Positions 1-64,000 of a stretch of 64,000 bases of DNA are shown here, one piece after another; the first letter of the stretch is position 1; every line of letters begins with the position of its first letter. The stretch comes from an uncultured Opitutia bacterium (GTDB lineage Bacteria; Verrucomicrobiota; Verrucomicrobiia; Opitutales; Opitutaceae): positions 1-64,000 of the forward strand of contig CAIMAQ010000062.1 in assembly GCA_903839035.1 (NCBI GenBank), given 5' to 3'. The notes beneath the pieces were generated by a model, which was given only the letters and a program-made list of their open reading frames with translations, was not told the origin of the DNA and did not search any database. A program made the translations under genes and the position numbers.

Positions 1-3000
1 AAACCCGCCCCCGACTACACCACTTGCGATGCGAATGAGGCCGTCGCCTCCGTCGCTTATCGGCTCAATGAGCTGATCGCCATCTACCCGATCACGCCGT
101 CCTCGGCCATGGCCGAGTCGTGTGACGAATGGGCCGCCCTGGGTAAGCTCAACCTTTGGGGCGAGGTGCCGCGGGTCGTCCAACTCCAGTCCGAAGGCGG
201 CGTCGCCGGCGCCGTCCATGGCGGCCTGCTCGGGGGGGCCCTGACCACCACTTTTACCGCGTCCCAGGGTCTCCTGCTGATGATTCCCAACCTCTACAAG
301 ATCGCGGGCGAGCTCCTCCCCCTCACGATCCATGTGAGCGCGCGGGCGCTCGCCGCCCAGGGACTCTCGATCTTCGGCGACCACCAGGATGTCATGGCCT
401 GCCGCGCCACCGGCTGCGCCCTGCTGTGCAGCAATTCCGGCCAGGAGGCCCACGACCTCGCCCTCGTCGCGCACGTCGCGAGTTACCGCTCCCGCGTGCC
501 GTTCATCCATTTCTTCGACGGCTTCCGCACCTCGCACGAGGTTTCCAAGCTCGCGCTGCTCTCCAACGATGACCTGCGCGCCGTGCTGGACGAGGCGGAC
601 CTCGCCTCCTTCCGCTCCCGGGCCATGACGCCCGACCACCCCACCCTCCGCGGCACCGCGCAGAATCCCGACGTCTATTTCCAAGGCCGCGAGGCCGTTA
701 ATTCCCACTATGTGCGGCTCCCGGGGATCGTGCAGGAAACCATGGACCGCTTCGCTCAGGTCACCGGCCGCCAGTACCACCTGTTCGACTACCACGGCGA
801 CCCTGCAGCCGACCGCGTGGTTGTCGTCATGGGCAGCGCCACCGAGACCACCCTCGAGACTGTCGACTGGCTGTGCGCCCGCGGCGAGAAAGTCGGCGTC
901 CTGGCCGTGCGCCTGTTTTTGCCCTTTGACGTCAAAGCCTTCCTCGCCGCGCTCCCGGCCACGACCAAGGCGGTCGCGGTGCTCGACCGAACCAAGGAAC
1001 CGGGTTCCATCGGCGAACCGCTTTACCTCAATGTCGTGACTGCTCTCGCGGAAGGCCGCTCGCCGCTCGCGGGTTCGCCGCGCGTCGTGGGCGGACGGTA
1101 TGGCCTGGGCTCGAAGGAATTCACGCCCGGCATGGCGCGGGCCGTATTTACTCACCTCAGCCTAGCCCAGCCCGGCAACCACTTCACCATCGGCATCATC
1201 GACGATGTGGCCCACACCTCGCTGAAGTGGGACGACGACTTTGACCTCGAGGGCAAGGACGTGCGGCGCTGCGTGTTCGTCGGCCTCGGCGCGGACGGCA
1301 CCGTCGGCGCGAACAAGAACTCGATCAAGATCATCGGTGAGCAGACGGACAACTTCGCCCAGGGCTATTTTGTCTACGACTCGAAGAAATCCGGCTCGAT
1401 GACGACCTCGCACCTGCGCTTCGGCCCGCGGCCGATCCGTGCGCCGTACCTCATCCGCCAGGCGGACTTCGTGGCGTGTAGCCAGATCCAGTTTGTCGGG
1501 CGGACCGATGTGCTCGGCTATGCCGCACCAGGTGCGACTGTGCTGCTGAACTCGCCCTATCCGGCCGAGCAGATGTGGTCGAAGCTGCCGCTCGAGTGGC
1601 AGCAGGAACTCATCGCGAAGCACCTGCGCCTGTACGTGATTGACGCGACCGCGGTCGCGCAGGCCAGCGGCATGGGCCGACGCACCAACACGGTGCTGCA
1701 AACCTGCTTCTTTGCCCTCTCCGGCGTGCTGCCGAAGGACGAGGCCATCACCCAGATCAAGGCCGCCATCGCCAAGACTTACGGCAAGAAGGGCGAACAT
1801 ATCGTGCAGATGAACTATGCGGCCGTGGACGCCGCCCTGGCCTCGTTGCACGAGGTGAAGATTCCGGCGACCCCCCTGGCGGAAGCCGTCGCGTCGTTGC
1901 CGCCCACTTACGACGACGCCCCGGAGTTTGTGCGCACCGTCACCGCGCAGCTGCTCGCCAACCAGGGCGACCGGATGCCCGTGAGCGCCCTGCCGCTCGA
2001 CGGCTGCTGGCCCACCGGCACCACGCGCTTCGAGAAGCGCAACATCGCGTTGGAACTCCCCGCTTGGGATCCCGCGCTCTGCATCCAGTGCAACAAGTGC
2101 GTGCTCGTCTGCCCGCACGCGTGCATCCGCGCCAAGTTCGCCCCGACCGCCGCGTTCGAAGGCGCGCCGGCGACGCTGCTCTCAACCCCGTTCAAGGCGA
2201 AGGAATTTCCCGACCAGCGCTTCATCATCCAGGTCGCGCCTGAGGACTGCACCGGTTGCTCGCTGTGCGCCCAGGTCTGCCCAGCCAAGGACCGGTCCAA
2301 CCCGAAGCACAAGGCCCTCGACATGGTGCCACACGCCCCGCGCGTCGAGGCCGAGCGCAAGAACTGGGACTTCTTCCTCAGCCTGCCCGAGCCGGACCGC
2401 ACGCGCCTCGACCTCTCCACGGTGAAGGGCACGCAGTTCCTGCAACCGCTGTTCGAGTTCTCCGGCGCCTGCGCGGGTTGCGGCGAAACGCCGTACATCA
2501 AGCTGCTGACCCAGCTGTTCGGCGACCGGCTGCTGATCGCCAACGCGACCGGCTGCTCCTCCATCTACGGCGGCAACCTGCCAACCACGCCCTATTGCGG
2601 CAACAAGGATGGACGCGGCCCCGCCTGGGCCAACTCGCTCTTCGAGGACAATGCCGAGTTCGGACTCGGCCTGTTCCTCGCGGTCGAGCAGCGCCACCGC
2701 ACCGCCGTCGCCTTGCTCCAGGATCGCTTTGCGAACCTCGGGCCGGACCTGGTGAACGCCCTACTCGGCGCTGACCAGTCCACCGAGGCCGGCATCGCCG
2801 CACAACGGGAACGGGTCGTGACCCTACGCACCGCCCTGAAATCCGTCGCGGGCCCCGCGGCCCGCCGGCTTGAGGCGCTGGCGGATGACCTGGTGAAGAA
2901 GACGGTCTGGATCGTCGGCGGCGACGGCTGGGCCTACGACATCGGCTACGGCGGGCTCGACCACGTGCTCGCCTCCGGCGCCAACGTGAAGGTGCTGGTG

Positions 3001-3612
3001 CTCGACACCGAGGTCTATTCCAACACCGGCGGCCAGTCCTCGAAATCCACGCCCATGGGCGCGGTCGCGAAGTTCGCCTCCGGCGGCAAGGGCACGGCCA
3101 AGAAGGACCTCGCCCTGATGGCCATGCAATATGGCCACGTCTACGTGGCCCGCGTGGCCTTCGGCGCAAAGGACAGCCAGACCGTCTCCGCCTTCCGCGA
3201 AGCCGAGGCCCATACCGGTCCGGCGCTCATCCTCGCCTACTCGCACTGCATTGCCCACGGGTTCCCGCTGCACCTCGGGCTCGAGCAGCAGAAGCTCGCG
3301 GTGGACACCGGCTACTGGCCGCTCTTCCGCTACGATCCACGCCTGGCGGAACGTGGCGCGGCGGCTTTCCGCCTCGACTCCGCCGCCCCCAAGACGGACC
3401 TCTCCCAGTTCATGGCGAACGAGACACGCTTCGGGATCCTCAAGAATGTCGACCCGGACCGCGCCAAGCTGCTCGCCGGTCTGGCCCAAACCCAGGTGCG
3501 CGAACATTACGCGCTCTACCAACGGCTCGCCCAGCCGCTGGTCCCGGCCACCGCGGCTCCCGCGGCCGCCCCCACCCCCACGACCCCCGCCACGCCGGCC
3601 GGCCAGTCCTAA
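1..3612 (+). CDS. nifJ: Pyruvate:ferredoxin (flavodoxin) oxidoreductase, 5' end cut by window edge
   Basis: Converts pyruvate and CoA to acetyl-CoA and CO2 in the cytoplasm, reducing ferredoxin. The frame is open from base 1, and the residues before the first ATG (109) already match the family N-terminus (DANEAVASVAYRLNE, then IYPITPSS), so the true start lies just outside the window. 1203 codons are visible, close to the full family length. Two ferredoxin-type motifs lie at codons 694-708 (CIQCNKCVLVCPHAC) and from codon 750 (CTGCSLCAQVC). Proximal-cluster cysteines appear in ACAGCGE, ATGCSSIYGG and YSHCIAHG. The thiamine-diphosphate motif GDGWAYDIG is near codon 975. The C-terminus is an Ala/Pro/Thr-rich tail. 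Two flavoprotein genes follow closely on the same strand, suggesting an operon. Identity is very secure; direction in vivo is not shown. Confidence 0.96.
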   Translation, partial: KPAPDYTTCDANEAVASVAYRLNELIAIYPITPSSAMAESCDEWAALGKLNLWGEVPRVVQLQSEGGVAGAVHGGLLGGALTTTFTASQGLLLMIPNLYKIAGELLPLTIHVSARALAAQGLSIFGDHQDVMACRATGCALLCSNSGQEAHDLALVAHVASYRSRVPFIHFFDGFRTSHEVSKLALLSNDDLRAVLDEADLASFRSRAMTPDHPTLRGTAQNPDVYFQGREAVNSHYVRLPGIVQETMDRFAQVTGRQYHLFDYHGDPAADRVVVVMGSATETTLETVDWLCARGEKVGVLAVRLFLPFDVKAFLAALPATTKAVAVLDRTKEPGSIGEPLYLNVVTALAEGRSPLAGSPRVVGGRYGLGSKEFTPGMARAVFTHLSLAQPGNHFTIGIIDDVAHTSLKWDDDFDLEGKDVRRCVFVGLGADGTVGANKNSIKIIGEQTDNFAQGYFVYDSKKSGSMTTSHLRFGPRPIRAPYLIRQADFVACSQIQFVGRTDVLGYAAPGATVLLNSPYPAEQMWSKLPLEWQQELIAKHLRLYVIDATAVAQASGMGRRTNTVLQTCFFALSGVLPKDEAITQIKAAIAKTYGKKGEHIVQMNYAAVDAALASLHEVKIPATPLAEAVASLPPTYDDAPEFVRTVTAQLLANQGDRMPVSALPLDGCWPTGTTRFEKRNIALELPAWDPALCIQCNKCVLVCPHACIRAKFAPTAAFEGAPATLLSTPFKAKEFPDQRFIIQVAPEDCTGCSLCAQVCPAKDRSNPKHKALDMVPHAPRVEAERKNWDFFLSLPEPDRTRLDLSTVKGTQFLQPLFEFSGACAGCGETPYIKLLTQLFGDRLLIANATGCSSIYGGNLPTTPYCGNKDGRGPAWANSLFEDNAEFGLGLFLAVEQRHRTAVALLQDRFANLGPDLVNALLGADQSTEAGIAAQRERVVTLRTALKSVAGPAARRLEALADDLVKKTVWIVGGDGWAYDIGYGGLDHVLASGANVKVLVLDTEVYSNTGGQSSKSTPMGAVAKFASGGKGTAKKDLALMAMQYGHVYVARVAFGAKDSQTVSAFREAEAHTGPALILAYSHCIAHGFPLHLGLEQQKLAVDTGYWPLFRYDPRLAERGAAAFRLDSAAPKTDLSQFMANETRFGILKNVDPDRAKLLAGLAQTQVREHYALYQRLAQPLVPATAAPAAAPTPTTPATPAGQS

Positions 3613-3631
3613 CCCTCCGCTCCCCCGGACC

Positions 3632-4624
3632 ATGAAACTCTCCACCCAATACCTCGGCCTGAAACTCAAGAATCCCCTCGTCGTCGGGGCCTCGCCCTTC
3701 GGCGACAACACCTACATGGCGCTCGAGCTGCAGGACGCCGGCGCCGGCGCGATCATCATGCGCTCCCTCTTCGAGGAGCAGGTGGATGCCGAGCAGCGGG
3801 CCCTCGTCCACCACGTGGAGTCCACCGCCAACAGCAATCCGGAGGGCACCTCGTACTTCCCGCGCTTCGAGGAGTACCAGCTGGCGCCCGACCAGTACCT
3901 GCGCCAGCTCGCGCAGCTCAAGTCGTCGCTCACGATCCCGGTCATCGCTTCGCTCAACGGCTGCCGGCCCGGCGGCTGGACCAGCTACGCCCGCCGCCTC
4001 GAGTCGGCGGGGGCGGATGCCATCGAGCTCAACCTGTACCAGCTCGCCACCGACCCGGAACTGTCGGCCGACGAGGTGGAGACCGAGCTTCTGGAGACCG
4101 TGCGCAACACCCTGGCGTCCGTGCGCATCCCGGTTTCGGTCAAGATCTCCGCGTTTCACACCGCCCCCGTGCACTTCGCCAAGGAGCTCGAGGCCACCGG
4201 CGTCGCGGGCGTCGTGCTCTTCAACCGTTTCTACCAGCCGGACTTCAACATCGAGGAGCTCGAGGTGAACCCGCAGTTGAAGCTCTCGGACTCCAGCGAA
4301 CTCCTCCTGCGGCTGCGCTGGCTGGCGATTCTCTCGCCCCACGTGCGCTGCTCCCTCGCCGCCAGCGGCGGCGTCCATCAGTCGGAGGACGTGGTGAAGG
4401 CCCTGCTCGCCGGGGCCGATGTCGTCCAGGTCGTCTCCGCGCTGCTCAAGCACGGCCCGAAGTACCTCACCATCCTCCTCGCCGGCCTGCGCCACTGGAT
4501 GGACGAGCACGGCTACACGAGCATCGACGAGGTCCGCGGCGCGATGAATCTCCGCCGCTGCCCCAACCCCGCGGCCTTCGAGCGGGCCAACTACCAGCGG
4601 ATCCTCCAGAGCTGGCGGATCTAG
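3632..4624 (+). CDS. Dihydroorotate dehydrogenase-like FMN protein
   Basis: A 330-residue TIM-barrel flavoprotein of the DHOD-like family often found beside nifJ. Visible features are the family start MKLSTQYLGLKLKNPLVVGASP, the strand motifs IPVIASLNG and AIELNLYQLA, the lysine strand VSVKISAF and the C-terminal FMN-phosphate-type segment AASGGVHQSEDVVKALLAGAD. The ATG at 3632 is chosen because it opens this conserved N-terminus; the frame runs open further upstream over the end of nifJ, but that part is the nifJ shadow. It lies 19 bases after the nifJ stop and 10 bases before the next gene. Substrate is unknown: pyrimidine synthesis is possible but the nifJ neighbourhood argues for a redox role. 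Family call is firm, function open. Confidence 0.85.
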   Translation: MKLSTQYLGLKLKNPLVVGASPFGDNTYMALELQDAGAGAIIMRSLFEEQVDAEQRALVHHVESTANSNPEGTSYFPRFEEYQLAPDQYLRQLAQLKSSLTIPVIASLNGCRPGGWTSYARRLESAGADAIELNLYQLATDPELSADEVETELLETVRNTLASVRIPVSVKISAFHTAPVHFAKELEATGVAGVVLFNRFYQPDFNIEELEVNPQLKLSDSSELLLRLRWLAILSPHVRCSLAASGGVHQSEDVVKALLAGADVVQVVSALLKHGPKYLTILLAGLRHWMDEHGYTSIDEVRGAMNLRRCPNPAAFERANYQRILQSWRI

Positions 4625-4634
4625 CCTTCCCGTC

Positions 4635-6071
4635 ATGCCCACCCCCGAACCGCAAAAACCCCTCGCCAAGTACGCTTGGTCCACGATCGCGCGCGCGGCG
4701 CCGCCCAAGCGCACGGCGGACGACCGGCTCTGTGACTTCGGGGAGATTTACGGAGAGTATGACGAGGCGACCGTGCGCGCGCAGGCGAGCCGCTGCATCC
4801 AGTGCCCCAACGCCCTCTGCATGCAGGGCTGCCCCCTCTCCAACCGCATCCCCGAGTGGCTCGCGCTGGCCGCCCAGGGACTGTTCCTCGAGGCCGCCGA
4901 GATTTCACGCGCGACCAGCAACATGCCCGAGATCTGCTCGCGCGTGTGTCCCCAGGAAAAACTCTGCGAAGGCGCCTGCATCCTGAACGGCAAGGCGGAG
5001 CCGGTCGCAATCGGCTCGGTGGAGCGGTTTATCAACGACTACGCCTTCAGCCACGGCGGGGTGCAGGCGGTGCCGGTAAAACCGAACGGATTCCGCGTGG
5101 CCGTGATCGGCTCGGGTCCGGGTGGCATATCCTGTGCCGACGAGTTGATCCAACTCGGCTACGGCGTCACGATCTTCGAATCGCTGCTGATCCCCGGCGG
5201 CCTGCTGGTGAACGGCATCCCCGGATTCAAGCTGGAGAAGGACATCGTCGAGCGGCGCATCGATTTGCTCGTTAAACGCGGCGTTAAAATCGAGCTGGGC
5301 GTGAAGGTCGGCTGGGATGTGTCCCTCGCCCAGCTCCGGCGCGACTACGACGCGGTCTTTGTCGGCGTCGGCGCCCAAAAGCCGAAGGCGTTGGACATCC
5401 CCGGGAGCGAACTGACGGGGGTGATCGATGCCCTGCCGTTCCTCGTGGAGAAGAATGTCGATTCACCGCTGGTCGACCTCCCCAAGGTGGACGTCAAGGG
5501 CAAGCGCGTCGCCGTGCTGGGCGGCGGTGACACCGCGATGGACTGTCTGCGCACGGCGCTGCGCTGCGGCGCGAGCGAGGTGGCCTGCCTTTATCGCCGC
5601 GACCTCGCCAACATGCCCGGCAGCCGGAAGGAATATTACAACGCGATGGAAGAGGGAGCCCGCTTTGAGTTCCTCGCCAACCCGGTCAAGCTCACCGCGG
5701 GGCCGTCCGGTGGCGTGGCCGCCGTCGAGTGCGTGCGGATGGCGCTGGGTGAGCCGGACGCTTCCGGCCGCCGCAAGCCCCGCGCAGTGCCCGGTTCCGA
5801 ATTCACCGTCCCCGCCGATCTCGTGCTCGTGGCCTATGGCTTTGACGCCGTGCCTTTCCCGGAGGGCAGCGACTTTTCGTCCATCACCCTCGAGGACTGG
5901 GGCGCGTTCCGGGTCGACCTCAACCAGATGACGAGCGAGCCCGGGGTGTTTGCGGGCGGCGACTCCGTGCGCGGCCCGAGCCTCGTGGTCCACGCGGTGC
6001 GCGACGGCCGCAAGGCCGCGCAGGGGATTGACCGTTACCTGGCCGCGCGGCACGAACCCGACCTCAGCTAG
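4635..6071 (+). CDS. GltD-like FAD/NAD(P)H oxidoreductase (glutamate synthase small-subunit family)
   Basis: A 478-residue flavoprotein. The N-terminal domain carries cysteines for iron-sulfur clusters (CIQCPNALCMQGCPLSNRI, then CSRVCPQEKLCEGAC). A first Rossmann motif for FAD starts near residue 155 (AVIGSGPGGISCADE) and a second for NAD(P)H near residue 292 (VAVLGGGDTAMDC). The C-terminus has the FAD motif GVFAGGDSVRG. This is the fold of GltD and of NfnB-type electron-transfer subunits. No large glutamate-synthase subunit is nearby; instead it follows nifJ and a DHOD-like gene, so I infer electron transfer between pyridine nucleotide and ferredoxin or flavin partners rather than glutamate synthesis. 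Its stop codon overlaps that of nuoN on the other strand inside one CTAG. Confidence 0.85.
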   Translation: MPTPEPQKPLAKYAWSTIARAAPPKRTADDRLCDFGEIYGEYDEATVRAQASRCIQCPNALCMQGCPLSNRIPEWLALAAQGLFLEAAEISRATSNMPEICSRVCPQEKLCEGACILNGKAEPVAIGSVERFINDYAFSHGGVQAVPVKPNGFRVAVIGSGPGGISCADELIQLGYGVTIFESLLIPGGLLVNGIPGFKLEKDIVERRIDLLVKRGVKIELGVKVGWDVSLAQLRRDYDAVFVGVGAQKPKALDIPGSELTGVIDALPFLVEKNVDSPLVDLPKVDVKGKRVAVLGGGDTAMDCLRTALRCGASEVACLYRRDLANMPGSRKEYYNAMEEGARFEFLANPVKLTAGPSGGVAAVECVRMALGEPDASGRRKPRAVPGSEFTVPADLVLVAYGFDAVPFPEGSDFSSITLEDWGAFRVDLNQMTSEPGVFAGGDSVRGPSLVVHAVRDGRKAAQGIDRYLAARHEPDLS

Positions 6072-7528
6072 GAAAAGAGGCCGAGCAGCGCTGAGGGCAA
6101 CAAGCCCAGCAGGATCAGGAGCAGCGCCGCGGCCACCAGCGTCACCGCGGCCGACACCGGGACCGTAATGCACGTTTCCTGATCGGGGGTCGTCGCCGTC
6201 ACCAACGCCGCCTTCAACACGCCGAGATAGTAGTAGAGTGCGACGGCGCTGAGGAAGATCGCGGCAAAGGCCAGCACGCCCGCCGGGCTGTGCAATCCGC
6301 CGAGGCGGAGAGCCGCGGCAAAGACCAGAAATTTTCCGACAAAACCCGCCAGGGGCGGAATTCCGGCGAGCGACAGGACGAACACAAACAGGCAGCCGGC
6401 GAGCAGCGGTGAACGCCGATGCAGGCCCGCGAGGTCCGTGATGCCCGGACCCACCCCCGCCTGGTCGAGCACTGACACCACGCCAAACGCCCCGACGGTC
6501 GCGAGGCCGTAGGTCGCCGCATAGTAGAACAGCGGTCCCGGTCCCGCCGCGCCCGCGGCCATCACGCCGAGCAGCAGCGCGCCCGCGTGCGCGATCGCCG
6601 AGTAGGCCAGCAGCCGGCGCAGGTTGGATTGCGCGAGAGCGCCAAAATTTCCGAGCAGCAGCGACGCCGCCGAGATCAGCGCCACCACCGGCAGCCAGCC
6701 CGGCAGACCCGATCCCGCAGCCACGGCCCCGAGTCCGGGCCAGAGCAGGCGCACCAGGAGCGTGAAGCCCGCCAGCTTGGAGGCCGACGCCACCAGCGCC
6801 GCGGCGACGGGCGGTGCACCCTCGTACACATCCGGCGCCCAAAGATGGAACGGGGCGGCCGCGACCTTGAATCCGAACGCCGCCAAAATCATCACCAGCG
6901 CCACGGCAAGCAGCGGGGAGAGACCCGGCTGCGCCAGCCCGGCCGCGATGGCCGTGAATTCGATCGAGCCCGTCAGCCCGTAGAGCAGGCTGAACCCGAA
7001 CAGGAGAAACGCGGCGGACAGACCCCCGAGCAGGAAGTATTTCAGGCCCGCCTCGGCCGATTCCGGCCGGGTCCGGTCAAAGCCCGCCAGCACGTAGAGC
7101 GAAAGGCTCGCGAGCTCGAGCGCGAGGAAGGCCAGCAGGAGTTGCTGCGCCACGGCCATCACCAGCAGGCCTGTCGTCGCCAGCAGCACGAGCGCGACAA
7201 ATTCCGCCGGATGCCGCAGCCGTCTGGCCCCGTTGGTCAGCGCCAGGGTCAGGCCCGCCAGCACCAAAATACCCGCCCGCGACGCGGTGCCCAGTGCATC
7301 AAGCATGAAGCTGCCGCCGGCCGCCGGCCCGGCCGCTCCCACCCGCCACACGAGCGTCAAGGCCACGAGCACGGCCACTCCGCCCAAGGTGGTCGCCGCG
7401 CGCCAGCGCGCCCCGGCCGCCCAGTTCCGGGCGCCCGTCAAATCGAACGCGAGCACGGCCAGCGCGCCCGCCACCAGTGCCGCCTCGCCCGCCAGCGCGG
7501 ACGCGAGAGTTGTGCCGCCGGCGGTCAT
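6068..7528 (-). CDS. nuoN: NADH-quinone oxidoreductase subunit N
   Basis: Antiporter-like proton-pumping membrane subunit of complex I, 486 residues. Seen: many hydrophobic helices; the TM5-type glutamate in FLALELASLSLYVLAGF; the TM7-type lysine in FKVAAAPFHLWAPDVYEGAP; a second lysine in SASKLAGFTLL; and the terminal-half GKFLVF lysine. The ATG at 7528 overlaps the TGA of the upstream nuoM by four bases (ATGA), which fixes the start; the frame continues upstream only as a shadow of that gene. It is last in the nuo operon and converges on the GltD-like gene, sharing its stop region. Confidence 0.93.
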   Translation of the reverse strand: MTAGGTTLASALAGEAALVAGALAVLAFDLTGARNWAAGARWRAATTLGGVAVLVALTLVWRVGAAGPAAGGSFMLDALGTASRAGILVLAGLTLALTNGARRLRHPAEFVALVLLATTGLLVMAVAQQLLLAFLALELASLSLYVLAGFDRTRPESAEAGLKYFLLGGLSAAFLLFGFSLLYGLTGSIEFTAIAAGLAQPGLSPLLAVALVMILAAFGFKVAAAPFHLWAPDVYEGAPPVAAALVASASKLAGFTLLVRLLWPGLGAVAAGSGLPGWLPVVALISAASLLLGNFGALAQSNLRRLLAYSAIAHAGALLLGVMAAGAAGPGPLFYYAATYGLATVGAFGVVSVLDQAGVGPGITDLAGLHRRSPLLAGCLFVFVLSLAGIPPLAGFVGKFLVFAAALRLGGLHSPAGVLAFAAIFLSAVALYYYLGVLKAALVTATTPDQETCITVPVSAAVTLVAAALLLILLGLLPSALLGLFS

Positions 7529-9024
7529 GAGCCGCCTCCCTTCAACACCGACTGAAACATCGGCGACTGCAGACTTGGGACAATCCAGTCCAGCAGCAGG
7601 TCCGGCTTCAGGCCGATGAGCGTCGTGGTGGCGATGAGCAGCAGCGCCCCCGCCCGCTCCGCCAGCGTGATGGGTGGCAGCGGCGGCAACTCGGGTCCTT
7701 CCGTTGTCGCGGTCACCGTGCCAAAGAATGAAACCTGGATCACCCGCAGCGTGAACGCCGCCGCCACCAGCACGCCGAGCGCGGCAATCGCCGCCCACAA
7801 CGGGGAGGTCTTCCACGTGCCGATGAGGATCGCGAACTCCGCGGGAAAGCCGCTGAAGCCCGGCAGGCCCATCGAGGCCAGACCGGCGACGACAAAGACC
7901 CCGGCGGCAAACGGCAGCCGGCGGTACAGCGCCATCTTCCGCAGGTCCGCCAGCTTTCGCGTGTGCGTCCGCTCATAGACCATGCGCCCGACAACGGCAA
8001 AGAGCAGGCCGGCGATGATGCCGTGGGAGAACATCTGTAGCACCGCGCCGCTGACGGCCCGGACGTTCGCCGCGGCCAGACCCAGCAGCACGAAGCCCAT
8101 GTGGCTCACGCTGGAGTAGCCGATGACAAACTTGAAATCGTCCTGCACGAGCGCGATCACGCCGGCATAAACAATCCCCGCCACGGCCAGCCATCCGATA
8201 ACCGGCTGCCAGTAGGCAAACCCCACCGGGAACAGCGGCAGTGCGACGCGGAGGCAGCCATAGGCGCCCAGCTTCATCACGACGCCGGCCAGCAGCATCG
8301 AGGCGGCCGTCGGCGCGGCCACGTGGCCGGTCGGCGCCCAGGTGTGAAACGGAAACATGCCGGCCAGCACCGCAAACCCGAGGAAGATCAGGCCAAACAT
8401 GCCGAGTTGCTGCAGCCGTGAAAAATGCAACGCCGCGGCCGCGAGGTCGCTCACCGCAAAACTCTTCCCGCCGCCCGCCGCGTAGGCCCAGAGCAGCCCG
8501 GCCAGCACGAGCGCGCTGCCGGCGAAGGAATAAAGCACCAGCTTCATCGCCCCGTACTCGCGGTTCGTCGAGCCCCAGCGCGCCACGAGGAAATACTTCG
8601 GGACGATCGCAATCTCGTAGAAGACGAAGAACACAAACGCGTCCGCACTGAGGAACACGCCGTACACGCCGCCAATCAACGCGAGGAACAGCGCGAAGAA
8701 TTCGCCGGTCCGCTCACCGATATTCCAGGAGAAGAGCACGCCGGCCGTCGCCGCGATCCCGGTCAGGACGAGGAGCGTCAGGCTGATGCCGTCCACCGCG
8801 AGGTGGTAACGGACGCCCAGGCTGTCCACCCAGGGGCGGTCAACCAGGGTCTGCAGCCCCGCCGCCGGGACGAAATGGACCGCGGCCACCAGGGTCATGA
8901 CCAGCGCCGTCACCGCGGTCGCAAGCGCCACGACCCGCGCCAGCGTCGCCGAGCGCGAGCCGGCGAGTAGCGCGAGCAAGGCGCCGGCGAACGAAACGTA
9001 AATGGTGCAGGGCAGCGCGTTCAT
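7525..9024 (-). CDS. nuoM: Second NADH-quinone oxidoreductase subunit M (NuoM2)
   Basis: A 499-residue Mrp-antiporter-type subunit, clearly NuoM family (FPFHTWAPTGHVAAPTAASM, then AGVVMKLGAYGCLR, then GYSSVSHMGFVLLGL). It is distinct from the nuoM immediately upstream. The TM5-type glutamate is present (E137 in FVFYEIAIVPKYF), the TM8-type lysine is present (K251), and the TM12-type acid is present in PAEFAIL. At the TM7 position where the upstream copy has K230 in AVKVPLYPFHTW this copy has L220 in AVLAGMFPFHTW. The start ATG at 9024 overlaps the upstream stop by ATGA. A second NuoM in one operon is the hallmark of the four-pump '2M' complex I variants. Confidence 0.92.
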   Translation of the reverse strand: MNALPCTIYVSFAGALLALLAGSRSATLARVVALATAVTALVMTLVAAVHFVPAAGLQTLVDRPWVDSLGVRYHLAVDGISLTLLVLTGIAATAGVLFSWNIGERTGEFFALFLALIGGVYGVFLSADAFVFFVFYEIAIVPKYFLVARWGSTNREYGAMKLVLYSFAGSALVLAGLLWAYAAGGGKSFAVSDLAAAALHFSRLQQLGMFGLIFLGFAVLAGMFPFHTWAPTGHVAAPTAASMLLAGVVMKLGAYGCLRVALPLFPVGFAYWQPVIGWLAVAGIVYAGVIALVQDDFKFVIGYSSVSHMGFVLLGLAAANVRAVSGAVLQMFSHGIIAGLLFAVVGRMVYERTHTRKLADLRKMALYRRLPFAAGVFVVAGLASMGLPGFSGFPAEFAILIGTWKTSPLWAAIAALGVLVAAAFTLRVIQVSFFGTVTATTEGPELPPLPPITLAERAGALLLIATTTLIGLKPDLLLDWIVPSLQSPMFQSVLKGGGS

Positions 9025-10559
9025 GGGTGGGCAAGCGCGGCGACCCAGGAGGCCACCAGCGGGTTGAAGAGTCCGGTGAGGAGCTGCGGCAGCACGCCGA
9101 GGAGGATCATCAGCGCCACCAGCGGCACCAGCGAAGCGAACTCCACGCCGCGCAGGTCCGGCCAGTTCCCGACGGCGGCCCCGGCGCGCGGGCCGTGGAA
9201 CACCCGCTGCCAGAACGTGAGCAGGAAATAGGCGGTGGCAAACAGGCCGAGGCAGGCGATCGCCGCGGTCCACGGGGCCAGACCGAAAACGCCGCGGAAA
9301 ATGAAGAACTCGCCCATAAAACCGTTCAGGCCGGGCAGGCCGAGCGAGGAGAACAGCGCAATCCCGCACAATCCCGCGAAGACCGGCGCGGCGGCGCGCA
9401 CGCCGCCGAAATCATCCAGCCCGCGCCGGCCGCCGGACCGGGTCTCGAGCACGCCAACACAGAAGAACAGCGCCGCCGCCGACAGGCCGTGGTTGAACAT
9501 CTGCAGCAGCGCACCGCCGAGGGCGGCTGAAGCCGCTCCCGCCGCCGGGCCGCCAGGACCGGAAGCCGCGCTGACCGCGAACAGCGCGAGCAGGCAGTAA
9601 CTCACGTGGTTCACCGACGAGTAGGCGACCATCCGCTTGAGGTCGGTCTGCCGCATCGCGGCGAACGCACCGAAAACCACACCGGCCAGCGCCAGGACCA
9701 GCAGGCACGGCGCCGCGGCGTGCAGGGGCGCGGGAAAAATCGGCCAAAGGATCCGCAGGAAGGCGTAAACGCCCATCTTCGACATCACGCCGGTCAGGAA
9801 CATCGAAGCCCCGGTCGGCGCCTCGGCGTAGGCCGGCGGCAGCCAGGTGTGGAAGGGATACAGCGGCACCTTGACCGCGACACCGAGCAGCACCCCGACA
9901 AAGACCACCTGCGGCCAGAAATTCCCCAGGTGCGCGAGTCGCGCGGTGAGGGTGCCGTCCGCCGCCAGCATGGCGAGTTGCCCGAAGTCCAGCGAGCCCG
10001 TCGCCGCGAACACCGCGGCAAAGCCGAGCAGCAGGAACGCGCTGCCACCGATTGTGTAGATCACGAACTGGTACGCGGCGCGGCCCGCGTTTTCCCCGCC
10101 CCAGAGTTTGATCAGGAAAAAGACCGGTATCAGGCTCAGCTCCCAGAACAGGAACCAGTGGAAGAAATCGAGCGCGAGGAACACCCCGAGCGCACTGCCC
10201 TGCAGCACCAGGAAGAGCGCCCCGAACATCCGCGGCGAGCGGGCCTCACGCCACGAGGCAAACAGACCCGCCGGCGCGATCAGCCCGGTCAGCAGCACCA
10301 GCAGCAGGCTCAGGCCGTCGAGTCCGAGAAAATAATGGATGTTGAGCGCCTCAATCCACGGCCGCCGCTCCACGAGTTGGAAACCGGGCGCCGCCGGGTC
10401 GAAGCGCAGCAGCACCGCCCAACCGAGCGCGAGGGTCGAAAGGCTGAAGGCGAGGGTCACCGTGCGGACCACCGCCGGCCGCGCGTTGCGCAGCACTGCG
10501 AGCAGGACCGCACCCGCCCAGGGCGTAAACACGAGCAGGGAGAGAAGCGGGAGGTTCAT
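9021..10559 (-). CDS. nuoM: NADH-quinone oxidoreductase subunit M (NuoM1)
   Basis: A 512-residue proton-pumping subunit with the full set of NuoM features: E140 in FLFWELSLIPVFFLI, K230 in VAVKVPLYPFHTWLPPAYAE, K261 in VMSKMGVYAFLRI, QTDLKRMVAYSSVNH, and the late glutamate in GFMGEFFIFRG. It starts with ATG overlapping the nuoL stop (ATGA) and its own TGA overlaps the start of the second nuoM, so the L-M-M-N block is translationally coupled. This copy looks canonical, in contrast with the second one, which lacks the TM7 lysine. Confidence 0.95.
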   Translation of the reverse strand: MNLPLLSLLVFTPWAGAVLLAVLRNARPAVVRTVTLAFSLSTLALGWAVLLRFDPAAPGFQLVERRPWIEALNIHYFLGLDGLSLLLVLLTGLIAPAGLFASWREARSPRMFGALFLVLQGSALGVFLALDFFHWFLFWELSLIPVFFLIKLWGGENAGRAAYQFVIYTIGGSAFLLLGFAAVFAATGSLDFGQLAMLAADGTLTARLAHLGNFWPQVVFVGVLLGVAVKVPLYPFHTWLPPAYAEAPTGASMFLTGVMSKMGVYAFLRILWPIFPAPLHAAAPCLLVLALAGVVFGAFAAMRQTDLKRMVAYSSVNHVSYCLLALFAVSAASGPGGPAAGAASAALGGALLQMFNHGLSAAALFFCVGVLETRSGGRRGLDDFGGVRAAAPVFAGLCGIALFSSLGLPGLNGFMGEFFIFRGVFGLAPWTAAIACLGLFATAYFLLTFWQRVFHGPRAGAAVGNWPDLRGVEFASLVPLVALMILLGVLPQLLTGLFNPLVASWVAALAHP

Positions 10560-12580
10560 CGGACACCTCCCAGGAGCAGCACCAGGGCAAAGACCACAAA
10601 CGCGAGGGCCACCGTGCGCAGGTAGCCGTGCGTCTCGCCGGCCTGGGCCCGCGAGTAGGTCTGACCCGCGCCGCGCACCGCCGCGCTCGCGCGATCAAAG
10701 CCGCGGTTGAGAATATCCTCGTCCGCCTCGCGGTTCAACAGACCGGAAAATTCACCGAACCGCGCCAGCAGGCTGACCAGGCCGCCCCAGACGCGGCGGT
10801 CAAAACCGTCCGCGAGCGCCGCCACCCAAGCATTCGCGCGCCCGAAGGTCGCCGCGTAGAATTCATCGAACCCCAGCCGCGCCGCGAGCACCGCGAACAG
10901 CCCGGGAGCCGCCTGCGCCAGCGGATCCACGGAACTCGCATTGACGTTCCGCCGCCGACCGTAAACCGCCCAGCCCGCGCCGAGGCCGGTGACCACAAGG
11001 CCGATCGAGAGCAGCATCAGGCCGGGGGCCTCCCAGATTGATTCCAGCTCGACCACGATCCCGCCGAGGTTCGACTGCAACCACGGCCAGGCTGGGGTGC
11101 CGATGAAGCCAAGCCCGATGGCACACGCCGCCAGGATCAGCAGCGGGCCGGTCATGACCGCGGAATTTTCATGGGCATCGGCGGCGGCATCGGTGCGCGG
11201 CGCGCCGAGGAAAATTCCCGTGATGAGCCGGGTCATGTAGAACGCGGTGAGCACGACCGCCACGAGCCCCACGAGAAGCGGGAGCGACGAGACCGGCCAG
11301 GCGTGCGCGGCGTGGAGGACGGCCTCCTTGCTCCAGAAGCCGGAGAAAAGGAACGGGACGCCGGCGAGGGCCATGGTGCCGACTGCAAACGTGGCGAAGG
11401 TCGCCTTCATCCGCCGGCCCAACCCGCCGAGCCGGCGCACGTCCTGCTCGTGGTGCGCTGCATGGATCACCGAGCCCGCGCCGAGGAACAGCAGGGCCTT
11501 GAAAAAGGCATGCATTAAGAGGTGGAAAATCGCCGCCACCCATGAGCCCACGCCGAGGGCGAGCATCATGTAGCCGAGCTGGGAAACGGTGGAAAACGCG
11601 AGGACACGCTTGATGTCGTTCTGCGCCACCGCGATCGCCGCGCCCAACAGCGCCGTGATCGCGCCGATGCCCGCCACGACCGTCAGGGCATGCACCGGCA
11701 CGGACGCGAGCGCCTGGTCCGCCAGCATCAGCGGATAAACGCGCGCCACGAGGAAAACGCCGGCCGCGACCATCGTCGCCGCATGGATCAGCGCACTGAC
11801 CGGGGTCGGGCCCTCCATCGCGTCCGGGAGCCAGACATGCAGCGGAAACTGGCCCGACTTGCCGATCGCGCCGCAGAAAATCAGGAGACCAATCGCCGTG
11901 GAGAGCGCGAATCCGCCCGCCACCGTCGTGCCGGCGAGGGCGGTAAGTGAACCCTGTTCCAACACGCCGGCGCCGCCGTCGTAGCACAGCAGCGTGCCGC
12001 GGACATGGTAGAGCCAGAGCAGGCCGAGCAACAGGCCGAGGTCGCCGATCCGCGTCGTCAGAAACGCCTTTTTCGCCGCCGCGGCCGCCGCGGGCTTGTG
12101 AAACCAGAAGCCGATCAGCAGATACGAGGCGAGGCCGACGAGTTCCCAGCACACGAACAGGAGCAGGAGGCTGTTGACGACGAGCAGGCCGAGCATCGCG
12201 GCGGCAAACAAGCTGAGGAAGCAGAAGAAGCGCGTGAAATTCTGGTCCTCTTTCATGTACCCGAGGCTGAAGATGAAGATCAGCGCCCCGACAAACGTCA
12301 CCATCACCGCCATGAATGCCGTCAGCGGATCCAGCAGCCAGCCCACCCGCACGACTTCGTTGCCAAGGGTGAACCAGGCGAAGTTGGCGTAGCCGTGCAC
12401 CGCGGGCTGCGCGAGCGCGGTGACGAGCGCCCCACACGACAGGACAAAGGCCCCGAGCATCGCGGCGATGGCGGTTCCCGCGGCGAGCTGGCGGCCCCCG
12501 CGCGGGGTGAGCGATCCGATCGCGGCGGCCAGCAGTGGCAGCGCGGGGATCATCCAGAGGTGGGTGGCGGAGAGTTGCAT
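10556..12580 (-). CDS. nuoL: NADH-quinone oxidoreductase subunit L with extended lateral helix
   Basis: Distal proton-pumping subunit, 674 residues against roughly 610-650 in common homologues. Seen: ELVGLASYLLIGFWF, GKSGQFPLHVWLPDAMEGPT, HAATMVAAGVFLVAR, QNDIKRVLAFSTVSQLGYM and GFWSKEAVL. The C-terminal part after FDEFY is the amphipathic lateral helix and final transmembrane anchor. It contains two similar blocks that start FDRRVWGG (residue 593) and FDRASAAV (residue 628), 35 residues apart, where canonical NuoL as I know it has one. I estimate 26-27 extra residues. Such an insertion is the reported companion of a second NuoM. The start ATG at 12580 is 13 bases after the nuoK stop. Confidence 0.95.
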   Translation of the reverse strand: MQLSATHLWMIPALPLLAAAIGSLTPRGGRQLAAGTAIAAMLGAFVLSCGALVTALAQPAVHGYANFAWFTLGNEVVRVGWLLDPLTAFMAVMVTFVGALIFIFSLGYMKEDQNFTRFFCFLSLFAAAMLGLLVVNSLLLLFVCWELVGLASYLLIGFWFHKPAAAAAAKKAFLTTRIGDLGLLLGLLWLYHVRGTLLCYDGGAGVLEQGSLTALAGTTVAGGFALSTAIGLLIFCGAIGKSGQFPLHVWLPDAMEGPTPVSALIHAATMVAAGVFLVARVYPLMLADQALASVPVHALTVVAGIGAITALLGAAIAVAQNDIKRVLAFSTVSQLGYMMLALGVGSWVAAIFHLLMHAFFKALLFLGAGSVIHAAHHEQDVRRLGGLGRRMKATFATFAVGTMALAGVPFLFSGFWSKEAVLHAAHAWPVSSLPLLVGLVAVVLTAFYMTRLITGIFLGAPRTDAAADAHENSAVMTGPLLILAACAIGLGFIGTPAWPWLQSNLGGIVVELESIWEAPGLMLLSIGLVVTGLGAGWAVYGRRRNVNASSVDPLAQAAPGLFAVLAARLGFDEFYAATFGRANAWVAALADGFDRRVWGGLVSLLARFGEFSGLLNREADEDILNRGFDRASAAVRGAGQTYSRAQAGETHGYLRTVALAFVVFALVLLLGGVR

Positions 12581-12593
12581 CGTCAGCGGTGGC

Positions 12594-12905
12594 TCAGCCC
12601 CGGAGCCGGGTGGCCTCCTGGAGCCGGAGGTTTTTCTGGTGCCGGTAGAGTGCGATCACCAGGGCGAGTCCGACGGCGGCCTCGGCGGCGGCAACCGCGA
12701 TGGCGAAAAGCACGAAGATCACGCCTGTGGCCGGCGCCGCGCCGCTGTGGAAGCGCCAGAAGGCGATGAAATTGAGGTTCGCCGCGTTCAGCATCAGCTC
12801 GATGCCCAGCAGCACGAGGATCGCGTTGCTGCGCGCGAGCGCGATGACGAGCCCGACACTGAAGAGCGCGGCCGAAAGCAGCAGGCAGCCTTGGAGCGGG
12901 CTCAT
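12594..12905 (-). CDS. nuoK: NADH-quinone oxidoreductase subunit K
   Basis: Small membrane subunit of 103 residues with three transmembrane helices, typical length. The two conserved membrane glutamates of the proton path are visible: E36 in LLGIELMLNAANLN and E75 in VAAAEAAVGLAL. The ATG at 12905 overlaps the nuoJ TGA by four bases and opens the conserved MSPLQGCLLLSAALF start; the longer open frame upstream is a shadow of nuoJ. It sits between nuoJ and nuoL as in most complex I operons. Confidence 0.94.
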   Translation of the reverse strand: MSPLQGCLLLSAALFSVGLVIALARSNAILVLLGIELMLNAANLNFIAFWRFHSGAAPATGVIFVLFAIAVAAAEAAVGLALVIALYRHQKNLRLQEATRLRG

Positions 12906-13414
12906 GACTTCTCCTCCTTCTCCGGCCGGTCGGGCGCCGCGAGCACCACCGCCCCGAGCAGCGCCGCGGTGAGCAGCACGCCGAGCAGCAGCAGGGCGGC
13001 CGCGTGCGCGCCCATCAGTTCCAGGCCGATGCCGCGCACCGTGACCTCCGGCGCCGTGACCGGGGCCGGATCCCACTTCGTGGCAAAAACCGCGGCTCCA
13101 ATCACGCCACTCACGGCGACGCCGGCAATGACCGCCCAGACCGCGCGGCGGGTTTCCGGCGCATCCACCCGAAGCTCGGCGCGCGACTGCCGCGTCAGTA
13201 GCACGGCAAAGAGCACCACCATGGACAGCGCACCAACGTAGACGAGCACCTGCGCGAAGGCGACAAACTCGGCTCCCGCCCACAGGTAAAATCCCGCCAC
13301 GCCCAGCCAGCTCACAACCAGCAGGAGTGCGCAGTGGATCAGGTTTGGCCGCAGCGCGGCGGCGAGGGCGCTGCCGAGGATGATTACCGCAAGGATCAGG
13401 AACGTGAAGGTCAT
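12902..13414 (-). CDS. nuoJ: NADH-quinone oxidoreductase subunit J
   Basis: Membrane subunit of 170 residues with five predicted helices. The TM3 segment QVLVYVGALSMVVLFAVLL, which carries the pi-bulge region of this subunit, is clear. The C-terminal 15 residues are charged (PDRPEKEEKS). The start is placed at the ATG at 13414, giving MTFTFLILAVIILGSALAAA; an in-frame extension to 13495 is out of character for the family. It lies 19 bases after the nuoH stop, and its stop overlaps the nuoK start. Confidence 0.92.
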   Translation of the reverse strand: MTFTFLILAVIILGSALAAALRPNLIHCALLLVVSWLGVAGFYLWAGAEFVAFAQVLVYVGALSMVVLFAVLLTRQSRAELRVDAPETRRAVWAVIAGVAVSGVIGAAVFATKWDPAPVTAPEVTVRGIGLELMGAHAAALLLLGVLLTAALLGAVVLAAPDRPEKEEKS

Positions 13415-13433
13415 GGCGTGTTGCGGGTCGGGT

Positions 13434-14639
13434 TCACGCGAAGCGGTAGGTCCGCGGGGCCGAGCCGGCACTGAGTGTGCGGCCGAGGACGACAAAGGGG
13501 ACGGCCACCAGGCTGAGGGCGACCGCCCAGCGGACGAGTTGGAGCGGGCCGGTCCAGCCGGCAGTGAGCGACCAGCCAGCGGCGTTGGCCAGGTTGAGTA
13601 GTGTGAGCGGCACGAGGAATTTCCACGCGAACTTCATGAGCTGGTCGAGACGCAGGCGCGGCAGCGTGGCGCGGATCCAGATGAAGCCGAGCAGGAGCAC
13701 GAGCAGCTTCGCCGTGAACCAGGCATACGACGGAATCCACTCGAGCAGCGCCGAGGGCGCGCCCCAGCCGCCGAGAAAGAGCGTCACCGCCATGCCGCTG
13801 AGCGCGCACATGCCGAAGTACTCCGCCATGAAAAACAGCGCATATTTGAAACCCGAGTATTCGGTAAGATGGCCGGCGATCAGCTCGCTCTCCGCCTCGG
13901 GCAGGTCGAAGGGCGAGCGGTTCGACTCGGCGAGTGCGGCCACCATGAAAAGGCCAAAGCCCGCGGCGCCCCACGGGGTGAACACGTGCCAGTGGGGCAC
14001 GAACCCGAGCGACCATCCCCCCTGGGCCGCGACGATCTTCGTCGTCGATAGCGTGCCGGCGACCAGCACGACTGGGACCACCGAGAGCAGCAGTGGCAGC
14101 TCGTAGCTGATGAGCTGGGCCAGCGCGCGCATGGCGGCGAGCAGCGAGTATTTATTGTGGCTCGCCCAGCCGGCCATGAAGACCGCGAGCTCCGTCGCTG
14201 TGCCCGCCGCGAAAAAGTACAGCACCGCCGTGTCGAGCTCGACCGCGACGAGGTGCCGCCCGAACGGGAGGACGGCAAAGCCCAGCAGTGAGACCGCGAC
14301 CAGCACGACCGGGGCGAGGAAATGCAGCACGCGATCGGCTCCGGCGGGGACGACGTCCTCCTTGGTGAGCGCCTTGACGCCGTCGGCAAACGGCTGGAGC
14401 AGGCCGAACCAGCCCGTGCGGTTGGGGCCGGGGCGGTTCTGGATCCGCCCGAGGATTTTGCGCTCGGCGAGCGTCAGGTACGCGAAGAGCAAGCCGAAGC
14501 CGGCGAGGATCGCGATGATCTCGAGCAGGCTGCCGGCCAGCCAGCACCACGACTCCGGCAGCAGGCCGGTCACGGTGTCACGCGCGAGCACTGGCAGGCG
14601 CTCGAGGAAGGAGTCAGGGGTTAAGGCCGCGGCGATCAT
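13434..14639 (-). CDS. nuoH: NADH-quinone oxidoreductase subunit H
   Basis: Membrane subunit that forms much of the quinone-binding chamber and the link between the redox arm and the pumps. At 401 residues it is longer than the usual 325-365. Seen: LAERKILGRIQNRPGPNRTG after the first helix, the loop FDLPEAESELIAGHLTEYSG with its conserved acids, and GFIWIRATLPRLRLDQLM near the C-terminus. The ATG at 14639 overlaps the stop of nuoI. In this operon nuoH follows nuoI, the reverse of the usual H-I order. Confidence 0.95.
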   Translation of the reverse strand: MIAAALTPDSFLERLPVLARDTVTGLLPESWCWLAGSLLEIIAILAGFGLLFAYLTLAERKILGRIQNRPGPNRTGWFGLLQPFADGVKALTKEDVVPAGADRVLHFLAPVVLVAVSLLGFAVLPFGRHLVAVELDTAVLYFFAAGTATELAVFMAGWASHNKYSLLAAMRALAQLISYELPLLLSVVPVVLVAGTLSTTKIVAAQGGWSLGFVPHWHVFTPWGAAGFGLFMVAALAESNRSPFDLPEAESELIAGHLTEYSGFKYALFFMAEYFGMCALSGMAVTLFLGGWGAPSALLEWIPSYAWFTAKLLVLLLGFIWIRATLPRLRLDQLMKFAWKFLVPLTLLNLANAAGWSLTAGWTGPLQLVRWAVALSLVAVPFVVLGRTLSAGSAPRTYRFA

Positions 14640-15274
14640 GGGGCTGATTCCAGGGTTTGGTCCCGCTTGGCCACGGGCGCGGCCGGGGCTGGGGAGGCCG
14701 CCGGGGTCTTCGCCTTGGCGAGGGCCGCCGCGCGGGCTTTCTCCTCGGCGGCCTGGCGGTCGGCGGTGAGCCGGGCATCCACCTCGGCCGCCTCGGTGGG
14801 ATGAATCGTGTGGAAGTAAGCGTTGGGCTTGGTGAGCTGTCCGCGATCCAGCAACAGCGCGGCGTACCGGTCGGTCGTCGCGATCTCGAACACCTGGTCC
14901 ATCTTGATCGCGTCAAACGGGCAGACCTCCACGCAGATCTGGCAGCTCATGCAGACGGAGGTGTCGATGGCGAAGACCGCGGGATAGATCTGCAGCTTGC
15001 CGGTGGCGTCGGGCTTCTTGTCGCGGCTCTTCTCGATGTAGATGCACTGCGGCGGGCATTCCTTCTCGCAGATCTGGCAGGCCACGCAGCGGAGCGTGCC
15101 CATGGGATCGGTGGCGTTGTCGCAGACGAGGAAGGGAAAATTCCGGTACGCCTCGGGCAGCGCGGGCTTCACCTCGGGATATTCGAGCGTGGTGTAGCGC
15201 GCGGGGTCGTGGAAGCTCCCGACGAAGTTTTTCGCCGTGACGATGAGACCTTGGAGGATGCCGGTGCCGAGCAT
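14636..15274 (-). CDS. nuoI: NADH-quinone oxidoreductase subunit I (2x[4Fe-4S])
   Basis: Peripheral-arm iron-sulfur subunit of 212 residues. Two ferredoxin motifs are complete: C63, C66, C69, C73 and C108, C111, C114, C118 (CMSCQICVEVCPFDAIKM); these would hold clusters N6a and N6b leading to N2. After about residue 155 the protein ends in an unusual Ala/Lys/Pro-rich tail of about 55 residues. The start ATG at 15274 lies 10 bases after the nuoD stop. With nuoE, nuoF and nuoG missing, this subunit and NuoB would be the only iron-sulfur proteins of the complex encoded here, so electrons may enter through it. Confidence 0.94.
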   Translation of the reverse strand: MLGTGILQGLIVTAKNFVGSFHDPARYTTLEYPEVKPALPEAYRNFPFLVCDNATDPMGTLRCVACQICEKECPPQCIYIEKSRDKKPDATGKLQIYPAVFAIDTSVCMSCQICVEVCPFDAIKMDQVFEIATTDRYAALLLDRGQLTKPNAYFHTIHPTEAAEVDARLTADRQAAEEKARAAALAKAKTPAASPAPAAPVAKRDQTLESAP

Positions 15275-15284
15275 GGTTGGGGGT

Positions 15285-16451
15285 TCAGCGGTCCACTTCG
15301 CCGAGCACGATGTCGATGCTCCCGAGGATGATCACGGCGTCGGCCACCGTGTGGCCGAGGCAGAGGTCCTCGAGGATGGTGAGGTTGATGAAGGAAGGCG
15401 CGCGCACGTGGTAGCGCCACGGGTTGGGGCCGCCGTCGCTGACGAGATGGAAACCGATCTCGCCCTTGGGGCCCTCGATGCGGCCGTAGGCCTCGCCCAC
15501 TTTGGGCCGGAAGCCGCGCAGCTTGGCCGCCGGGTTCATGATCGGGCCGGCGGGCAGCCCGGCGAACGCCTGCCGCAGGATCGCGAGCGACTCCCTCATT
15601 TCCAGGATGCGGATCATGTAGCGGTCGTAGACGTCGCCGTGCTCGCCCAACGGGATGCGGAACTGGAACCGCGGGTACACGCCGTAGCCGTCCACCTTGC
15701 GCAAGTCGTGATTCACCCCCGTGGCGCGCAGCATCGGGCCCGTGACACCGGCGTTGATCGCAAGCGCCGCGGACAGGCGGCCCACGCCTTGGGTCCGTGC
15801 GAGGAGGATTTCATTGCCCGTGAGCAGGGCCTCGAACTCATCCAGAAACGGGCCATACTCCTCAACGAGCTGCCGGGCCCGCGCCAGCCAGTCGGCCGAA
15901 GGATCAACACGGCAGCCGCCGAAGCGCTGGTAGTTGCACATCATGCGGGACCCGCTGAGCGACTCAAAGAGGTCGAGAATCTTCTCGCGCTCGCGGAACG
16001 CGTACATGAGCGGCGTGCCGCTGCAGCCGCAGTCCTGCATCAGAAAGCCGGCGAGGCAGGTGTGGTTCAGGAGGCGCGTGAGCTCGGCGAGGATGACGCG
16101 CACGTACTCCGCCCGCTCCGGCACCGCGATCCCGGCCAGTTGCTCGACGGCGCGGGCGTAGGCCCAGTTGTTCGTCATCGAGTTCAGGTAATCGAGCCGG
16201 TCGGTGTACGGCATCGAGCCCAGGTAGCTCGTGTTCTCAGCCAGCTTCTCGTGGTTGCGGTGCAGGTAGCCGAAGACGGGCTTGAGCCTCACGATCGTCT
16301 CGCCGTCGAGCGTGACGATCATCCGGAACACGCCGTGCGTGGACGGATGGTGCGGCCCCATCGAAACTTCCATCAGGTCGCCGGGCAGGTCGCTGCGGAC
16401 GGACCGAACGTGGGCGCCGGTTGACGGGTTGGTGAAGGGAGAGGCGTTCAT
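15285..16451 (-). CDS. nuoD: NADH-quinone oxidoreductase subunit D
   Basis: The 49-kDa subunit (388 residues), which together with NuoB and NuoH forms the quinone-reduction site; related to the large subunit of NiFe hydrogenases. Seen: [51 protein letters not shown], and the terminal [14 protein letters not shown]. The start is the ATG at 16451, overlapping the nuoC stop (ATGA). The open frame extends upstream to 16931 only as an antiphase shadow of nuoC. It is separate from nuoC, not fused. Confidence 0.95.
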
Positions 16452-17104
16452 GGCGTGGACGGTGCGGAAGGTGCCGGCGCCGGATAATGCTGCTTCGCCT
16501 TGGCCAGCACGTCGCCATGGGGCGTGGGCTCCCATTCGTAATCGTCGGGCTCGCGGTAGTCCCGCCGCATCGGGTGGTCCTTGAAACCGTCCCACATCAG
16601 GATGCGGCGCAAGTCGGGGTGGCCTTCGAAGACGATGCCGAAAAGGTCGTACACCTCGCGCTCCTGGAATTCCGCGCTGCGCCAGACCGGCGTGAGCGAG
16701 GGGAGTGTCACCGCGTCGGTGCGGTTGCCGGTGACCAGCCGCAGCACCACGGGTCCGTGGCTGAGCGCGATCGAATAAAGGTGATACACGACCTCGAGCC
16801 GTCCGGGTTCGATCCGCCGGGTCTTTTCCTCCACCACGCGGGGGGCGCCGCCAGCCGGGTCGGGCACGGTGGTCCGGGTCACGTCGACCACTTCCTTCTC
16901 CGGCCAGTCGATTCCGGTCACGTTGGTGCACTGGTCCAGTTGCAGCGCGGGATCATCGCGCAGGAAGGTGGCGATGGCCCGGGCGTGCGTCGCATCCAGC
17001 CGCAGCGCGTGCTGCGCGGAGGGAGACGGATTTGTAGCCAGCACTACGTCCGCCGCCGGAAAAAGGGCGGCGATGCGATCGCGCAGCTGGGTGAGGGTTT
17101 CCAT
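16448..17104 (-). CDS. nuoC: NADH-quinone oxidoreductase subunit C
   Basis: The 30-kDa peripheral subunit, 218 residues. The family signature is visible in the C-terminal half: [34 protein letters not shown] (quoted in part: [20 protein letters not shown]) and DHPMRRDY. Residues 85-100 hold an extra loop around a [19 protein letters not shown] segment. The ATG at 17104 is six bases after the nuoB stop, and the TGA overlaps the nuoD start. Confidence 0.93.
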
Positions 17105-17110
17105 GGCGGG

Positions 17111-17764
17111 TCAGCTCTTGGTGGGCCGCACCAGTTCGGGCGGCTTCGGCCACAGGGCGCCGTTCTGCGCCGGCTCAATGTCGTGGGCGCCGCATTCCGG
17201 GATGGGACAGTTGCAATCGCCCTCCGCCTGGAGATGCCGCGGGGCGTCAGGACCGGCAATGGCCTGATTCCTGATTTTCTCCTGCAGCTGCACCAGTCCG
17301 TGGAGCAAAGCCTCGGGCCGCGGCGGGCAGCCGGGAATGTAGATATCCACCGGGATGAAGCGGTCGATGCCCTTGAGGACATTGTACCCCTGCTTGAAAG
17401 GTCCGCCGGAAATCGCGCAGGCGCCCATCGCGATGCAGTATTTCGGCTCGGGCATCTGATTCCACAGGCGCACGACCTGCGGCGCCATTTTCTTGGTCAC
17501 GGTGCCCGACACGATCAGCAGATCGGCCTGGCGCGGGGACGGCCGGAAAACCTCCGACCCGAAGCGGGCGATGTCGAATTTCGCCATCGAGGCCGCGATC
17601 ATCTCGATGGCACAGCAGGCGAGGCCGAAGTTCAGGGGCCAGACCGAGTGGCTGCGGCCCCAGTTGTAGAGTTCCTCGAGCCCGGTGAGGAGAATGCCGT
17701 GGCGCCGGAGCTCGTCGCGCTCCGTCTCGGTGATCCCGGGGTTGGTGGGCGTGGGGTCGCTCAT
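17111..17764 (-). CDS. nuoB: NADH-quinone oxidoreductase subunit B (cluster N2)
   Basis: Peripheral subunit of 217 residues that carries the terminal [4Fe-4S] cluster N2. The four expected ligands are present: adjacent C50-C51 in [11 protein letters not shown]116 in [10 protein letters not shown] and C146 in IPGCPPRPE. Spacing agrees with the family. The C-terminal 50 residues, after [11 protein letters not shown], are an extension with two further cysteines in a [12 protein letters not shown]-like stretch. It begins one base after the nuoA stop. Confidence 0.95.
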
Positions 17765-17765
17765 G

Positions 17766-18137
17766 TCATTTCCATTCGAGATGACCGCGCCCCCAGGCCC
17801 AGATCAAGCCCTCCACCAGCAACAGGAGGAAGAGCAGCATGGTAACGATCGCCGTGACGGGCAGCGCCGTGAAGGCGGCGGCGAACGGCAGGAGGAACAG
17901 GAGTTCGACGTCGAAAATCAGGAAGAGGATAGCGTACAGGTAGTAATGCGCCTTGAACTGGATCCAGGCGTCGCCGGACTCGGCAAGGCCGCACTCATAG
18001 GGCGCCTGCTTGGCGGCATTCGGCTTGGCCGGCTGGAAACAACGAAACCACAGGCGCGCCACGGTCAGCAGTACCAGGGGGAACGCCACGGCGACCGCCA
18101 GGAAGAGAACAAGAAACGCGTAAGGGTGATCACTCAT
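17766..18137 (-). CDS. nuoA: NADH-quinone oxidoreductase subunit A; first gene of the nuo operon
   Basis: Membrane subunit of 123 residues with three helices. The conserved [12 protein letters not shown] loop and the acids of [16 protein letters not shown] are present. The ATG at 18137 has a good ribosome-binding site (AAGGTG, 18143-18148 on the plus strand as its complement) six bases upstream. It opens a 12-gene run (A-B-C-D-I-H-J-K-L-M-M-N) with gaps of 0-20 bases or 4-base overlaps, so one transcript is very likely. The promoter should lie in the 274-base divergent gap shared with the ferredoxin gene. Confidence 0.95.
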
Positions 18138-18290
18138 TAGTACACCTTAAGACAAAACACCCTCCGGTCTGCGGCCAATCGCCAACACGCGCCATTTCTT
18201 GCGAATATCTGCGCGTGGGTTGAAGTCGAGCGGTCACGAAAACCTGCCCGGCCCGCAGCGCCGGACCGGGTCCAGCCTCCACTTTCGGTG

Positions 18291-18326
18291 CGCCTGGGAG
18301 GGCGCCTGGGAGGGCGGGTGGGAGGG
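18291..18326. repeat. Three tandem copies of a 12-base repeat
   Basis: Two exact copies of CGCCTGGGAGGG (18291-18302, 18303-18314) followed by a variant CGGGTGGGAGGG (18315-18326). It lies in the nuoA/ferredoxin divergent region. It may bind a regulator or simply be a replication-slippage repeat. Confidence 0.8.
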
Positions 18327-18387
18327 CGATCTGGAACAAGGAGGCCAAGAAACGCCCAGTGAACCCCAAAGAACGCTGCGCGCGATC

Positions 18388-18399
18388 CATTCCGGAATG
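18388..18399. promoter_or_regulatory. 12-base perfect palindrome upstream of the ferredoxin gene
   Basis: CATTCCGGAATG is self-complementary over 12 bases and ends 12 bases before the ferredoxin start codon. Its position suits an operator for a dimeric regulator of the ferredoxin-korAB operon. This is inference from position only. Confidence 0.35.
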
Positions 18400-18411
18400 T
18401 TAACGTCTGGC

Positions 18412-18645
18412 ATGGCTACTCTCAGTGAACGACTGCCCGAGAACACCCCGGGCCGCTACTATGTCGATGCCAGCTGTATCGACTGTGACCAATGCCGGGC
18501 CCTCTCGCCCCAGATTTTTGCCCGCGACGATGGCAAGGGAGTCTCCTACGTCGTGCGGCAACCCGCGACCAGCGAGGAAGTAGCCCAAGTGGAGGATATT
18601 CTTTCCACCTGCGCGACCAGCTCCATTGGTAACGACGGAGCCTGA
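18412..18645 (+). CDS. Small ferredoxin with a single iron-sulfur cluster
   Basis: A 77-residue soluble electron carrier. Seen: C22, C25 and C28 in SCIDCDQCRALSP and a remote C67 in STCATSS, the pattern of a one-cluster [4Fe-4S] (or [3Fe-4S]) ferredoxin. The usual Cys-Pro at the fourth ligand is Cys-Ala here. The ATG at 18412 is preferred because the family start (short polar leader, then YYVDASC) follows directly; the open frame reaches back to 18199 but includes the tandem-repeat DNA and lacks family character. It lies three bases before korA and is divergent from nuoA, so it is the natural partner of KorAB and probably of the complex I. Confidence 0.9.
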   Translation: MATLSERLPENTPGRYYVDASCIDCDQCRALSPQIFARDDGKGVSYVVRQPATSEEVAQVEDILSTCATSSIGNDGA

Positions 18646-18648
18646 GTC

Positions 18649-20445
18649 ATGAATGACCTGATCATCGGCATGGCCGGCTCGGGCGGCGACGGCATCATTT
18701 CCGCTGGTGAATCGTTGATCGGCGCCGTGGCCGCAGAGGGTTATTATGGCATGCTCACCAAGAGCTATGGCCCCCAGATCCGTGGCGGCGAGTCCTCCTG
18801 CCGCCTGCGCGTTTCCACCCTCCCAGTGCTCAATCCCGGAGGGTCGCTCGACGTGGCGGTAATCTTGGACTGGGACGACTTTCTCCGTTTCGGGAGCGAA
18901 CTGCCGGTGACCGAAGACACGGTCATCATTTTTGACCTCAAATCCGGCGTCGACCGCACCAGTTTACCTCTTAATGCTCTCTGGCCTAAGGTGTTGTGCG
19001 GTGTCCCGCTGGAGGACATGGCGATCGAGACCGCCGGCGTCCAACAGGCTAAAAACAGCGTCATCCTCGGGCTCCTGGCCGGATGGCTCGGACTTTCCCC
19101 CGACAACCTGCTCGTGGGTCTCCGGAAGAAATTTGCCCGGAAGGGCGATGAGGTCCTCGCGGGCAACGAACGCGCGTTCGCGGCGGGGCTCGGCCACGCC
19201 CGCGTTAACCCGCTGGGCCGCAACCTGCGGCTGGACCGCCCTGCGACCCCCTTGAAACAGCGCATCATCGCCGACGGCAACGAACTCTGCGCCAAGGGCG
19301 CGATCGCGGCCGGCTGCACGTTTTTTGGCGGTTATCCCATCACTCCGGCGACGGAGATCATGCAGCATCTCCAAACCGACATCTGGGAGCACGGCGGGGT
19401 GGTGCTGCAGGCAGAGGACGAGATCGCCGGCGTCGGCGCCGCCCTCGGCGCCTCGTTCGCCGGCAAAAAGGCGATGACAGCCACCTCCGGACCCGGACTT
19501 TCCCTGAAAACCGAGATGCTCGGCCTCGCCAGCGTCACCGAGTTGCCTCTCGTCTGCGTGGACGTGCAGCGCGGCGGCCCCTCGACCGGGATGCCGACGA
19601 AATGCGAACAGGCCGACTTGTTTGCGGCGGTCTTTTCCGCCCACGGTGACACCGTCCGCCCCGTGCTGGCCCCGACCACCGTCGCGGACACCTACGGGCT
19701 GACCGTGGAGGCCTTCAACCTCGCCGAGCAGTACCAGACTCCGGTGATCCTGCTTTCCGACCAGGACATCGCGCAGCGCAAGGAGATCATTGATCCCGTC
19801 GATCCCTCCCGCCTGAGCCTCGTCAACCGGCTCGAGCCCACCGCTGCGGAGTTGCAGGATTACACCCGCTTCCGTCTCACCTCCTCCGGCATCAGTCCGC
19901 TCAGCCATCCCGGCATGAAAGGTGGAAATTACCTGGCCGCCGGCATCGAGCACGACGAGCACGGCGCCCCGACCGCCAACGGCGAGATCCACGGGGAGAT
20001 GAATCACAAGCGCCTGGTGAAATTCCTGCCATTGCGCGGGCGCCACGACCTTTTTGTCATGGAAGGTAATCCGGATTCCCCGCTCGGTATCATCGCGTGG
20101 GGCAGCGTCGCCGGCATCGCGCAAGAGGCGCTCCGCATCGTGCGCGCCGAGGGCCTGGATGCGCGGTTGATGATCCCCAAGCTCCTCTACCCGATTGCCG
20201 AGGAGGTCTTCGCGGACTTCTTCGCTCCCCTCACGCGCTGCATCGTCTTCGAGCAGTCGCACCAGGGTCAGCTGTACCGTCTCATCCGGATGTGGGTCAA
20301 TGTCCCACCCCAGTTCGAATCGTACGCCCGCAGTGGCGCCAATCCCCTTTCCCCCGAGGATTTCGTTTCCCAGATCCGGAAGCTGTCGCGGGCGGGACTG
20401 CGGAAGGAACACGCGGACCGCGCCGATTTTCTCAACCCCTTATGA
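18649..20445 (+). CDS. korA: 2-oxoacid:ferredoxin oxidoreductase, alpha subunit (gamma-alpha fusion)
   Basis: Subunit of the enzyme that converts a 2-oxoacid (most likely 2-oxoglutarate) and CoA to acyl-CoA with reduction of ferredoxin. At 598 residues it fuses an N-terminal gamma domain (about 1-190; GMAGSGGDGIISAGE, YGPQIRGGESSCRLRVS) to the alpha domain (from about 205; AGCTFFGGYPITPATEIMQHL, then SGPGLSLKTEMLGLASVTELP). This fusion is typical of the KorA/OorA type. It starts three bases after the ferredoxin stop, and its TGA overlaps the korB start. 2-Oxoglutarate specificity is from family resemblance; other 2-oxoacids cannot be excluded. Confidence 0.92.
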   Translation: MNDLIIGMAGSGGDGIISAGESLIGAVAAEGYYGMLTKSYGPQIRGGESSCRLRVSTLPVLNPGGSLDVAVILDWDDFLRFGSELPVTEDTVIIFDLKSGVDRTSLPLNALWPKVLCGVPLEDMAIETAGVQQAKNSVILGLLAGWLGLSPDNLLVGLRKKFARKGDEVLAGNERAFAAGLGHARVNPLGRNLRLDRPATPLKQRIIADGNELCAKGAIAAGCTFFGGYPITPATEIMQHLQTDIWEHGGVVLQAEDEIAGVGAALGASFAGKKAMTATSGPGLSLKTEMLGLASVTELPLVCVDVQRGGPSTGMPTKCEQADLFAAVFSAHGDTVRPVLAPTTVADTYGLTVEAFNLAEQYQTPVILLSDQDIAQRKEIIDPVDPSRLSLVNRLEPTAAELQDYTRFRLTSSGISPLSHPGMKGGNYLAAGIEHDEHGAPTANGEIHGEMNHKRLVKFLPLRGRHDLFVMEGNPDSPLGIIAWGSVAGIAQEALRIVRAEGLDARLMIPKLLYPIAEEVFADFFAPLTRCIVFEQSHQGQLYRLIRMWVNVPPQFESYARSGANPLSPEDFVSQIRKLSRAGLRKEHADRADFLNPL

Positions 20446-21347
20446 TCTCCACGGACGCCACCTGTGCCGGCACCGCCGCTACTCCCAAGGACTTCAAGAG
20501 TCCCTTGAAACCCATCTGGTGCCCGGGCTGCGGCGACTACGGCGTGCTCAACGCCCTCTATCGCGCCCTCGCTGCCATCGGCCGGCCGCCCCATGAGATC
20601 GCGTTTGTCTCCGGCATCGGCTGCTCGAGCCGGATTCCCGGCTACACCACCGCCTACGGTTTCAACACCGTGCATGGTCGCGCCCTGCCCATCGCCCAGG
20701 GCATCAAGCTGGCCAATCCCGAACTGCTCGTGCTCGTGGCCGGCGGCGACGGTGATGGTTTCTCCATCGGCGGCGGCCATGTGCCGCATGCCATCCGGCG
20801 CAATGCCGACCTGACTTACATCGTGATGGACAACCAGGTGTACGGCCTGACCAAGGGTCAGGTTTCCCCCACCTCACCCCGTGGGACCCGGGCGCGTTCC
20901 TCCGTCTACGGCAGCATGGAAAGCCCGGTTAATCCCCTCCTCTACACGCTTGCTTATGGCGCGGGCTTCGTCGCCCAAGGCATCCCCGGTGACATGGACG
21001 GACTGGCGGCGATCATCGAGGAGGGCATTCGTTACCCCGGTTTCGCCTTCATCAATGTCCAGTCGCCCTGCGTCAGTTTCGGTGAACCGGACAACCAGGT
21101 GAAGGTACAGCGGACCCGCATGCGCAAGCTCGCGGCCGAGGGCCATGATCCCAGCAACCGCCTGCGGGCGATCGAGCTGGCTCAGGACTACGGCCAGGAA
21201 CTTTACACCGGGGTGTTTTACCGGAACCCGAATCCGCCGCCGACCCACGGCAGCCAAATCAAGGCCCTGCAGGACGAGCGCAAGGCCCTCAAGGCCGGTG
21301 TGACCCCGACTTTGTCGGCGTCGGACACCCACCCCACGTGCTGTTAA
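20442..21347 (+). CDS. korB: 2-oxoacid:ferredoxin oxidoreductase, beta subunit
   Basis: Thiamine-diphosphate-binding subunit, 301 residues. Seen: WCPGCGDYGVLNALYRAL, GIGCSSRIPGYTTAYGFNTV, the ThDP/Mg motif GGDGDGFSIGGGH, and MDNQVYGLTKGQVSPTS. The start ATG at 20442 overlaps the korA stop (ATGA); the longer frame upstream is a korA shadow. The C-terminus ends in two cysteines. With the ferredoxin gene and korA it forms a compact three-gene operon. Confidence 0.93.
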   Translation: MISTDATCAGTAATPKDFKSPLKPIWCPGCGDYGVLNALYRALAAIGRPPHEIAFVSGIGCSSRIPGYTTAYGFNTVHGRALPIAQGIKLANPELLVLVAGGDGDGFSIGGGHVPHAIRRNADLTYIVMDNQVYGLTKGQVSPTSPRGTRARSSVYGSMESPVNPLLYTLAYGAGFVAQGIPGDMDGLAAIIEEGIRYPGFAFINVQSPCVSFGEPDNQVKVQRTRMRKLAAEGHDPSNRLRAIELAQDYGQELYTGVFYRNPNPPPTHGSQIKALQDERKALKAGVTPTLSASDTHPTCC

Positions 21348-21369
21348 TCGGGTAATCTTTCGCCGCACC

Positions 21370-21708
21370 TTAAGCCGGTACCCGGTCGCTCTTCGCCGCT
21401 CGTTCGCCCGCGCACTGCGGCGAGCCGCGCTCGAGGTCGCGACACACCTGCGGGCGGCGCTCGTAAACTGTGCAAAAAAACTCCGTGCGGTTGTCCGGCG
21501 TGCGCCGCAACTCGAGCGCGGCACAGTGGCCGCCGGTCATTTTCATGTAGGCGCGTTGGTGGATGAAGTGCGCCACCCGCCCGGCCGCGTCCTCGAGCCG
21601 GGCCCAGTCGTCACCCGTCACCCGCACATACGTTTCCAGGTTGGAAAAGCAGCAGACGCCACAGCGCAGACAGTCGTTCGGCGGATTCACAGGGGTAAAC
21701 GCCCCCAC
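21370..21708 (-). CDS. YkgJ-type cysteine-cluster protein
   Basis: A 112-residue protein with the zinc/iron-chelating cysteine pattern of the YkgJ/UPF0153 family: CLRCGVCCFSN near residue 13, then single cysteines in GGHCAAL, EFFCTVY, RPQVCRDLE and SPQCAGE. The start is a GTG at 21708 that opens the conserved region. It converges on korB with a 22-base gap. The molecular role of the family is unknown; metal binding is inferred from the cysteines. Confidence 0.75.
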   Translation of the reverse strand: MGAFTPVNPPNDCLRCGVCCFSNLETYVRVTGDDWARLEDAAGRVAHFIHQRAYMKMTGGHCAALELRRTPDNRTEFFCTVYERRPQVCRDLERGSPQCAGERAAKSDRVPA

Positions 21709-21760
21709 ACCCTGCCCGTCACTGGCGAGGCGCGCAATCGTTTCGTCCCCGATCCGCTCC

Positions 21761-21863
21761 CCGGGCCCATGTAACCTATTGGGTTACATCGTCAGCAAAG
21801 GAGCCATCCAAAGACGCTCCTCTCCCCCGATGGAATGTAACCCAATAGGTTACATGGGCCCGG
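21761..21863. repeat. Paired-palindrome repeat unit 1 (29-base perfect inverted repeat)
   Basis: Arms 21761-21789 and 21835-21863 are perfect reverse complements over 29 bases, with 45 bases between them. Each arm contains a near-perfect 19-base palindrome, TGTAACCTATTGGGTTACA or its complement. The spacer holds a further stem (AGGAGC / GCTCCT). A related pair lies at 58447-58520. It resembles a REP/BIME or MITE-like intergenic element; a double operator is the alternative. Confidence 0.8.
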
Positions 21864-21923
21864 CCGGTTCGCGGCGGTGGATGCTCGCTTGCGGGCGGCG
21901 GCGGGCTTGCTCCTAATCGGCGC

Positions 21924-23969
21924 GTGGCTCCCCTTTCGCGCAACCCGCGGGCGATTCGCTGGCGCTGGCTCCTGCCGGTGGCGCTGCTGGTCGTGGTGTT
22001 TCATTTCTCGGCGTTCAGCCAGGCGCTGGACCGGGCTTTCTTTGATGCTTCCAGCCGCCATCCGCTGCGGGCCACCCCTCCGCCCGGCAATTCCGCGCTG
22101 GTACTGGTCGATGAACAAACCCTGTCCGCCCTCAGCCAGCAGGGTCTGCGCTGGCCGTTTCCCCGGGCGATTTTCGCCCAGCTTATCGTCGCGCTACAGC
22201 AGGCGGGCGCGGCTCAGGTCGTGGTGGATTTTACCTTCTTCGAGGAAACCGCCACGGAGCAGGACCAACTGCTGGCCGCGGTCGCCGCGGCCTCCCCGTC
22301 GGTGGTGCTCGCGCGGACGTCGGAGCGTCCGCCGGTTTTTTGGTCCGAAACATATCGATCCGTCCATCCGCAGTTTTTTAGTAAAGCCCGGACGGGTTTC
22401 GTGGAATTTACGGCCGACGAGGACGGCGTGGCCCGCACGTACGTTGTGCCGGGTTCACTGGCAGCCGTCGCCTTCGACCCGCCCGCGCTCATTCCAGGCG
22501 GGCTTATTCGCTGGCACGGTGGGCTGGAGCAAGTCCGCGCGCAGGGCGTGCCCGTACTCTCCGCCGCCCCGTATATCGCGGCGGGCAAACCCATCCTCGA
22601 ACACCTCATTAGCTCCGCACCCGATTTGGATCCCGAGGCCGTGGCCAAGGCCCTCGCCACCGAGCCCTACCTCTCGGGCGAGATGGCGGCCGTCGTGCGT
22701 GGGCGCACGGTTTTCATTGGCGCCAACGCCAGCGGTACCTTCGACGTAAAGCCCCTGCCTATCGGCAAGGTTGAACCGGGTGTGCTGCTCCACTGGACGG
22801 CGTGGACCAATCTCGCCGGCAACGGCTTCATCACTGCTTTATCACAACCGGTCGTGCTCCTCGGCACGTTTCTCATTATGGGCCTGATCATCTGGGCCGG
22901 CCATCGACGCACCTCGCTGGTGGCGCCGATCGCAACCGCGGTTATTTTAAGCGTGCTCGTGCTGCTCGGCGCCTACGCCGCACTGTCCGCCGGCTGGTAT
23001 TTCCGGCCGGCTACCCCGTTGGCGGCGGTTTTGCTCACATTGCTCGGCGTCGTGACGGAGAGCTACTGGCTCGAACAGGCCCGCAAGCGCGAGATCCAGT
23101 CGATGTTCGGCGCGTACGTGGACCCTGGGGTCGTCGCGCAGCTCGTGAAAGACCCCGACGCCATCCGGCTTCGTGGCGAACGGCGCGAGGCCACGGTGTT
23201 TTTCTCCGACCTCGCCGGGTTCACCGACCTCTCGGAAAAACTGCAGGATTATCCCGAGCAGATGGTCGAGGTCATCAACGCGTACCTCGATGCGACCAGC
23301 GAATGCCTACTCAACCACGGCGCGTATGTGGACAAGTACATCGGCGACGCCGTCATGGCCGTCTTCGGCGTGCCGTCGCCTCTGCCCGACCACGCCCTAG
23401 CCGCCTGTCGCGCCGCCCTCGGCGCGCAAAAACTCATCGCCGGCATCAACACCCGCTATGCCAGCCTCGGCGTGACCCTCGCCGTGCGCATCGGCCTCAA
23501 CACCGGCGAGCTCATCGTTGGCAACGTCGGCTCCTCGCGCAAAAAAAACTACACCGTGATGGGCGACACCGTGAACCTCGCGTCGCGGCTCGAGAGCGCG
23601 AACAAGACCTTCGGCACCGGCATCCTGCTCGGCGACGAGACCGCCCGCCGCGTGTCGGGCGTGCTCGCCACCCGGCCGCTTGCGCGGCTGCGCGTGAAGG
23701 GGAAGCAGGAGGCCATCGAGGTGCACACCCTGCTGGGCGAAGCCGCGGACCTGACTCCAGGGGAGCGCAATTTTCTAGCCGCCTACCTCGCGGGCTACGA
23801 GGCCTACGTTAACCGCCGCTTCGCCGAAGCTGCCGACGCCCTGGCCCACGCCGCCTCGCTGATGCCTCATGACTTGACCACCCGGCGGCTGCGGGAGGAA
23901 TCTGCGCAGTACTCGCTGACCCCGCCCTCGGCTGACTGGGAACCGATTTTAACCCTCGAATCCAAATGA
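21924..23969 (+). CDS. CHASE2-domain class III adenylate cyclase
   Basis: Membrane-bound nucleotide cyclase of 681 residues. Order: N-terminal helix (about 13-30), extracytoplasmic CHASE2 sensor (about 40-290), about three helices (about 300-375), class III cyclase domain (about 420-600), then a helical tail. Metal-binding D429 (FFSDLAGF) and D475 (KYIGDAV) are present; the base-selecting pair is K471 and T544 (NYTVMGDTVN), with N551 and R555 for transition-state contacts. The Lys/Thr pair points to ATP, so cAMP is the expected product. The GTG start at 21924 is the most upstream start in frame and has no clear ribosome-binding site. The last codons overlap the next gene (ATGA), so the SH3 protein is co-translated. 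Confidence 0.88.
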   Translation: MAPLSRNPRAIRWRWLLPVALLVVVFHFSAFSQALDRAFFDASSRHPLRATPPPGNSALVLVDEQTLSALSQQGLRWPFPRAIFAQLIVALQQAGAAQVVVDFTFFEETATEQDQLLAAVAAASPSVVLARTSERPPVFWSETYRSVHPQFFSKARTGFVEFTADEDGVARTYVVPGSLAAVAFDPPALIPGGLIRWHGGLEQVRAQGVPVLSAAPYIAAGKPILEHLISSAPDLDPEAVAKALATEPYLSGEMAAVVRGRTVFIGANASGTFDVKPLPIGKVEPGVLLHWTAWTNLAGNGFITALSQPVVLLGTFLIMGLIIWAGHRRTSLVAPIATAVILSVLVLLGAYAALSAGWYFRPATPLAAVLLTLLGVVTESYWLEQARKREIQSMFGAYVDPGVVAQLVKDPDAIRLRGERREATVFFSDLAGFTDLSEKLQDYPEQMVEVINAYLDATSECLLNHGAYVDKYIGDAVMAVFGVPSPLPDHALAACRAALGAQKLIAGINTRYASLGVTLAVRIGLNTGELIVGNVGSSRKKNYTVMGDTVNLASRLESANKTFGTGILLGDETARRVSGVLATRPLARLRVKGKQEAIEVHTLLGEAADLTPGERNFLAAYLAGYEAYVNRRFAEAADALAHAASLMPHDLTTRRLREESAQYSLTPPSADWEPILTLESK

Positions 23970-24457
23970 AAGTCCGCCCCGCTCCCTTCCGCTGGCGACT
24001 AGTGATCCTCCTCCTCGCCGCCACCGGCGCCGCCTTCTCCACCGGCAGCACCGCCTACACCAAGCGCTACGCAACCAACCTGCTCGCCGAGCCCTCGCCG
24101 CTCGCCACCGTCAACGGCAAGGTCCGCTTCGCCAGCAAGCTCAAGGTGAAGGAAGCCCGCGGCGCCTGGCTCCGTGTCAGCGACGGCTCGACGTCAGGCT
24201 GGGTGTTCGCCGGGAATGTTTCCGAGGCCAAGCCGGAGGAAAATGCCGGCTCCGACAAGCTCGGCCTGTCCGCCAGCACCACCACCGCGGCCGCCGCCGC
24301 GCGTCCGCTCACCCCCGCCGCCAGCGACTATGCCGAGCGCCGCAATCTGGGCGAGGCCCGCGGTGACCTCACCTGGCTGAACCAGCAGTGCCACGCGGTG
24401 ACCAACGCCGACGTGGAAAAATTCCTGCAGGAAAAAAAGAAGGGGGAGTTCCAATGA
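23966..24457 (+). CDS. Secreted SH3-like domain protein
   Basis: A 163-residue exported protein: a signal peptide (hydrophobic about 11-24), then a bacterial SH3-type domain (about 30-90; NLLAEPSPLATVNGKVRFASKL, then WLRVSDGSTSGWVF), then an Ala/Thr-rich linker and a charged C-terminal helix. Such domains bind cell-wall peptides or partner proteins. The ATG overlaps the cyclase stop and its TGA overlaps the start of the M48 protease gene, so the three are coupled. I infer a joint envelope role; the ligand is unknown. Confidence 0.7.
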   Translation: MKVRPAPFRWRLVILLLAATGAAFSTGSTAYTKRYATNLLAEPSPLATVNGKVRFASKLKVKEARGAWLRVSDGSTSGWVFAGNVSEAKPEENAGSDKLGLSASTTTAAAAARPLTPAASDYAERRNLGEARGDLTWLNQQCHAVTNADVEKFLQEKKKGEFQ

Positions 24458-25239
24458 GAACCCTCCTCCTGCTCGCTTCCGCCCTGCTCCTCGCGCCCGC
24501 CGCCCGGGCGCAGTTTGATTTCGGCAACCTGGGCTCGGCCTTGGACAAGGCCAAGAGCATCGGCAAGATGGCCAAGGGCGCCGCCGGCATCGGCCCGGAG
24601 GAGGAAAAGGTAATCGGCGAGTCCGTCGCCCTCGAGATCATCGGCAAATACGGCGGCCTCGTCCGCGACCCCGCCACGCTGCAGCGCGTCAATCTCGTCG
24701 GCCGCGCCATCGCCTGCTACTCGAGCCGGCCGGAACTCAACTGGCGTTTTGGGGTGCTCGATTCCGACACGGTCAACGCGTTTTCCGCGCCCGACGGCTA
24801 CGTGTTCATTACCCGCGGGCTATACGAGCTGGCGCCGGGCGACGACCTGCTCGCCGGCATCCTCGGCCATGAAATCACCCACATTACCGATCGCCATGCG
24901 CTGAAGATCGTCGCCCGCGGCGAGTTTCTCACCGGTGCCGCCAGCCTCGCGGCGCAGACCAGCAGCGATGTCCGCCAGGTGGACGCGCAGTTGCAGCAGT
25001 TCGACCTCGGGGTGGGCAAGATCACGCAGACCCTGTTTGAAACCGGCTTCGACCCGCAGACGGAATACGCCGCCGACCAGGGCGGCCGCGCCCTCGCCGC
25101 CGTCACCGGTTACGCGCCCGGCGGATTGCGGGCGGTACTGGCCGGGCTCGAGCAGCGCGGCGCGGCCCAACCGGTCTTTTCGACCCACCCGCCGCTGAAG
25201 GATCGCCTGCATCATCTGCCGGACGAACCCGCCCACTGA
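24454..25239 (+). CDS. Secreted M48-family zinc metalloprotease
   Basis: A 261-residue exported peptidase. A signal peptide (MRTLLLLASALLLAP, predicted cleavage after ARA near residue 21) precedes the catalytic domain. Zinc ligands are H139 and H143 with catalytic E140 in GHEITH, and E204 in TEYAADQGG. Family homologues (BepA/YcaL-like) act in periplasmic or envelope quality control. The ATG at 24454 has a strong ribosome-binding site (AGGGGGAG) about seven bases upstream and overlaps the previous stop. No TPR domain follows, so it is the short form. Confidence 0.88.
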   Translation: MRTLLLLASALLLAPAARAQFDFGNLGSALDKAKSIGKMAKGAAGIGPEEEKVIGESVALEIIGKYGGLVRDPATLQRVNLVGRAIACYSSRPELNWRFGVLDSDTVNAFSAPDGYVFITRGLYELAPGDDLLAGILGHEITHITDRHALKIVARGEFLTGAASLAAQTSSDVRQVDAQLQQFDLGVGKITQTLFETGFDPQTEYAADQGGRALAAVTGYAPGGLRAVLAGLEQRGAAQPVFSTHPPLKDRLHHLPDEPAH

Positions 25240-25260
25240 TCGCGGGTCCAACTTATATCC

Positions 25261-25725
25261 ATGAAAACCAAGATCCTCCTCGGGTTGGTCGTGCTCTTCC
25301 TCGCTCTGCAGGCGATCCGCCCGGAGAAAAACCTGTCCACGACCACCCCGTTCACTGGCAAGGACGACATCACGTTGCTTTTCCCGACCCCGCCGGAAGT
25401 CCGCCAGATACTCGCCGCCTCCTGCTATGACTGCCATTCCAACTCGACCCATTATCCGTGGTATGCCGAGGTGCAGCCGGTCGGCTGGTGGCTGGCCAGC
25501 CATGTCAACGAGGCCCGGCGGGAACTGAATTTCGCCGAGTTCGGCCAATACCCCCGCAAGCGGCAGATCAAGAAACTGGAGGCGATGGCCGACGAGGTCC
25601 GCGACGGCGGCATGCCGCTCAAGTCGTACACCTTCATCCATCGCAACGCCCAGCTGAGCGCCGCGCAGATCGACGCGCTCTGCCACTGGGCCGAGGCCAC
25701 CGGGGACAAAGTCCCGGCGCCGTGA
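25261..25725 (+). CDS. Haem-binding domain protein (Haem_bd family)
   Basis: A 154-residue protein with an N-terminal membrane anchor or signal (about 4-19) and a single c-type haem motif, CYDCH, in a family-typical context (SCYDCHSNSTHYPWYAEVQP). The C-terminal half is helical (RRELNFAEF, KLEAMADEVRDGGMP). The family is assigned to periplasmic haem binding in cytochrome-linked systems. It follows the M48 gene by 21 bases on the same strand and may be part of that transcript. Confidence 0.85.
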   Translation: MKTKILLGLVVLFLALQAIRPEKNLSTTTPFTGKDDITLLFPTPPEVRQILAASCYDCHSNSTHYPWYAEVQPVGWWLASHVNEARRELNFAEFGQYPRKRQIKKLEAMADEVRDGGMPLKSYTFIHRNAQLSAAQIDALCHWAEATGDKVPAP

Positions 25726-25782
25726 GGCGGGCGGCGTAATTTCGCGTTACACCACGGCGGGATTTTCCCATCCTGACCGCCC

Positions 25783-26856
25783 ATGGAAACCACGCCGCTC
25801 CGCTATGCCGTCATCGGCCTGGGCAACATTTCGCCCTATCACTTGCGCGACATCGCCGTGCAGCCGGGGATCACCGTCGTCGGCTTCGCAGACGCCGCCG
25901 ACCCCCAGACCTGGATGATCGCCCCCGAGCACGCCACGGTGCCGCGCTACCAGGACGTGGAGAAAATGCTGCGGGAAACCAAGCCGGACCTCGTTTCCAT
26001 CTGCACCCCGAACAAGTTCCACCACGCCTACACGCTGCTGGCGCTCAAGCACGGCGCTCACGTCACCTGCGAAAAGCCCATGGCCATGACGGTGGCGGAG
26101 GCTGAGGGCATGGAGGCGGCGCGCGCCGCGGCCGGCAAACACGGCGGCATCAACTTCTCCTATCGCAACGTGGCTTCCTTCCGTTTCGCCCGCGAGCTGC
26201 TCGCCGCCGGGGAACTCGGCCGGTTGATGCGCGTGAACGTCACCTACCTCCAGAGTTTCCTCGGCGCGACCGCCACGCTGTATTCCTGGCGCAACGACGC
26301 CAGCCTCGCAGGCTTCGGCGCGCTGGGCGACCTCGGCGTGCACATGATTGACGGCGTGTATTTCCTCACCGGTCTCGACTACCGCCGTGTGGTCGGGCTC
26401 ACGCAGACGCTCGTGACCGAGAAGTTGGATGCCGCCGGTGTGTCCCGCCCGGTTAACACCGACACCAACGCGGCGTTCCTCGCCGAGCTGACCGGCGGGG
26501 TCGTGGCGACGTTCGAAACCACGCAGGTCGCTCCGGGCTACGGAAATTTCTTCCGCATCGAGATCTCGGGTGAGAAAGGCACGCTCGCCGTGCTGTCCGA
26601 CCAGCCCGAGGCAATCTGGCTGCGCAGCGGCGCGTCGCTGACGAAATATGCGACGTGGAAAACCGACCTGCCGCTCCAGCAGCTGCCCACGGACTTCCTT
26701 TGCCGCGGCGCCCCGCCCACTCCCGGCGCCATTGTCCACGCCATCCGCGGCGCCAAGGTGGACTTCCCCACCTTCGCCGACGGTGTCCGCGCCCAGCGCG
26801 TCCTCGGCGCGCTCCTCGACTCCATGAAGTCCGGGGCGTGGCAGAAGCTCGGCTGA
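25783..26856 (+). CDS. Gfo/Idh/MocA-family NAD(P)-dependent oxidoreductase
   Basis: Cytoplasmic dehydrogenase of 357 residues, of the family that oxidises or reduces hydroxyl groups of sugars and inositols. The N-terminal Rossmann motif is YAVIGLGNISPYHLRDI, the catalytic-lysine motif is CEKPMAMTVAEAE, and the conserved aspartate/histidine region is GALGDLGVHMIDGVYFLTG. Length is typical. The substrate cannot be read from the sequence. It precedes a group of carbohydrate-related genes, although these lie on the other strand. Confidence 0.88.
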   Translation: METTPLRYAVIGLGNISPYHLRDIAVQPGITVVGFADAADPQTWMIAPEHATVPRYQDVEKMLRETKPDLVSICTPNKFHHAYTLLALKHGAHVTCEKPMAMTVAEAEGMEAARAAAGKHGGINFSYRNVASFRFARELLAAGELGRLMRVNVTYLQSFLGATATLYSWRNDASLAGFGALGDLGVHMIDGVYFLTGLDYRRVVGLTQTLVTEKLDAAGVSRPVNTDTNAAFLAELTGGVVATFETTQVAPGYGNFFRIEISGEKGTLAVLSDQPEAIWLRSGASLTKYATWKTDLPLQQLPTDFLCRGAPPTPGAIVHAIRGAKVDFPTFADGVRAQRVLGALLDSMKSGAWQKLG

Positions 26857-27001
26857 GCTTTTCCCGCCGCCGTTCCTACGCGGCCGGACGGCTAAGGTTA
26901 CGGCCTGGTTAGAGATTTTTTCGCTTTTTTGGGGCCGGGCCTTGAAACGGCGTGGTGGTTATCACGTCTCTCCCGACATCCCGGCTATCCAGCCTTCAAC
27001 C

Positions 27002-27703
27002 ATGAAAACCGATCAATCCTTCAAGTTCGTCGCCGCCGTCATCCTGACAGGCGTTTCCCTTGCCTTGTTCGCCCCCGCCCACGCCGCCGAGCCCAAAGCC
27101 AAGCGCACCCGCACACACACCGGCACCTACCAGAGCAGCAACGGCAACAGCGGGACCCTCAATACCACGGTTACCCGCGGCAACGGTGAGGCCGTGCGCA
27201 ACAGCTCCCTGACCAACCAAAACGGGCAGACGACCACCCACATCTCCGACCGCACGTGGGACAAGGCGACGGGCACGGGCACGGTCTCCTCCTCCACGAC
27301 CCTCCCGGATGGCGATACGATGGGCCGGCAGGGCACGCTGACCAAAAACGCTGACGGCTCGGTTTCCGGCCAGGGCACCTTCACGGGTTACTCGGGCAAA
27401 ACCTCCACTTACACCAACACGACCGTCAAGACGGCCAACGGCGCGACGACCACGGTCACGATTACCGGCCCCAACGGCCAGGTCTCCACGGTCAACAGTT
27501 CGGTGAGCAGGACCGGCCCTGGGGCCACCACGCGCGACACCACGGTCACCGGACCGAACGGCAAGAGCGCCGAGAAGGAAATCGCCACCCAGGTTAATCC
27601 CGACGGCACGGGCACCCGCGTCATCCAGGTCACAAAGCCCGATGGCACCACCGAGAGGCGCACCGAGACGTTCACAATTACTCCAGCGCCGAAAGGACCC
27701 TGA
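27002..27703 (+). CDS. Secreted Thr/Gly/Asn-rich repetitive protein, unknown function
   Basis: A 233-residue exported protein with signal peptide (FKFVAAVILTGVSLALFAPAHA, cleavage near residue 28; motif positions 8-29). The mature part is low in hydrophobics and rich in Thr, Gly, Asn and Ser, with loosely repeated units of about 20-25 residues built around N-G-x-x-T/S turns (TITGPNGQVST, TVTGPNGKSAE, NPDGTGTRVI). This suggests a beta-rich extracellular or surface fibre-like protein. The ATG at 27002 is chosen since the signal peptide follows at once. A strong terminator follows the stop. No known family recognised. Confidence 0.75.
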   Translation: MKTDQSFKFVAAVILTGVSLALFAPAHAAEPKAKRTRTHTGTYQSSNGNSGTLNTTVTRGNGEAVRNSSLTNQNGQTTTHISDRTWDKATGTGTVSSSTTLPDGDTMGRQGTLTKNADGSVSGQGTFTGYSGKTSTYTNTTVKTANGATTTVTITGPNGQVSTVNSSVSRTGPGATTRDTTVTGPNGKSAEKEIATQVNPDGTGTRVIQVTKPDGTTERRTETFTITPAPKGP

Positions 27704-27718
27704 GTCGCCTGACACTAA

Positions 27719-27747
27719 AAACACCCGGTTCTGCCGGGTGTTTTTTT
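27719..27747. terminator. Bidirectional Rho-independent terminator
   Basis: Stem AACACCCGG (27720-27728) pairs with CCGGGTGTT (27734-27742) around a five-base loop, followed by seven T on the plus strand and preceded by an A run that serves the minus strand. It ends the secreted-protein gene and, from the other side, the operon ending in the UroD-like gene. Confidence 0.92.
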
Positions 27748-28834
27748 ATCCCACGATCATCTCCCGCAGCCGCGAGGCATAGTGGTAAAAATTCGGCCAC
27801 GAAACATCGTCGGGCACATGGTGGTCGAGGTCAGGGATGTAGCATCTGGCCGCCAGGGCCGGCCGGATGCGCTCCAGTTCGGCGTCAATCGCCGCCGGGC
27901 CGAGGGCCAGGGCGCGCTTGTCGATCCCGCCCATCAGCGCCAGCCCGGGATATTTTTTCCGGTAGACGTTCACGTCGGCACCGGCCGCCACCTCCATCGG
28001 AAACAGAAAATTCACCCCGGCCTCCAGCATCGGCGGCACAATCAGGTCCGGCTGGCCGTCGGTGTCCACGGAGATGACCGGGATGCCGTGCTCGCGGGCG
28101 AAGGCGTGGATGCGCCGGTAGCAGGGCGCCATGAATTCCCGCCAGTGCGCCGGCGAAATGAGCGGGCCCTGTTTGCCGCACATGTCCTCCCAGAGGTGAA
28201 TCAGGTCCACCCGGACCTCGCGCACCACGTGGCCGAACACCTCCAGGTAGAGTCCGGTCATGTGCTCCATGATCTCGTGAACCAGGGCGGGCTCGTCGCA
28301 GAACGCCACCAGACACTCCTCGTCACCCAGCAGCCAGCGCAGCGTGCCGAAGATGCCGCAGTCGGGGAACTGACCGAGTTGGATCGGGATGCCCGCGGCC
28401 GTCCATTGGCGGCAGGTTTCGCGCCATGGCGGGTCGAGCCGGAGCGGGTCGCGGGGATTCAGCCGCTCGTCGCGATAGCGCCGCCATTCGGCCAGCGACT
28501 TCACCGGCCAATCCAGAAATTCCGACATGCCCTCGATGCCCTTCAGGTTGCGGCGCCGGATGCCCCAGCTGTCGATCGAGGTGACGGAGTCGGCGTCCTC
28601 GCCCACGGTCGCGGTGAAATCCGGCAGCGGGCCCAAGCGCACGGGCACGGCCCGCGGGATTTCGTCCGCGCCAAAATGGGCGCGCACATCGGCAAAGGAC
28701 TCGAACTGTTCCGGCAAACCCTCGCCTTTCCAGCGTTCCCACGTGGAAGGCCAGATCCACCAGTACAACCAGTAGGGCGTCCGGTCGCGGGGCTGGTCGA
28801 GGACGGTGGCCAGGAAACGTTCGCGGGGGGTCAT
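27746..28834 (-). CDS. Uroporphyrinogen decarboxylase-family protein
   Basis: A 362-residue protein of the URO-D superfamily, which also includes cobamide-dependent methyltransferases (MtaA/CmuA). Seen: MTPRERFLATVLDQPRDRTP at the start (typical of the group), FPDCGIFGTLRWLLGDEE, LIHLWEDMCGKQGPLISP, VISVDTDGQPDLIVP and LMGGIDKRALALG. The start ATG at 28834 opens the family N-terminus. It is the last gene of a carbohydrate-transport operon and not near haem genes, so tetrapyrrole synthesis is unlikely. Methyl transfer from a methoxylated or other small substrate is possible but unproven. Confidence 0.8.
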   Translation of the reverse strand: MTPRERFLATVLDQPRDRTPYWLYWWIWPSTWERWKGEGLPEQFESFADVRAHFGADEIPRAVPVRLGPLPDFTATVGEDADSVTSIDSWGIRRRNLKGIEGMSEFLDWPVKSLAEWRRYRDERLNPRDPLRLDPPWRETCRQWTAAGIPIQLGQFPDCGIFGTLRWLLGDEECLVAFCDEPALVHEIMEHMTGLYLEVFGHVVREVRVDLIHLWEDMCGKQGPLISPAHWREFMAPCYRRIHAFAREHGIPVISVDTDGQPDLIVPPMLEAGVNFLFPMEVAAGADVNVYRKKYPGLALMGGIDKRALALGPAAIDAELERIRPALAARCYIPDLDHHVPDDVSWPNFYHYASRLREMIVG

Positions 28835-28862
28835 GGGTGGGATTGTGGCCGTCCGCCGGGTT

Positions 28863-29915
28863 TTACGGGACGAGGAGAATGTCACCGCCCGGGAGCACCA
28901 GGGGCCGCTCGCAGGCAAAACCCCAGAGTTCCCAGTTCCCATCGATGTAGTTGTCGTTGGCCGGCCGGGCACAGGCTTGGGTGAAAAGGTAGCCACGGCC
29001 GTTGAAGGTGTAGAAGGCCGGCGTCGCGACGTGGTACATGGTCTGCTCGGAATAGATCCCCGGCCATTGCGTCTGCAGGAGGAGGCCGGGGTCGAGCTGC
29101 GTCCAGCCGTGCGCCGGATGCGGGCTGACTGCGAGGACCGGACGCCATTGCCGGCCCAGCTCCGGGCCGACTTCCATGCTCAAAATGTAGGTGCGGCCGA
29201 TTTTCCTGATCTGGTGCCATTCGTAATAGGAATTGGGCGCGGAGGCGAAGATGTGCCCGAGTCCACGGGGGTCGGTGGCGTCCCAGTGGCGCGTCCAGGT
29301 CTTGCCGTCGCGCGAGGTGGCATAACGGAGGCCGGCGAGCGTGCGGTCCTGGTCGCGGTACGAATAGTACATGTGCCAGTCCCAGCCGCCGGTGGCGGTG
29401 TTGCGCTCGCGCAGGACCGCGGCCTGGGAGGCGAAGGTTTCGCGGAAAGGCTCCGCCGGTTCAGGCGGCAGCACGGGAGTGCGGCCCCAGCGCACGATGT
29501 TTTCCGGGGTAAGGGCGGAGTAGCCGTCTTCCCCGGCGGGACAGATCGCGAGGCCGATCTCGTCCTTTTTCTGGTCCACCGTTCCGGTGTAGTAAATGTA
29601 GTACGCGTCCTCCTCCTCAACGTAGAGCACGGTGTCGAGCCGCATGCCGCCGCGGTCCCAGCCCGACGCGCCTGGCCGAAAGACGGGATTCGCGGCCTCC
29701 TGGTGCCACGTCAGGGGATCCTCCACCGCGGCCCAAGCCTTGCCGATCGCGCAGGTGGCGCGGTTGGACTTCGGAATGCCCGAGTAGAGCATGAGCAGCC
29801 GGCCCGGGTCCTTGGGGTTGGGCAGGATGCACGGCTCCTGCACCTGCTGCGACTGCCAGGGCGTGAGGGTGCGGTCGATGATGATCCGTCCGAGGACCGT
29901 TGGCGGTGGTTTCAT
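28863..29915 (-). CDS. Five-bladed beta-propeller glycosidase-like protein (GH43/32/130 type)
   Basis: A 350-residue protein without a signal peptide. Repeated beta-blade motifs are visible: EPCILPNPKDPGRLLMLYSG, DAYYIYYTGTVDQKKDEIGLA, WDWHMYYSYRDQDRTLAGLRYA, YILSMEVGPELG. These are typical of GH43/GH32/GH130-like propellers, which cleave or phosphorolyse oligosaccharides. The exact family and the catalytic acids cannot be fixed by eye. It sits between two ABC-permease genes and the UroD-like gene in one minus-strand operon, which suggests intracellular processing of an imported sugar. Confidence 0.75.
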   Translation of the reverse strand: MKPPPTVLGRIIIDRTLTPWQSQQVQEPCILPNPKDPGRLLMLYSGIPKSNRATCAIGKAWAAVEDPLTWHQEAANPVFRPGASGWDRGGMRLDTVLYVEEEDAYYIYYTGTVDQKKDEIGLAICPAGEDGYSALTPENIVRWGRTPVLPPEPAEPFRETFASQAAVLRERNTATGGWDWHMYYSYRDQDRTLAGLRYATSRDGKTWTRHWDATDPRGLGHIFASAPNSYYEWHQIRKIGRTYILSMEVGPELGRQWRPVLAVSPHPAHGWTQLDPGLLLQTQWPGIYSEQTMYHVATPAFYTFNGRGYLFTQACARPANDNYIDGNWELWGFACERPLVLPGGDILLVP

Positions 29916-29925
29916 GAAATAGAAC

Positions 29926-30777
29926 TCAGCCCTTCAGCGCACCGGCGGACACGCCTTTCACGATCTGACGCTGGAGCAGCAGGTAGAGCAGGAGGATCGG
30001 GAGCGTCACTAGCACCAGCCCGGCAAAGAGCATGCCGTAGTCCGAGCGGAACTGGGAAGTGATCGAGAGGTTCGCCAGACCGAGTGGCAGCGTGCGGGCA
30101 CCGTTGGTGGCGTCACCGCCGGTCAGCATGAACGCGAAGAAATATTCCTTCCACACACCGATGAACTGGAAGATCGCAACCGTCACGAGTCCCGGCCGGG
30201 CCAGCGGCAGCAGCACGCGCCAGAACGCCGTGAACTCCCCGCAGCCGTCAATCACCGCCGCCTCGTAGAGCGAACGGGGCAACGAGCGGAAGAACCCGGC
30301 GAGGATGAAGATGGCAAAGGGCAGGCCGTTAGCGGTGTAGACGAGGATCAGGCCGGTCTTGGAATTGAGCAGCCCAAGCCCGCGCATTTCGAAGAACAGC
30401 GGGATGACCGCGAGTTGGGCGGGAATCATCAGCCCCGCCAGAAACAGCCAGAACACCGCCCGGCCCGCGGGATGGTAGAACCGGGCCAGCGCATAGGCCG
30501 CCATCGCACCCAGCCCGACGATCAGCACCACGGAGGCCGCGGTCACCACCACGCTGTTCGCAAAATAGTCGCTGAAGCGGGCCGTCTTCCACGCGGCCGT
30601 GTAGTTCTCGGTGTGCAGGCTGCCCGGGGCGGGCAGCGCGAACGCATTCTGGAAAATCGCGCGGTCGTCTTTTAGTGAGGAGTAGGCGATCCAGACCATC
30701 GGGAACACCACCCAGGCGGCGTAGCCGAGCAGCACGGCGAAGATTAGCTGCGTGGAAAGTTTGCCCGCGGGTCGCAT
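29926..30777 (-). CDS. Carbohydrate ABC transporter permease (MalG type)
   Basis: Inner-membrane permease of 283 residues with six helices. The EAA loop that docks the ATPase is present (LYEAAVIDGCGEFTAFWRVLLPLARPG, in part: YEAAVIDGCGEFTAFWRVLL). The start is uncertain: ATG at 30777, or a GTG six bases upstream at 30783 that would overlap the preceding stop (GTGA). I prefer the ATG. It pairs with the permease half of the upstream fusion gene. No ATPase gene is in the operon, so a shared MsmK/UgpC-type ATPase encoded elsewhere is likely. Confidence 0.9.
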   Translation of the reverse strand: MRPAGKLSTQLIFAVLLGYAAWVVFPMVWIAYSSLKDDRAIFQNAFALPAPGSLHTENYTAAWKTARFSDYFANSVVVTAASVVLIVGLGAMAAYALARFYHPAGRAVFWLFLAGLMIPAQLAVIPLFFEMRGLGLLNSKTGLILVYTANGLPFAIFILAGFFRSLPRSLYEAAVIDGCGEFTAFWRVLLPLARPGLVTVAIFQFIGVWKEYFFAFMLTGGDATNGARTLPLGLANLSITSQFRSDYGMLFAGLVLVTLPILLLYLLLQRQIVKGVSAGALKG

Positions 30778-30779
30778 GG

Positions 30780-33107
30780 TCACAGTTCCACAACCTCCCG
30801 TTTCAGCGCGCGCATCACCGCCGCGCTGCTCGCCAGCACGAGCAGGAACAGCATGACGGCGATCGCCGTCGCGCGGCCGATGGCGAACTCCTTGAACATC
30901 GTCGCCACCAGCAGGGTGCCCAGCGTGTGCGACGTTGTGGACGGCTCCTGCGACGTGAGCAGCCAGATCATCTCGAAGGCATTGAGGCCCGCGATAACGA
31001 GAAACACCGCGCTGACCACGATGATTTCCCAGATCATCGGCAGGGTGATCATGAAAAACTGCCGCACCCGCGACGCGCCGTCGAGTTCCGCCGCTTCGTA
31101 CAGCTGCGCGTCAATCCCCTCCATCGCCGCAAGGTACAGGATGAGGTTAAAGCCGCACGCCATCCACAGGTAGATCGGGATGAGGGCGCGGTAGAGGTGC
31201 GCCTGCGCGAGCCAGGGATAGCCGTCGAAGCTGAGCAGCCAGTCGTTGTCGAGCCCGTGGCCCAGCGCCACGAGCGTGGCGTTGATCAGACCGCCGTGCG
31301 GCTCGTACGCGCCGAGCCAGAGCAGTGTCGCCGCCACGCCGCCGAGCAGGTTGGGGAAAAGAAAAACCGCGCGGAAAAAAGCCGCGCCGCGGACGCCGCG
31401 GTGGATCAGCGCCGCGAACAATAGCGCGAGCGGCACCACGACGATCGCGGGCACGACCATCAGGAAGGCGTTGTTCGCGAGCGCCGACCAGAACACATCA
31501 CTCTCGAACAGCAGCCACTTGAAATTATACAGCCCGGCCCAGCTGCGCGGATTGAGTCCGTCCCATCGCGTGAACGCCCAGGCCACCGCGGCCACGCCCG
31601 GGGCAAGCACCAGCGCCGCGTAGAGGAAGAACGCCGGCCCGACAAAACCCAGCGCCACCCCCGCGCGAAGCGGACCAAAAGCCGCGGCGTCCGGCGGCGG
31701 CGCGCCGGCATGCTTCTGGCGGCGTCCCCGCCACCAGCCGCGTCCCAGCCAGACCGCCAGCGCGACCAGGGCGAGCACCAGTCCTACTCCGGCCGCCGGG
31801 TGCCGGTAATCCACCCAGCCCGGGCGTTCCGCGCGCTGGCGTTCACCTTCCGCCGCCTCCTCCATCCGCTCGCCAAATTCCCGCGGGGTGATCTCCCCGT
31901 TCATCAGCCGCTGCCGGGAATCCGTGAGTGCCTGGCGGATGGCGGGAGGCTGCGCGAGATCGGCGGCGACGTTGATCGCGGAATGGCTGGCCTCGATCAG
32001 CGCGGCGGTGTCGCGCATTTTTTCGGAGAACGCCTCCCGCGGCACGCCGCGCACCGCCACCGGCGAATCCACCGTGCGCACCCACGCCTCCGCCCGCACC
32101 CGCGAGGTCAGGTAGCGGAGAAAATCCACCGTTGCGCGCTCTCGCACCCGGTCCCCGGTGGCGAAGACAAAGAAATAATCCGACCCCACCTGCAGCAGCG
32201 TGGGATCACCCGTCCCGTCCGCATACACCGGCAGCCTCATGGCCCCGAGTTCGAAGCCCTCGGGAAACTTCCCCTTCATCTCGCTCACCATCCACGAGCC
32301 CGAGAGGTTCATCGCCGCGCGTCCCTCCAGCAGCTCGCGCTGCGCCGCGGTGTGCGTCAGGCCCTGCCAGCCGGGGGAAAAATGGGCGGCCAGCTGCTGC
32401 CAGGTTCCAACCGCGCGCAGGAAGCGTTCATCCTGGTAGACTCCGGGGGCCGAATTGCGATAAGCCGGCCACGCCTCCGCCCCCGCGAGGCTGCACCACG
32501 CGGACCGCAGGAAGGCATCGGTGTAGCGCAGGTAAACCCCGGGCACCGCGAGGGGCGCCCGCCCCAGCCGGCGGATTCGTTCACAGAGTGCGAAAAAATC
32601 CTCCCACGTCGCCGCCTCCTTCAGGTGGTGCTCGCGGAAGAATTTCTTGTCATAGAACACCGTCCAGCACGAGTAGCTGAACGGCACGCCGAAGATGCCT
32701 TCCCGCTGCCGCCACGCATCCAGCGCCCCAGGCAGGAAGGTCTCACCCCAGGGGGCGTCGCCCTCCCAGTTTTTGTCCTGCGTGAGGTAGGGCGCGAGGT
32801 TGAGGAGCCGGCCGGCGCGGATCAGCTGCGGCCAGAGGATGTCGGGGACCGAAGCCGCGTCGGGGGGCGTGCCGTCGATCAGCCGGATGCGGAGCTGGTC
32901 TGCAATGCGCGGGTCCCCGTAAACCCGGATCCGGACATCCGGCCGCTGGCTTTCAAACTGCCGCGCCGTCTCCTCGTAAAACGCAATGCCGTAGCCGCCG
33001 GCGAAAACCGGAATCTCCAGTTCCGTGACGGCCGGGAGCCGGAGGGTGACCGCCAGCAGGCACAGCAATCCGCACAGGAGGCGGCGGGCCTGGGGAAACC
33101 TCGTCAT
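30780..33107 (-). CDS. Fusion of extracellular sugar-binding protein and MalF-type permease
   Basis: A 775-residue membrane protein. The N-terminal signal or anchor (about 8-28) is followed by a family-1-type solute-binding domain (about 30-430; SYSCWTVFYDKKFF, NLSGSWMVSEMKGKFPEGFE). A helix (about 443-460) and a basic linker lead into a permease domain (about 485-775) with the EAA loop at 670-690 (YEAAELDGASRVRQFFMITL). Normally these are two proteins. The frame is continuous with no sign of a sequencing join. The fused binding domain would be tethered outside the membrane. It starts four bases inside the ilvA stop (ATGA). Confidence 0.9.
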   Translation of the reverse strand: MTRFPQARRLLCGLLCLLAVTLRLPAVTELEIPVFAGGYGIAFYEETARQFESQRPDVRIRVYGDPRIADQLRIRLIDGTPPDAASVPDILWPQLIRAGRLLNLAPYLTQDKNWEGDAPWGETFLPGALDAWRQREGIFGVPFSYSCWTVFYDKKFFREHHLKEAATWEDFFALCERIRRLGRAPLAVPGVYLRYTDAFLRSAWCSLAGAEAWPAYRNSAPGVYQDERFLRAVGTWQQLAAHFSPGWQGLTHTAAQRELLEGRAAMNLSGSWMVSEMKGKFPEGFELGAMRLPVYADGTGDPTLLQVGSDYFFVFATGDRVRERATVDFLRYLTSRVRAEAWVRTVDSPVAVRGVPREAFSEKMRDTAALIEASHSAINVAADLAQPPAIRQALTDSRQRLMNGEITPREFGERMEEAAEGERQRAERPGWVDYRHPAAGVGLVLALVALAVWLGRGWWRGRRQKHAGAPPPDAAAFGPLRAGVALGFVGPAFFLYAALVLAPGVAAVAWAFTRWDGLNPRSWAGLYNFKWLLFESDVFWSALANNAFLMVVPAIVVVPLALLFAALIHRGVRGAAFFRAVFLFPNLLGGVAATLLWLGAYEPHGGLINATLVALGHGLDNDWLLSFDGYPWLAQAHLYRALIPIYLWMACGFNLILYLAAMEGIDAQLYEAAELDGASRVRQFFMITLPMIWEIIVVSAVFLVIAGLNAFEMIWLLTSQEPSTTSHTLGTLLVATMFKEFAIGRATAIAVMLFLLVLASSAAVMRALKREVVEL

Positions 33108-34318
33108 TTCGCCACGACGAGAGGGAAGCCGTTCTTTTTCAAGGCGCGGTGCAGCGCCGCGATGTGCGCGCGGTCGCGGGTCTCGACGGTGCAGACGGCG
33201 TGCACCGCGGACACGTCGGGTCCGCTGAACGCCCGGTCGTGGGCGATGTCCTTGATGCTCGCCCCCGCGTCGGCGATCACGCGACAGAGCACCGCCAGCC
33301 CGCCCGGCCGATCGCTGATGATCGCGGTGAAGCGCGTGAGGCGGCCGTCGTGCACTAGGCCTTTTTCAATTACGCGGCTGAGGATGGCGGGGTCGATGTT
33401 GCCGCCGCCCACCACCAGCACGACCTTCTGGCCGCGTAGCTTCGGCAGCTGGCCCGCCATCATCGCCGCCAGCGGCGTGGCGGCCGCACCCTCGACCACG
33501 GTTTTCTCGAGCTCGAGCATCCGGAGGATGGCGAGGGAAATGGCGTCCTCGGACACGCTGACCACCTGATCCACATGCCGGCGCGCGAGGGCAAAGGCGT
33601 TCACTCCCACCGTGAGCGTCGCGAGGCCGTCGGCCAGTGTGGGATGCCGCGCGACCGTGACCGGTTTGCCGGCGCGCAGGGCCGCGGCGTAGTTGCCGGT
33701 GGATTCGCTTTCAACCCCGATGATTTTCACCTTGGGGCGCAGCGATTTCACCGCGAGGGAAAGCCCGGCGAGCAGCCCGCCGCCGCCCACCGGGCAGACA
33801 ATGGCGTCAACGTCGGGGACCTGCTTCAGGATCTCGAGGCCGATGGTGCCCTGGCCGGCAATGATGGCGGGGGCGTCGAAGCCGTGGATGTAGGTGAGTT
33901 CCCGGGTGGCGACGAGGTCGTCGGCCAGCGCGCGGGCCGCGGTGAAATCCTGCCCGTGCACGATCACGTTGGCGCCAAGCCGCTGGCAGGTGGTGATCTT
34001 GATCAGCGGCGCGTAGTCCGGCATGACCACCGTGACAGGGATGCCGAGCAGCCGGCCGTGGTAGGCGAGGCCGAGCGCATGATTGCCGGCGCTGGCGGCG
34101 ATCACGCCGCGTCGCTGGGCGGCGAGAGGGAGCTGGAGCAGCGCGTTGCGCGCGCCGCGTTCCTTGAACGAGCCGGTGCGCTGAACGTTGTCGAGTTTGC
34201 AGGCGATGCGCGCACCGGTGATCTCAGACAGGGGAATGGAAGGGGGACACGGCGAGACGATAACCCCGCTGGCGATGCGGCGGGAGGCGGCTCGAATGTC
34301 GGACAGGGTGACGGGCAT
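33104..34318 (-). CDS. ilvA: Threonine ammonia-lyase with C-terminal ACT domain
   Basis: PLP enzyme that deaminates threonine to 2-oxobutyrate, 404 residues. The PLP lysine is K52 in RTGSFKERGARNAL; the PLP-phosphate loop is VGGGGLLAG; the catalytic domain spans about 1-320 and a single ACT domain (about 328-404; FTAIISDRPGGLAVLC) follows. This is the shorter form with one ACT-like domain, found in both biosynthetic and catabolic roles. It is the first gene of a minus-strand run, and its TGA overlaps the start of the transporter fusion, an unexpected partner. Confidence 0.92.
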   Translation of the reverse strand: MPVTLSDIRAASRRIASGVIVSPCPPSIPLSEITGARIACKLDNVQRTGSFKERGARNALLQLPLAAQRRGVIAASAGNHALGLAYHGRLLGIPVTVVMPDYAPLIKITTCQRLGANVIVHGQDFTAARALADDLVATRELTYIHGFDAPAIIAGQGTIGLEILKQVPDVDAIVCPVGGGGLLAGLSLAVKSLRPKVKIIGVESESTGNYAAALRAGKPVTVARHPTLADGLATLTVGVNAFALARRHVDQVVSVSEDAISLAILRMLELEKTVVEGAAATPLAAMMAGQLPKLRGQKVVLVVGGGNIDPAILSRVIEKGLVHDGRLTRFTAIISDRPGGLAVLCRVIADAGASIKDIAHDRAFSGPDVSAVHAVCTVETRDRAHIAALHRALKKNGFPLVVAK

Positions 34319-34383
34319 GTCCGCAGGTCTAGCCCGCTGGCCGCGGTGTGGGAATCAGAAAGATGGCGGCTGGGCGGGCCGCC

Positions 34384-34830
34384 TTAATTGTTCTTAAACT
34401 TGCCGGCCTTGGCGCCGGCCTTGAGTTGTTCGCGCATGGCGGCGCGCTCGTCCTCATCGAGCCGGCCGTCATGGTTGGTATCGAAGCGGTCCAGAAAATA
34501 TTTCTTCATTGCGGCCTTCTCGTTTTCGTCGAGCTGGCCGTCGCCGTTCCGGTCGAATCGTTTGATCATTGCGGCGCGGAACCGCTTGCCCCGCTCCCCG
34601 CTAGCCCCGCCGTTGAAATTCTGCTTCAGCAGGCCCTCGTGCGCGGCGGCCAGCTCGTTCTCATCGAGTTTGCCGTCGTGGTTTGTGTCGTAGCGCCGCC
34701 GCAATTCAGCCGCGGCGGCATCCATTGCCGGCGGGGAGGCGGGCGCAGCGCTTGGGGGGACGGCGGCCCGGGCCGCGGCAAGGAATAGCGTTGCCGAGCA
34801 GAGGGTGGCAGATAGAACCGTTTTTTTCAT
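34384..34830 (-). CDS. Secreted EF-hand protein with three calcium-binding loops
   Basis: A 148-residue exported protein. After a signal peptide (about 1-22, ending ARA) three canonical EF loops are visible: DTNHDGKLDENE (48-59), DRNGDGQLDENE (93-104) and DTNHDGRLDEDE (117-128), each with acids at positions 1, 5, 9 and 12. The ATG at 34830 opens the signal peptide. The calcium-dependent role is unknown. It is not close enough to its neighbours to suggest a partner. Confidence 0.88.
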   Translation of the reverse strand: MKKTVLSATLCSATLFLAAARAAVPPSAAPASPPAMDAAAAELRRRYDTNHDGKLDENELAAAHEGLLKQNFNGGASGERGKRFRAAMIKRFDRNGDGQLDENEKAAMKKYFLDRFDTNHDGRLDEDERAAMREQLKAGAKAGKFKNN

Positions 34831-34921
34831 GGTCAACCGGTGTAAAATTTCATGGTCCGAGCCTACTGCCACCAAGACGCCCCGGGGCGCATGGGGTTAC
34901 GCCACCGCCTGAACCCGCGCC

Positions 34922-35272
34922 ATGTACCAGGTCACTTTTTCCGAACAGAGCATGCAGGAACTGAACCGGCTGCCCAAGCTGGACCAGCTCACCATCATCG
35001 AGCCGATCAGCAGCCTGAAGCCGTCGGACCTAGCCATGCCGCGCGAGCCGCTTGGGCGCTTCCACCGCGGGGAGCGCGAATACTACCGGCTGCGGTCGGG
35101 CGAGTACCGGTTCTATTTCGAGGTGTCGGGCGAGACGCTGCACACGCACTACATCCTGCATAAAAACTCGCTCGAGGACTTCCTGCTGCGCAACAAGCTC
35201 CCGGTGTCGGAGCAGCAGCTGGTCGAGCAGCACTCGAAATTCTGGAAATACCTGGAAAGCCTCACGAAATGA
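34922..35272 (+). CDS. RelE/ParE-like fold protein, no antitoxin gene visible
   Basis: A 116-residue basic protein. The arrangement YQVTFSEQSMQELNRLP, then a helix, then REPLGRFHRGEREYYRLRSG and EYRFYFEVSGETLHTHYILHK resembles the alpha-beta fold of RelE/HigB-type toxins. No small partner gene lies on either side. Its TGA overlaps the pssA start, so it is co-translated with a housekeeping gene. That argues for a domesticated or regulatory protein rather than an active toxin. Family call is tentative. Confidence 0.6.
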   Translation: MYQVTFSEQSMQELNRLPKLDQLTIIEPISSLKPSDLAMPREPLGRFHRGEREYYRLRSGEYRFYFEVSGETLHTHYILHKNSLEDFLLRNKLPVSEQQLVEQHSKFWKYLESLTK

Positions 35273-36153
35273 ATTCCCGCCCGCCCTATCCCGACGACCT
35301 CGAGGCGCACGAGGACCCTTACAACGTCACCCAGGCGAGCCGGATTTATTTCCTGCCGAACCTGATGACGGCAGGCAACCTGTTCTGCGGATTTGTCGCG
35401 GTGATCCATTGCATCCAGGCCCGCCTGGCCGAGTTGGTGCCCACCGGGGAATACATGAACCAGTCCTCCGCCGGACACTATACGCTGGCGGTGTGGTTTA
35501 TCTTCGGCGCCGCGGCCTTTGACACGCTCGACGGCCGCCTGGCGCGGATGGGTGGACGGGAATCGCTGTTTGGCGCCGAGTTTGACTCGCTCGCTGACGT
35601 CATCTCGTTCGGCATCGCCCCGGCGCTGATGGTTTTCTTCCTGATTCTCTCCCCCACGCAGGGTTATGAGATTTTCCGTAGCATCGGCTGGTTTTTGGGC
35701 TTCATTTACCTGCTGTGCGCGGCGGTGCGGCTGGCCCGGTTCAACGTCATCACCAACCCGCTGCTTCACGGGAAGAAAAAGGAGACCAACAAGGACTTCG
35801 TCGGCTTGCCGGTGCCCGCCGCTGCCGCGACTGTGGCCTCGCTGGTGCTTTTCCTCCTCCATCTCTCGTCGATAGACAAATCCCTGCGGCTCTGGGCCCT
35901 CGCCCTGCCGCCGCTGATGCTGCTGATCGCGATCCTGATGGTCAGCACCGTGCGTTACCCGAGCGGGAAGAACCTCAACCTCCAGACCAAGGCCCGCCTG
36001 CAATTCCTCGTCGCCTTCGTCGTTTTGGCCGGCCTGGTCGTCCTCTTCAAGGAGTACGCCCTGGTGTGCACCTGCCTGGGCTATATTTTCTACGGTCTGG
36101 TCCGGCAATGGCGCCGCCCTGGTCGCCCCAAGGTGCCAGCCAATAGCGTGTGA
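35269..36153 (+). CDS. pssA: CDP-diacylglycerol--serine O-phosphatidyltransferase
   Basis: Integral membrane enzyme (294 residues) that makes phosphatidylserine, precursor of phosphatidylethanolamine. The CDP-alcohol phosphotransferase motif D-G-x2-A-R-x8-G-x3-D-x3-D is intact in the segment beginning DTLDGRLARMGGR. About seven or eight helices follow the motif. The N-terminal 30 residues are polar. It starts with the ATG overlapping the stop of the RelE-like gene. Confidence 0.92.
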   Translation: MNSRPPYPDDLEAHEDPYNVTQASRIYFLPNLMTAGNLFCGFVAVIHCIQARLAELVPTGEYMNQSSAGHYTLAVWFIFGAAAFDTLDGRLARMGGRESLFGAEFDSLADVISFGIAPALMVFFLILSPTQGYEIFRSIGWFLGFIYLLCAAVRLARFNVITNPLLHGKKKETNKDFVGLPVPAAAATVASLVLFLLHLSSIDKSLRLWALALPPLMLLIAILMVSTVRYPSGKNLNLQTKARLQFLVAFVVLAGLVVLFKEYALVCTCLGYIFYGLVRQWRRPGRPKVPANSV

Positions 36154-36381
36154 ACAACCTGCCGGTGACTTGCGGGCAACTTGCCGCCTGCGAATAACCC
36201 CGGGTTTAGCCACCTTTCACCCGGTTCTTTTTAACAGGCAAAAGTAGGTCTTCCACCGAGGGAAAACACCGAGTTATTGGGCTTTTTCACTGCCTATAAT
36301 AATACTGCTTTAATTACTTATTGAACCCTTATCCTATTAGACTTTGTTAGCTACTCCCAGAAGGTCCCCTGTTTCGTCCTC
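36154..36381. promoter_or_regulatory. AT-rich intergenic region upstream of dnaN
   Basis: A 228-base gap. Bases 36241-36360 are 74/120 A or T by direct count, in sharp contrast to the GC-rich surroundings. A -10-like TATAAT lies at 36295-36300; no good -35 hexamer sits 17 bases before it. Only weak matches to a DnaA box are present (for example CTTATCCTA, 36329-36337). Best read as the dnaN promoter region; an origin is not supported. Confidence 0.5.
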
Positions 36382-37506
36382 ATGAAATTCAAAATCAACC
36401 GCGATCACTTCGCCAACGGCCTCGCCCAAGTGCTCAACGTCGTCGGCTCCAAGGCCACGATGCCCATCCTGAGCAATGTGCTGATTGAGGCGGAGAAGGA
36501 CCAGATTTCGCTGACCACCACCAACCTCGACCTCGGCATCCGCTGCAAGATCAAGGCCGAGGTGAAGGAAAAGGGCTCGGTCACGCTGCCCGTGAAACGC
36601 CTCGCCACCATCGTGCGCGAACTGCCCAACGTGGATGTCACCTTCGACGCCTCACCGAACCACCAGGTGAAGCTCACCTCCGGCGGCTCCAACTTCCGCA
36701 TCATGGGCATAGCGAAGGATGAGTTTCCACCGCTACCCGAGTTTGGCGACGAAAAGGCCTACACCCTCGAGCAGGCTGAGCTCACCGCGATGCTTAAGAG
36801 CGTGGCCTATGCGCAATCGAGCGACGAGACGCGTTACATTCTCAACGGCGTCTATTTCAACTTCAAGGACAGCAAGCTCTCGCTCGTCGCTACAGACGGA
36901 CGCCGCCTCGCGCTCGTCTCAAAGGAGATGGATGTGCCCGCCGCCTCGGCCGGAGCCATCATCCTGCCGGCGAAGACTGTCAGCGAGCTCACCCGGCTCC
37001 TCGACAAGGGCGAGAAGCTGAAGATCAACTTCAATGAACGCCGCGCGGCATTCCAAATCGCGACGGACAAAGACACCAGCGGCCTGATCGATCACGTCTA
37101 CCTCTACTCGAAGGTCGTCGAGGGCAGCTACCCGAACTACAATCAGGTTATCCCGAAGGAGACCCACCAGCGCATCAAGCTCGAGCGCGAGCTGTTCCTG
37201 CAGTGTGTGCACCGCGCCGCCTTGGTCTGCTCCGAGAAGTCGAATTCCGTGAAGATCAAGCTGTCGAGCAACCTGCTCGAGATCACCGCGCAGAGCCCGG
37301 ATTTCGGCGAGGCACACGAGTCGATGGCCATCGGCTACAGCGGTCCCGAGCTGCAGGTCGCCTTCAACCCGGTCTTCGTGATGGATCCGCTTCGCGCGCT
37401 GACCAAGGACGAGATTTTCTTCGAGCTGAAGGACGAGGTGAGCCCTGGCGTGTTCAAGACGCTGGACAGCTTCATCTGTGTGATCATGCCCGTCCGGCTC
37501 AGTTGA
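36382..37506 (+). CDS. dnaN: DNA polymerase III beta sliding clamp
   Basis: Ring-forming processivity clamp, 374 residues, usual length. Three repeated clamp domains are expected; visible family segments are [20 protein letters not shown], the first-domain [47 protein letters not shown], and the C-terminal [11 protein letters not shown]. It is not accompanied by dnaA, recF or gyrB, the common neighbours elsewhere. It follows the AT-rich gap, which suggests a strong promoter of its own. Confidence 0.96.
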
Positions 37507-37579
37507 GTTTTTCGCCTGTCCGGACTAGGGTTTTTTCACCCTGTCCGTCGTTCCCTTTGCCGGCCCGCCGGCGACCGCC

Positions 37580-38458
37580 GTGGAAATAACCTACCTCATC
37601 ATTGTCGCGATTGTGCTCTCCCTTGCGCTGGGGCAGTTCAATCAGCGGCTCGCGTCCCCCGGGCTCGCCATCGCCGAGCGCTGGCTGCGCTGGTTCGTGT
37701 TTGCCTTCGGCGCCGCGCAGATCTGCCAGGATTTTGCGCTGGTTGACCGGCCCTACTGGGTCCTGGCCACGGTTTTTTTCCTTGTCTGGTTCCTCGGTGA
37801 AACCGGGGTGAACTGGCTGAGTATCCACGCGCTCAGCGTGAGCCCCCTGCCGCTGTTTCCGCGCTACGTGGTGAATCAGGCAGGCGACGAATGGCCGACC
37901 CAGCCCCGGCCGCTACGGCTCCGGGACTGGCTGCGGGCGCAGGGCTTCAAGCAGGTCCAGGCGCTGAAGGCCGAGATCGGCGGCGGGATTTACCTGCGCG
38001 TCTCCGTTTACCAGGATCCGGAGGCCACCACGCGGGTGCAGGTGACATTCATCCCGCGGTCCAGCGGGGCGGTGAACATCTGCTTCGTCGTCACGTCGCT
38101 GACCGCCGGCGGCAGCCGCTTCGTGACCGATAATCTCTACGTGCCCTTCGCCGGCTTTTATCCCGAGCACTGGTTTGTGGAGCGCATCCCGCTGGCCCGC
38201 TCGCTGCCGCGCCTGCTGGCCCGCCACCGGGCCCGGCTGGCCCGCGCTGGCGAAACAGCGGTGCCGTTCACCGTGGAGCCCCACAACGACCTCAATTCCA
38301 CCCAGAGCGAGCTCGACCGGATCAACACAGAGCTCGGTTTCCTACATTCGCAGGCGGACCGCGAGGACCTGGGCAAGATCACCCATGAGGGCTGCTACCG
38401 CGTCTGGAAGGAAATCTGGACGTTGAACTACCTCGGGCGGGCGGCGCGGTACGAGTGA
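37580..38458 (+). CDS. Membrane-anchored protein of unknown function
   Basis: A 292-residue protein starting at a GTG (37580) after a 73-base gap from dnaN. Two or three N-terminal helices (about 3-18, 38-50, 58-75) precede a soluble domain with alternating strands (GGGIYLRVSVYQDPE, RVQVTFIPRSSGAVNICFVV) and a helical C-terminus with many charges (NSTQSELDRINTELGFLHSQ). I do not recognise the family. It may be cotranscribed with dnaN, but nothing links it to replication. Confidence 0.65.
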   Translation: MEITYLIIVAIVLSLALGQFNQRLASPGLAIAERWLRWFVFAFGAAQICQDFALVDRPYWVLATVFFLVWFLGETGVNWLSIHALSVSPLPLFPRYVVNQAGDEWPTQPRPLRLRDWLRAQGFKQVQALKAEIGGGIYLRVSVYQDPEATTRVQVTFIPRSSGAVNICFVVTSLTAGGSRFVTDNLYVPFAGFYPEHWFVERIPLARSLPRLLARHRARLARAGETAVPFTVEPHNDLNSTQSELDRINTELGFLHSQADREDLGKITHEGCYRVWKEIWTLNYLGRAARYE

Positions 38459-38554
38459 GGTAGAGGTGGGTTGCGCGCGAGCCCGCAACCCACATGCGAG
38501 GGAAAGCCTCGTCTTTTATTCCGGCTGGGGCACGCTCGCGCCAAAAATTACCCC

Positions 38555-40543
38555 ATGGCCTTACCCCAACTGACCGACGAACAGATCCGGACCTGGTCCC
38601 GCAGCCAAAAGGACCAGTGGTGGCTCAAGAATGTCTATCGGGGTGACATGGCGCAGCTCACGCTCCGCTCCGCCTTCACCGGGTTCCTGCTCGGCGGCAT
38701 CCTGGCCGCGACCAACCTCTACATCGGCGGCAAGACCGGCATCACCACCGGCGTGGGCCTGACCTCGGTGATTCTCGCCTTTGCGCTCTACCGGGCCTTC
38801 GCCAAGGCCGGCTTCGCCAAGGATTTTACTATTTTGGAGAACAACTGCACGCAGTCCATCGCCACCGCGGCCGGCTATATGACCTCGCCGCTCATCTCCG
38901 CGCTGGCCGCGTACATGATCGTCACCGGCAAGATCATCCCTTGGTGGCACATGCTGGCCTGGATGCTCGTCGTGGCGGTGCTCGGCGTGTTCCTCGCGTT
39001 CCCGATGAAGCGCCGCTTCATCAACGAGGACCAGCTGCCGTTTCCCGAGGGCCGCGCCGCCGGCGTCGTGCTTGACGCGCTCTATCACGGCGCGGCCGAG
39101 CAGGGCGTGTACAAGGCCCGGCTGCTCGGATGGACCGCGGCACTCGCGGCGTTCATCAACTTCATTTCGGGCGACGGCTGGATGCGGCTGTTCCAGTTTT
39201 CCATTTTACGGATGAATTCCTGGCTGGGCCTGAAGGAGCCGTGGATCTGGCCGGAGCGCATCGACACTTTCTATTACGACCTCGCGACCAAGTTTCACCT
39301 CTGGACCCCTTCCATCCTTGGCACCGACGTCCGCCAGCTTGGGCTCCGGTTGACGCTAGACTTCTCGATGTTCGGCGTCGGCGGCCTGATGGGTATTAGC
39401 GTGGCGACGAGCTGCCTGCTCGGGACCTTTATCAACTACGTGATCCTGGCGCCGATCATGATCCGGCATGGCGACATTGTGACGCGCGTGACCGCCGCCG
39501 GAGCCACCATCCCGATCTCCCGCGCGGAAATCGTCAACCAGTGGTCCCTCTGGTGGGCCGTCTCGATGATGGTTGTGGGCTCGCTCGTGAGCCTGCTGGG
39601 CAAGCCCGAGCTGTTCCGCACGTTTTTCCAGCGCCGGGCCAAGGCGACCCCCGCCGCGGATGAAGTCGACGTGCTCAAACACATTGAGCTGCCACTGTGG
39701 ATGTCCGCCGTCGCGGTGCCGATCCTCACCGTGCTGGGTGCGACGGTGTCGCACGAGTTCTTCGGCGTGCCGTGGTTTCTGGCGTTCATCTCGTTTCCGC
39801 TGATCTTCGTGCTCACCATCATTTGCACGAACTCGATGGCGCTGACCTCGTGGACCCCGACTGGAGCACTTTCCAAGATCACGCAGTTCACGATGGCGGC
39901 CTTCGACCGGACCAACCCGGCGAGCAACCTCATCCCCGGCGGCATGACGGCGGAGGTTTCCGCCAACGCCGCGAACCTGCTCTCCGACATCAAGCCCGGC
40001 TACATGCTCGGCGCCAAACCGCGCCAGCAGGCCATTGGCCACGTCATCGGCATCTTCGCCGGCGCCCTCGCCGCCGTGCCACTGTTTTACCTGTTATTCC
40101 TGCCGCCGGCCGCGGACGGCACGCGCTCAGCCGCGACAATCGTGTCCGACCAGTTCGCGATGCCCGCCGCTGTGCAATGGCGCGGCGTGGCCGAGCTCAT
40201 CGCCCACGGCCTGAAGTCGCTCCCCTCTTCAGCGGTGGCCGCGATGATTGTCGCGGCGGTGTGCGCGGCGGCGATCGAGACGGCCAAGATCGTGACCAAG
40301 GGACGTTTCCCGCTGAGCGCGGTCTCCATCGGCCTCGGCGTGGTGCTGCCGCCCGAGTACGTCTTCGCGATGTGGATCGGTGCCGCGATCTTCTGGTGGC
40401 AAGGGCGGAAGAATTCCACCCCGGGCACCAAGGGACACGATTTCTGGGTTGAGGGCTGTGAGCCGATTTGCGCGGGCCTGATTTCAGGTTGGGCGCTCAC
40501 CGGCATCGCCAACTCGGTCATCAACGTCGTGCTCTACTCCTAG
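38555..40543 (+). CDS. OPT-family oligopeptide/metal-chelate transporter
   Basis: A 662-residue membrane transporter with some 14-16 helices. Family features: the first helix ends in GGILAATNLYIGGKTGITTG, the motif ILENNCTQSIATAAGYMTSP, and FPEGRAAGVVLDALYHG. Bacterial OPT proteins take up peptides or metal chelates by proton symport. The ATG at 38555 starts the conserved polar leader (MALPQLTDEQIRTW); the open frame extends to 38471 without family character. A single-gene unit between dnaN-linked genes and moeA. Confidence 0.9.
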   Translation: MALPQLTDEQIRTWSRSQKDQWWLKNVYRGDMAQLTLRSAFTGFLLGGILAATNLYIGGKTGITTGVGLTSVILAFALYRAFAKAGFAKDFTILENNCTQSIATAAGYMTSPLISALAAYMIVTGKIIPWWHMLAWMLVVAVLGVFLAFPMKRRFINEDQLPFPEGRAAGVVLDALYHGAAEQGVYKARLLGWTAALAAFINFISGDGWMRLFQFSILRMNSWLGLKEPWIWPERIDTFYYDLATKFHLWTPSILGTDVRQLGLRLTLDFSMFGVGGLMGISVATSCLLGTFINYVILAPIMIRHGDIVTRVTAAGATIPISRAEIVNQWSLWWAVSMMVVGSLVSLLGKPELFRTFFQRRAKATPAADEVDVLKHIELPLWMSAVAVPILTVLGATVSHEFFGVPWFLAFISFPLIFVLTIICTNSMALTSWTPTGALSKITQFTMAAFDRTNPASNLIPGGMTAEVSANAANLLSDIKPGYMLGAKPRQQAIGHVIGIFAGALAAVPLFYLLFLPPAADGTRSAATIVSDQFAMPAAVQWRGVAELIAHGLKSLPSSAVAAMIVAAVCAAAIETAKIVTKGRFPLSAVSIGLGVVLPPEYVFAMWIGAAIFWWQGRKNSTPGTKGHDFWVEGCEPICAGLISGWALTGIANSVINVVLYS

Positions 40544-40578
40544 CCCGGCGGCATCCGGCCTGCTTCACGGTGCCCGCC

Positions 40579-41784
40579 ATGCTCACACCCGCCGAGGCCG
40601 AGGATCGCATCCGCGCGGCCCTCGCACCCTTTTCCACCGAGGACTGTCCACTGTCCGCGGCGCACGGCCGGGTGTTGCGCGCGGAACTCCGCGCCGATCG
40701 CGACCTGCCGCCGTTTGACCGGGTGACGATGGATGGCTTCGCCTTGCGCACCTCCGCGATCGCCGCGGGAAAACGAATATTCCGCATCGAAGCCACGCAG
40801 GCTGCGGGCATGCGCCCGTTCAAACTGGGCCCGGGTGGTGACGCCTGTGTCGAGGTCATGACCGGGGCGGTTTTACCGGAAGGTGCCGATTGCGTGGTAC
40901 CCTACGAGGAGACGGAAAGCAGCGCCGGCAGGATGAACCTCATGCCGGCCGCGATGGGGTCACCTGGCCGTTCGGTACACCGCCGCGGTAGCGACCACCG
41001 GGCCGGTGAGGTCATTGTTCCGGCGGGCACCCGCATCTCCGGCCGGGAGATCGCTGTGGCGGCCGCGATCGGGGCCGCCACCCTGACGGTCTCGCGGATG
41101 CCCAACATCGCGGTTGTGGCCACGGGCGACGAGCTGGTGGAAGTGGGTGACGCGGTGGCGCCCCACCAGATCCGGCGGAGCAACGACCATGCGCTGCGGG
41201 CGGCGCTCAGCCTGGCGGGTTATCCGCGGGTGGAGAGGTTTCACCTGCATGACATGCGGCATGAGATCGAACACATGCTTTGGCACATCATCGCGGAGTT
41301 CGACGTGGTGCTCATCTCGGGCGGAGTTTCGAAGGGGAAGTTTGATTTTCTGCCGGCGGAACTGGATGCGCAGGGCGTGAACAAGGTTTTTCACGGCATC
41401 GCGCAGCGGCCCGGAAAACCGCTCTGGTTCGGGCTCAATCCGGAGAAGAAGCCCGTCTTTGCCCTGCCCGGTAACCCGGTATCCGCCTACACCTGCCTGC
41501 ACCGCTACGTCCTGCCCGCGCTAGCCCACGCGAGTGGCCTGACGCCCGCCGCCCCACGGTTGGCTGCCCTGGCGTCACCGGTGACATTCAAGCCCCCGCT
41601 CGCGTATTTGCTACCTGTCCGGATCTCCAGCGGGGAGCACGGGGAACTGCTCGCCACCCCGGATCCGAGCAACACCTCGGGGGATTTCGCCGGATTGGTG
41701 GGCACTGATGGATTTGTTGAGCTACCGGCGGCGCAAACGGAATTTCCCGCCGGGCATGTCGCGCCTTTTTGGGCCTGGGTTTAG
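40579..41784 (+). CDS. moeA: Molybdopterin molybdenumtransferase
   Basis: Inserts molybdenum into adenylylated molybdopterin. The 401-residue protein has the expected segments: PPFDRVTMDGFALR, GAVLPEGADCVVPYEET, VVATGDELVEVG, the MoaB/Mog-like SGGVSKGKFDFLP and FALPGNPVSAYTCLHRYVLP. The ATG at 40579 is preferred; a GTG nine bases upstream is possible. It lies 35 bases after the OPT gene. No other molybdenum cofactor genes are in the window. Confidence 0.93.
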   Translation: MLTPAEAEDRIRAALAPFSTEDCPLSAAHGRVLRAELRADRDLPPFDRVTMDGFALRTSAIAAGKRIFRIEATQAAGMRPFKLGPGGDACVEVMTGAVLPEGADCVVPYEETESSAGRMNLMPAAMGSPGRSVHRRGSDHRAGEVIVPAGTRISGREIAVAAAIGAATLTVSRMPNIAVVATGDELVEVGDAVAPHQIRRSNDHALRAALSLAGYPRVERFHLHDMRHEIEHMLWHIIAEFDVVLISGGVSKGKFDFLPAELDAQGVNKVFHGIAQRPGKPLWFGLNPEKKPVFALPGNPVSAYTCLHRYVLPALAHASGLTPAAPRLAALASPVTFKPPLAYLLPVRISSGEHGELLATPDPSNTSGDFAGLVGTDGFVELPAAQTEFPAGHVAPFWAWV

Positions 41785-41878
41785 CCGGGAAGGTTGCCGG
41801 CGTTTGGCAAAAATCAGCTAAACTACCCAGGGGCCGGTTTCGGCTCGTCTCGCCGCCGCCGGGCCTTATTTTTTCGCC

Positions 41879-42202
41879 ATGCTGTTTCTCGCCGTCACGA
41901 CGGGTCTGGATAAAATCAAGGCTGTTCCCCCTGCATTCTGGTGGAAACTGGGTGCCGCGGTCCTGTGCATCGTGGTCATCGCCATCATCCTCCAGAAGGT
42001 GGCCGCCATGAACAAAGTCGTGCTGGCGATCGTCTGCCTGGTCATCTTCACCGTGGTGGGAGTTAATTGGGTCTACGAGCGCAACGAGCCGGCGTTCATG
42101 ACGCCGATCGTTGAAAAACTCGCGCCTTTCCTGCCCAGCAAGGGCAGCTACGGGGCCAAGCAGCAGCAGACACCCGATCAGCTGCAGAACAAGAAGAAGT
42201 AG
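41879..42202 (+). CDS. Small membrane protein of unknown function
   Basis: A 107-residue protein with two hydrophobic helices (about 25-40 and 46-65) and a polar C-terminal tail rich in Gln, Lys and Asn (KQQQTPDQLQNKKK). Its coding character follows from GC-rich third positions and from the clean hydrophobic segments. No family recognised. It stands alone between moeA and gnd. Confidence 0.6.
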   Translation: MLFLAVTTGLDKIKAVPPAFWWKLGAAVLCIVVIAIILQKVAAMNKVVLAIVCLVIFTVVGVNWVYERNEPAFMTPIVEKLAPFLPSKGSYGAKQQQTPDQLQNKKK

Positions 42203-42309
42203 TCCGCGGGCGGTCGCTAGGACGGGATGTCTGCGTCACCGGATTATGACAGGGCGGATAAAAACAGGGTGGTTTTTGCGCAGGTGAAGCCATAGAAAAC
42301 CACTCTCCT

Positions 42310-43812
<1,503 letters not shown>

Positions 43813-43880
43813 TCGACCCAGATGTAGCCGCGCATGGGTGCAAGACGCGGCGAGGGCGCTGCATCCCCGGCAACGATCCC

Positions 43881-44483
43881 TCAGATCTGAGCCGCCCGTT
43901 CACGCGCCTTTTTCAAGATAGCCAGCAGCGTGGCGAAATCCTCGTCGCGCGTGCGGCTGTCGATCGTGAAGTCAAACTTGTGCGCCTCCCGCAGCTCGCG
44001 CTCGGCCGTTTTCATCCGGCCGACGATCTCCGCCTCGTCATCCTGCGCGCGGGCCCGCATGCGGGCGACGAGCCGGTCGTGATCCACGAGGATAAACACC
44101 GTGGTCATCCGCTGGCCGATCATGGAATAGGCCGCGGCGGCCTGGCGGAAGCTTTCCACTCCCTGCACGTCCACGCTGATGACGAGACTCTGACCAGCCG
44201 CCAGCGGCTCCAGGACGCTCTGGGCCAGCGTGCCGTAGCGGCGCTTTCCATGGACCCAGGCCCACTCGAGGAAGGCATTTTCCGCGAGCTTGGCGTCAAA
44301 CTGCTCCGGCGTGAGAAAATGATAATGCACGCCATCCACTTCACCCAGCCGCGGGGCTCGCGTGGTGGTGGTGACGACACGGGCAAACCCGGGGACTTCC
44401 TTCACCAGACGGTCGCAGAGCGTACTTTTACCAGATCCGGCGGGACCGGCGACAACCAGCAGGACGGGAGTTTCGTTTGTCAC
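43881..44483 (-). CDS. gmk: Guanylate kinase-like nucleotide kinase
   Basis: A 200-residue P-loop kinase expected to phosphorylate GMP to GDP. Seen: P-loop AGPAGSGKSTLCDRL, the GMP-binding stretch TTTTRAPRLGEVDGVHYHFL, and YGTL. The P-loop Gly-Pro-Ala-Gly and the Thr-Thr-Thr run differ from the usual SGPSGAGKST and SVSATTR. The start is a GTG at 44483, 11 bases after the upstream stop, because the frame above it is a shadow. Probably the cell's guanylate kinase, but a divergent paralogue is possible. Confidence 0.82.
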   Translation of the reverse strand: MTNETPVLLVVAGPAGSGKSTLCDRLVKEVPGFARVVTTTTRAPRLGEVDGVHYHFLTPEQFDAKLAENAFLEWAWVHGKRRYGTLAQSVLEPLAAGQSLVISVDVQGVESFRQAAAAYSMIGQRMTTVFILVDHDRLVARMRARAQDDEAEIVGRMKTAERELREAHKFDFTIDSRTRDEDFATLLAILKKARERAAQI

Positions 44484-44493
44484 GGCGGCAGGA

Positions 44494-45033
44494 TCAGTAG
44501 GTGAGCGCCACGCCGGCCAGTAACAGCCCGTAAACCAGCAACACCCCGCCGAGTCCGCGGGCCCGGCCCGGCCGGAGGAAGAGCCAGGTGAAAAAATCGC
44601 GCAGCCGGTAGGGTTGCACGCCGAGCCAGATGGCGGCCGCAATCAGGAGATAAACCAGCGTGACCATCAGCAGGCGCTGCGGCTTGCCGTATTCCATGTA
44701 GGCCGCGCTGAGCAGCGGCGAGGCCGACAACAGCACCAAAACACCCAGACCGCGCACCGCCAGAAAGTCGGGCACGCACTTGAACGCCAGCCCGGCTACC
44801 GCCGCAAACCCGATGGTTAGCAGCACGTGGTAATCGCCAAAATCCGCCGTCGACAGGTGCCAGACCAGCCAAAGAAACCACCCCGCGCCACCGCCAAAGA
44901 ACCAGAAAGCCGCCGCGGGGGAACGCGGGAAGCCCTGCAGCACCTTCACCACCGCCGGGTGGTTTGCGAGCAGCGCCACCCCGAGCACGGCCAGAACAAG
45001 GCCGGGAAGAAGGGTGGCGAGAAAAAGGGACAT
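44494..45033 (-). CDS. Multi-pass membrane protein of unknown function
   Basis: A 179-residue protein with about five or six helices and almost no soluble part. The N-terminus MSLFLATLLPGLVLAVLGVA starts at the ATG at 45033. Charged patches lie only at helix ends (MEYGKPQR, RPGRARG). No family recognised. It is transcribed directly before the guanylate kinase gene with an 11-base gap, so the two are likely cotranscribed. Confidence 0.7.
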   Translation of the reverse strand: MSLFLATLLPGLVLAVLGVALLANHPAVVKVLQGFPRSPAAAFWFFGGGAGWFLWLVWHLSTADFGDYHVLLTIGFAAVAGLAFKCVPDFLAVRGLGVLVLLSASPLLSAAYMEYGKPQRLLMVTLVYLLIAAAIWLGVQPYRLRDFFTWLFLRPGRARGLGGVLLVYGLLLAGVALTY

Positions 45034-45108
45034 GGGATGAGTGACGAGTGGCTAGTGATGGGTGACGAGTAAAATCTGACAGGTCAGGGCTTCAAGGTCT
45101 CCCTCTTG

Positions 45109-46476
45109 TCACTTGTTATTTGGCACTTCCGAAAGCACCAGCTCGCCGTATAGCGTGCTCACACTTGCCCGGGTGATGTGCAGCGGCACCAGCGTCCCGA
45201 TGAGGCGGGGATCGGCGTCGAAGATGCACACGCGGTTACCACGCGTGCGCCCGGTGAACTTCCGGCCGGTCTTGTCCGGGCCTTCCACCAGCACTTCCTC
45301 GACGGTGCCCACCAACGTGGCGTTGCGGCGCTCGGAGTTCGCGCTGAGCACCGCCAGCAGGGCCTGGTTGCGGGCTTCCTTCATCTCCTCCGACACCTGA
45401 CCTTCCATCGTCGCAGCGGGCGTGCCGGTGCGGATGGAGTATTTGAAGATGTAAGCCATGTCGTAGTTGCAAACCTCGAACAGTGCGCGCGTCTCCGCGA
45501 AATCCTCGTCGGTCTCGCCCGGAAAACCCACGATCACGTCCGTCGAAAAATACATGTCGGAGCGCACCACCCGCAGGGCATCCACGATCTCCTGGTAGCG
45601 TTCGCGGGTGTACGGCCGGTTCATCGCCTTGAGGATGCGGTTGCTGCCCGACTGCATTGGCAGGTGGACATAGCCGCAGAGCTTGGGCAGCCGGCCGTAG
45701 GCCTCGACGAGGTCCTGCTTGAAACCGCGCGGATGTGGTGAGGTAAAGCGGATACGTTCGATCCCTGCGATGGCGTGCACGCGGTCGAGCAGCTGCACGA
45801 AGGGCGTCACGCCGCCGGTATGCGCGTAATCCCGCCGGCCGTAGCTGGTGACGATCTGGCCAAGCAGGGTGATTTCCTTCACGCCCTTTTCCGCGAGCGT
45901 GCGGCATTCGGCGACAATCTCGTCCATCGGCCGCGAGCGTTCGTCGCCGCGGGTCTTGGGCACGATGCAGAACGCACAGTCCATGTTGCAGCCCTGCTGG
46001 ATGGAAACGAAGGCGTTCACCTGCTTCTCGGTGAGTTCGTGATCGCGGATCGTGTTCTGCGAACCGGGCTCCTCGCCGATGTCCACGATCGTCTCGCCGA
46101 GCGGCACGCCGGCGTCGCGCGCGGCCCGGAGGTTGTCGAGGTAGTCCGGGACCTGGTGAAATTTCTGGGTGCCGACAATCAGGTCCACGTCCGGCAGTTG
46201 GTCGAGCAGCGCCATGCCGCGGTTTTGCGCCATGCAGCCGAGGATCCCGAGGACGAAGTCCGGGTTCTTCTTTTTGCGCTGCTGCACATTCCCGGCCTTG
46301 CCGATGGCCTTCTGTTCCGCGGCGTCGCGCACGGAACAGGTGTTCAGCAGCATGATGTCACAGTCGTCCTCCGCCCCGACAATGCGATAACCCCGGGCGC
46401 GCAGCATGGCCGCGACAGCCTCGCTGTCGCGTTCGTTCATCTGACACCCGTAGGTTTTGATATAGACCCGGTTCAC
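45109..46476 (-). CDS. miaB: tRNA-2-methylthio-N6-dimethylallyladenosine synthase
   Basis: Radical-SAM methylthiotransferase that modifies A37 in tRNAs reading UNN codons; 455 residues from the chosen start. N-terminal cluster cysteines are in KTYGCQMNE, LLNTCSVRD and GILGCMAQN; the radical-SAM motif is CNMDCAFCIVPKTRG; and a C-terminal TRAM domain ends the protein. The start is uncertain: GTG at 46476 opens the family N-terminus (NRVYIKTYGCQMNE), but a TTG at 46518 with a GGGGAG upstream or a TTG at 46554 is possible. Confidence 0.94.
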   Translation of the reverse strand: MNRVYIKTYGCQMNERDSEAVAAMLRARGYRIVGAEDDCDIMLLNTCSVRDAAEQKAIGKAGNVQQRKKKNPDFVLGILGCMAQNRGMALLDQLPDVDLIVGTQKFHQVPDYLDNLRAARDAGVPLGETIVDIGEEPGSQNTIRDHELTEKQVNAFVSIQQGCNMDCAFCIVPKTRGDERSRPMDEIVAECRTLAEKGVKEITLLGQIVTSYGRRDYAHTGGVTPFVQLLDRVHAIAGIERIRFTSPHPRGFKQDLVEAYGRLPKLCGYVHLPMQSGSNRILKAMNRPYTRERYQEIVDALRVVRSDMYFSTDVIVGFPGETDEDFAETRALFEVCNYDMAYIFKYSIRTGTPAATMEGQVSEEMKEARNQALLAVLSANSERRNATLVGTVEEVLVEGPDKTGRKFTGRTRGNRVCIFDADPRLIGTLVPLHITRASVSTLYGELVLSEVPNNK

Positions 46477-46583
46477 GGAGGGGGTGGTCTTGATGAAAGA
46501 CGCCTCGGGGAGGGTCAAACGGTAAACTCCCCGGGCTCGCCTGCCGCGATGCAACCTGCTGGGCTGGCGGCGGTCTTGAGGAT

Positions 46584-47534
46584 ATGAACACCCTATTTAT
46601 TTTCGTTTTCCTAACCGTCGCCACCGGGTTGGTCGCGACGGAACCGGCGCCGGATAAAATCCCTGCGCCCGCCGCGGAATCGGACGAGCTCTACGACCTG
46701 GGCAAGTCGATGTTTGACCAGTACGCCACGCCGGAGATCAAGGCGCAGTATGAGTTCCCCACGCGCGAGCGGTGGAACACGTTCGCCACCCGCCTCCAGC
46801 AGGCGCTGGACAGCAACAAGCTGGAGAATCTGGCGGCCTTTGAAGACGAAGCGAAGTCGGGCCTCACGGCGTTGCGCCTGCTCCCGGGTTACGGGGACTA
46901 CGCCGACTGGCTGTCCCAGCGCATTGATTACATCGAGGCGGCCAAACAGGCGATCCACCGCCCCGCTCCGCGGCCGCCGGGTCCGCGGACTCCACGCGGG
47001 CCACGGCCGCTGTACATTCCCTATTACGACCTCTGGCTGGAGCGCATTCGCAACCGGCCCCAGCCGGCGCGGGCGGAGGAATTGATGCCGATCATGCGCG
47101 CGGCGTTTAAAGCGGAAGGCGTTCCGCCCGAACTGGCCTGGCTCGCCGAGGTGGAATCAACCCTGGATCCCGCCGCCCGCAGCCCCTCCGGGGCCAAGGG
47201 GCTGTTTCAATTCATGCCCGAGACAGCGAAGGCGATGGGATTAAGCACGTTTCTGCCCGACGAGCGCGCGAATGCGGAAAAATCCGCCCGCGCCGCGGCG
47301 CGCTACCTTGGCCAGCTGCACGGAAAATTCGGCGACTGGCCCCTCGCCTTCGCCGCCTACAATGCCGGCGAGGGCCGCGTGCGACGCCTGCTGGCCGCCC
47401 GTTCGGCGAAGACGTTTGCCGACATCTCCGCCGTGCTCTCGGCGGAAACCCGCATGTACGTACCCAAGGTCTGCGCGACGATTGCGGTGCGCACCGGGGT
47501 AACGCCGGATAAAATCGCCGGTCCGCGGAGCTAA
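46584..47534 (+). CDS. Secreted lytic transglycosylase (SLT domain)
   Basis: Exported murein lytic enzyme, 316 residues. A signal peptide (about 1-18) precedes a helical N-terminal region and an SLT domain at about 180-300. The catalytic glutamate is in LAEVESTLDPAARSPSGAKG, followed by LFQFMPETAKAMGL and AFAAYNAGEGRVRRLL, all hallmarks of MltD/Slt-type enzymes. No LysM repeat is present, unlike MltD. It is divergent from miaB across a gap of about 107 bases. Confidence 0.9.
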   Translation: MNTLFIFVFLTVATGLVATEPAPDKIPAPAAESDELYDLGKSMFDQYATPEIKAQYEFPTRERWNTFATRLQQALDSNKLENLAAFEDEAKSGLTALRLLPGYGDYADWLSQRIDYIEAAKQAIHRPAPRPPGPRTPRGPRPLYIPYYDLWLERIRNRPQPARAEELMPIMRAAFKAEGVPPELAWLAEVESTLDPAARSPSGAKGLFQFMPETAKAMGLSTFLPDERANAEKSARAAARYLGQLHGKFGDWPLAFAAYNAGEGRVRRLLAARSAKTFADISAVLSAETRMYVPKVCATIAVRTGVTPDKIAGPRS

Positions 47535-47661
47535 TTTCCACCCACGCCCCTTGGATTAGGCGGGCTTTAATTTGGCAAAAAAACCTATTTTTTACGGTTA
47601 ATGGGGTGCGATTGTGTGATTTAGCGTCGCCAGCGGTCGGCCTCGCGGTTTGCTCGGGCGC

Positions 47662-49047
47662 ATGGGATTTTTCGACCGGTTCTCAGGCAAGAAACCAGCC
47701 GCGGAGTCTGCCGCCGTTACGCCTGCCGCCATGGCGGAGTCGGCGACAGCGGGCGGGAGTCCGGTTTTGACCCAATTGATCGAGGCCCGGCAGAAGCTGG
47801 AGGCGAAGGATTGGCCGGCCGCCCTCGCGCTTTACGAGGAAGTGCTGGTGCTTGCGGGTGAGCGCGCCGATGTGCTGGTGACGATTTCGGCCGACCTCGG
47901 GGTCAATGGCTACGTGAAGGAAATCATCGAGCTCGTGGCCCCGCGCTACGATGCCGCCCGCCACGGTCCCGCGACCGGGCTGAATGTCCTCCAGGCCTAC
48001 CTCGCATTGCGCAACGCCGAGGCGGCGCAGCACGTGCTCGACATCCTGTTCGCCCTACAGCGGCCCGAGTTGGAGGAGAGGCTCCACGGTTTTTCCAACG
48101 CGATCGCCGAGCTTATCCAGCAGGATTGGCCGCCGCTCGATGGCGCCGGCGGACCCGCGGCCGTCGCCGAACCGGCAAAGGTCCACCTGGTGAGCATCAG
48201 CAAGCCGATCTGGTTCTACGGCCTCGAGCCGCTGGCCGCGCAGATCCTGCCGCCCAAGGCCGGCAAGCTGCGGCGCGTGGCGTTTACCCAACTCTCGCTG
48301 CCGGGGGTCACGGACATCGCGGAGCTGTCGCAAAAACCCGAGGACGACCTGGGCCGGCTGACGCGGGCGATTCCGCTGTGGCTGGCAGAGACGTTTTATT
48401 TTTCCCCGCACTATCTGCCCTTCGCGGCGGTGGGGGTGTTTGGCCAGAAGCATTACGCGCTGATGGCCCCGGAGTGGACGGTGGAGAACATCACCCAGCT
48501 CGTGAACACGACTGAGGGTGGGCTTGATTACGTTTTCACCGGCGCGCTGCGCCAGACTGGTGGTGAGTACGAGCTGCAGCTGCGCGTCTGGGAGGTCAAA
48601 AAGATGAAGGAGAGAAAGCTCTTCACGGTGCGCTGGAACGCCGGCACTGCCGACTCCGAGCTCACGCAACTGCACGAGCAGGTCCGGATTTTCATGGAGT
48701 GGTCGCCGGAAAAGACCGGCATCACCTACGCGCCCAACGGCCGGCCTAGCGTCTGGCTCAACACGCTCGGGGTGTCGCTCTCGCTCTTTTTCGCCGGCAA
48801 GGGACTCCTCCCCAAGGAGCAGCTCGTGCTGACCGATGCCATCGTTGACGGCGCCGCCGAGCAGGCGGCGCTTGGCGAGTCGGCCTCGCTGGCGTGGCTG
48901 GTCCTGAAGCATGCCGGCACCCAGCAGGGGCTGATCGGTGCCCTGGCTGAGGTTTACATCCGCCCCACCCCGGTGGTGAAGGCAGCGCAGCAGTTGCTGG
49001 CCGTCACCGGGGTTTCGCCCGACCGGCGCAGTGAATACCGGGGCTAA
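47662..49047 (+). CDS. Conserved-looking hypothetical protein, TPR-like N-terminus
   Basis: A 461-residue soluble protein starting at ATG 47662 (MGFFDRFSGKKP). Residues about 35-150 are helical with a tetratricopeptide-like rhythm (EARQKLEAKDWPAALALYEE, LNVLQAYLALRNAEAAQHVL). The rest mixes strands and helices (ISKPIWFYGLEPLAAQILPP, WLNTLGVSLSLFFAGKGLLP). No signal peptide or membrane segment. I do not recognise the family. It lies upstream of DAHP synthase on the same strand after a 127-base AT-richer gap. Confidence 0.7.
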   Translation: MGFFDRFSGKKPAAESAAVTPAAMAESATAGGSPVLTQLIEARQKLEAKDWPAALALYEEVLVLAGERADVLVTISADLGVNGYVKEIIELVAPRYDAARHGPATGLNVLQAYLALRNAEAAQHVLDILFALQRPELEERLHGFSNAIAELIQQDWPPLDGAGGPAAVAEPAKVHLVSISKPIWFYGLEPLAAQILPPKAGKLRRVAFTQLSLPGVTDIAELSQKPEDDLGRLTRAIPLWLAETFYFSPHYLPFAAVGVFGQKHYALMAPEWTVENITQLVNTTEGGLDYVFTGALRQTGGEYELQLRVWEVKKMKERKLFTVRWNAGTADSELTQLHEQVRIFMEWSPEKTGITYAPNGRPSVWLNTLGVSLSLFFAGKGLLPKEQLVLTDAIVDGAAEQAALGESASLAWLVLKHAGTQQGLIGALAEVYIRPTPVVKAAQQLLAVTGVSPDRRSEYRG

Positions 49048-49123
49048 ACCCCGACCGCCGCCAAATTGACGCGCGGAAAAGGTGGCGGCGGGCCGGGCGT
49101 TTGCTACGCTCTTCCCTCCTTTC

Positions 49124-50185
49124 ATGCACCCGTCCACCGCCGACCTGCGCATCCGTGCGACCAAGCCGCTCATGGCTCCCGCTTTGCTCGAGGAGGAGCT
49201 GCCGGTTGATGATGTCCGCGCCGCGCTGATCGCCCGCACCCGCCGTGAGATCGAGGCGATCCTCACCGGCACGGACGACCGGTTGCTCGTGGTGGTGGGG
49301 CCCTGCTCGATCCATGACACCGCGGCGGCCGTGGAGTACGCCCAGCGGCTGCACGAAGCGGCGCCCGCGTACGCGGGTGAGCTTCTGCTCGTGATGCGGG
49401 TGTATTTCGAAAAGCCGCGCACGGTTCTCGGCTGGAAGGGACTCATCAACGACCCATTCCTCGATGGCAGCTTCCAGATCAACGCCGGTCTGCGGCTGGC
49501 GCGGAAACTGATGATCGATGTCACCGGACTTGGGCTGCCGGTGGCGACGGAGTTCTTAGACACCACCCTCGGCCAGTATTACGCCGACCTCGTCTCCTGG
49601 GGCGCGATCGGCGCGCGCACGGTGGAGAGCCAGGTGCACCGCGAGCTGGCGTCGGGGCTGTCCATGCCGGTGGGATTCAAAAACCGCACCGACGGCGACC
49701 TGCAGGTGGCGGTGGATGCGATCCGCTCGGCGCGTCACCCGCACTGGTTCCCCTCCCTCACCCGCGAAGGCGCGCCGGCCGTCATGGGCACGGTGGGTAA
49801 TCCCAGCGGCCACTTGGTGCTGCGCGGAGGGAGCACAGGACCCAACTATTTTGCCGCCAACATCCAGACCGCGACCGGGCTGCTGACGAAAAACCAGCTG
49901 CCGCCGTACCTCATGGTGGACTTCAGTCATGCGAACAGCGTGAAGAACCCGGACAAGCAAACGGACGTGGCGGCGGACATTGCCGGGCAGATTTCGGCCG
50001 GAGAAAAGGCGATCGCGGCGGTCATGATCGAAAGCAACCTCCTCGGTGGCACGCAGGACTACCAGGCGAAGCCGCTGATCTATGGCCGCAGCATCACCGA
50101 CGGCTGTCTCGGGTGGGAAAAAACCCTGCCGGTCTTTGCCCAGCTGGCGGAGGCGGTGAAGAAGCGGCGAAAAAAGAAGACCTGA
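49124..50185 (+). CDS. aroG: 3-deoxy-7-phosphoheptulonate (DAHP) synthase, class I
   Basis: First enzyme of the shikimate pathway, joining phosphoenolpyruvate and erythrose 4-phosphate; 353 residues, typical of the AroF/G/H type. Seen: LLVVVGPCSIHDTAAAVEYA, MRVYFEKPRTVLGWKGLIND, GARTVESQVHRELASGLSMP, GFKNRTDGDL and MVDFSHANS (metal and PEP ligands). The ATG at 49124 starts the conserved part. Feedback specificity (Phe, Tyr or Trp) cannot be read reliably. Confidence 0.95.
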   Translation: MHPSTADLRIRATKPLMAPALLEEELPVDDVRAALIARTRREIEAILTGTDDRLLVVVGPCSIHDTAAAVEYAQRLHEAAPAYAGELLLVMRVYFEKPRTVLGWKGLINDPFLDGSFQINAGLRLARKLMIDVTGLGLPVATEFLDTTLGQYYADLVSWGAIGARTVESQVHRELASGLSMPVGFKNRTDGDLQVAVDAIRSARHPHWFPSLTREGAPAVMGTVGNPSGHLVLRGGSTGPNYFAANIQTATGLLTKNQLPPYLMVDFSHANSVKNPDKQTDVAADIAGQISAGEKAIAAVMIESNLLGGTQDYQAKPLIYGRSITDGCLGWEKTLPVFAQLAEAVKKRRKKKT

Positions 50186-50210
50186 ACGCCGGGACGAGAG
50201 GGCGGGTGGT

Positions 50211-50672
50211 TCACCCCACCCGCTGCCACTTCAGCGTCCGGGTGACGGGTTCGCCCGCAACGGTCGCGGTCAAGAGGCGGAGCGTGAGGATGTCGCGGTC
50301 GAAGCGGATCTGGCGCTGATAGGTCTGTCCGACGTTTTCCTGCGACAGCGCCGCGAGGATCAAGATGGAGGCGATTCCTGACGACTCATCGACCACATAG
50401 GTTCCGAAGTAGCCGTCGTAGCCGCCGCGGGCCTGGCTGTTGTTAGGCAGGGCGCTGACGGCGTCCTCCACCAGGGCGGTAGAGCGGTCGCGCTTCATGA
50501 ACTGGGCGGCGAAATTCCCCGCAGAGTCAAAGTAGAGTAAAGCGATGGGATCGGAGCCCAACGATGGCTCCAGGCGGCGTTCGCCCGCGGCGTTGTAGTC
50601 CTCGCGTGAGCGCAATGACCACGTGCCAATGAGTTTTTCCGCGAGGGAGCCGGGGGTGGCAGGGATTTTCAT
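50211..50672 (-). CDS. Lipocalin-like domain protein
   Basis: A 153-residue protein resembling the small lipocalin-like family (LIGTWSLRSREDYNAAGERR, PIALLYFDSAGNFAAQFMKR, then DGYFGTYVVDESSG). A beta-barrel binding a small hydrophobic ligand is typical of the fold. No signal peptide. The start ATG at 50672 is the family-like start, and the frame runs on above it into the rlmN end. It converges on DAHP synthase with 25 bases between stops. Confidence 0.75.
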   Translation of the reverse strand: MKIPATPGSLAEKLIGTWSLRSREDYNAAGERRLEPSLGSDPIALLYFDSAGNFAAQFMKRDRSTALVEDAVSALPNNSQARGGYDGYFGTYVVDESSGIASILILAALSQENVGQTYQRQIRFDRDILTLRLLTATVAGEPVTRTLKWQRVG

Positions 50673-50691
50673 GGGGAAAGCTAAAGCGGGA

Positions 50692-51825
<1,134 letters not shown>

Positions 51826-52140
51826 CCCGCGGACATAGGCGTTGCGGGCGGAAATGACAGTTTTTTCCGGCAGGGCGGCCCGCGAATCACGCGAATGGAC
51901 GCGAATTATTCCAGACCCGATACTTTGACTGCAAAAAGGCACATAGTCTCCACAGCTTCGTGTCAGCTCTTCCGCGAGCCCATAGGCCCGAGGGAGACAA
52001 TGCGGCCGGCCGGGAATCCTTGCGCTTTTGAGGCCAGACTTCGGAGTTTTGTTCGCGCCCATTCGCGTGATTCGCGGGAAACCTCAGAAAAATTACGGCT
52101 GGCTGATTGCTTACGGATACTGGAAGGCTTTGTTCATCTC
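51826..52140. other. Non-coding gap between rlmN and the aldo/keto reductase gene
   Basis: A 315-base stretch holding a 200-base inverted-repeat element (51879-52078) and the start regions of two divergent genes. Frames run open through it on both strands but show no protein-like sequence. No clear promoter motif is visible. Confidence 0.6.
51879..52078. repeat. MITE-like element with 27-base terminal inverted repeats
   Basis: Arms 51879-51905 and 52052-52078 are reverse complements at 26 of 27 bases, separated by 146 bases. Each arm is built of 9-10-base units containing GCGAAT (or ATTCGC). No transposase-like frame is inside. Similar ATTCGCG-type repeats are, to my knowledge, common in Verrucomicrobiota genomes. 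Confidence 0.75.
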
Positions 52141-53118
52141 ATGCACTACCGCGCCCTCGGCTCCAGCGATGTGAAGGTTTCGGAGGTCAGCCTCGGCTGC
52201 TGGACGATGGGCGGGCTCAACTGGGTCAACGGCACGCCCAACGGTTGGGCCAATGTGAACGAGGATGAGATCACCACGGCGATCAAACGGGCGGTGGATG
52301 CGGGCGTGAACCACTTCGACAACGCCGATGTTTACGGCAACGGGAAGGCCGAGCTCATGCTGGCGCGGGCGCTAAAGCGGCTCGGGCTCAAGTCCACGGA
52401 GTTCGTCATCGCGACCAAGGTCGGACACTTTCCCGGCACCGCCGCCCAGGCCTACGACCCTCTTCACATCCGCCATCAGTGCGAGCAGTCGCTGCAAAAC
52501 CTGCGGCGCGACTACATTGACCTCTACTACCTGCATCACGGCGACTTCGGGCCAAAAGGCGAGTGGCTGCAGGGAGCGGCGGACACGCTCAACGCCCTTG
52601 TGCGCGAGGGGAAGATCCGGCTGAAAGGCCAGAGCGCGTACAGCGAGGAGCATTTTGTGCGCGCGGTGCCGGTCGTGAAACCTGCGGTGCTGCAGTCGTG
52701 GGCCAATGCGCTCGCGCGCGATTTCATCAAGCCGGGCGGCGTGGTGCCGAAGCTTCTCGCCGAGCACAAGATGTCCTATGTCGCATTCAGCCCGCTCGCG
52801 CAGGGACTGTTGCTCGACAAGTTTGATCCGGCCAAGCCGCCGGAGTTTGAGGAGGGCGATCATCGCAAAAAGAGCGGCCGGTTCACCACGGAGAAACTCC
52901 TCGCGCTGAAACCCAAGCTCACCCAGCTCAAGGCGCGCTTTGGATCCACGACCGAGGATTTGTCCGCGGTGGCGCAGCGTTACCTGCTTAATCAACCCAA
53001 CCTGGCCTGCGTGATCCCGGGCTTCCGCAATGAGCGCCAGGTGGTTTGCAACCTTGCGGCGGTCAATCGCGAGCTGAGCGCGGCCGACATGGCGTTCATC
53101 GAGCAAACGCTGGGCTGA
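52141..53118 (+). CDS. Aldo/keto reductase
   Basis: Cytoplasmic NADPH-dependent oxidoreductase, 325 residues, TIM-barrel fold. Catalytic residues are visible: Asp and Tyr in FDNADVYGNGKAE, Lys in IATKVGHFPG, His in YYLHHGD. The start ATG at 52141 gives MHYRALGSSDVKVSEVSLGC, the family opening; the open frame upstream is repeat DNA and an rlmN shadow. The substrate is unknown. It ends seven bases before the next gene, so the two may form an operon. Confidence 0.92.
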   Translation: MHYRALGSSDVKVSEVSLGCWTMGGLNWVNGTPNGWANVNEDEITTAIKRAVDAGVNHFDNADVYGNGKAELMLARALKRLGLKSTEFVIATKVGHFPGTAAQAYDPLHIRHQCEQSLQNLRRDYIDLYYLHHGDFGPKGEWLQGAADTLNALVREGKIRLKGQSAYSEEHFVRAVPVVKPAVLQSWANALARDFIKPGGVVPKLLAEHKMSYVAFSPLAQGLLLDKFDPAKPPEFEEGDHRKKSGRFTTEKLLALKPKLTQLKARFGSTTEDLSAVAQRYLLNQPNLACVIPGFRNERQVVCNLAAVNRELSAADMAFIEQTLG

Positions 53119-53125
53119 TTCTCCT

Positions 53126-54100
53126 ATGAATACCGCCCGCCCCCGCCGCCCGCTCAATCCCCTGGAGGATCCTGCGCGGGCTTTCGAGCAGACCAAGCGG
53201 ATCATCATCGCCGGCGGCGCGGGCTTCCTGGGCCGGGCGCTCGCGCAAAACCTGGTCCAGCAAGGCCGCGAAGTGGTCATTCTTTCCCGCCGTCCGGCCC
53301 CGGCCCGCGGGCCGATCCGAACCGTGGTCTGGGATGGCAAGACGGTTGGCGAATGGGCCCGGGAACTCGACGGCGCCGAGGCGGTGGTGAACCTCACGGG
53401 ACGCAGCGTGGCCTGCATTTACACGCCGGAAAACAAGCGCGAGATCATCTCGTCGCGCGTCGATTCCGTCCGCGCCATCGCCGCCGCCTGCCAGCGCTGT
53501 GCGGTGCCCCCGCCAGTGATCGTGCAGGCGGCTTCCCTGGCCATTTACGGCGATCCCGGCGACCGCATCTGTGACGAACAGTCGCCGCATGGCACCGGTT
53601 TTTCGGTGGACGTATGCGAGGCGTGGGAAGAGGCGTTTTTTGCCGAACCTGGCGGTCCGCGTCGGGTGGCTCTGCGCATCGGTTTTGTCCTTGGGCGTGA
53701 CGGCGGGGCGCTCGAGCAGCTGGCTAAACTGGTGCGCTGGTATGTCGGCGGCGCGGCCGGCAACGGCCGGCAATACATCAGCTGGGTCCATATTGATGAT
53801 TTTTGCACCATGGTCTGCTGGTCGATTGCCAATCCCGCGGCGCAGGGGGCCTACAATGCCACCGGGCCGAATCCTGCGACCAACGCCGAGTTCATGCGCC
53901 TGCTGCGCAAAACCCTGCAACGGCCCTGGAGTCCGCCGACGCCGGCGTGGGCGGTGAAGCTGGGCGCGCGCTTCATCATGGGCGCCGACGCAAGCCTCGC
54001 CCTCACCGGCCGGCGCTGCGTGCCCAAGAAATTCACAGACGAGGGTTTTCAGGCCCGGCACACGGACCTCGCGGTCGCGTTCTGGGAACTGCTGCGGTGA
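53126..54100 (+). CDS. TIGR01777-family NAD(P)-dependent epimerase-like protein
   Basis: A 324-residue extended short-chain dehydrogenase-like protein. The Rossmann motif is IIIAGGAGFLGRALAQNLV; the family segments AVVNLTGRSVAC, YTPENKREIISSRVDSV, ASLAIYGD and the C-terminal DUF1731-type KLGARFIMGADASLALTGRR are present. Members are linked to cell-division or envelope sites in some bacteria, but the reaction is unknown. The N-terminal 20 residues are an extra leader. It follows the aldo/keto reductase by seven bases. Confidence 0.88.
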   Translation: MNTARPRRPLNPLEDPARAFEQTKRIIIAGGAGFLGRALAQNLVQQGREVVILSRRPAPARGPIRTVVWDGKTVGEWARELDGAEAVVNLTGRSVACIYTPENKREIISSRVDSVRAIAAACQRCAVPPPVIVQAASLAIYGDPGDRICDEQSPHGTGFSVDVCEAWEEAFFAEPGGPRRVALRIGFVLGRDGGALEQLAKLVRWYVGGAAGNGRQYISWVHIDDFCTMVCWSIANPAAQGAYNATGPNPATNAEFMRLLRKTLQRPWSPPTPAWAVKLGARFIMGADASLALTGRRCVPKKFTDEGFQARHTDLAVAFWELLR

Positions 54101-54211
54101 AAGGCGGTCGTCAGTGTCCCCACCGACGCTGATCGCCGATGGGACATCGGTGACCACCCATGGGCTGCAATGGCAGGGCGGGACCGCTGGGCCTGCCCTA
54201 CCCCGGCCTCG

Positions 54212-55582
54212 TCAGAAGAACGTGTAGTATTGTCCCTCGGTCATCCGGGAGATGAGCAGCGCTAGCTCCATCGCGTGGTAGTCGCCCCACATGGATGACT
54301 CGCCGCAGGGGACCTTCTGGCCCTTCGGAATGTAATCCCAGCCGTTCGGGCGGTGGTAGACGCTGTGCAGCAGCAGGCCCTGGTGCTTCGGATTGGTTGA
54401 GAGGTACGGCTCGGCGAAGAGCGTGTTCGCGACGGTCAGGCCGGCCTGCAGGTATTTCTTGCCCGCGGCTTTGTCGCCGTGCGCCGCCAGCCAGTTGCCG
54501 AGGCGGATGAAGCCCTGGGCCGCGATCGCGGCGGCGGAGCTGTCCACCGGCTCATGGCGGTTGAACGGATCGGCGGCGCGGGCCTGGTAGTTGCCGAGTT
54601 CGTGGGTGTTGAGCGCGCCGGTGTCCCAGTACGGGATGCCATCCTTCGCCGCATAACCATCGATGTAGTAATCGCTCGTGGCGCGGGCGGTCTTGACGAA
54701 CAGGTCGGTCACCGCGCGGCGGCCGCCGGCGGCGTCGAGGCTGGAGCCGCTCACGGTGTCGAGGAACTCCAACTGTTCGGCGTAGCCGCAGATGATCCAG
54801 GCGGCGCCGCGCGTCCACGTTGTGAATGGCGAGAAGCCCTGCTGGCTCGACGGGCAGCGGTAGTTGCCGTCGTTGCGGTTGAAGATGGACTCGTGCGCCA
54901 CGCGGCCGCGCACATCGTAGCTGTCGCGGCCCTCGCCGAAGTAGACATTGAAGCGGGCGGTGGTCTTGGCGTGGTCGAGCGCGCGGTGGAGCAGGTTGGT
55001 GGGCTTGTCGCCTTCACCCATCAGCACGTGTCCGAGCTGGTGCGCGACGACGAGCGAGCGCATGGAGCGGATGGTGTCGGCGAAGAGTGAGTGCGGGCCG
55101 TTGAAGGAGTAGACATAGCCCGGGCCGTAGGCGGTGGTCGAAAAACGCGCGGCCTGCACGGCGCCGGACACCTTGAGCGCGAGCTCGGTGTAGTTGAGCT
55201 CGTCCTGGTTGAAGGGAATCTTCCCCTCGAGCATCAGGCGGCGCTGGTTGCCGTAGGTGGAGACGTTGTTGAAGCCGTGGTCGTGCACGCCGATGTGCGA
55301 GACGTGCGACGCCATGTATTTGACCGTCTTGGCCTTCGCCAGGGCCAGCGACTTCTCGTCGCCGGTGGCGTCAAAGTGCAGGAACGCCAGGCCGAACTGG
55401 AAGCCCTGGGTCCACTCCGTCCAGCCACGCGAGGTGTACTGGCCCTTCACGGTGAAGACGGGCGTGCCCTTGGCGGGATCCCAGGCCGCGTTCAGCGCGG
55501 TGATTTTCTGGCCCGCGAGTTCAAACACGCGGGAAACCTTCTTTTGGAGCCGGGCCGGAGTGAGCGTGGCGTCGATTTTCAT
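54212..55582 (-). CDS. GH88-family unsaturated glucuronyl hydrolase-like protein
   Basis: A 456-residue (alpha/alpha)6-barrel hydrolase, family known to remove unsaturated uronic acids from oligosaccharides left by polysaccharide lyases. Seen: GVHDHGFNNVSTYGNQRRL (catalytic-Asp region), FNRNDGNYRCPSSQQGFSPF, TWTRGAAWIICGYAEQLEFL and GIPYWDTGALNTHELGNYQ. No signal peptide. The ATG at 55582 opens the enzyme; the open frame continues to 56311 only as the antisense of marC. No lyase gene is nearby. Confidence 0.85.
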   Translation of the reverse strand: MKIDATLTPARLQKKVSRVFELAGQKITALNAAWDPAKGTPVFTVKGQYTSRGWTEWTQGFQFGLAFLHFDATGDEKSLALAKAKTVKYMASHVSHIGVHDHGFNNVSTYGNQRRLMLEGKIPFNQDELNYTELALKVSGAVQAARFSTTAYGPGYVYSFNGPHSLFADTIRSMRSLVVAHQLGHVLMGEGDKPTNLLHRALDHAKTTARFNVYFGEGRDSYDVRGRVAHESIFNRNDGNYRCPSSQQGFSPFTTWTRGAAWIICGYAEQLEFLDTVSGSSLDAAGGRRAVTDLFVKTARATSDYYIDGYAAKDGIPYWDTGALNTHELGNYQARAADPFNRHEPVDSSAAAIAAQGFIRLGNWLAAHGDKAAGKKYLQAGLTVANTLFAEPYLSTNPKHQGLLLHSVYHRPNGWDYIPKGQKVPCGESSMWGDYHAMELALLISRMTEGQYYTFF

Positions 55583-55714
55583 GGGATGATCGCCGCGACG
55601 TTGCCGCCTTCGCCGGGGCAAAACAAGGGCGAAGTCCCTGCCCGCCGAAGCCTTGGCGACGGCGGCAGGCCCTCCCGGGCTTGCGCCAGGCGCGTCCATC
55701 GGGGAGAGTGGGCC

Positions 55715-56299
55715 ATGCCCGCTTGGCTCGAAAACTTCCTCAAGGCCTTCATCCCGCTGTTCGTGGCGATTGATCCGATCGGCCTCGCCGCGGTGTTCCT
55801 GGCGATGGGCGCGGGCGTGCCCGTGGACCGGCGCAAGAAGATCGCCAACCAGGCGGCGTGGACGGGCGGACTTGTGGCGCTGATGTTTCTTATTCTGGGC
55901 CAGACGATCTTCACGGCCCTGGGTATAACCGTCAGCGACTTCCAGATCGCGGGCGGGCTCATCCTCTTCATCCTCGCTGCCAAGGATCTCATCCAGTCGG
56001 CGGCGGTGCCGGACGTGGTGCCGGAGGATTTTGGCGTCGTGCCGCTCGGCATGCCGCTGATCGCCGGACCGGCGTCCATCACCACCCTGCTGGTCCTGGC
56101 GCAGAGCAAGACCATCAGCCTGGGCATCATCCTGGCCGCGCTGGCGGTGAATCTCGTGCTGGTGGTGCTGGCCTTCGCCTACAGCGACTGGCTGGCCCGG
56201 AAGATCGGGGCGACGGGCCTGCGCGCGATTTCCAAGATCATCGCCCTGCTGCTCGCGGCCATCGCCGTGAACATGATCCGGCAGGGGCTGGTGAAGTAA
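55715..56299 (+). CDS. MarC-family integral membrane protein
   Basis: A 194-residue protein with six helices. Family features are KAFIPLFVAIDPIGLAAVFL, GGLILFILAAKDLIQ and GVVPLGMPLIAGPASITTLL. The biochemical role of MarC proteins is unsettled. The ATG at 55715 is the family start; it is divergent from the GH88-like gene by 132 bases. Confidence 0.92.
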   Translation: MPAWLENFLKAFIPLFVAIDPIGLAAVFLAMGAGVPVDRRKKIANQAAWTGGLVALMFLILGQTIFTALGITVSDFQIAGGLILFILAAKDLIQSAAVPDVVPEDFGVVPLGMPLIAGPASITTLLVLAQSKTISLGIILAALAVNLVLVVLAFAYSDWLARKIGATGLRAISKIIALLLAAIAVNMIRQGLVK

Positions 56300-56314
56300 G
56301 GCGCGCCCCACCCC

Positions 56315-57556
56315 TCACCCGCAGAAATTGGTCAGCAGGTCGGCGTAGATCTTGGCGGTGGCGACGAGGTCCTTGATCTTCGCCGCCTCGTCGATCGCAT
56401 GCTCGTTCCGGCCGCCCGGGCCGTAGCCCAGCGTCGGAATCTTCAGGTGATGCGAGAAAAAATGCATGTCATTGAACCCGGTGGAGACGTTGAACGTCGT
56501 GGGCTGGCGGCGGACGCTGCTCACGCTCTGCGCCATCGCGGCGAAGAACGGATGCTTCGGCGCATGGTAGCACGGGTGGTTGTCGGAGACCTTGGCCACG
56601 GTGATGCGGCAGTCCGGGATCCGGCGCGCGGCGGCCGCGAGAAAGGCCCGGGTTTCGCGTTCGGCGGAGGCGACGGACTCGACCGCGATGACGCGGCGAT
56701 CAATGGAGAACTTCGCCAGGGCCGGCACGGTGTTGATCTTGCCGCCCTCGCCCGCGCTGAACACGCCGCCGACGTTGATGGTGGGGCACATGACCTTGCC
56801 CTCGGGCGTGGTGAAGATGCGCTTCGCGAGCTGGCGCTGGTAGTCGCCGAGCAGGAGGACGAGTGCGGACATTTTTTCCAGGGCGTTGATGCCGAGCCGC
56901 GGCATCGAACCATGGGCGGCGCGGCCGTGGACGGTGACCTCGAGCCAGACGACGCCGTTGTGGCCGCAGCAGACATGACCGGCCTCGCCGCCCTCCATGA
57001 CAACCGCATAGTCGGGGCGGATAGGGGCGTTTTGAACGAGCCAGCCGGTGCCAAGGGCGGAGTCGGTTTCCTCGTCGGCGGTGAAGGACACCTCAACATT
57101 CATTTTCGGCGCGACGCCGGTCGCGCGCAGAGCCCGCAAGGCCATCAAGAGGCTCGCGTGGGAGCCCTTCATGTCGGCGGTGCCGCGGCCGTAGATCCAG
57201 CCACCCTCCACGCGCCCGCTGAACGGGCTGCCGTGCTTCCACTGGCCGGAAACCGGCACGACATCGTAGTGGGCGTTGAAATGGACGGTTTTTTTCGCCC
57301 CGCGCACGGCGAGCTGGCCCAGGACGTTGTAGCGGGGGTAACCGCGCTGTTCCGGCGGCAAATGGCGGCGGAGTTCGGCCTTCGAAAGCGTGTAGCGGCG
57401 GGTAATCAGGCCGAGGGCGCGCAACTCGCGGGTTAGCAGCGCAGTGATGTCGTCGTACTGGACGCCGGGAGGGTTGACGGTCGGGAGAGTGACGAGCCGG
57501 CGCAGCAGGCCGGTGAGGTCGTCGGCATGGCGGTCGAGATAGGCGGCGGGAGACAT
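56315..57556 (-). CDS. M20-family metallopeptidase/deacylase
   Basis: A 413-residue dinuclear zinc hydrolase of the ArgE/DapE/carboxypeptidase group. Metal ligands and general base: HFNAHYDVVPVSG, RGTADMKGSHAS, TADEETDSALG, VVMEGGEAGH, and the late histidine of GRNEHAIDEAAK. The dimerisation domain begins HGRAAHGSMPRLGINALEKM. No signal peptide. Substrate not determined: acetylated amino acid, succinyl-diaminopimelate or dipeptide are all possible. It converges on marC with 15 bases between. Confidence 0.88.
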   Translation of the reverse strand: MSPAAYLDRHADDLTGLLRRLVTLPTVNPPGVQYDDITALLTRELRALGLITRRYTLSKAELRRHLPPEQRGYPRYNVLGQLAVRGAKKTVHFNAHYDVVPVSGQWKHGSPFSGRVEGGWIYGRGTADMKGSHASLLMALRALRATGVAPKMNVEVSFTADEETDSALGTGWLVQNAPIRPDYAVVMEGGEAGHVCCGHNGVVWLEVTVHGRAAHGSMPRLGINALEKMSALVLLLGDYQRQLAKRIFTTPEGKVMCPTINVGGVFSAGEGGKINTVPALAKFSIDRRVIAVESVASAERETRAFLAAAARRIPDCRITVAKVSDNHPCYHAPKHPFFAAMAQSVSSVRRQPTTFNVSTGFNDMHFFSHHLKIPTLGYGPGGRNEHAIDEAAKIKDLVATAKIYADLLTNFCG

Positions 57557-57607
57557 GATGATGTGACCAGCTTACACTCGGACCCTCCCCGGCCGAAGCC
57601 TAAAGGC

Positions 57608-58369
57608 TTAACGGTGGTAATTTACCCACAAAAGTCGCAGAAGCATCAGTCCAACAACTATTAAAAAAATTGGACGGATAAAACCAGCGCCCTTCTTCAG
57701 GACCAAGCCGGAACCCAGGCGGGCCCCAATGACCTGACCCACTCCCGTGGCGATACCTGCGCCGTAATGGATGAGGCCGGCATAGGCAAAGATCGCGACG
57801 GAGACGATGTTGCTGACCAGGTTCATCACTTTGGTGTAGCCGGTGGCCTTGGCGAAATTCTGACCCTGCACGACGATCAGGCTAATGGTCCAGAACAGGC
57901 CGGCCCCGGGGCCGAAAAATCCATCGTAGAACCCCATGGTCAGGCCAAAAACGACATAGAAAGTCGTGTTTCTCATCCGCGGCGGATGATCCTGCTCCCC
58001 GACCTTCGGCCGGAACACGGTGTACATGAAGATCAGGGCGAGCAGCCACGGGATGAGCCGGGCCAGGACCTGGGAGTCGATCCGCTGCACGGTCAGCACC
58101 CCGATGAGGGCGCCAACAAACGTGGCGATGAGGCCGACCCGGCAAGCCCGAAAATCAATCAGTCCCTGGCTGACATAGTGCCGCGACGCGGAGAACGTGC
58201 CGCACATGGACTGGAATTTGTTCGTGCCCAGGGCGGCGGGCACCGGCAGCCCGAGGGTCAGCAGCATCGGCAGCGCAATCAGCCCGCCACCACCCGCAAT
58301 GGAATCCACCAGCCCGGCCGCGAGGCCGGTGGCGAAGAGCAGCGGATAGATCCAGAACGCAAATTCCAT
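57608..58369 (-). CDS. TSUP-family (TauE/SafE) membrane transporter
   Basis: A 253-residue membrane protein with eight or so helices. Family motifs are visible: GLVDSIAGGGGLIALPMLL with GTNKFQSMCGTFSASRHY, and the second-half repeat GFYDGFFGPGAGLFWTISL with TGYTKVMNLVSNI. TSUP proteins export or import sulfur-containing or organic anions. The start is the ATG at 58369; the frame runs open back into a palindrome at 58447-58465 that carries an ATG, but that extension is not family-like. Confidence 0.9.
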   Translation of the reverse strand: MEFAFWIYPLLFATGLAAGLVDSIAGGGGLIALPMLLTLGLPVPAALGTNKFQSMCGTFSASRHYVSQGLIDFRACRVGLIATFVGALIGVLTVQRIDSQVLARLIPWLLALIFMYTVFRPKVGEQDHPPRMRNTTFYVVFGLTMGFYDGFFGPGAGLFWTISLIVVQGQNFAKATGYTKVMNLVSNIVSVAIFAYAGLIHYGAGIATGVGQVIGARLGSGLVLKKGAGFIRPIFLIVVGLMLLRLLWVNYHR

Positions 58370-58446
58370 CGGGCGAGATTCACGGAAACATCCCGGAACG
58401 GAAGTGCGGAAAATTCCCGCGATCCCCGTCCCGCCGGAACGACCAA

Positions 58447-58520
58447 TGTAACCCATTAGGTTACACTCACCGTTGTGACGCAGGCCCGCCGGGGGAGAAA
58501 CTGTAACCTATTGGGTGACG
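58447..58520. repeat. Paired-palindrome repeat unit 2 (degenerate)
   Basis: The palindrome TGTAACCCATTAGGTTACA (58447-58465) and TGTAACCTATTGGGTGACG (58502-58520) are inverted relatives, 16 of 19 bases matching, with a 36-base spacer. They are the same family as the pair at 21761-21863, which is perfect. Both units lie in short gaps upstream of genes. Confidence 0.75.
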
Positions 58521-58662
58521 TTGGATTTTTGGGCGGCGTGGCGGGTTGATTGGGCGAGGGGTGGAGCTGGGGTGGCGGGAAGGCCCCGCGCGCCAAGGCT
58601 CGGCGCTGGGCGAGGGATTTCCAGGCTTTCGCCGGACCGCGTTTCCGTGTTTCACTGCATGC

Positions 58663-59154
58663 ATGAACCCCGAGGCGAAAAAAATCATCGCGCAACTCGG
58701 GTTGACTCCCCTACCAGGGGAAGGAGGGTTTTTCCGGCCCAGCTGGGTGAGTTCAACCCGGCTGGCCAACGGCCGCGCGGCCGGCTCGGCAATCTGGTTT
58801 CTGCTCACCACGGATGATTTCTCCGCGCTCCACCGGATACCAGCCGAGGAATTATGGCATTTTTATGCCGGCGACCCGGTGGAGCATGTTTCTTTGGAGG
58901 CCGCGAACGTCGCGGCGCGGGTGACGGTGCTCGGGAAGGAACTACTCGCGAAGCAGATACCTCAACTCACGGTATCGGGCGGAGTCTGGCAGGGTGCGCG
59001 TTTATTGCCCGCGGGTCGTCAGCGGGGCTGGGCGCTGCTCGGCTGCACCGTCATCCCGGCGTGGGACGAGGCGGAGTTTGAGCTGGGATCACGCGCTGTG
59101 CTCCGGGGAAAATTCCCGGGCGCGACCAGCTGGATTGGCGCCTTGACCAGATGA
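58663..59154 (+). CDS. Cupin_5 (DUF985) family protein
   Basis: A 163-residue single-domain cupin. Seen: IIAQLGLTPLPGEGGFFRPSW at the start, AIWFLLTTDDFSALHRIPAEELWHFYAGDP (in part: SALHRIPAEELWHFYAGDP; metal-type His/Glu), LPAGRQRGWALLGCTVIPAW and DEAEFELGSR. The function of the family is not established; sugar binding has been suggested for related folds. The ATG at 58663 is preferred over the in-frame upstream ATG at 58546, as the family begins here. Confidence 0.86.
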   Translation: MNPEAKKIIAQLGLTPLPGEGGFFRPSWVSSTRLANGRAAGSAIWFLLTTDDFSALHRIPAEELWHFYAGDPVEHVSLEAANVAARVTVLGKELLAKQIPQLTVSGGVWQGARLLPAGRQRGWALLGCTVIPAWDEAEFELGSRAVLRGKFPGATSWIGALTR

Positions 59155-59198
59155 CTTTTGACAGGGTGGCGGCACGGGACCATGTTGAGTGAAACACC

Positions 59199-59837
59199 AT
59201 GCCACTGGCCGACCTCAGAAAAGACTACTCCCTTGCCGGGCTGGCCGAGAAGGATCTCGCCCGCGATCCGTTCCGACAGTTCGAAAAATGGTTCCAAGAA
59301 GCGGAGGCGTCGAAGCTCGTCGAACCCAACGCCATGATTCTTGCCAGCGCCACGCGCGACGGCCGGCCGTCGGCCCGCACGATGCTGCTCAAGAGCGTGG
59401 ATGGGCGCGGTTTTGTTTTCTACACCAACTATGAGAGCCGCAAGGGCCGCGAGCTCGACGCCAACCCGAACGTTTCATTGGTGTTTCCCTGGTTCCCGTT
59501 CGAGCGGCAGGTCATCGTCGAAGGCACGGTGACGAAGGTGGCGCGCGAGGAGGCGGAAGCATATTTTCACAGCCGTCCGCTGGCGAGCCAGCTGGGGGCG
59601 TGGGCTTCCGCGCAGAGCACGATCGTCCCCGGCCGCAAGGCCCTCGAGGAGGCGATGAAGGATTTGGAACAGAAATATGCGGGCCAGCCGGTGCCCCTGC
59701 CCCCGTACTGGGGTGGCTACCGGGTGGCTCCTGCCACGGTGGAATTCTGGCAGGGCCGGCGCAGCCGGCTGCATGACCGCCTGCGTTATCGCCGCGGGGC
59801 TGACGGCAGCTGGACGGTGGAGCGGCTCTCGCCGTGA
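59199..59837 (+). CDS. pdxH: Pyridoxamine 5'-phosphate oxidase
   Basis: FMN enzyme (212 residues) that oxidises pyridoxine or pyridoxamine 5'-phosphate to pyridoxal 5'-phosphate. Family features: MILASATRDGRPSARTMLLK, GFVFYTNYESRKGRELDANP, PWFPFERQVIVEGTV, and the C-terminal EFWQGRRSRLHDRLRYRR. Length is typical. Its TGA overlaps the GTG start of the following kinase gene, so the two are translationally coupled. Confidence 0.95.
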   Translation: MPLADLRKDYSLAGLAEKDLARDPFRQFEKWFQEAEASKLVEPNAMILASATRDGRPSARTMLLKSVDGRGFVFYTNYESRKGRELDANPNVSLVFPWFPFERQVIVEGTVTKVAREEAEAYFHSRPLASQLGAWASAQSTIVPGRKALEEAMKDLEQKYAGQPVPLPPYWGGYRVAPATVEFWQGRRSRLHDRLRYRRGADGSWTVERLSP

Positions 59838-61381
59838 AACCCCCTGCTTCCGCGGGTCCGTCCTTGCCCGCCGCCGTGCTGGCGGCGGCGCTGTGGGCGT
59901 TAGACCAGGGCGTGTTCATCGCCCGCCGGGGCGGCTCGGCCGCCGGACTGGAGATCCTTTTCGCGAACAAGGTTTTTGGCGCCATCACGGGCCATGCGGC
60001 CGCCGGGCTGGTGGGCCGCCGGCATGGTTTTCTTCACGGAGAAAAAACCGACGTCGAAAAAATCATGCGGTGGCAGAAAAACGCGCGGCCGGGCCAGACG
60101 TTCATGGGCGAGGGATATCTCCAGCGCCAGAACGGCACCGTGATTTATGCGGCGTGGAATTACAGCGTCATCCCCGCGCCCTCGGGCCGGTCAGTGCTGG
60201 TGGTTGCGAACTACCGGGATATCACGGAAAAGCGCCGCCTGCAGGAGGCGCTGGTGCATGCGCAACGGCTCGACGCAGTCGGCCGGCTCGCCGGCGGGGT
60301 GGCCCACGATTTCAATAACCTGCTCTCCGTCATCAATGGCTACAGCCAGATTCTGGCGGCGGACCTGGGGGACCGGCCGCAGGCGCTGAAGGGCATCGAG
60401 GTCATCCAGCGCGCCGGACAAAAAGCCGCGACCCTGACCCGGCAGCTCCTCGCCTTCGGCCGGCGCGAACCGCTGAAGGCCCGGGTGATCGATCTCAATG
60501 AGTTTCTCCGCAACAACTCCGAGATCCTTGCGCGGCTGCTCGGCAACGCGGGCCGGCTGGAGCTGGCGCTGGCGCCCGTGCTTAGGCCGGTGCGCGCCAA
60601 CCCGGCGCAATTCCAGCAGGTGTTGCTCAACCTGATCCTCAACGCCCGTGACGCGCTGCGGCAGAACGGCTGCGTGACCATCCGCACCGCCCGCCGGAAA
60701 ATCCGCTCTGGGCTCAACCGTCGCGCCACGGATGCCCCGCCAGGCCATTACGCCTGCGTGAGCGTCACCGACAACGGCATCGGCATGGACGAGGCCACGC
60801 AACAGCAGCTGTTCGAGCCCTTTTTCACCACCAAACCCGAGGGCGAGGGCTCCGGCCTGGGCCTCTCATTGGTTTACGGCGTGGTGCAGCGGAGCGGTGG
60901 ATTCATCACCGTGAAGAGCGAAATAGGAGTCGGTTCGACTTTTGAAATCCTACTGCCTGAGACCGATGAAGCCGTTTCCGCCCCGGAGCGGGTGACGCCG
61001 ATTGAGGCGCTGCCTTCCACGCAGGGACACGAGACGGTGCTTCTGGTGGAAGAAGATGACGTGGTGCGCAAAATGGTCGCGGGCATCCTGACGGCGGATG
61101 GATACCGTGTAATCGCGGTGAAAACCGCGGCGGCTGCGCTGCGGGAGGCGCGTTCGCGCCCCAAGCCCACCCAACTACTCATCGCGGGCCTGACCGGTGA
61201 AGGCCTCAAGCTGGCCCGCACCTTGCAGGCCGCCGAGCCGGAGTTGCGCGTGTTGGGCACAACGCCGCGGGAAAATGCCGCCGCTCCGTCCTGGCTGAAA
61301 GCCAGCCGCCGGGCCTACCTGCCGAAACCCTACGCACTCAGCGAGCTGCTGAAAGCCGCCCGGCAGTTGTTGGATGCCTGA
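59834..61381 (+). CDS. PAS-domain hybrid histidine kinase with degenerate receiver
   Basis: A 515-residue cytosolic signalling protein: PAS domain (about 15-135; FANKVFGAITGHAAAGLVGR), phospho-accepting H158 in GGVAHDFNNLLSVINGYSQ, an ATPase domain (N-box NLILNARDAL, DNGIGMD, PFFTTKPEGEGSGLGLSLVY), then a receiver-like domain (about 395-515). The receiver keeps the acidic EEDD start and the lysine in LPKPYALSELL, but where the phospho-accepting Asp should be it reads LIAGLTG (residues 449-455). The start GTG overlaps the pdxH stop. No membrane segments. The partner regulator is not in the window. Confidence 0.88.
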   Translation: MKPPASAGPSLPAAVLAAALWALDQGVFIARRGGSAAGLEILFANKVFGAITGHAAAGLVGRRHGFLHGEKTDVEKIMRWQKNARPGQTFMGEGYLQRQNGTVIYAAWNYSVIPAPSGRSVLVVANYRDITEKRRLQEALVHAQRLDAVGRLAGGVAHDFNNLLSVINGYSQILAADLGDRPQALKGIEVIQRAGQKAATLTRQLLAFGRREPLKARVIDLNEFLRNNSEILARLLGNAGRLELALAPVLRPVRANPAQFQQVLLNLILNARDALRQNGCVTIRTARRKIRSGLNRRATDAPPGHYACVSVTDNGIGMDEATQQQLFEPFFTTKPEGEGSGLGLSLVYGVVQRSGGFITVKSEIGVGSTFEILLPETDEAVSAPERVTPIEALPSTQGHETVLLVEEDDVVRKMVAGILTADGYRVIAVKTAAAALREARSRPKPTQLLIAGLTGEGLKLARTLQAAEPELRVLGTTPRENAAAPSWLKASRRAYLPKPYALSELLKAARQLLDA

Positions 61382-61400
61382 TTTGGCGCGGGAGATCATG

Positions 61401-62132
61401 ATGGCGCTGGAAATTCTACCGGTTCGGACAGGAGGCGCGGCGGAAAACATGGCGGTGGATTTTCTGCTGCTGCAGCGATACCCAAAACCGGGGGTGCCGC
61501 GCTTCCGGCACTACGGTTGGAGAGGCCCGGCGTTTACCTTTGGGTACGCGCAGAAGATCACTGCGGTCCGCGCGTTGCTGCCGGCGGATACCACGCTCGA
61601 TCTTTGCCGGCGGGCGACGGGCGGCGGACTCGTGGATCACCGCGACGACTGGACGTATGCGCTGGTGATCCCGCGCGGCCATCCACTGGAGGATGTGCGG
61701 GCGACACAAAGTTACCGCGAGGTGCATGAGGCGCTCGCCGCGGCGCTGCGGGCGCAGGGGGTGGCCTGCGTCGCCAAAACCACCGTGCCGGAAACCGAGG
61801 GCGTGGGCGTTTGTTTTCAACGCGCGGAAATCTACGATGTGGTGAACGAGCACACCGGGGAGAAAATCGCCGGCGCCGCCCAGAAGCGGAACAAGCACGG
61901 GCTCCTTTTCCAGGGCTCGATCTGGCGGCCGGCGGCGAGCCTGCCCGCCACAGGTTCGGCGACGGCGGGGCCGGCGGTGGACTGGGATAAATTTCATGAC
62001 GACTTCACGGCGCGGCTGGCCGCCCTACTCGGCACCACGGCTGAGCTAGTGCCTTGGCCCGAGCTGAACGAGGACGAAGTCAGCGGCCTGACCGAACAGT
62101 ACTCGTCGGCGGAGTGGCTGGACTACCGGTAG
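61401..62132 (+). CDS. Lipoate--protein ligase/transferase-family protein
   Basis: A 243-residue member of the BPL/LplA/LipB family, which attaches lipoate, octanoate or biotin to carrier proteins. Seen: RRATGGGLVDHRDDWTYALV, the family signature, and KIAGAAQKRNKHGLLFQGSI with the catalytic lysine. The start is uncertain: ATG at 61401 has a GGGAG about six bases upstream; ATG at 61398 and 61374 are possible, the last overlapping the kinase stop. The fine specificity cannot be told. It lies in the pdxH-kinase run. Confidence 0.85.
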   Translation: MALEILPVRTGGAAENMAVDFLLLQRYPKPGVPRFRHYGWRGPAFTFGYAQKITAVRALLPADTTLDLCRRATGGGLVDHRDDWTYALVIPRGHPLEDVRATQSYREVHEALAAALRAQGVACVAKTTVPETEGVGVCFQRAEIYDVVNEHTGEKIAGAAQKRNKHGLLFQGSIWRPAASLPATGSATAGPAVDWDKFHDDFTARLAALLGTTAELVPWPELNEDEVSGLTEQYSSAEWLDYR

Positions 62133-62172
62133 TCGTGGCGTGGGGCGGAAGACCCGCGCCAGACCAAGCGGC

Positions 62173-64000
62173 TTACTTTTTCGGTTCGGCTGCCGGGGCG
62201 ACCACGGCGGGCTTTTCCACCGGTGCGGGCACTGGCGCGGGAAACGGCCAGGTGTGGAGCACCTTGGCGGTGATCAGGGCGGCAACGACGATGACGACCA
62301 GTAGCAGACCCAGCCGGCGGCGGTTGGATCCGGCTTTGTCGGCGTAGGGATCCACGAGTGAGCGGCGGGCTCCCGGCGGCAGCACGGCCACCTCGGTCAT
62401 GGCGGTGCCGAAGGGAATGTTGATCCGGACGCGGCCGTTGATGGCCCAGCCGTTGGCCTCGAGTAGCGGCCCGATGGTCCGCTGGCGGAGCTTGAGCGCG
62501 GCGATGATGACGGCCGGCAGTGAGATCACCAGCATGAGCACGACGACCACCACCGGCAGCTGCCAGGGCTCCATGCGGGCGAGTCCGGTGGCAACGGTGG
62601 CGAGGGCGCCGCCAATGGCGCCGACGGCGACACCGAGCGCGGCGACCGTGCCGATGTCGATTTTCTTGGGCGCGGCGGGCGCGGCCGGTCCCGGGGGTGT
62701 GCCAGCAGCCTGGGCCGCGGCGGCGAGTTGCACATTAGCCGCGGCATCCGCGGCGGCGGCGCGCTTGGCAACCTGTTCCTCGACCATGCGGACAAACTTC
62801 TTGTACGGCGACCAGAACGCCTGGCGCAGGCTGATAGGGTTATCCACGATCTTGGTGATGGTGGCATCCCAGTCGCGCCCCGCGCGGTCGTAGAACACGC
62901 CGTTGCGCCCGACAAAGAGGTAGTCGCTGTCGCCCTGCGTGAAGCAGGCGGCGAGTTTCATCGTTTCACCGCCCGACCGGCGGCAGTCGACGTACGTGAT
63001 GTAAACCTTGCTCGTGGCGGCGAGGACGGAGTGGGCCGCGGGGTCGTCCACGCGGATACAGAGTTTGCAGGAGCGGTTGTCGAGGTAGAGCGTGCCGGCC
63101 TGGAAGACGGCGAGGCGTTCTCCGGAGTAGAAATCCGCGAAATTGATGAAATTGTGGAGCAGCGGCCGCAGGTCGCGGTGGTAGCGGACGAGGCGGTCCA
63201 CGGCGGAGATGGCGTTGAACTCCGGCTCGAGGGCCTTGTCCTGGGCGAGCAGGCCGGAGAGGACGGCGCGGCCCTTGCCGGCGAGAAGGGCCTTGGCGCG
63301 GTCGAGGCCGAGTTTTTCCACGACAGACCCGGCCTTGCCGCCGAGCCAGGTTTCGTAGGCGGCGAATTTGGCGTTGAGCTCGGTCCATTCCGCCTCGATG
63401 AGGGTGTTTTTCGCGGCGCCGTAGACCGGCGTGATCACAGTGGTATGCAGCGTGGCGAGTGCGCCGGACCAGGCGGGATTTACGGAGTCCAGCAGCGGGA
63501 GCGCGCGGTGGGCCTCGATGCGCGCGAGGGGAAACCCGGCGACCTCCTCGGCGGTGATTTTCAGGTCCTTGGCCGCGATGGCGAGGTACTCGGTTTCCTG
63601 CCGGTTGAGTGCGGCGATGGCGCGGTTGTCGAAGGCCGCCAGCCGGCAGCGGGCGAAATAGTCGTCCGCCTTGGCGCGGACGGCGCGGATGGCGGAGCAG
63701 GCGGCGTCAGTGCCGGCGCCGAGCACGGCGATGTCCTTGGTCGCGCTTTTTTCCAGCCACGCAACATAGGCGGCGAGCTCGGTGAAAAACGTCTCGGCTT
63801 TTTCCGCCGTGATGCCGACGGCACCCGTGCGATCAGTGACGCCGCCGAGACAGGCGATGATATCCGCGATCAGGTCCTGCGCCTCCACATCGGTGGTGGC
63901 ATCGGGCGGAATCACGCCGTCGCCATTGAGCGGGCTGGCGGCAAAGAGCTTCGAGGTGTCCGCGGTGGCGGAGACAAAGATGGAGCCGGCTCCGGACTTG
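62173..64000 (-). CDS. Large membrane-anchored protein of unknown function, 5' end cut by window edge
   Basis: The frame stays open and protein-like through position 64000 (KSGAGSIFVSATADTSKLFA and an EF-hand-like NGDGVIPPDATTDVE precede the first GTG at 63915), so the gene continues beyond the window. About 608 codons are visible. The body is helical and soluble (about 40-330 of the visible part). A domain with repeated strands follows (FQAGTLYLDNRSCKLCIRVD). Then come an Ala/Pro-rich linker, two hydrophobic segments, a short loop (NGWAINGRVRINIPFG), and a last helix near the C-terminus with a Pro-rich tail. No family recognised. Confidence 0.75.
   Translation of the reverse strand, partial: KSGAGSIFVSATADTSKLFAASPLNGDGVIPPDATTDVEAQDLIADIIACLGGVTDRTGAVGITAEKAETFFTELAAYVAWLEKSATKDIAVLGAGTDAACSAIRAVRAKADDYFARCRLAAFDNRAIAALNRQETEYLAIAAKDLKITAEEVAGFPLARIEAHRALPLLDSVNPAWSGALATLHTTVITPVYGAAKNTLIEAEWTELNAKFAAYETWLGGKAGSVVEKLGLDRAKALLAGKGRAVLSGLLAQDKALEPEFNAISAVDRLVRYHRDLRPLLHNFINFADFYSGERLAVFQAGTLYLDNRSCKLCIRVDDPAAHSVLAATSKVYITYVDCRRSGGETMKLAACFTQGDSDYLFVGRNGVFYDRAGRDWDATITKIVDNPISLRQAFWSPYKKFVRMVEEQVAKRAAAADAAANVQLAAAAQAAGTPPGPAAPAAPKKIDIGTVAALGVAVGAIGGALATVATGLARMEPWQLPVVVVVLMLVISLPAVIIAALKLRQRTIGPLLEANGWAINGRVRINIPFGTAMTEVAVLPPGARRSLVDPYADKAGSNRRRLGLLLVVIVVAALITAKVLHTWPFPAPVPAPVEKPAVVAPAAEPKK

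Follow-up and report, generated by a model that had tools for sequence, protein, structure and literature searches.

The window analysed here, a stretch of 64,000 nt from an uncultured Opitutia bacterium, contains a 200-base element bounded by inverted repeats. It lies between two genes that are presumably rlmN and an aldo/keto reductase, names that follow the first-pass annotation rather than a family search. The locus contains the following features.

50692–51825, minus strand: rlmN-like gene, probable GTG start at 51825–51823, inferred from an alignment of relatives
51845–51872 (about), minus strand: block upstream of rlmN, TGACAG..TTTTT on the plus strand, shared by 8 aligned genomes, whether or not they carry the element
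51879–51906, plus strand: left arm; outer CC, then three CGCGAAT units at 51881–51887, 51890–51896 and 51900–51906
51907–52050, no strand: spacer of 144 nt between the unit arrays
52051–52078, minus strand: right arm, an inverted array; innermost unit CGCGAAC, two CGCGAAT units, GG
52141–53118, plus strand: aldo/keto reductase-like gene, ATG start

The first-pass annotation had described a 200-base element with 27-base inverted ends made of GCGAAT-type units, and the element was located to the base. Its arms (51879–51905 and 52052–52078) pair at 26 of 27 positions (96% complementary) across 146 nt, and each consists of three CGCGAAT-type units, so that both ends carry the inverted three-unit array that characterizes the GxxExxY elements proposed below. 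In each arm the units are spaced by 2 and 3 nt, and those of the left arm are bordered by GCC-type outer bases. A unit scan of the window detected three-unit arrays only in these two arms (the reversed window gives 1). When folded, the 200 nt form a long hairpin, more stable than all 200 shuffles (z of −7.2 as RNA and −5.6 as DNA). Between 51000 and 53500, no Rfam family was found except for one sub-threshold match outside the element. The only other inverted repeat in the window (27 nt, at most one mismatch, span up to 330 nt) lies at 21760–21864; its arms of about 31 nt are each palindromic (ATGTAACC-TATT-GGGTTACAT) and resemble paired REP hairpins, and its core was not found in any other sequence stretch examined.

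The element is short, has terminal inverted repeats and contains no gene of its own, as expected of a MITE. The earlier statement that its 146 inner bases lack a coding frame holds in this sense only, as two long frames cross the element open: that of rlmN (ORF 50692–52062, minus strand), up to an ATG within the right arm, and that of the reductase (ORF 51301–53118, plus strand), both extensions of the neighbouring genes. The 144-nt spacer is too short for a GxxExxY gene, which makes this a gene-less copy.

Both gene starts lie close to the element, as had been noted: the likely rlmN start at 53 nt and the reductase ATG, at 52141, at 62 nt. The further suggestion that the element carries or disrupts both promoters found no support, with 0 sigma-70-like sites in 51750–52250 and an rlmN-side block that is conserved irrespective of the element. 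This block is a possible leader or promoter of rlmN, and its conservation in genomes of both kinds suggests that the rlmN leader is intact.

Copies in the source genome and its relatives

The source genome is a draft, MAG-like assembly of 3.39 Mb in 126 contigs. When it was searched with the 200 nt, only the arms matched elsewhere; the spacer did not. The search for further arms proposed by the first-pass annotation yielded 53 exact tandem pairs of the CGCGAAT unit, compared with 0 for a backwards control. Among the arms read, 38 of 50 formed inverted pairs, giving 19 pairs and 12 lone arms; these counts cover the stretches read, and a further pair on contig C50 falls outside them. Seventeen of the 19 pairs are gene-less, with inner gaps of 17–51 nt and overall lengths of 55–93 nt. 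The other two are the window element (gap of 144 nt) and a copy with a gap of 387 nt at C79:85640–86080, which encloses a 130-codon GxxExxY gene matched by both TIGR04256 and PF13366. This is the only gene in the fully read 387-nt copy, and no transposase is recognisable in it. Like a MITE, the element is thus multicopy at unrelated genome sites; we call it MITE-like and do not file it as a MITE, because its ends are common to GxxExxY-bearing elements without a recognisable transposase.

The arms fall into two subtypes. Subtype A has AAC as its outer bases; subtype B, to which the window element belongs, has GCC there and a first spacing of 2 nt. The carrier of the CGCGAAT unit in the source genome (L074) has subtype A arms, and subtype B carriers were found only in congeners. 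One of these, genome G009, contains a 475-nt GxxExxY-bearing element whose left arm equals that of the window at 25 of 28 positions and shares its 2/3 spacing and its outer GCC. Another, G002, which resembles the window at rlmN (95% over 111 nt), has another GxxExxY gene between subtype B arms. Arms of the subtype found in the window therefore surround a GxxExxY gene within the genus. A different class of GxxExxY arms, GTGGAA/CTCAGGAA, was observed at L433, L434, L414 and L422 (L083-type; G004, G008 and G011), so the unit code is wider than CRCNNAN.

The rlmN–reductase site is polymorphic within the genus. G005 has the same copy (93% identity over 1301 nt), and G009 has a related copy with different spacer content. 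G002 retains a short remnant, CCCGCG-CCATCCGCGG, which we read as a probable deletion between the arms. G011, G010 and G007 lack the element, and G006 holds other sequence. With further copies in the genome and this polymorphism, the MITE-like reading of the first pass gained support; the opposite picture, of no other copies and a region fully conserved in relatives, was not what we found. The spacer of the G009 copy (L082) contains another dispersed-looking repeat (gagattgtcatgctgaacgaag... / ...attcttcgctccgctcaaaatgac), which suggests a nested insertion.

Other sites vary in the same way. The gene-bearing copy between two genes taken from their sequences to be argG-like and argF-like is found in the source genome and G002 and is missing from G005, G009 and G011. 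Four gene-less copies are each missing from one relative, in a comparison that aligned 5 of 14 sites (those with one continuous match in a relative); the G002 site at C46 is near-empty, with about 25 nt of other sequence remaining. Beyond the genus, a GxxExxY gene flanked by CGCGAAG-type arms separates fabD from fabG in Sphingomonas parapaucimobilis; at the same position, S. paeninsulae has about 30 nt. Movement itself was not seen in these comparisons, in which the relatives' intergenic sequences have diverged too far for junctions to be read.

GxxExxY genes between inverted arrays

The idea that GxxExxY genes are seated between such arrays was put to the test. All 4 of 4 GxxExxY genes of the source genome lie between inverted arrays of 30–32 nt that are 84–93% complementary, each with another unit. 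One of them, L073 (C69:6524–6868), is a pseudogene with an internal TAG stop whose inverted arrays are still intact. For comparison, 0 of 2 Y1 transposase genes and 1 of 4 TIGR02436 genes in this genome had an array, the latter weak and of another kind. TIGR02436 four-helix genes were rejected as carriers, with flanks at just that one gene, of a weak AGATGGG type. This gene, L076 on contig C39, sits between inverted flanks at 1346–1365 and 1858–1877 and perhaps represents a parallel system with another protein.

Linkage was scored as the best inverted match between the left and right flanks, with a threshold of at least 14. Within the bacterial family, 28 of 33 loci reached this score; among the controls, displaced flanks did so in 2 of 130 cases and mismatched pairs, which sometimes score well because unit types recur, in 215 of 1056. 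Across phyla, in the best 80 of 458 confirmed relatives from GTDB species genomes, the score was reached by 63 of 79 loci, by displaced pairs in 1 of 377 cases and by mismatched pairs in 94 of 1520; one locus, L160, was left out because its flank at a contig end is too short. In the genus (43 matches, from which two fragments were unscored and L426 was dropped), it was reached by 33 of 40 scored genes and 0 of 79 displaced controls. Below 14 fell 16 of the 79 cross-phylum loci (best 80 of 458) and 5 of the 33 family loci. Going by record titles, the best 80 of 458 come from Planctomycetota, Bacteroidetes, Chloroflexi, Acidobacteria, several proteobacterial classes, spirochaetes, Cloacimonadota and Verrucomicrobia, among others.

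A strict scan of 1.10 Mb around these 80 loci (best of 458) detected 183 three-unit arrays, compared with 4 in the reversed sequence; 103 lay beside the gene and 80 elsewhere. With a looser unit scan, 142 of 193 loci had both arms, 31 one arm and 20 no array. Correctly oriented arrays were found in 157 left flanks and in 158 right flanks, wrongly oriented ones in 37 and 38. The left and right units were exactly identical at 101 of the 142 loci, compared with 8.9% of mismatched pairs, and 25 unit types were found. The family and cross-phylum sets overlap in at least three genes (L181/L111, L183/L112 and L204/L226), and after removal of two identical genes both arms were present at 141 of 191 loci, with identical units at 100 of 141. 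The linkage between gene and arrays is well supported.

GxxExxY genes are present in 129 of 150 genomes of the bacterial family. A single query returned 8 of 72,556 plasmid records and 0 of 50,697 phage records, and this rarity on plasmids and absence from phage records suggest that GxxExxY has a chromosomal lifestyle.

The protein (TIGR04256/PF13366, PDDEXK_3) has roughly 120–130 residues. For one member from Opitutaceae, the AlphaFold2 model (pLDDT 95) shows a PD-(D/E)XK fold. Its best match by Foldseek and VIA is SSO0001 (4ic1; VIA Z 9.7, rmsd 4.3, 100 aligned), which we take to be a Cas4; restriction-type enzymes and Hjc resolvases come next, at Z 6–8 (1gef Hjc, Z 7.0). No Foldseek E-value was below 0.001, and the fold class is clear whereas the subclass is not. 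A search by sequence returned no solved structure for the family. D67, E77 and K79 occur unchanged in all 42 sequences compared, giving the D...E-x-K motif. The predicted model and these residues fit a nuclease in general rather than one kind of cut. No stand-alone PD-(D/E)XK hydrolase is known to transpose DNA.

The protein and its unit go together. When each of 139 intact genes was compared with its closest protein in a different genome, the unit was exactly the same in 60% of cases versus 9% expected, and in 32% when neighbours were kept below 70% identity; within the bacterial family the values were 72% and 12%. By comparison, only 3 of 36 pairs of GxxExxY genes from the same genome had a common unit. 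Four genes with stops (L073, L155, L197 and L203) were left out of the protein tests. The last base of the unit correlates with residues lying at a distance from the arms, namely L or F in the GLLE/GFLE motif, S or K before YE, and T or N close to the C-terminal third. Plain orthology explains part of the match, because 46 of 106 nearest pairs have flank homology; of the 60 without detected homology, 22 have a common unit.

Arrays are also more numerous where the gene is. The two-unit pattern had 8525 matches in the 150 family genomes versus 1402 for the control, and the median excess per Mb rose with gene number: it was 1.9 in the 21 genomes without a gene, then 3.0, 6.1 and 10.0, and 13.7 in the 35 genomes with at least six. 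Array density and gene number correlated with a rho of 0.54 (control, 0.04), in genomes and genes that are phylogenetically non-independent, so that permutation and rank p-values are too small. The arms of the genes themselves contribute 0.23 matches each (113 loci); after their removal rho was 0.53 and, in the worst case of four matches removed per gene, 0.25. At 16 loci, solo units equalled the unit of the gene at a rate of 0.34 versus 0.10 when permuted (P = 0.003, kinship ignored). Six array-rich genomes were sampled at five overlapping loci each, supplemented by listed strings for G030 and G080. The commonest sampled solo unit was that of a gene in G030, G032, G083 (a tie) and G150; in G106 the gene-matching solo unit ranked just third, and in the G080 sample it was not found. 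G150 shows an extreme expansion of solo arrays, with 694 two-unit matches versus 11 for the control in 6.8 Mb and three GxxExxY matches.

Origin and proposed working of the element

Target-site duplications, which the first-pass annotation had proposed to look for, were sought and none were found: no fixed direct repeat lies beside the 138 gene-bearing and 53 solo elements. The best combinations of offset and length gave 4 matches versus 0.2 expected and 10 versus 3, which is ordinary among thousands of such cells. The outer flanks show a weak inverted extension, TTTAAC...GTTAAA. Because a fixed duplication is missing from these 138 and 53 elements, standard DDE integration is disfavoured. The same finding would fit a route via single strands or host repair, which is a guess.

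We propose, with a probability of about 0.68, that these 200 nt are a gene-less and non-autonomous copy from a family of small mobile elements, whose full-length copies hold GxxExxY as their single gene between two inverted arrays. The elements would work as follows. The unit arrays are most likely the recognition sites, and the GxxExxY protein would bind the arrays at either end of the element that encodes it. With three units in tandem at each end and the ends inverted, cooperative binding and pairing would be possible, and the paired arms may join the element ends as a hairpin, as a cruciform or by protein contact. The nuclease would then cut or nick at the paired ends, and host replication or repair would place a copy of the element in another intergenic region. 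The protein would also act in trans on gene-less copies whose arms match. We infer mobilisation by the GxxExxY nuclease, as well as DNA binding, cutting, the route of movement and any present mobility of the window copy.

An ordinary MITE would account for the short length, the inverted ends, the many gene-less copies and their presence or absence at given sites. It would be served by the DDE transposase of an unrecognised insertion sequence, with GxxExxY as a passenger, which we judge improbable: no fixed direct repeat accompanies the 138 and 53 elements, GxxExxY is the sole gene of the fully read copy, and the units vary among the genes of one genome yet track the protein. Without any transposition, the arrays could be DNA that GxxExxY binds or that serves a structural or regulatory role (operators, hairpins or RNA-stability elements), with copies arising by recombination and drift. 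Binding alone also predicts the protein–unit match and the array dosage, and the hairpin is strong. However, whole blocks of gene plus arms are present or absent at the same place among relatives, such as that between fabD and fabG in Sphingomonas parapaucimobilis as opposed to the short sequence in S. paeninsulae, and nearest pairs without detected flank homology have a common unit in 22 of 60 cases; this alternative therefore seems to us unlikely.

That the element is a REPIN moved by a RAYT (Y1) transposase is very improbable. Size and inverted pairing are similar and the genome has two Y1 transposase genes, but neither of the 2 has such arms nearby, and the arms contain no GTAG or CTAC and consist of tandem units, not of one imperfect palindrome; the RAYT link was rejected. 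Chance or an assembly artefact might be invoked for a draft of 126 contigs with some array matches at contig ends; with 0 backwards-control matches and the same copy in G005, 93% identical over 1301 nt, it is already refuted by the copies in relatives.

As a member of the proposed GxxExxY family, the element shares features with several known systems. Like REPIN–RAYT systems (treated in PMC3116915, PMC8266576 and PMC3733652), it forms miniature inverted pairs that are numerous per genome and mostly chromosomal, and on which one small enzyme would act in trans; here no target duplication was found. It differs in that the candidate enzyme has a PD-(D/E)XK fold in place of HUH, the inverted ends enclose the gene, the ends are tandem unit arrays, and several differing sets of gene and ends occur per genome. 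With the MITEs of insertion sequences it shares inverted ends, gene-less copies, high copy number and polymorphic sites; unlike them, it has a gene-bearing relative without a recognisable transposase, and no target duplication was found. Stand-alone homing endonuclease genes, some of the PD-(D/E)XK type, are selfish single nuclease genes that spread by cutting and host repair. The proposed element is similar in that a single small nuclease gene would be the selfish unit and would rely on cutting and host repair, and it differs in its dedicated inverted unit arrays and its numerous gene-less copies with the same ends.

Among open PMC papers, the GxxExxY-linked element, which is widespread in bacteria, is apparently undescribed, and with respect to that literature the novelty lies in the gene–array system and not in the 200 nt alone. 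In that literature, one paper names GxxExxY beside a reverse transcriptase and another as an algal virus gene, and no description of arrays or mobility beside GxxExxY or PF13366 was found.

On a wider scale, we put at roughly even odds that GxxExxY, as a stand-alone PD-(D/E)XK nuclease, mobilises a bacteria-wide class of elements via tandem end arrays, that gene-less copies such as the window element account for much of the hairpin-forming intergenic repeats of CACAGAG/CACGGAT/CGCGAAT type in Verrucomicrobia, Planctomycetes, Bacteroidetes, Chloroflexi and others, and that the protein–unit pairs form a natural recognition code. If so, a protein family of unknown role, present in 129 of 150 genomes of the bacterial family and in many phyla, would gain a function, and the source of a common type of intergenic palindrome in bacteria would be identified. 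The protein–unit pairs (25 unit types at 142 loci) would offer a ready code for the reading of DNA by a small nuclease fold, and the family would provide a simple, testable system for element movement without a known transposase. For the window, what was an unknown 200-base repeat would become a dated, decaying copy with identified relatives.
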